DNA of 22,630 bases from contig JAJYSL010000025.1 in assembly GCA_021793595.1 (NCBI GenBank), positions 12,452-35,081 of the forward strand, read 5' to 3'. The stretch is from Acidobacteriota bacterium (lineage in GTDB: Bacteria > Acidobacteriota > Terriglobia > Terriglobales > Acidobacteriaceae). Each line of letters begins with the position of its first letter. Position 1 is the stretch's first letter. The position numbers and the translations under genes are program-made. This document shows positions 1 through 22,630 of this stretch, one piece after another. Under the pieces are notes generated by a model. It was not told the DNA's origin and searched no databases. It was given only the letters and a program-made list of their open reading frames with translations.

Positions 1-1288
1 TCTCGTTCATGTCGCGCCGCATCACGGATTCAATCAGCAGGAACAGGATCATTCCACCATCCAGGATGGGAATCGGCAGCAGGTTCAAAACGCCCAACTG
101 GACGCTGATGAAAGCTGTCCACGCCAACATTGGCGACCATCCAGGCATCGATACAACGTAGCCTGTCTGGCGCGCAATTCCGACCGGACCACTCAGGGTC
201 CTGGCCGACATTTGATGGGTGACGACACGACGCAGCACGTCTATCAGCATTGTCGATTCGTTCACGCATTCCTTGACGGCCTTGGAAAACGCCTGCGGCA
301 GCGATAGCCGCTCAATGTGCGAAGGCGGCGGTTCTGTGCTGAATCCGATCTGGTACCGGGGCTGTCCGTCCGGGCCCGTTGTTTTCTGGGGCGTCACCGT
401 CAATGTGCCTGGCTTTCCATTGCGGAGAATCGACAATGAGACTGGTTTGTCGCCGTTATGTTGCAGATACAGCACCATCGACGGCAGCGAATGCAGGCGG
501 ATTCCGTCTACGGAGACAATCTCGTCCCCAGACTTGAGGCCGGCCTTCGCACCCGGCATGCTCGGTTCCACGATGGAGACTTTTAGCGGCTTCTTCTGGA
601 TCTCCGGTGTTAGTCCAATGTCTCCGAGGCTGAAGTTGTCCGGATTCGAGGGGGATTTCAGAAACAGGGACGAATCCTTCTGCTCGCCATCCTGCTGCTG
701 CACTGTGATCGGCACGGTGTGGTTCAAATTCAGCACCGAGCGCTCCATGACCTGATCCCAATTGGGATTCTCGACGGTGTCGAAACGAAGGATGCGATCG
801 CCGTGCTGTAATCCTGCCTTGGAGGCTACCGAATTTGGCACGATATAGTCGATGACGGCCGGATCTCTGAGGTAGTTCTGGACCTCGTTGTGCCCGATGT
901 ACACGGCAGTCATCAAAAAGATTGCCAGCAGAAAATTAGCGGCTGGACCCGCGCAGGCAATCAGTATGCGCTGCCAGCGGGGTTTTGAATTCAGGTCGCC
1001 GGGATCGCGCGTTGCAGCGACCGGTGCGCTCCCGCCGCTTATGGGTATCGTTCCGTCGCCGCCCAGCTCGCCTGCCATCTTCACGTAACCGCCCAGCGGC
1101 AGCAGGCTGATGCGATAGTCAGTATCGCCGCGGCGAAAGCCGAACAGGCGCTTGCCAAATCCAATGGAAAAAGTCTCGACGCGCACGCCGAAGAACTTGG
1201 CCACGGCAAAGTGACCGAACTCGTGCACCAGCACCAGCACGCCGAGGACAACAAGCATGGAAACCGTACTTATGAAGGCAAATGACAT
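1..1288 (-). CDS. rseP: RseP-family site-2 zinc metalloprotease, C-terminus cut by window edge
   Basis: Intramembrane protease of the RseP/RasP type, which cleaves membrane-bound anti-sigma factors and remnant signal peptides in the inner membrane. I translated it directly from the minus strand. It starts with ATG at 1288 (MSFAFISTVSML), 30 bases after the dxr stop. The zinc-binding HEFGH motif is at residues 22-26 in the first membrane helix. Two PDZ-like regions follow; the second contains GLKSGDEIVSVDG. The second catalytic motif NLLPIPILDGG ends near residue 412, with the zinc-ligand Asp at about 410. About 429 codons are present without a stop. The family is usually about 420-460 aa, so only the last residues are missing. 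It is the last visible gene of the uppS-cdsA-dxr-rseP series, an order common in many bacteria, and is probably co-transcribed. The start has no strong Shine-Dalgarno, but the motif spacing supports it. Confidence 0.93.
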   Translation of the reverse strand, partial: MSFAFISTVSMLVVLGVLVLVHEFGHFAVAKFFGVRVETFSIGFGKRLFGFRRGDTDYRISLLPLGGYVKMAGELGGDGTIPISGGSAPVAATRDPGDLNSKPRWQRILIACAGPAANFLLAIFLMTAVYIGHNEVQNYLRDPAVIDYIVPNSVASKAGLQHGDRILRFDTVENPNWDQVMERSVLNLNHTVPITVQQQDGEQKDSSLFLKSPSNPDNFSLGDIGLTPEIQKKPLKVSIVEPSMPGAKAGLKSGDEIVSVDGIRLHSLPSMVLYLQHNGDKPVSLSILRNGKPGTLTVTPQKTTGPDGQPRYQIGFSTEPPPSHIERLSLPQAFSKAVKECVNESTMLIDVLRRVVTHQMSARTLSGPVGIARQTGYVVSMPGWSPMLAWTAFISVQLGVLNLLPIPILDGGMILFLLIESVMRRDMNE

Positions 1289-1318
1289 GCTGATTTGGGA
1301 GTATCCGTTCTCTGGTTT

Positions 1319-2488
1319 TTACGCTCTCTGGTCCTTCGCGAGCAACTCGCGGGCGGCGACCCGTGCCCGTTCATCTGCATCCAGCACTTCCGCTATGGTG
1401 GCAGGATGCTGGTGCGGCGTCTGCCGCAGCACATCTTCAATTGTACGCGGTATGGCAGGGAAGGGGATGCGTTTTGACAGGAAGGCCTCCACCGCGATTT
1501 CATCCGCTGCATTCAGTGCGATGCAGTGCTCGCCTCCAATTTCCGCCGCCTCATATGCCAACCGAAGGCAAGGGAATCGCTCCAGATCCGGCGGGGAAAA
1601 ATCCAGCTCCGCCAGGCTGCGCATATCAAAAGTCAGATCAGAGGGAATACGCTCCGGATAGGTCAATGCATACAGGATCGGCAGCCGCATATCCGTCACC
1701 GAAAGCTGGGCCAGAATGCTGCCATCGACAAATTCCACCAGCGAGTGAATGGTCGATTGTGGATGCACCGTCACACGCACAGCGCTGGGCGGCAGGTTGA
1801 ACAAGCGACAGGCCTCAATGATCTCCAGACCCTTGTTCAACATGGTGGCGGAATCAATGGTAATGCGCTGGCCCATCACCCACGTAGGATGACGCAAGGC
1901 TTGTTCCACGGTTATTTTTGCAAATTCTTCCAGTGGCGTCGTGCGAAATGGACCACCGGAGGCCGTCAGCCAGATGGCGCGTACTTCCTGTGGCGCGCCG
2001 CCACGCATACATTGATGGATGGCGTTGTGCTCGCTGTCGATGGGCAGAATCATCACCTTGCGGCGGCGCGCTTCTTCGATCAGGATTTCGCCCGCGGCCA
2101 CCAGGCATTCCTTATTTGCGACTCCGATGGTTTTGCCGGCTTGAATCGCGGCGTAGGTCGCTTCCAGACCGGCGACACCGACGATGGCGCTCACCACAAA
2201 GTCGACCTCCGGCAAAGTGGCCGCATGAACTGTGCCCGCCGATCCATAGACAACTTCTACGCCGGAAATGCCAGCGGCGGGTAGTTGTTGCAGCAAGCTT
2301 TCCGCCAGTGTTTCATCGGCGACGGATACCACTCGGGGTCGCCAGCGCTGACACTGCTCCAGGATGGTGTCCAGATTTCGGCCGGCGGCCAGGCTGACCA
2401 CGGTGAATCGCTCCGGATAGCTTTCGACAATGCGCAGCGTGCTCTGGCCAATGCTGCCGGTAGAACCGAGAATTGCAAGATTTTTCAA
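1319..2488 (-). CDS. dxr: 1-deoxy-D-xylulose 5-phosphate reductoisomerase (TTG start)
   Basis: First committed enzyme of the MEP isoprenoid pathway: it converts DXP to MEP with NADPH and a divalent metal in the cytoplasm. The NADPH-binding GSTGSIG is at residues 8-14. The metal ligands appear as D151 and E153 in LPIDSEHNAIHQ and E222 in MLNKGLE. The loop LTASGGPF is at 174-181 and PQSTIHSLVEF at 243-253. The protein is 389 aa; the E. coli enzyme is 398 aa. I chose TTG at 2488 because the conserved N-terminus (KNLAILGSTGS) begins there and AGGAAA lies just upstream. A longer reading back to 2707 would add 73 unrelated residues and overlap cdsA. It sits 46 bases after cdsA and 30 before rseP, probably in one transcript. 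Confidence 0.95.
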   Translation of the reverse strand: MKNLAILGSTGSIGQSTLRIVESYPERFTVVSLAAGRNLDTILEQCQRWRPRVVSVADETLAESLLQQLPAAGISGVEVVYGSAGTVHAATLPEVDFVVSAIVGVAGLEATYAAIQAGKTIGVANKECLVAAGEILIEEARRRKVMILPIDSEHNAIHQCMRGGAPQEVRAIWLTASGGPFRTTPLEEFAKITVEQALRHPTWVMGQRITIDSATMLNKGLEIIEACRLFNLPPSAVRVTVHPQSTIHSLVEFVDGSILAQLSVTDMRLPILYALTYPERIPSDLTFDMRSLAELDFSPPDLERFPCLRLAYEAAEIGGEHCIALNAADEIAVEAFLSKRIPFPAIPRTIEDVLRQTPHQHPATIAEVLDADERARVAARELLAKDQRA

Positions 2489-2534
2489 GTATTTTCCTGA
2501 TGTAGTTTCTTCAACGTCTGTAGCGAACCTCGCC

Positions 2535-3359
2535 TCAATAGGCCTGCCGCAACAGCAGTGCATACCACAACACTGGGAGCGCCAGCAGCAACGCGTCAAT
2601 GCGATCGAGCATACCGCCATGTCCCGGCAGCAATGTGCCGGAATCCTTGACGCCTGCGCCCCGCTTGATGGCCGATTCCAGCAGATCGCCGATCTGTGCC
2701 GCCACATTCAACAAGATTGCCATGCCGGTCCAATACCACCATGGTTGAGCATAGAACAACAGCTCGATGCCACGGCGATAGAGATGGCTCCCAAGATAGA
2801 CGATTCCCAGCCCAGCCGCGATGCTGCCTATGACTGATCCGGCAGCGCCCTCCCAGGTTTTCTTCGGGCTGAGTTGGGGCGCCATTGGATGGCGGCCTAT
2901 CGAACGCCCTACATAGAGCGCCACAATGTCGCCGGCCCACACCACCACCAGCAGGAATAGCAGCAGGGAAGTGCCGTTTTCCTGCATCGTTAACAAAGGA
3001 GCAAACACCAGCGGCAGCGCCACATAGATCAAGCCAAAAAATCCAGCAGCCGCATCGGGCAAAACTCGTTCCAATGGCGAACGCAGCGAGCAAACAGCCA
3101 GCAGCGTCAATGCGGAAATGCCTACGGCCGCCAACAATAACGGGGGTGTCCAGTACGCCACCGCAAACAAGGCGGCGCAGCAGGCAAGCACCAGCCAACG
3201 CGGAACCCGCGCGCCCGATGCGTCCGCCAGCACCAGATACTCATAAAGCGCCAGCTCTGCGATGATCCATGCCGCCAACAACTGCAGCCACAACGGACCC
3301 CACAGGATTAACGCCAGCACCAGCGGAATTAAGATGACCGCCGTCAGAATACGTTTCAT
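2535..3359 (-). CDS. cdsA: Phosphatidate cytidylyltransferase (CDP-diacylglycerol synthase)
   Basis: Integral membrane enzyme making CDP-diacylglycerol from CTP and phosphatidic acid, the branch point of bacterial phospholipid synthesis. The 274-aa protein is very hydrophobic, with about seven or eight predicted membrane segments. Near the C-terminus it carries the complete family signature over residues 229-255: S229, K232-R233, K238-D239, then PGHGG (245-249) and D252, R253, D255. SPKKTWEG (164-171) and a WAGD motif (141-144) are also typical. I chose ATG at 3359 (MKRILTAVILIPL), which starts directly at the first membrane helix. A GTG start at 3395 would add 12 polar residues. The gene lies between uppS and dxr on the same strand, with 185 bases separating it from uppS, so an internal promoter there is possible. 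Confidence 0.95.
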   Translation of the reverse strand: MKRILTAVILIPLVLALILWGPLWLQLLAAWIIAELALYEYLVLADASGARVPRWLVLACCAALFAVAYWTPPLLLAAVGISALTLLAVCSLRSPLERVLPDAAAGFFGLIYVALPLVFAPLLTMQENGTSLLLFLLVVVWAGDIVALYVGRSIGRHPMAPQLSPKKTWEGAAGSVIGSIAAGLGIVYLGSHLYRRGIELLFYAQPWWYWTGMAILLNVAAQIGDLLESAIKRGAGVKDSGTLLPGHGGMLDRIDALLLALPVLWYALLLRQAY

Positions 3360-3544
3360 TGCACCGAGTTCTCTCTGCCTGCCGTGTGTAGGCACAAGGG
3401 ATGACTGTGCCTCAGGATGGATTGAGTCTGATGACCATTATCGTATGAATGGAGAAACCGCGCAGCGATTTTCAGGGGTGTAGATCTCAGAGATCCGGCA
3501 GGCGGTTGTTCACGGAATGATTTCGAACTGATCGACAAAACGGT

Positions 3545-4429
3545 CTAGCGCACGAGGACTTGTTCCGGCTCGACAGGCTTTAATTTCGGCGAATTGCCAA
3601 GGCCGCCGAAGCGGCGCTCGCGGCATTGATACTCGCGAATTGCATCGAGGAAATGCTTGCCGCGAAAGTCGGGCCAGAAACGATCAGTTACATAGATTTC
3701 TGAATACGCAATCTGCCAGAGCAGAAAATTGCTGATGCGCATTTCGCCGCTGGTACGGATGACCAGGTCCGGATCGGGCATGTGTGCGGTGTAAAGCGCC
3801 TGGGAGATGTGCTGTTCGTTGAATTTCGACAGCAGCTCTTCAAGAGAAAATGAGCCGCTTTGCTCGGCGGCGATTTTGCGCAACGCATCCTTCACGGCGT
3901 CGACTATCTCCACCCGCGCGCCGTAGTTCAAGGCCAGCGTCAGCGTGGTGCCGGTGTTGCGCGCGGTCTGCTCGGAAGCCCATTGCATGGTCTCCTGCAC
4001 TTCCTGCGGCAGGTCTTTTATGCGGCCAATGTAGGCAATCCGGACGTTGTTATCGTTCATCCGTTTGACGTTGTTCACCAGGTAGGTGCGCAGCAGTCGC
4101 ATCAGGAAACTGACTTCTGTTTCCGGGCGGCGCAGGTTGTTTTCCAGCGAGAACGCGTAGAGCGTCAGCCATGGCAGGTCAATCCGCGAGGCGGTCTCGA
4201 CAACATACTGCACGGATTCCGCGCCTTGTTGATGGCCAAAGAATCGCTGGAGACGCCGCTGACCCGCCCATCGTCCATTGCCATCCATGATGATGGCGAT
4301 GTGCTGCGGCAATTGCTCGGGATCCAGCTGCCGATAGATGGCAAGCTCCTCCGCGGGCAATTCATGAATTCGGCTGGGTCCGGTTGCGCTGGACAAGGGG
4401 AATACCTCGACTTGCTTCGACCGTAGCAT
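3545..4429 (-). CDS. uppS: Undecaprenyl diphosphate synthase (cis-prenyltransferase)
   Basis: Cytoplasmic cis-prenyltransferase that extends farnesyl-PP with isopentenyl-PP to undecaprenyl-PP, the lipid carrier for peptidoglycan and O-antigen. The catalytic motif IAIIMDGNGRWA is at residues 44-55, with the metal-binding Asp at 49. The later conserved block RTSGEMRISNFLLWQ and the C-terminal FRGKHFLDAI and ERRFGG match the family. Starting at ATG 4429 the protein is 294 aa, about 40 residues longer at the N-terminus than E. coli UppS. A GTG at 4480 would add 17 more residues; neither start has a good Shine-Dalgarno. It is the first enzyme gene of the minus-strand envelope/isoprenoid series and uses the product of the MEP pathway encoded next to it by dxr. 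Confidence 0.94.
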   Translation of the reverse strand: MLRSKQVEVFPLSSATGPSRIHELPAEELAIYRQLDPEQLPQHIAIIMDGNGRWAGQRRLQRFFGHQQGAESVQYVVETASRIDLPWLTLYAFSLENNLRRPETEVSFLMRLLRTYLVNNVKRMNDNNVRIAYIGRIKDLPQEVQETMQWASEQTARNTGTTLTLALNYGARVEIVDAVKDALRKIAAEQSGSFSLEELLSKFNEQHISQALYTAHMPDPDLVIRTSGEMRISNFLLWQIAYSEIYVTDRFWPDFRGKHFLDAIREYQCRERRFGGLGNSPKLKPVEPEQVLVR

Positions 4430-4551
4430 AGTGCGAAGAGGGGTCGCAAATTGGATGCGGGCAGGTCTGCCATCGGCCACGGTGTCGATAAGAATTATCG
4501 TGGCTGCACTTGATTAGCGGCGTGGTCTTAAGCCTGCTGGGGGAGCAGGTT

Positions 4552-5088
4552 CTAGGCCGTTCGGCGGCCGCCGCTTGCCATCTCACGAATATGACCCAGC
4601 ACCATGGCGCGATGCAGGTTGTCGAGTCCAGAGGCCCATTGTGCGATTTCCGACAGGAAAGAATCTTCCATCATGGTTGCAATTTCGCGTTCTCGCTCAT
4701 ACCGCGCGTCATGCACCATTTCGGACATGGGAACTGCTAAGGCGTTGGCCAGCCGCTGCAGGCTCGAGAGGGTGGGCATAGCGCGACCATTCTCGATCTT
4801 CGAGATGTAGGTGCGCGGTACCTCCAGCCGGGCTGCGAGCTGCCGTTGGCTTAAGTGTCGGGCATTGCGAATTTCTCGCAGGCGCACGGCCACTTTGGAT
4901 TGCCGGTTTCCCGGCACAGGTGTCCCCATCACTTCAACGGGGGAGGACACTACGGATTCGGGTTCTGCCACTTCCAGGGGTTTCTTGCAGCGTCGGCACA
5001 ACAAATTGCTGGTGCTAAATTGCACCAGACCGCAGCGATCGCAACGTAGAACCTCCCTTGAAGCAACGGGAGCCATCATAGTTGCCAT
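4552..5088 (-). CDS. Zinc-ribbon plus XRE-type HTH transcriptional regulator
   Basis: Putative DNA-binding regulator of 178 aa. The N-terminus has two CxxC knuckles (C16/C19 and C31/C34), as in a zinc ribbon. A low-complexity linker is followed by a Cro/C1-type helix-turn-helix at about residues 67-125, with LSQRQLAARLEVPRTYISKIENGRAMPTL as separate recognisable helices. The C-terminal 50 residues are helical and charged, perhaps for dimerisation. The ATG at 5088 is preceded by AT-rich sequence without a clear Shine-Dalgarno; ATG codons at 5079 and 5076 are alternatives. It is upstream of uppS on the same strand, 122 bases away, and divergent from the HD-domain gene. Control of either neighbour is possible but not shown by the sequence. 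I do not recognise a named gene. Confidence 0.85.
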   Translation of the reverse strand: MATMMAPVASREVLRCDRCGLVQFSTSNLLCRRCKKPLEVAEPESVVSSPVEVMGTPVPGNRQSKVAVRLREIRNARHLSQRQLAARLEVPRTYISKIENGRAMPTLSSLQRLANALAVPMSEMVHDARYEREREIATMMEDSFLSEIAQWASGLDNLHRAMVLGHIREMASGGRRTA

Positions 5089-5267
5089 AAATTAGTTTAC
5101 GGAGGCCAGAGCTGACATCCGTCGCGTACACACGGCACGCGCCTTTTGATAACTTGCTTGGAAATCAGCAACTTGTCAAGACAAAAATGAAGAAAAGTCT
5201 GAAATACGCAAAATATCCGCAAAAATGCCTCGAATTTCGTGGATCATCAGATGAGGAGATGCGCCAG

Positions 5268-5948
5268 ATGACCGAAGCAATGCCAATTCCTTCACCCGGC
5301 GATAGATCGCTGGAATCGCTGACAACTGAAGGTACCCAAGTCCAAACCTATGATCGCGAAGCAGCCTGGCGTTTGCTGAATCAGTACACCCAGTCTGCCA
5401 GTTTGCTGAAACACGCACTCACTGTCGAGGTCTGTGTTCGAGCCTACGGCGAGCAACGCGCTACTGAGCTCGGCCTGACGCCGGACGAAGCCCGCACCCT
5501 GCTCGAGACCTACGCTATCACCGGCCTGCTGCATGACTTCGACTACGAGAGATATCCCTCGGCCGAAGAACATCCTTGGATTGGCAATCGCATCCTGACC
5601 GAGCAAGGGTGGCCGGAAGAGGTGCGCCATGCCATTCTAGGCCATGCGGAATACACCCACACGCCCCGCGAGTCACATCTGGACAAAGTCCTGTTTGCCT
5701 GTGATGAGTTGGCTGGATTCCTGACCGCGAATGCCCTGGTCAAGCCCACGAAATCGATCCGAGATGTCAATGTGCCGTCTGTGCTGAAAAAGATGAAAGA
5801 CAAGGCATTTGCCCGTGGCGTGAACCGGGATGACATTGTTGTTGGCGCAGCGGAGCTCGGCGTCCCGCTGCCGGACCATATCGCGTTTTGCCTGGCAGCG
5901 ATGCAGCGGCACGCGGAAGAATTGGGACTAGCCGGTACGACACCGTAG
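5268..5948 (+). CDS. HD-domain (HDIG-type) hydrolase
   Basis: Predicted metal-dependent phosphohydrolase of the small single-domain HD family; the substrate is unknown. The 226-aa protein has LLKHALTVE (H49), the central HD doublet in GLLHDFDYERYP (H89-D90), EHPWIGNRIL (H102) and AILGHAEYTH, which together give the usual metal-ligand set. Downstream VLKKMKDKAFARGVNRDDI is a conserved block of this subfamily. I chose ATG 5268 because GAGGAG lies nine bases upstream. In-frame starts at TTG 5154, ATG 5187 and ATG 5259 would add up to 38 residues that do not resemble the family. It is transcribed divergently from the zinc-ribbon regulator, across a 179-base intergenic region with no clear promoter. 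Confidence 0.88.
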   Translation: MTEAMPIPSPGDRSLESLTTEGTQVQTYDREAAWRLLNQYTQSASLLKHALTVEVCVRAYGEQRATELGLTPDEARTLLETYAITGLLHDFDYERYPSAEEHPWIGNRILTEQGWPEEVRHAILGHAEYTHTPRESHLDKVLFACDELAGFLTANALVKPTKSIRDVNVPSVLKKMKDKAFARGVNRDDIVVGAAELGVPLPDHIAFCLAAMQRHAEELGLAGTTP

Positions 5949-6037
5949 GCTCGAAAGCTCAGATAGGGATCGGCACCGGGAATTGCCCTAATGTTTCCCT
6001 CCAAACCGCCGATGAATCCGGCAGGAGGATTTACCCC

Positions 6038-6223
6038 ATGCTGAGTCCCATCTCGATGCAGTCCATGCCCGTTCAACAGGCCCTGCCAGTGCAGGTCAAA
6101 CCCCAGGCTGCGCCCGCCGCTTCAGCTTCCAGCCAGCCCGCAAGTCTGCCGCCCGACACTGTCAGCCTCAGTTCGCAAGCCCACGCTGCCGCCGGCCACG
6201 ATGGTGACGGCGACGGCCACTAA
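6038..6223 (+). CDS. Small Pro/Ala/Ser-rich protein of unknown function (61 aa)
   Basis: Short reading frame with an excellent AGGAGG nine bases before ATG 6038, which is the main reason to believe it is translated. The 61-aa product is low-complexity and has no membrane segment: a Met/Gln/Pro-rich start (MLSPISMQSMPVQQ), an Ala/Ser/Pro middle, the phrase PDTVSLSSQAHA and the acidic/His tail HDGDGDGH. The tail could bind metal. The DTVSLSSQA phrase vaguely recalls N-terminal parts of some flagellar regulators (FlgM-like), but the C-terminal sigma-binding half is absent, so I do not assign that function. It lies 90 bases after the HD-domain gene and 166 bases before the aquaporin. Confidence 0.5.
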   Translation: MLSPISMQSMPVQQALPVQVKPQAAPAASASSQPASLPPDTVSLSSQAHAAAGHDGDGDGH

Positions 6224-6389
6224 ACGAGTCGGAGAAATCCAGGACAATTTCAACCGCTCAACTATCCCACCTTTGCCTCATAAAAGTGGGGTAATGGGCC
6301 TGTTATGCTTGTTTTTTCATAGTGCCTCCGTATCCATCGGGTGTATATTCAGATGATTTCCTGGTTGATTCCCTTCCGGAGGATTCTTA

Positions 6390-7145
6390 ATGAAAAAGTA
6401 TTTTGCAGAGCTAGTCGGCACATTCGTTCTGGTATTTGGCGGGGTTGGCAGCGCTGTATTTGCCGGCAAGCATATTGGCTTTGAAGGTGTCGCCTTTGCC
6501 TTCGGATTGTCGCTGCTGGCCATGGTCTATACGATCGGTCCCATTTCCGGTTGCCACGTCAATCCCGCTGTCACCTTTGGGGTATTGCTCTCGAAAAAGA
6601 TCGGCGGCAAAGATGCCGTTATGTATGTCATTGCTCAAATTATTGGGGCGGTTATTGCGGCAGCACTTATCCTGGCGATTGCGCGCGGAATTCCGGGCGG
6701 CTATCATGCGTCCGTCAGTGGTCTGGGCGCCGATGGTTACGGGACGCATTCTCCCGACCTCTACAGCCTGCAGGCCGCCTTCATTGCGGAAGTCATTCTG
6801 ACAGCATTCCTGGTTCTGACCGTGCTGGGAGCCACGGACATCAAGGCTCCTGTCGGCTTTGCCGGCCTGGCGATCGGCCTGGTTCTCACCTTGATTCACC
6901 TGGTTGGCATCCCCGTCGACAATACCTCGGTCAACCCGGCGCGCAGCATTGGCCCAGCCCTTTTCGTTGGAGGATGGGCGATTCAGCAGCTCTGGCTCTT
7001 CATCGTCGCACCCCTTATTGGGGGTGCCATTGCCGCAGGTATTTATTCGGTGATTCGTACTCCGGAAGAGCGCCCCATTACCACCCGCACGGCAGAACGC
7101 TCCCTGGCTAGCCAACAGCAGGAGCGCGGCCGTCACTCGGCATAG
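6390..7145 (+). CDS. aqpZ: Aquaporin Z-type water channel
   Basis: MIP-family channel of 251 aa with six membrane helices. Both NPA boxes are present: GCHVNPAVT (N58-A60) and NTSVNPARS (N182-A184). The selectivity-filter positions match water-specific AqpZ (F43, H174, T183 and R189 in E. coli) as F38, H170, T179 and R185, so it should pass water rather than glycerol. TTCCGGAGGATTCTTA gives a strong ribosome binding site before ATG 6390. The last 30 residues are a polar cytoplasmic tail rich in Arg, Glu and Gln. A strong hairpin follows at 7171-7199, then a secreted carbonic anhydrase on the same strand. Confidence 0.96.
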   Translation: MKKYFAELVGTFVLVFGGVGSAVFAGKHIGFEGVAFAFGLSLLAMVYTIGPISGCHVNPAVTFGVLLSKKIGGKDAVMYVIAQIIGAVIAAALILAIARGIPGGYHASVSGLGADGYGTHSPDLYSLQAAFIAEVILTAFLVLTVLGATDIKAPVGFAGLAIGLVLTLIHLVGIPVDNTSVNPARSIGPALFVGGWAIQQLWLFIVAPLIGGAIAAGIYSVIRTPEERPITTRTAERSLASQQQERGRHSA

Positions 7146-7170
7146 CTGGATTCGATTCCCAGCAGCCACC

Positions 7171-7199
7171 GCCCGCTCTTTGCCACGCAAAGAGCGGGC
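7171..7199 (+). terminator. Strong 12-bp hairpin after aqpZ
   Basis: Perfect 12-bp inverted repeat GCCCGCTCTTTG (7171-7182) and CAAAGAGCGGGC (7188-7199) with a 5-base loop. It starts 25 bases after the aqpZ stop. No T-tract follows on the plus strand, so it may terminate weakly, protect the 3' end, or only attenuate read-through into the carbonic anhydrase gene. Confidence 0.6.
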
Positions 7200-7287
7200 A
7201 CTATCCTCGTTCAACCATCGAGTGAGCTTCCCGTCGCAGAGAAAGCGAATGGTATGCGCCGGAACTCATGGCCAGGGAGCCGGTTCC

Positions 7288-8031
7288 ATGTCAGACTCAA
7301 GGTTATCCAGTCCCACGCTGGCATCCACTCAGGCTGCCCAGCAGTCGCGTCGAAATTTCCTGTGCGGTTCTGCAGCCGCCGTTGCTGGCATTGTGACCGC
7401 TGGAGTCGTCGTCGAAACGGCCCACGGTTTTCTTCGTCCGTATTCCGTGTTGGCGCAGTCGACGCTGACGCCGGATGCTGCGTTGAAGGAGTTGATGGAT
7501 GGCAATCGTCGCTTCGTCAGTGGAAAAACGACTGCACACGAACATGACTTGACGATTTTGAAGCACAACCTGGAAGAAAAGCAGGAACCGTACGCTGCCG
7601 TGCTTTCCTGCGCAGATTCTCGCGTTCCGGTGGAGATTGTGTTCGATCAGACCATCGGCCATCTGTTCGTGACGCGTGTTGCCGGCAACGTCATCACGCC
7701 GGAGATCATCGGCAGCCTGGAGTATGGAGTCGCGGTGCTCGGCACCAAGGTGATTCTGGTCCTGGGCCACAGCAATTGCGGCGCGGTGAAGGCAGCCGTC
7801 GCGGGCAAATCCGTGCCCGGACAGATCAGTGTGCTGTACCCGCACATTCAACCTGCAGTCGACGAGGCGGGCCACGACTATAAAGCCGTCACCAAAGCGA
7901 ATGCTAAAATCCAGGCCACGCTGCTGAGCCAGGCATCCACCGTGGTCGCTGAAAAAATCAAGGAAGGTCAACTGAAAGTGATCGCCGGCTATTACGACAT
8001 CGGCAGCGGCGCGGTAACGCTGCTGCCCTAG
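7288..8031 (+). CDS. Beta-class carbonic anhydrase with Tat signal peptide
   Basis: Zinc enzyme interconverting CO2 and bicarbonate. The 247-aa protein begins with a twin-arginine signal: SRRNFLCGSAAAVAG at 20-34 (R21, R22 then Phe-Leu), a hydrophobic stretch to about 42, and a possible signal-peptidase site near VLAQS (about 54-58). This predicts export in a folded state. The mature part has the beta-CA zinc motifs SCADSR (C108, D110, R112) and GHSNCGA (H161, C164). I chose ATG 7288, preceded by AGGGAG with good spacing; the frame is open further upstream (7249, 7180), but those starts would put 13-36 residues before the Tat motif. Downstream it converges with the two-TM protein gene. Confidence 0.92.
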   Translation: MSDSRLSSPTLASTQAAQQSRRNFLCGSAAAVAGIVTAGVVVETAHGFLRPYSVLAQSTLTPDAALKELMDGNRRFVSGKTTAHEHDLTILKHNLEEKQEPYAAVLSCADSRVPVEIVFDQTIGHLFVTRVAGNVITPEIIGSLEYGVAVLGTKVILVLGHSNCGAVKAAVAGKSVPGQISVLYPHIQPAVDEAGHDYKAVTKANAKIQATLLSQASTVVAEKIKEGQLKVIAGYYDIGSGAVTLLP

Positions 8032-8050
8032 AAATCGCCTGCGGATCGTT

Positions 8051-8470
8051 CTATTCCTGAGTTTTAGCGCGCAGTTTTTTGGCTCGTCTTTCCACGTGCG
8101 CCGGCCTGGGACGGCCCCAGTACCCGGCGATGGCGCCGCCATAGTGCGTTTCCCAGGTCAATAGATCTTCGCCCGACAGGTCATTGACATGCTGCTCAAT
8201 CGCGCGCAATTGCGCGGCGGCGCGCTTGATGTCCTCGCCATTGAACCAGCCAAAAGCAGCGATCAAGAGAAGCATCAATGTCACGCCAAGCCAGAAACGC
8301 CCGTCCATAGTACGGCCCAGTAGCCACGTCGCCAGCACGGCGCAGATAATCACGACCTGATACACGTGGGCGATGCGCTGTTGAATTTCGTCCCGCAGCG
8401 AATCGTACTCATGCAGCAAGATGTCGACCCGTTCGAAATCGGAGAATCCCACCGGTTGCCGTTCCGCCAT
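8051..8470 (-). CDS. Hypothetical two-helix membrane protein
   Basis: 139-aa protein of unknown function. Residues 1-36 are polar and partly heptad-like (FERVDILLHEYDSLRDEIQQR). Two membrane helices follow at about 37-52 and 59-76, joined by a short turn. The C-terminal 60 residues are polar, ending in a basic Arg/Lys-rich tail, so both ends are probably cytoplasmic. AGGGAG six bases before ATG 8470 supports the start. It ends 20 bases from the carbonic anhydrase stop (convergent) and is divergent from the carboxylase gene at 8586. Confidence 0.8.
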   Translation of the reverse strand: MAERQPVGFSDFERVDILLHEYDSLRDEIQQRIAHVYQVVIICAVLATWLLGRTMDGRFWLGVTLMLLLIAAFGWFNGEDIKRAAAQLRAIEQHVNDLSGEDLLTWETHYGGAIAGYWGRPRPAHVERRAKKLRAKTQE

Positions 8471-8585
8471 GATTCACTCCCTTGACAAATGAGTCTATCG
8501 CTCCTGCGTGCGAAATGCTGCGAAGATTTGCGCGACGCCGCGCGGTGTTCTATGCTGAGCAGGCTCCGCGTGTGTCCCATAGCCT

Positions 8586-10313
8586 ATGACGACCCATTCA
8601 TCTCCACCGTCGAACGATCCGCTGCCTAACGTGCTTTCCTCCGCTATTGACACTGGCAGCGCGCACTTCCAGTCCAATGTAGCCGCCATGCGCAGCCTGC
8701 TGGCCGAATTCGATGCGGAGCAGGCGGTGATCCGTCAGGGCGGCGGGGCTAAAGCGATGGAAGCGCAACACAAAAAACAGCGCCTCACGGTTCGCGAACG
8801 CCTCGATCTGCTGCTTGATCCGGACATGGAGTTCCACGAGCTGAGTATCTACGCGGCCCATGGCATGTATGCGGACTACGGCGGCGCTCCCGCGGCGGGC
8901 ACGGTCACTGGCGTGGGCCGGGTCGCAGGTCGACTGGTGATGATTATCGCCAACGACGCCACCGTAAAGGCCGGCGCGTTTTTTCCCATGACCGCCAAGA
9001 AGGTGTTGCGTGCCCAGAACATCGCGCTGGAGAATCGCATCCCCACGCTTTACCTGGTCGACTCCTCCGGCGTGTTTCTACCGCTGCAGGAAGATGTGTT
9101 TCCCGATCAGGACGACTTCGGCCGCATCTTTCGCAACAATGCCGTCATGTCAGCGCGCGGCATTCCGCAGATGACCGCGATCATGGGGATGTGCGTTGCC
9201 GGCGGCGCGTATTTACCGGTGATGACGGACCACGTGTTGATGACCGAAGGCAGCGGATTATTTCTCGCTGGGCCCGCACTGGTGCAGGCGGCGATTGGCC
9301 AGAAAGTTTCTGCGGAGGAACTGGGCGGCGCCACCGTGCATGCCGAAATCTCCGGGACTGTCGACTTTAAAGAGCCCAACGATCATCTTTGTATTGCGCG
9401 CCTGCGGTCCCTTGTCTCCCGACTTGGCCATCCGGCGGCTGCGCCGTTCGATCGGGTTGCCTATGACGATGCGAAGGATGCTCCAAAATATTCCGCGGAA
9501 GATTTGCTCGGCATCGTCAATCCCGATCCTTCTGCGGTAACGCAAAGCTACGATATGCACGCCGTGATCGCTCGCGTTGTCGATGGTTCGCGCTTTGACG
9601 AGTACAAGCCGGACTACGGCCAGACCGTGCTTTGCGGATATGCGCGCATTGGCGGCTTTGCCGTCGGCATCGTTGCCAACCAGAAACTGCATCGCACCCA
9701 GATTAGCCACACCGGCGAAAAACATATGGAGTTTGGCGGCGTGATTTATTCCGACTCCGCCGACAAGGCTGCGCGCTTCATCATGGATTGCAATCAGAAC
9801 CTGATCCCGCTAGTTTTTCTGCAGGACGTGAACGGATTTATGGTGGGTCGGGATGCCGAATGGAACGGCATCATTCGTTCCGGCGCCAAAATGGTATCCG
9901 CGGTTTCGAATAGCGTGGTGCCGAAGATTTCTGTCATTATTGGCGGGTCATTCGGGGCGGGGAATTATGCCATGTGCGGCAAAGCGTACGATCCGCGATT
10001 TATTTTTGCGTGGCCAACCGCGAAATATGCAGTGATGAGCGGCGCTTCCGCCGCCAACACTTTGGTGGAGGTGCGAATCAAACAACTGGAGCGCAAGGGA
10101 CACGCACTCAGCGAAGCGGAGAAAAAGGAGTTGTTCGACTCCACCAAGGCCGCTTACGATGAGCAGACCGATCCGCGCTATGCGGCTGCGCGACTCTGGG
10201 TGGATGCCATTATCGACCCCAGGAAAACGCGCGATGTTCTGCGCATGGCTTTGGAGGCGGCCGCGCTCAATCCGGACGTTCCACGATTCAACCCGGGAAT
10301 TCTGCAAACATAA
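8586..10313 (+). CDS. Acyl-CoA carboxylase carboxyltransferase (beta) subunit, probably methylcrotonyl-CoA type
   Basis: Carboxyltransferase subunit of a biotin-dependent acyl-CoA carboxylase; it moves carboxyl from carboxybiotin to an acyl-CoA. The 575-aa protein has the two crotonase-fold halves of the family. Gly-rich oxyanion-hole loops are at GMCVAGGAYLP (201-211) and IIGGSFGAGNYAMCG (451-465). RLTVRERLDLLLD (66-78) is typical of the N-terminal half. The neighbouring HMG-CoA lyase-like and enoyl-CoA hydratase genes point to 3-methylcrotonyl-CoA in leucine catabolism (MccB/LiuB role). Propionyl- or geranyl-CoA cannot be excluded from sequence alone. No biotin carboxylase/biotin carrier alpha subunit is in the window, so the partner must be encoded elsewhere. 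ATG 8586 lacks a strong ribosome binding site. Confidence 0.9.
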   Translation: MTTHSSPPSNDPLPNVLSSAIDTGSAHFQSNVAAMRSLLAEFDAEQAVIRQGGGAKAMEAQHKKQRLTVRERLDLLLDPDMEFHELSIYAAHGMYADYGGAPAAGTVTGVGRVAGRLVMIIANDATVKAGAFFPMTAKKVLRAQNIALENRIPTLYLVDSSGVFLPLQEDVFPDQDDFGRIFRNNAVMSARGIPQMTAIMGMCVAGGAYLPVMTDHVLMTEGSGLFLAGPALVQAAIGQKVSAEELGGATVHAEISGTVDFKEPNDHLCIARLRSLVSRLGHPAAAPFDRVAYDDAKDAPKYSAEDLLGIVNPDPSAVTQSYDMHAVIARVVDGSRFDEYKPDYGQTVLCGYARIGGFAVGIVANQKLHRTQISHTGEKHMEFGGVIYSDSADKAARFIMDCNQNLIPLVFLQDVNGFMVGRDAEWNGIIRSGAKMVSAVSNSVVPKISVIIGGSFGAGNYAMCGKAYDPRFIFAWPTAKYAVMSGASAANTLVEVRIKQLERKGHALSEAEKKELFDSTKAAYDEQTDPRYAAARLWVDAIIDPRKTRDVLRMALEAAALNPDVPRFNPGILQT

Positions 10314-10316
10314 TTG

Positions 10317-11213
10317 ATGCGCCAGAATGCAACAACCATGATCAGCGACGAAATCAAAATTATCGAATGCCCGCGCGATGCCTGGCAGGGATTGCCAAAG
10401 GTGATTCCGGCCGACGTGAAGGCCTCCTATCTGCGCGATCTGATTGCCGCCGGTTTTCGGCATATAGACGCAGTCTCCTTCGTATCGCCAAAGGCCGTGC
10501 CGCAGATGGCAGACTCTGAGCAGGTGCTGCGCCTGTTGCAGGCTCCGGAGGATGTCGACATCATCGGCATTGTGGTTAATGAAAAAGGGGCTGAACGTGC
10601 CATCGCGACGGAATCCGTACGCACCCTCGGCTTCCCGTACTCCATCTCGCCGGGATTTCTCCAGCGCAACCAGCATCAAACGCCGGAAGAATCCCTCGAC
10701 GCAATCGACGCAATTGCGGAGTTGGCATATAAGGCGGGCGTGGACCTGGCCGTCTACATGTCGATGGCCTTCGGTAATCCATACGGCGACCCGTGGAGTC
10801 TCGAAGAGGTCATCGAAGGCTGCAGCCTGCTGACCGAAATGGGCGTGGAGCAAATCTCTCTCGCTGACACGGTCGGTGTGGCCAGCGCCGAAGAAATTGA
10901 ATCCGTCATATACGCGGTGCTCGCAACAGACGATCGCGTGGAATTTGGGGTGCATCTGCATGCGCGCCCCGATCAGGTGGAAGAGAGGGTTTTGGCCGCG
11001 TATGAGGCGGGCTGCCGCCGCTTCGACATGGCGATGGGCGGTCTCGGTGGGTGTCCGTTTGCGCAGGATTCTCTGGTCGGCAATATCGCGACCGAGCAGG
11101 CACTGGCAGCGCTGCGGAGTGCCGGCGCCAAGCTGCCCGACCTGGCTCCGCTAACGGACATGTTGGCGCGCACGCGACAGATTTCCGCGGAATTTGGGCC
11201 GCCGTTACAGTAG
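10317..11213 (+). CDS. Hydroxymethylglutaryl-CoA lyase-like enzyme, divergent subfamily
   Basis: DRE-TIM-barrel lyase of the HMG-CoA lyase family, expected to cleave HMG-CoA to acetoacetate and acetyl-CoA at the end of leucine breakdown. Residues seen (ATG 10317 as 1): ECPRDAWQG (R20, D21), SFVSPKAVPQMAD (54-66), the metal-binding HxH at H213/H215, GGLGGCPFA with the catalytic-loop Cys 246, and GNIATE (N256). It differs from the classical form: PRDAWQG replaces PRDGLQN, D51 stands where Glu is usual, and HLHARPDQ replaces HxHDTYGQ. From memory, a similar variant occurs in Bacteroidota. The gene follows the carboxyltransferase stop after 3 bases, so it is almost surely co-translated. ATG 10338 would place the start nearer the conserved IKIIECPRD. 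Confidence 0.85.
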   Translation: MRQNATTMISDEIKIIECPRDAWQGLPKVIPADVKASYLRDLIAAGFRHIDAVSFVSPKAVPQMADSEQVLRLLQAPEDVDIIGIVVNEKGAERAIATESVRTLGFPYSISPGFLQRNQHQTPEESLDAIDAIAELAYKAGVDLAVYMSMAFGNPYGDPWSLEEVIEGCSLLTEMGVEQISLADTVGVASAEEIESVIYAVLATDDRVEFGVHLHARPDQVEERVLAAYEAGCRRFDMAMGGLGGCPFAQDSLVGNIATEQALAALRSAGAKLPDLAPLTDMLARTRQISAEFGPPLQ

Positions 11214-11322
11214 AGATTCACTCCCACGGCGTTCGTAAATATATCGCGATACGATAGAACGCATGAATGAGTGAACGAACTATCCCTCCCGGTCCAAATC
11301 AACCTCTTCATCAAGTCCTTGC

Positions 11323-11547
11323 ATGGGCAGGGCCTCATTTATCGGGGCTGGACACAAAATGGCGTTGGTTGCGTTCGTCTTTGTCGCTGAGGCCACTGGC
11401 GGTAACATGTTCATCATTCCGGCGCTTATCGGCGCGGCAGTTGCCTACACCATCTCTGGCGAGGCTTCAGCCTCCGGGAACCAGTGCCTGCACGAAGGTC
11501 GCAGCCACGACCTGAATCGAGCACTGCTGCAAACCGCCAAAAAGTGA
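11323..11547 (+). pseudogene. Remnant of a ClC-type chloride channel C-terminal region
   Basis: A 74-residue open frame whose middle reads VAFVFVAEATGG, FIIPALIGAAVAY and SGEASASGNQ. These resemble, from memory, the last transmembrane helices of ClC channels/antiporters (helix with a VAE/TG motif, then a IPAL membrane segment, then VSG..S..). A real ClC is 400 aa or more; only this piece is present and no upstream part can be read in any frame. It has no ribosome binding site and looks like a decayed leftover between mvaB-like and hydratase genes. It fills most of the 408-base stretch 11214-11621; nothing else is recognised there. The alternative is a small membrane protein of one or two helices. 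Confidence 0.45.
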
Positions 11548-11621
11548 TGGCTCCTTGAAAGTGACTTGCGCCATCTCATCCTCTACTATGGATTTGCGCG
11601 TGTATCCCTGTGGGAGCCAGA

Positions 11622-12431
11622 ATGCCTTATCAAACGCTGTATATGACGGAGATGGAGGACATCATCACCATCACGTTCAATCGTTCCGAACGCCGCAATG
11701 CACTCACTCCGCAGATGATCGATGAGCTGATCGCGACGTTGGACAGTTTGGCGGATCGCAATTTCGGCGTCTTGATCCTGACCGGCAGAGGTCCAGCATT
11801 TTGCGCGGGTCTCGATCTGGAACATCTGCAGTCGCTGCTCGAAAATACAACCCGACAGCACAATGTTGACGCGGAACGCATCGCGCTGTTGCTTCGCAGA
11901 CTGTACGATTTGCAGCTTCCGACCATCGCCGCGGTCAACGGACATGCGATTGCAGGCGGCATGGGACTGGCCACCGTCTGCGACTTCACGCTGGCCGTTC
12001 CTGAAGCGAAATTCGGATATACAGAAGCTCGTATCGGATTCATCCCCGCGATTGTCTCCACGTTCCTCACTCTACAGGTGGGCGAAAAACATGCCAGGGA
12101 TTTGCTGTTGACGGCTCGTTTGATCAGCGCGGAAGAAGCGCAACAGATGGGCCTGGTGAATGAAGTCGTGCGCGACTCCGGCCTGATGGAACGAGCCGTG
12201 CACCTTGCGCGTCAACTACTGAAGAACAGTCCTGAGTCTTTGCGCGCTACGAAGCGGCTGTTGTCCGCGCATGTCAAGGAGCGACTCGACCGTCAGTTGA
12301 AGGCGGCTGTCGAAATGAACGCGTCTGCGCGCGGCACCGAAGACTTTCGCGAAGGAGTGTCCGCATTCCTGGAACGACGCACGCCCCAATGGCCTTCCCG
12401 AAAACACACCAAGACCGTCAGCCACAGTTAA
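11622..12431 (+). CDS. Enoyl-CoA hydratase/isomerase family protein (methylglutaconyl-CoA hydratase-like)
   Basis: Crotonase-fold enzyme of 269 aa, probably adding water to an enoyl-CoA such as 3-methylglutaconyl-CoA in leucine catabolism. The first oxyanion-hole motif GPAFCAGLDL is at 57-66. The second, NGHAIAGGMGLATVCDF, is at 106-122. The position equal to Glu144 of rat crotonase is Gly115, while the Glu164 equivalent is kept as E135 in GYTEARIGFIPA. This one-glutamate pattern resembles LiuC/AtuE-type hydratases as I remember them. ATG 11622 is chosen because GGGAG lies five bases upstream; a GTG at 11610 overlaps that site. It follows the carboxylase and lyase genes after the ClC remnant, and is 12 bases from the thioesterase gene. 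Confidence 0.88.
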   Translation: MPYQTLYMTEMEDIITITFNRSERRNALTPQMIDELIATLDSLADRNFGVLILTGRGPAFCAGLDLEHLQSLLENTTRQHNVDAERIALLLRRLYDLQLPTIAAVNGHAIAGGMGLATVCDFTLAVPEAKFGYTEARIGFIPAIVSTFLTLQVGEKHARDLLLTARLISAEEAQQMGLVNEVVRDSGLMERAVHLARQLLKNSPESLRATKRLLSAHVKERLDRQLKAAVEMNASARGTEDFREGVSAFLERRTPQWPSRKHTKTVSHS

Positions 12432-12443
12432 GGAGATGCACGC

Positions 12444-12875
12444 GTGAACGAATTGAATTCCAGCGGGAATGGTGTGAGAGGTGAGGTCCGTCTACGTGTG
12501 CGCTATGCGGAAACTGACCAGATGGGCGTTGTTTATTATTCGAACTTTCTGGTCTGGTTTGAAATTGGGCGCGTGGAATTGCTGCGCCAGCTCGGCTTCG
12601 ATTACAAAACCATGGAAATTGAGGACGACTGTTTTATCCCGGTCGTCGAGGCGAATTGCCGGTACAAAGCGCCGGCTCGCTATGACGATGAGCTCACCAT
12701 TGCCACCCACGCGACTGGAGTTCGAGGCGCGGTTTTGAAATTTTGCTATCGCGTGGTGCGTGTCAGCAATCAGCAGTTACTCGCCGAGGGAGAAACCACT
12801 CATGTTGTCACCGATCACACCCTGACAAAGCGGGCGCTACCGGAAAAATATGTGCAGGCGCTCAAAGGCAGGTGA
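12444..12875 (+). CDS. YbgC/4-hydroxybenzoyl-CoA-type acyl-CoA thioesterase
   Basis: Hotdog-fold thioesterase of 143 aa, cytoplasmic, hydrolysing an acyl-CoA to free acid and CoA. The N-terminal motif VRYAETDQMGVVYYSNFLVWFE (19-40, quoted here in its key parts YAETDQMG and YYSNFL) places the catalytic Asp at 25. The usual family form is DTDxxGVVYHxNY, so Gln-Met in the loop is a minor variation. The start is GTG 12444, chosen because AAGGAG overlaps the hydratase stop and lies nine bases upstream. It is thus translationally close to the hydratase and is the last gene of the acyl-CoA group. It may relieve CoA sequestration by branched acyl-CoAs, but no substrate can be read from sequence. Confidence 0.88.
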   Translation: MNELNSSGNGVRGEVRLRVRYAETDQMGVVYYSNFLVWFEIGRVELLRQLGFDYKTMEIEDDCFIPVVEANCRYKAPARYDDELTIATHATGVRGAVLKFCYRVVRVSNQQLLAEGETTHVVTDHTLTKRALPEKYVQALKGR

Positions 12876-12910
12876 ACATACGTTCCTCTTAAGCCACGCA
12901 TTTGAGCGCC
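12857..12910. repeat. 10-bp inverted repeat over the thioesterase 3' end
   Basis: GGCGCTCAAA (12857-12866, inside the last codons) and TTTGAGCGCC (12901-12910) are perfectly complementary with a 34-base loop. The position between two convergent genes would suit a loose bidirectional terminator, but the long loop and lack of T-tract make this weak. Confidence 0.3.
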
Positions 12911-12926
12911 AACACTCGATGCGGCT

Positions 12927-13353
12927 TTACTCGCAATGAATCATCCACGGGATGCCGAACGAGTCAGTAAAGATGGCGAACCGCTTCGCCCAAAAGGTTT
13001 GCTGGAGCGGCATATGCACGGCACCGTTGGCCGACAGCGCCTCATAAACCCTGTTCGCTTCGGCAGCGTCCTTCAGGCTGAGCGAAACCGAAAATCCCTG
13101 AGGTGATTGATAGTGGCCTTCCGGCGCATCGGAACCCATCAGCACCGTTGTGCCGACTTTCATTCGGATATGCATCACTTTATTTCGCCACTCCGGCGGT
13201 AATTGCTTCTCCACCGGAGAGCCGGCAAAAGTGTGGATCGCTTCGATTTTTCCGCCGAGGTGTTGTTCATAGAACTTGAACGCTTCCTCGCAATTGGCAT
13301 TGAAATGCTTCCTCGCAATTGGCATTGAAATTCAGATATGGATTCAGATCCAT
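12927..13353 (-). pseudogene. VOC/PhnB-like protein gene, frameshifted by a 25-bp tandem duplication
   Basis: Vicinal-oxygen-chelate fold protein of the PhnB/glyoxalase type, function unspecified. The natural start is ATG 13353, preceded by an ideal AGGAG six bases away, giving MDLNPYLNFNANCEEAF. The frame then fails because a 25-bp unit is present twice in tandem (13282-13306 and 13307-13331). Reading through gives a stop soon after. Removing one copy restores one continuous frame through FKFYEQHLGGKIE to the C-terminus (PLQQTFWAKRFAIFTDSFGIPWMIHCE is intact in parts). The remaining 132-codon frame from ATG 13325 lacks a ribosome binding site but keeps most of the domain, so low expression is possible. 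It is downstream of doxX, 40 bases away. Confidence 0.8.
13282..13331. repeat. Perfect 25-bp direct tandem duplication
   Basis: The unit GCTTCCTCGCAATTGGCATT followed by GAAAT occurs at 13282-13306 and again at 13307-13331 with no mismatch. It shifts the VOC gene by one base (25 = 3x8+1). The absence of divergence suggests a recent slippage event or an assembly/sequencing error. Confidence 0.97.
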
Positions 13354-13392
13354 GGCTGTCTCCTGGTGTAGCAAAGATTGGAATGCTGCGAC

Positions 13393-13737
13393 TTACTTCT
13401 CAACTGCCTTCTGTACAAATAGGGGAGCAAAATAATCGCGCAATCGAAATACCAAGATGAGCCAGAGAACAGACGCGACGAGGCCCAAAGGCAAGCCGCT
13501 GGGCTGCATGGCGATATGGAAAACAAGAATGTTGGAGAGGACGGGCGCCAACAACGCCAGCGCCAGCGGTACGAATCGGTTGACCAGCAGCAACGCGCCT
13601 GCGATCACCTGCACGCCAGAAACGAAGTAGACGAAGTGGCTGGCCACGAGTGTGCCGAGAAAAGTTCCAGCCAGGCCGGGGGGCAATGGCGCATGCAAAA
13701 AGTTCAGAAATCCATTCAGGCCGAAGACAAGGAACAT
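13393..13737 (-). CDS. DoxX family membrane protein, 5' end apparently damaged
   Basis: Small integral membrane protein of the DoxX/SURF4-like family (often near VOC and stress genes); exact function unknown. From ATG 13737 it has 114 aa with about four membrane segments, including FLVFGLNGFLNF and, at the end, VASVLWLILVFRLRDYF. Family members normally start about 10-15 residues earlier. Here the frame is open upstream to a stop at 13861-13863 and encodes GGKFVAIIARVLLGL just before this ATG, which looks like the true beginning of helix 1. No ATG, GTG or TTG exists in that extension. The start codon therefore seems lost, or a rare start such as ACG near 13780 is used. It lies upstream of the broken VOC gene on the same strand. 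Confidence 0.7.
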   Translation of the reverse strand: MFLVFGLNGFLNFLHAPLPPGLAGTFLGTLVASHFVYFVSGVQVIAGALLLVNRFVPLALALLAPVLSNILVFHIAMQPSGLPLGLVASVLWLILVFRLRDYFAPLFVQKAVEK

Positions 13738-14082
13738 CAGCCCCAGCAGGACGCGAGCGATGATCGCGACAAATTTGCCGCCCGTGGTTCTGCGAAACCT
13801 TGGCGTAGGCAGAAGATGTTTCCAATTCGCATTCGGATGGAGTGAATTTTGCGGTTCTTGTTACTTCACTTCTGTGGCGAGTCGCGTGCATCCTGCAATG
13901 TCTGAATATCGAGCTTGTCCATTTTCGTCATGGCACGCATGTTTGCTGCTGGAAGTGCGCCGCCTCCTCAGCTTGATCGTTGCACCATAGGAATGGCGGA
14001 ATTTTCGGGATATCTGTTCTCCAGCAAGTTCGTTCTTTAGGAGCCGATCCGGCTTCAATTCACTCGCTATTCGACGCCTATC
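13738..14082. other. 345-base stretch without an intact gene
   Basis: It contains the start-less upstream extension of doxX (13738-13860), a stub resembling a VOC/PhnB tail (13866-13940), and about 140 bases in which I see no gene, repeat or RNA. The pattern is of decayed coding DNA. Confidence 0.5.
13866..13940 (-). pseudogene. Possible C-terminal stub of another PhnB/VOC-like gene
   Basis: A 24-codon frame reads MRAMTKMDKLDIQTLQDA and a short tail. The string RAMxKMxKLDIxxL resembles the extreme C-terminus of PhnB-like VOC proteins as I remember them. No in-frame domain precedes it: an upstream stop lies 30 bases before the ATG. A GAGGAGG is 22 bases upstream, too far to be convincing. It is best read as a decayed gene end just upstream of doxX. 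Confidence 0.3.
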
Positions 14083-14388
14083 CTATCCTCCAGCGATCGC
14101 TCCTAGAACGATCAACGGTTCTTTTCCAAGAACGATCGCTTCCGGCAATGGATTGTCGGGTGACTCATGCGACAGGTCTTCTTGGCAGGCAAAGAATCGC
14201 AGGAACGGCCGGCGCTGACGTGTGACCTGATCGCGAATGGTTCCGCGCAGCATGGGATAGCGGGCCTCCAGCGCGTCGATGGCTACGCGAAGAGTCGCTA
14301 TCCCCTCCACCTCGACACTCACTTCGCGGCCCACCCCCGCCAGCGTTCGCAGATGCGCCGGCAACTCGATTCGAATCGTCGACGTCAT
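14083..14388 (-). CDS. MoaD/ThiS-family ubiquitin-like sulfur-carrier protein
   Basis: Small beta-grasp protein of 101 aa ending in the di-glycine tail (LGAIAGG) that in MoaD, ThiS and Urm1 is adenylated and thiocarboxylated. Recognisable blocks: [15 protein letters not shown] (5-19), [21 protein letters not shown] (35-55, in parts) and [19 protein letters not shown] near the end. It is somewhat longer than MoaD (about 80-85 aa), with an extra polar segment around [14 protein letters not shown]. The start ATG 14388 overlaps the stop of the BNR gene as ATGA, so translation is coupled. No MoaE, ThiG, ThiF or MoeB gene is nearby, so a role in molybdopterin or thiamine synthesis is not supported by context; a carrier tied to the BNR protein is an inference. 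Confidence 0.85.
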
Positions 14389-15500
14389 CGCAGCGTCTGG
14401 ACCTCCACCGAAAGCACAGCCGGAAGATCGCGCACGATTGGATTCCAACTGTCGCCTGCATCGGCGGAGCAATAGACCTGACCGCCGGTGGTGCCGAAGT
14501 ACACGCCGCATTCGTCCAGCGAATCGACCGACATGGCATCGCGGAGCACATTGACATAGCAGTTTTGCTGCGGCAGTCCCTTGGTCATTGCTTCCCATTC
14601 GTTACCGCCGGTGCGGCTGCGAAATACCTGCAGCTTTCCATCGATTGGATAATGTTCGGAGTCGCTCTTGATCGGGACGACGTACAGCGTTTCCGGCTCG
14701 TGTGCATGTACATCGATCGCGAAACCAAAGTCGGTCGGCAGATTTCCGCTGACCTCCTGCCAGGTGTCGCCGCCATTGTCGCTGCGCATCACGTCCCAAT
14801 GTTTCTGCATAAACAAAACGTTCGGGCGAGAGGGATGCATCGCGATGTGATGCACGCAATGTCCTACTTCGGCATTTGGGTCGGGTATGTATTGCGAATG
14901 CAGACCGCGATTGATTGGCTTCCAGGTTTCGCCGCCATCGTCGGTGCGAAAGGCGCCGGCCGCGGAAATCGCGATGTAGATGCGGCTGAGATTCTCCGGG
15001 TCAAGCAGGATGGTGTGCAGGCAAAGTCCGCCGGCACCGGGCTGCCATTTCGGCCCGGTGCCGTGTTTGCGCAATCCAGACATCTCCTGCCACGACTGAG
15101 CGCCATCGGTCGAACGGAACAGCGCGCCATCTTCCACGCCGGCGTATACAGTGTCAGGATCGGTCAGCGACGGCTCCAGATGCCACACGCGCTTGAACTC
15201 CCATGGATGCGGGGTTCCGTCGTACCACTGATGCGTGCCGGGAACGCCGTCGTACACAAATTTATTGTTCATCGGCTCCCAGGTCTTGCCGCCATCGTTG
15301 GAGCGCTGAATCAACTGGCCAAACCATCCACTGGTTTGCGAAGCGTACACGCGATTGGGATCGACGGGCGATCCTTTCAGGTGATACATTTCCCAGCCGC
15401 CAAAGTGCGGGCCATTCACATCCCAATTCTTGCGCTTTCCATCCGCAGTCAGAACGAACGCACCTTTTCTTGTACCTACCAATACGCGTACGCTGCTCAT
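14385..15500 (-). CDS. BNR-repeat beta-propeller (sialidase-like) protein without signal peptide
   Basis: 371-aa predicted beta-propeller. Six Asp-box (BNR, S-x-D-x-G-x-x-W) motifs are visible: SNDGGKTW (67-74), STDGAQSW (130-137), TDDGGETW (186-193), SDNGGDTW (240-247), SRTGGNEW (295-302) and SADAGDSW (345-352). There is no signal peptide: the protein starts [17 protein letters not shown], so it should be cytoplasmic, unlike secreted sialidases. I see no sialidase FRIP motif, so glycosidase activity is doubtful; automated names such as exo-alpha-sialidase would overstate it. AAAGGAG precedes ATG 15500. Its start overlaps the hxlR-type regulator stop (ATGA) and its stop overlaps the MoaD-like start (ATGA). 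The three are one operon. Confidence 0.85.
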
Positions 15501-15991
15501 CCTTTTCTCCTTTCACTGCTTCGCATTGGGTTGTCTTGCGGTATTTCGTCAAAACGGGGAATCAGGGGCGTCAAATCCCGTTCGCGCCATCGTCTTCGAG
15601 TTTCTGCGAGGACTTGGTCGCGTCCTTTTTCCATCTGGTCGATCAACTCGCATGGCGCCGCAGTCGATTCATACTTTGCGCCCCAGATGAGCAGTTCCAG
15701 CATCACGGGCGCCAAGTCGATGCCTTTCTGCGTCAGGCGATAATGCAGCCGTCGCGCATCGGTTTCATCCGGCTCAGTCAACAAAATGCCGGCAGCCTCA
15801 AGCGTTTTTAGCCGATCCGATAGGACGTTGGAGGAAATGCCTTCGCCTGACTCCTGAAATTCCTTAAAAGTGTGATAGCCCCGGACCATCATGTCGCGAA
15901 TAATCAGGAGCGACCAGCGATCGCCGAATTGCTCCAGCGACATGCTGACGGGACAGCCGGATCGAGGTCGGGATTTTGATTGTTTAGGCAT
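15497..15991 (-). CDS. HxlR/DUF24-family winged-helix transcriptional regulator
   Basis: 164-aa regulator, dimeric winged helix-turn-helix. The family core begins [25 protein letters not shown] (key parts GCPVSM and [10 protein letters not shown]), followed by [29 protein letters not shown] and YRLTQKG, which are the recognition helix and wing. Cys13 sits where many DUF24 members (YodB, HypR, CatR) have a redox- or electrophile-sensing cysteine. About 50 C-terminal residues are an extra helical tail. I chose ATG 15991 ([15 protein letters not shown]); ATG 16006 lies inside the upstream palindrome and GTG/ATG further up is unlikely. The stop overlaps the BNR gene. Two inverted repeats upstream suggest autoregulation of the operon. 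Confidence 0.88.
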
Positions 15992-16000
15992 AAAAAGCAG

Positions 16001-16035
16001 CGCCATATTACTTGCAAAATACAAGTAATATGGCG
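16001..16035. promoter_or_regulatory. Operator-like palindrome O1 at the regulator start
   Basis: Perfect 14-bp inverted repeat: CGCCATATTACTTG (16001-16014), 7-base spacer, CAAGTAATATGGCG (16022-16035). The core CTTG-N7-CAAG is repeated at 16051-16065. It lies just upstream of the hxlR-type gene, covering the expected transcription start, which is typical for an autorepressor. Confidence 0.75.
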
Positions 16036-16064
16036 AAAATAGCAAGAATGCTTGCAAAAGGCAA
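16036..16064 (-). promoter_or_regulatory. Candidate sigma70-type promoter of the regulator operon
   Basis: On the minus strand TTGCCT (16064-16059) and TATTTT (16041-16036) are separated by 17 bases. The -35 overlaps operator O2 and the start site would fall in O1. Both hexamers are imperfect, so this is a plausible rather than firm call. Confidence 0.4.
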
Positions 16065-16065
16065 G
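16051..16065. promoter_or_regulatory. Second operator-like repeat O2
   Basis: CTTGC-AAAAG-GCAAG has the same CTTG-N7-CAAG geometry as the core of O1. The two centres are 40 bases apart, about four helical turns, so two regulator dimers could bind on the same DNA face. GCAAG at 16042-16046 adds a further half-site. Confidence 0.55.
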
Positions 16066-16220
16066 TTAAAATTGTAGGAGAAAAAGTTTCGACTGGAATA
16101 CCTAAAGGGCACGGCGACGTCCAAAGAGTATGTGACTTGCGGAATTTCTTGTTCGCCGAACTATCCGGTAATCCAAATTTTCAACTGAACCAAATAAGTT
16201 TTTCTGAAAGGAGAACGTTA

Positions 16221-16805
16221 GTGAGAAAGTTTACGTATCGTCGCTCAATTTTTTCTCTTGCATTGGCACTGGTGGCGCTGTTCGCAGCTCCAGCCGTATT
16301 GCAGGCACAATCCGTTCGAGTCAACTGGGCAAAAAAAGCCTCATTCGCAGGGGATAAAACGTATGCATGGATTCCCAGCAAGGACACGAACCATCCCTTT
16401 TTCCGCCAGTATGTCGGACAATTTGTGCGGGAGGACCTTGCCAAAAAGGGGCTGAGAGAGGTTTCCGCCTCGCAGTCGCCCGATTTGCTGGTGACCTATC
16501 ACTTCCTGACCCAGGAAACAGAGGACTTAGAAACGAATGGCTATGGGTATGGTGGTGGCGGTTGGGGTGGTTGGGGCTGGGGCATGGGCATGGGCATGGG
16601 TGGGATGGGCATCCAAGATACTACAACCTCGGAAGTGCCCGTAACCATGGGAATCCTGACATTGGACATGATCGACGCAAAGACAAAAACAATCATCTGG
16701 CGGGGGCAGGCGACGGAAGACAATGTATTGAAGAGCACGAAGGGTGAAGAGAAAAAGGTCAGAAGCGCAGTTGATAAAATGCTCGATCATTTCCCGCCCA
16801 AATAG
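16221..16805 (+). CDS. DUF4136-like exported protein with Gly/Met/Trp-rich insert
   Basis: 194-aa protein with a signal peptide (basic MRKFTYRRS, hydrophobic 9-23, cleavage near VLQA-QS at 29-30; no lipobox Cys). The mature part resembles the DUF4136 family: VNWAKKASFAGDKTYAWIP (35-52), then PDLLVTYHF (87-95), and a final block MGILTLDMIDAKTKTIIWRGQA (143-164, key parts LTLDMID and IIWRGQA). Residues 107-130 are a low-complexity Gly/Trp/Met run (GYGYGGGGWGG, GMGMGMGGMG), probably a flexible loop. The start is GTG 16221, chosen for AAAGGAG eight bases upstream; an upstream start at 16137 has no such site. It is divergent from the hxlR-type operon. Function unknown; likely envelope. Confidence 0.8.
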   Translation: MRKFTYRRSIFSLALALVALFAAPAVLQAQSVRVNWAKKASFAGDKTYAWIPSKDTNHPFFRQYVGQFVREDLAKKGLREVSASQSPDLLVTYHFLTQETEDLETNGYGYGGGGWGGWGWGMGMGMGGMGIQDTTTSEVPVTMGILTLDMIDAKTKTIIWRGQATEDNVLKSTKGEEKKVRSAVDKMLDHFPPK

Positions 16806-16859
16806 GCGCGGATTTGCTGAGTCGCGTGAGCATCGAGCATTCGCCGGATACAAGCCTCT

Positions 16860-16910
16860 GAACGAGCAGGCAGTTGGCAGTCCTTCAATTCGCCTGTTGC
16901 CTGTTCGTTC
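16860..16910. terminator. 13-bp stem between convergent genes
   Basis: GAACGAGCAGGCA (16860-16872) pairs with TGCCTGTTCGTTC (16898-16910), 12 of 13 Watson-Crick plus one G-U, with a 25-base loop. It lies between the DUF4136 stop and the DUF2892 stop, suiting a bidirectional terminator, though there is no T-tract. Confidence 0.4.
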
Positions 16911-16950
16911 CACGCAACCTGAAATTGCGTTCCTAGACGCGTGGCGCCAG

Positions 16951-17148
16951 TTACTTCTGTCGCACAGGACAAGTCCGCACGCCCAGCAGGGCGTACATGG
17001 GACAAATGCCCACCAGTCCGGTGATCAGCGGCACCAACCCAATCAGTCCGAACCAGTGGGCAGGGCCGTGCAATAAAAACAGCATGCTCAAAATACCAAG
17101 TCCAACGATGACTCGAATGATTCGATCTACCAGTCCTTCATTTTTCAT
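16951..17148 (-). CDS. DUF2892 (YgaP-like) small membrane protein
   Basis: 65-aa protein matching the DUF2892 pattern: MKNEGLVDRIIRVIVGLG, two short membrane helices, then GICPMYALLGVRTCP with the conserved CPxYxLLGxxTC cysteines. In other proteins this module is attached to rhodanese domains; here it stands alone. GGAGG six bases before ATG 17148 fixes the start; a longer frame to 17199 overlaps icmB-like coding. It follows the B12-subunit gene after 37 bases, so it may be at the end of the mutase transcript. Function not established. Confidence 0.82.
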   Translation of the reverse strand: MKNEGLVDRIIRVIVGLGILSMLFLLHGPAHWFGLIGLVPLITGLVGICPMYALLGVRTCPVRQK

Positions 17149-17185
17149 TACGTTCCTCCATAGAAAGGTTGTTCGCACACGCGCG

Positions 17186-17608
17186 TTAGGCGGGGACACC
17201 GCGCGGCTTGACGTTGGCGCGAATAAATTCCACCGTGGTTTCGAGCGGTGTTCCAGGGCCGAAGATGGCCGCGACCCCTTGCTGTTTTAGAAAATCGATG
17301 TCCTGCGCTGGAATGGTGCCGCCTAAAACGACCAGAATATCGTCGGCGCCGCGTTCTTTCAGCAGCGCCATCAAGCGGGGAACAATCGCATTGTGCGCGC
17401 CGGAAAGAATGCTGAGGCCGATGCATTGCACGTCTTCCTGAATGGAAGCGTTGACAATCATTTCCGGAGTTTGGCGCAGGCCGGTGTAGATGACCTCCAT
17501 GCCAGCATCGCGCAGTGCGCGCGCAATGACCTTGGCGCCACGATCATGGCCGTCCAGGCCAGGTTTGGCGACCAGGACACGAATGGGGAATTCATGTTCG
17601 TGCTTCAT
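17186..17608 (-). CDS. icmB: B12-binding small subunit of acyl-CoA mutase
   Basis: 140-aa cobalamin-binding (Rossmann-like) subunit that carries adenosylcobalamin base-off for the large subunit. The B12 motif DGHDRG gives DxHxxG with D19, H21 (the cobalt ligand) and G24. GLSILSG contains SxL at S66/L68, and VVLGGTIP contains the GG at 96-97. As a separate short chain it resembles IcmB of Streptomyces (about 136 aa) or the small subunit of archaeal methylmalonyl-CoA mutase. ATG 17608 is used; GTG 17638 would add ten residues. No clear ribosome binding site at either. It is 142 bases after the large-subunit gene on the same strand; the symbol depends on the large subunit being ICM-like. Confidence 0.85.
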
Positions 17609-17750
17609 GTTTGGCTCGGATGTCAAAGGCTTCCTCACGTATCCCTGTTTCGAACATTCTCGCTCTTACTGTAGTGCGGGCTTCATACTATCTCCCCCTA
17701 GCTACGCCAGGGTGGGGGGCCGTAATATTTCTGCTCTCTGTCAAACTGCC

Positions 17751-19553
<1,803 letters not shown>

Positions 19554-20046
19554 ACGATACCCCTAAAGGCTTTGGCGAGCCAGGAAGAACTCTTCAGCAT
19601 AGGGTATCCGATGTGGGAGACGCAAACGGACCCAGATTAGTGTCGCAAACCGAGGGGGTACCCGGCTCGAGGCGGGCGACTCGCCTCACATCGGCCTCCA
19701 ATCAGCGCTTATTTTTGCTGGATCCAAATTTCGTTTGGGATCCTACCTCCGTTCGTACAGGAACAAAGTAAAGAAGCCCACAGCAAATACGGCGGTAGAA
19801 ACTTTGAATCGTTGCGAGTCGATCATTTTCTGCACGAGTCTGGTACACGACTATTCCGTGCATGGCAGAGTTTTTAGTTGCAGGTGCCCCACTAAGCCCA
19901 TAGACATTCCAACCTGTTTCCAGATTGTTTGGAATTTTTCATCCAAGGCGGGAGCAGCCTTTGGTATTGCCGATTCGAACATAGACGAGAGTGAGTCGGG
20001 GTGGAGGGAAATGGGTGGGGATGACCTGATACGCTAGACGTATCCC
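19554..20046. other. 493-base intergenic region between divergent mutase and thrC genes
   Basis: No convincing gene on either strand. It holds a GAGGCG/CGCCTC hairpin near 19670-19688, a GGATCC..GGATCC imperfect hairpin (19720-19743), and the decamer GGTGCCCCAC (19883-19892), which is the exact reverse complement of part of the palindromic element in thrC (20254-20263). Promoters for both flanking genes should be here, but I cannot place them reliably. Confidence 0.5.
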
Positions 20047-21495
20047 ATGATGGAAAAGCAAACACTTTCTGAGCCGACAACCGCGCACCGATTGCACTGC
20101 ATCGGGTGTGGGGCCGAGATTGCCGGAGCGGAGGCGGCGGAGGATTTTCGCTGCCGCGAGTGCGGCAACCTGTTTGAAGTGGAGTATCCGGAGTTGCTGC
20201 CGGGTGGGTTCGCTGCAGGAGACAAGGATCATCCCACGTCTCAGAAGCGAGACGTGGGGCACCCGGATTCGTATCCCGGGGCGGAGAGTTGGAAGGAACT
20301 TTGGCGGGGGCGGCGGCTGTCGCGCGAGGCGCTGGATCGCAGCGGGGTATGGCGGTTTCGCGAACTGCTGCCGTTTATGGCGGACGAGCGCCACGTGGTG
20401 ACGCTGGAGGAAGGGAACACGCCGCTGTATCGTTTGCCGCGCTGTGGCAAGAGCCTGGGCGTGGAGCATCTGTTTGCCAAGCACCAGGGAATGAATCCGA
20501 CCGGCTCCTTTAAAGATACGGGGATGACGGCGGCGCTCTCGGTGGCGCATGAGCGCGGATTCGAATGGGTGGCATGCGCGTCGACGGGAAACACTTCGGC
20601 ATCGATGGCGGCGTACGCGGCACGGGCGGGGATGCGATCGCTGGTGCTGATCCCTGAAGGCAAAGTGGCGTGGGGCAAGCTGTCGCAGTCGCTGGATTAT
20701 GGGGCGGTGACGTGCCAGTTGAAGACGGATTTTGACGGATGCGTGGCAGTCTTGGCGGAACTGGTGCGGCGCGCGCCGGTGTACCTGCTGAACTCGGTGA
20801 ATCCATATCGGCTGGAAGGGCAGAAGACGGCGGCGATTGAGCTGGCGGAGATGCTCGACTGGCAGGTGCCGGATCATTTGATTGTGCCGGGTGGAAATCT
20901 GGCGAACAGCTCGGCGCTGGGCAAGGGATTTCTGGAGCTGCACGCGCTGGGAATCATTGATCGGGTACCGCGGATCAGCGTGATTCAGGCGGAGGGCGCG
21001 AACCCGCTGTTTTTGAGCTGGAAGCAATCTCGGGGGAAGGAATTTTCTCCAGTGGAAGCTCATACGCGGGCAAGTGCGATCCGGATTGGCAATCCTGCCT
21101 CCTGGAAGAAGGCGGTTGGCATTCTGGAAAGTACGGGCGGCTGGTGCGAGCAGGTGAGCGAGCAGGAGATCGCGCTGGCCAAGGCGGAAATTGGCGCGGA
21201 AGGCATTGGCTGCGAGCCGGCCTCTGCTGTTACGTTGGCAGGATTGAAGAAGCTGGTGGCGGCGGGGCATGTCGGCAAGCAGGAGACGGCGGTGTTGCTG
21301 CTGACCGGGCACACGTTGAAAGATCCGGAATACACGATCGATTTTCATCGGGGAAAGCTGTTGACGGTAGAAGAGACGACGGCGATGGATCGAAAGCAGC
21401 GGAAGCAGATGGAGGGGCTGGCATCGGCGCCGCAGGTGCTGGAACCGACAGCGGAAGCGGTGATGCGGGTGCTGGATGTGGCGGTGCGGGGATGA
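20047..21495 (+). CDS. thrC: Threonine synthase with zinc-ribbon N-terminus
   Basis: PLP enzyme converting O-phosphohomoserine to threonine in the cytoplasm. 482 aa. The N-terminus has a zinc ribbon (C18, C21, C36, C39). The fold-type II core follows: LEEGNTPLYRLP, then NPTGSFKDTGM with the PLP lysine K156, STGNTSASMAAYAA, and the Gly-rich VPGGNLANSSA binding the phosphate. Residues 59-73 (DKDHPTSQKRDVGHP) are encoded by a palindromic element and look like an insertion between the ribbon and the linker helix SWKELWRGRR. ATG 20047 has no Shine-Dalgarno; the second codon is also ATG. The stop overlaps the homoserine kinase start (ATGA), so the two threonine genes are coupled. Confidence 0.93.
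   Translation: MMEKQTLSEPTTAHRLHCIGCGAEIAGAEAAEDFRCRECGNLFEVEYPELLPGGFAAGDKDHPTSQKRDVGHPDSYPGAESWKELWRGRRLSREALDRSGVWRFRELLPFMADERHVVTLEEGNTPLYRLPRCGKSLGVEHLFAKHQGMNPTGSFKDTGMTAALSVAHERGFEWVACASTGNTSASMAAYAARAGMRSLVLIPEGKVAWGKLSQSLDYGAVTCQLKTDFDGCVAVLAELVRRAPVYLLNSVNPYRLEGQKTAAIELAEMLDWQVPDHLIVPGGNLANSSALGKGFLELHALGIIDRVPRISVIQAEGANPLFLSWKQSRGKEFSPVEAHTRASAIRIGNPASWKKAVGILESTGGWCEQVSEQEIALAKAEIGAEGIGCEPASAVTLAGLKKLVAAGHVGKQETAVLLLTGHTLKDPEYTIDFHRGKLLTVEETTAMDRKQRKQMEGLASAPQVLEPTAEAVMRVLDVAVRG
20233..20258. repeat. Palindromic element inserted in frame in thrC
   Basis: Perfect 10-bp inverted repeat CCCACGTCTC (20233-20242), 6-base loop AGAAGC, GAGACGTGGG (20249-20258), flanked by AT and GCACCC. 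It is translated as part of HPTSQKRDVGHP. I recall similar CCCAC..GTGGGGCACCC palindromes scattered in Acidobacteriota genomes, in and between genes; this is memory, not a search. Confidence 0.8.
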
Positions 21496-22475
21496 AAAAG
21501 ACCTCGCCTAGTGTACATCTGCGATTGCCGGCGACCTCCGCCAACCTGGGTCCGGCCTTTGATACCGGCGCGCTGGCGCTGAAGATGCATTTGGAAATCG
21601 ACGCCGAGGCGGCGGACCGATTTGGGATTGCCGCGGAGGGTCGAGACACCGAGGCGTGCGGCAAGCTGGAAGGCAACCTGATTCTGGAGACGTACAAGCG
21701 ACTGATGGAAGAGAATGGCCGGCCGATCCAGCCGCTGCAGTTGGTCGTGAAGAATGGAATTCCGCTGGGCATGGGGTGTGGGTCGTCCGCGGCGGCACGG
21801 CTGGCTGGGATTGCGCTGGCGGTCGAGTTTGGCGAGCTGGGCTGGCAGGAGCAGGAAATACTGGACGCCTCCGCGTTCCTCGAAGGCCATCCGGACAATG
21901 CCACGGCCTGCTGGCTGGGAGGAATGACGGTTTCGGCGATTGCGCCGCGCGCGGCGGCAGAACACGGGGAGAAGCCCAAAGGGTATCCGAGGGTGCATGT
22001 GGGACGGATCGAAATCCCTAAGCACTGGAGTGCAGTGATGGTGTTGCCGCGGGACCCGGTGCGGACGGAAGAATCGCGCAAGCTGCTGCCAGACTTTTAC
22101 AGTCGCGCGGATGTCGTACAAAACTTGCAGCATAGCTCGCTGCTGGTGGCGGCGTTTGCTTCCGGCAGGGACGACCTGCTGCGGGCGGCGATGCTGGATT
22201 GCCTGCACCAGCCCTACCGGGTGGCGATTTGCCCGTTGTTGGCGACGATGCTGCCGCTGGCTGGAACTCCGGGCATCCTGGGAGCGGCGTTGAGCGGGGC
22301 GGGTCCGGGGATTCTGCTGGTGGTGGAGCGGAATCTGGATCGGGCTGCCCTTGAACGGCGTATCGGCGAGGCGCTAGGGGATGGATCGAGCTGCGAGGTT
22401 ATCGAATGCGGCTTTGAGAGCCGCGGCGCGGGTTCCACGGTGCATCGCGATACCCCTCTGAATGCGGGCGCTTGA
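21492..22475 (+). CDS. thrB: Homoserine kinase (GHMP kinase family)
   Basis: Phosphorylates homoserine with ATP to the substrate of ThrC. 327 aa. The N-terminal family motif ATSANLGPAFDTGALAL (14-30) and the ATP loop GIPLGMGCGSSAAA (89-102) are clear; EGHPDNATACWLGG and the C-terminal SGAGPGILL complete the GHMP fold. The ATP loop has Met-Gly-Cys where Arg-Gly-Leu is more usual. I chose ATG 21492, which overlaps the thrC stop as ATGA. The frame is open upstream to 21144, but that part lies inside thrC and encodes Gly/Ala-rich shadow sequence. The gene order thrC-thrB with overlap indicates one transcript; hom is not in the window. Confidence 0.93.
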   Translation: MKKTSPSVHLRLPATSANLGPAFDTGALALKMHLEIDAEAADRFGIAAEGRDTEACGKLEGNLILETYKRLMEENGRPIQPLQLVVKNGIPLGMGCGSSAAARLAGIALAVEFGELGWQEQEILDASAFLEGHPDNATACWLGGMTVSAIAPRAAAEHGEKPKGYPRVHVGRIEIPKHWSAVMVLPRDPVRTEESRKLLPDFYSRADVVQNLQHSSLLVAAFASGRDDLLRAAMLDCLHQPYRVAICPLLATMLPLAGTPGILGAALSGAGPGILLVVERNLDRAALERRIGEALGDGSSCEVIECGFESRGAGSTVHRDTPLNAGA

Positions 22476-22593
22476 ACCGCATGGGGAAAACGGGAACGGT
22501 AACACGAATAATGTTACTCAAGTTTTGTAGACAATACACTCCGCCACCGCTAACCTCTTTTTCAAGGGGCAGTTCTGGGGGAGGGCTGCTCTC

Positions 22594-22630
22594 GCGCCCG
22601 TTGATCTTTCACAAGATCCGGGCGCTTTTC
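22594..22630 (+). terminator. Intrinsic terminator after thrC-thrB
   Basis: GCGCCCG (22594-22600) pairs with CGGGCGC (22619-22625) and GATCTT (22603-22608) with AAGATC (22613-22618), leaving a TT bulge and a TCAC loop. TTTT follows immediately and the window ends there. It lies 118 bases after the thrB stop; no gene is seen in between. Confidence 0.85.

Follow-up and report, generated by a model that had tools for sequence, protein, structure and literature searches.

The window analysed here, a stretch of 22,630 nucleotides from an Acidobacteriota bacterium, carries on its minus strand a set of three genes. They encode an HxlR-family winged-helix regulator with an N-terminal cysteine (15497-15991), a 371-aa intracellular Asp-box beta-propeller of the 3b7f type, elsewhere annotated as exo-alpha-sialidase (14385-15500), and a 101-aa ubiquitin-like beta-grasp protein (UBL) of the MoaD/ThiS/SAMP type (14083-14388), whose terminal Gly-Gly (GG) is encoded on the same strand at 14086-14091. 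An earlier, sequence-only reading had described these genes as joined by ATGA, and both junctions indeed read ATGA. Among relatives, 110 of the 150 pairs with a separate UBL downstream likewise offer an in-frame UBL start that overlaps the propeller stop by 4 nt, a count favoured by our script, which took the start nearest the stop. The regulator scores 63.2 bits against Pfam HxlR (cut-off 20.8) and has 164 residues counted from the ATG; an alternative TTG start would extend its gene to 16057. The cysteine-bearing regulator proposed to lie ahead of the pair is present, and it is preceded by an operator-like palindrome of 35 bp (16001-16035), a perfect inverted repeat with 14-bp arms, a 7-bp spacer and the core ACTTG-N7-CAAGT, which we predict to be an HxlR operator. 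A second, shorter half-site pair, CTTGC-N5-GCAAG, is found at 16051-16065. Just past the UBL gene, on the same strand, are a VOC/glyoxalase-like gene and a gene for a small, probably membrane protein (12927-13325 and 13393-13737).

The window UBL ends in AGG and resembles SAMP1/MoaD weakly; its Pfam ThiS score of 15.5 bits is below the cut-off of 22.5. Some close homologues are named MoaD/ThiS family protein, and most fused relatives (see below) carry PF02597.

Conservation and spread of the pair

A neighbourhood survey took in 232 loci whose propeller scores over 100 bits. A same-strand UBL lies no more than 1 kb away in 205 of them (150 downstream, 55 upstream), so the pair recurs well outside the source genome. 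Paired loci make up 71/75 from Acidobacteriota, 43/55 from Actinomycetota, 10/12 from Pseudomonadota, 75/80 from GTDB and 6/10 from plasmids. Retraining of the UBL profile used adjacent matches, which favours adjacency, but the first round had already given 205, and the profile matches elsewhere in the 232 loci only once. In even phylum samples the propeller occurs in 12 of 199 Pseudomonadota genomes (one match, L129, being remote), 54 of 197 Actinomycetota and 71 of 197 Acidobacteriota. Ten of 15 plasmid matches were taken into the plasmid set; a plasmid search with the window UBL as query gave no match. The annotation of Pseudomonas aeruginosa and Mitsuaria plasmids independently places a MoaD/ThiS family protein just before an exo-alpha-sialidase.

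The impression that such gene pairs recur in other phyla is supported, at the level of nominal phylum labels, by a genome scan with 13 propellers, in which the best 80 of 587 confirmed stretches come under many phylum labels. These labels, mostly of metagenome-assembled genomes (MAGs), are predominantly Acidobacteriota, with Gemmatimonadota, Planctomycetota, Eremiobacterota/WPS-2, Hydrogenedentota, Pseudomonadota, Bacillota, Chloroflexota, Verrucomicrobiota, Actinomycetota, Rokubacteria and Syntrophobacter also represented. A downstream UBL match is present in 76 of these best 80; two of the four misses have less than 200 nt left, and two (L025, L082) have 6 kb. Among L011-L090, propellers 77-96% identical to that of the window appear under about a dozen phylum labels, which suggests transfer or mis-binned contigs. 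Over a wider range, the pair is retained with propellers down to 31% identity to the window's, and UBL and propeller distances correlate closely (r 0.83 over 81 pairs; best of 1000 permutations 0.10).

The remaining 27 propellers of the 232 are without a neighbouring UBL; some are at contig edges, and in L062 the UBL is 1.9 kb away. Orphan propellers are found on a Streptomyces plasmid, three Rhodobacterales plasmids and in seven Actinomycetota genomes (L001, L003-L005, L144-L150), and in genome G107, which has a propeller, the UBL search gave no match at E 0.01. Other UBLs in orphan-propeller genomes have, by eye, a threonine-synthase-like neighbour at most of eight loci (L274 has none). Since the state without a UBL changes at least six times on the tree described below, and since orphans keep the site residues, the propeller may work without this UBL. 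In six loci (L027, L044, L054, L062, L069, L084) genes unrelated to the pair separate propeller and UBL, which are still within 2 kb of each other; the intervening two-gene set of L027 (7152-7681) is toxin-antitoxin-like by eye.

Gene order, fusions and the GG tail

On a tree of 115 propellers, built by a quick method and with 47 of 112 inner branches open, the paired states (UBL downstream, upstream or fused) require at least seven changes and presence or absence of the UBL at least six. The starred branches alone force two changes for the upstream state and one for the fused state. The GG tail seen in the window is retained throughout, in 201 of 202 complete UBL domains including that of the window; the sole exception is a Nonomuraea UBL that ends in VLPALA (L002, 4084-4395). 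Among the 205 paired loci, GG is followed directly by a stop in 132 downstream and 41 upstream UBLs and by an extension in 22, while seven UBLs are fused ahead of the propeller, two are cut by a contig end and one, that of L002, has no GG. Taking these tail classes with the fusions described below, GG is kept whatever the layout, and it is always either already exposed or in a place where cleavage could expose it.

The earlier suggestion that the carrier is attached to the propeller is literally true of the fused relatives. UBL-GG-propeller fusions account for 7 of the 55 Actinomycetota loci, and we viewed the linkers of four. The 120 best-listed homologues of one fused protein are all of fused length, and all 120 retain GG, with the next four residues taking 80 forms. 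Protein P0184 has the reverse order, propeller-UBL, and its GG is still C-terminal. A model of the fusion (pLDDT 91.6, pTM 0.78) contains a single stretch under pLDDT 50, Val-Ser-Gly-Gly at 82-85, as for an exposed, cuttable hinge. Long open frames had also raised the suspicion of fusions among the 80 GTDB loci; these were ruled out, UBL and propeller being in different frames in each.

Sitting with moaE would have argued for a conventional MoaD, but MoaE is separate from the pair in seven of eight related genomes checked, and in five of those seven it is within 0.5 kb of another ThiS-family match.

The propeller and its invariant residues

Sialidases have a conserved catalytic Tyr/Glu pair and an Arg triad. 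That the propeller is not an ordinary secreted sialidase, as had been proposed, is supported. The FRIP motif is absent from the window sequence, and the N-terminus opens directly with the first strand and has, by eye, no apparent signal peptide. Among 63 diverse propellers under 70% identity, no Tyr or Glu is conserved at 85% or more. Arginines that might belong to such a triad are found in 63/63 of these at position 320, 54/63 at 149, 56/63 at 239 and 60/63 at 283, but in the window propeller position 149 is Gly and position 283 is His. The six Asp boxes counted previously reduce to three strict ones (67, 186 and 345), those at 130, 240 and 295 being degenerate by eye. The nearest solved relative, with full-length sequence and fold match, is 3b7f. 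In a 2009 paper this protein, Reut_B4987 of Ralstonia eutropha, is listed with seven blades, five Asp boxes and a function not known (PMC2716378).

Six residues, H162, S179, H217, Q232, H234 and R320, are invariant in all 63 propellers. Judging from their places at strand starts and ends, this His/His/His/Gln/Ser/Arg set would be gathered at one channel mouth. Orphan propellers have the same site residues in 12 of 12 compared, and the residue signature of UBL loss in them is weak (best column 0.77 vs 0.25).

Candidate activating and maturing enzymes

The statement that no E1-like or desampylase gene is near stands for the window, where MoaE, ThiG, ThiF and JAB gave no match among 23 ORFs run against Pfam, but it does not hold as a general rule. 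An E1-like gene adjoins the propeller in 5 of the 232 loci, compared with 0.54 expected from 1.44 Mb of flanks and the gene density of 32 genomes (Poisson P 0.0002). It is downstream in L034 and L182, upstream on the same strand in L187 and divergent in L165 and L221; no UBL is visible in L221 because the contig ends inside the propeller. Pfam scans of the E1 genes of L034, L187 and L165 gave ThiF plus rhodanese in all three (MoeZ type), and ThiF is present in 32 of 32 genomes searched. In L034 a JAMM gene was noticed about 4 kb from the pair, so that an E1 and a desampylase-like JAMM share one 7-kb stretch. A genome with a fused protein has a cluster of JAMM, a PALP-family (CysM-like) gene and E1-rhodanese (L261, 165-2986), with no UBL noticed alongside.

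Genome-wide, JAMM above the curated threshold of 25 bits is present in 25/25 genomes with a capped or fused UBL vs 30/38 with an exposed one (p 0.013, kinship ignored), and above 50 bits, a threshold set after seeing the data, in 25/25 vs 27/38 (p 0.002, kinship again ignored). The comparison covers neither three capped GTDB loci nor 46 further paired genomes of the samples, and among the 25, G483 and G550 have exposed pairs as well. Seven of the 11 exposed genomes under 50 bits have an upstream UBL and may be one clade. The correlation is weak, and most exposed genomes also have JAMM.

Regulator and recurring neighbours

Only 16 loci have a relative of the window HxlR, which lies upstream and in the same orientation in 12; the three-gene operon is thus not the general arrangement, and HxlR is an accessory of a minority of loci. 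The palindrome core is present in 13 of these 16 loci, always upstream of HxlR, vs 1 of 278 other loci, a distribution that fits the predicted operator and could also reflect common descent of the HxlR promoter. Recurring neighbours among 202 loci under 90% identity are VOC (16), HxlR (13), YciI (11), a sensor kinase (8), SRPBCC (6 and 3) and a sigma factor with DUF6596 (6). These families are BLAST clusters with Pfam run on some representatives, which confirmed VOC, YciI and the sigma factor; HxlR was assigned via the window's own and the rest were named by eye. Weakly, the neighbours suggest stress or detoxification.

Discussion

Taken together, the UBL and the propeller form a real, widespread and apparently undescribed two-protein module with a MoaD-MoaE-like anatomy and a new kind of partner; its mechanism is less certain. 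The reading we prefer, tentatively and as one that may well prove wrong, is that together they make up a cytosolic enzyme of two subunits that transfers sulfur in the manner of MoaD-MoaE, the seven-bladed propeller taking the place of MoaE. The C-terminal GG of the UBL would be adenylated and converted to a thiocarboxylate by a rhodanese-bearing E1 of the MoeZ type, whose gene is usually not near the pair. The tail would then be presented to the channel mouth of the propeller, the putative site of the invariant residue set, and its sulfur handed on to a small molecule. For UBLs that are capped, or fused ahead of the propeller, the GG would first be released by a JAMM protease. In the window lineage the operon would be controlled by the HxlR regulator, whose thiol suggests induction by oxidants or electrophiles. 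Put more broadly, and as a possibility that we rate slightly lower, a seven-bladed propeller with an invariant three-histidine site may, in a bacterial UBL pathway, be the catalytic partner of a dedicated UBL that is E1-activated and, where needed, JAMM-matured, yielding a thio-metabolite (or tagging proteins) under electrophile or oxidant stress.

The main rival to sulfur transfer is protein conjugation, which we consider rather unlikely. Here the UBL would be a SAMP/Urm1-like modifier, activated by E1, attached to lysines and removed by JAMM, and the propeller a ligase-like adaptor, preferred target or reader. SAMP1 is the best NCBIfam resemblance for both UBL types, E1 and a desampylase-like JAMM share the 7-kb stretch of L034, and the stress-type neighbours and HxlR would suit stress-induced modification. 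On the other hand, the UBL scores (20.2 and 46 bits) fall under the SAMP1 cut-off of 60, resemblance to SAMP1 cannot tell a protein modifier from a sulfur carrier, and an adaptor has no need of an enzyme-like invariant residue set. Less likely still, the UBL could have no catalytic part and serve as a structural or regulatory subunit, its never-activated GG plugging the propeller channel. GG is internal in the N-terminal fusions, and the entry titles of related Asp-box propellers describe structures with bound peptides (Ycf48 with a D1 peptide, sortilin with a PGRN peptide); against a plug, however, no part of the fusion model is less ordered than the GG region, E1 genes are enriched around the pair, and JAMM is present in every capped or fused genome tested (25/25).

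If the annotation were right, the propeller would be a glycoside hydrolase and its UBL neighbour would serve general sulfur metabolism. We regard this as improbable given the missing FRIP motif, the lack of an apparent signal peptide and of a conserved Tyr or Glu in the 63 propellers, Gly149 and His283 in the window, and the correlated distances of propeller and UBL and their fusions. Hitchhiking of functionally unlinked genes on DNA transferred recently would account for the propellers 77-96% identical to the window's under many phylum labels, but is contradicted by the pairing at 205 of 232 loci, the layout changes on the tree and the distance correlation, and pairs at 31% propeller identity hold in both orders and as fusions; we regard it as very improbable indeed.

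A limited search of the open-access literature found no description of the UBL/propeller pair, and passages of PMC1779556 and PMC1949818 (one legend abbreviation) likewise hold none. Each known class of UBL partner, namely MoaE, ThiG, CysM and the tRNA thiolases, defines a pathway. A conserved new UBL partner, often annotated as a sialidase, points to an unassigned pathway whose product can be sought by a clear route. Single-chain constructs are already at hand in the natural fusions, and the JAMM link provides a test of UBL-fusion maturation.

Comparison with known systems

Of the HxlR/DUF24 regulators, the window protein has the HxlR domain above cut-off, the N-terminal cysteine and a palindrome adjoining its own gene, but its best named NCBIfam model, RrpB, gives only 47 of the 175 bits required, and it accompanies a minority of loci. 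The SAMP1/desampylase system of haloarchaea provides the best NCBIfam resemblance for the UBL (SAMP1) and the JAMM of L034 (desampylase), both below cut-off, whereas the pair is bacterial and has a conserved propeller partner. The CysO/MoeZ/Mec cysteine pathway and capped carriers of the thioplatensimycin/thioquinolobactin type, as described in PMC6006322, share GG tails, some of them capped, a MoeZ-type E1-rhodanese and JAMM, and the capped carriers require a protease; in contrast, the recurring partner here is a propeller, and the window UBL is below the ThiS cut-off. MoaD-MoaE likewise joins a small beta-grasp protein ending in GG to a partner that is adjacent or fused, in the same fusion order, UBL-GG-partner, and genomes with the pair have an E1 (32/32 searched) and mostly a JAMM; according to PMC8832034, a MoaD-MoaE fusion is cut by JAMM, leaving a C-terminal Gly. 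Unlike in that system, the partner here is a beta-propeller, and a separate MoaE is present in seven of the eight genomes checked.
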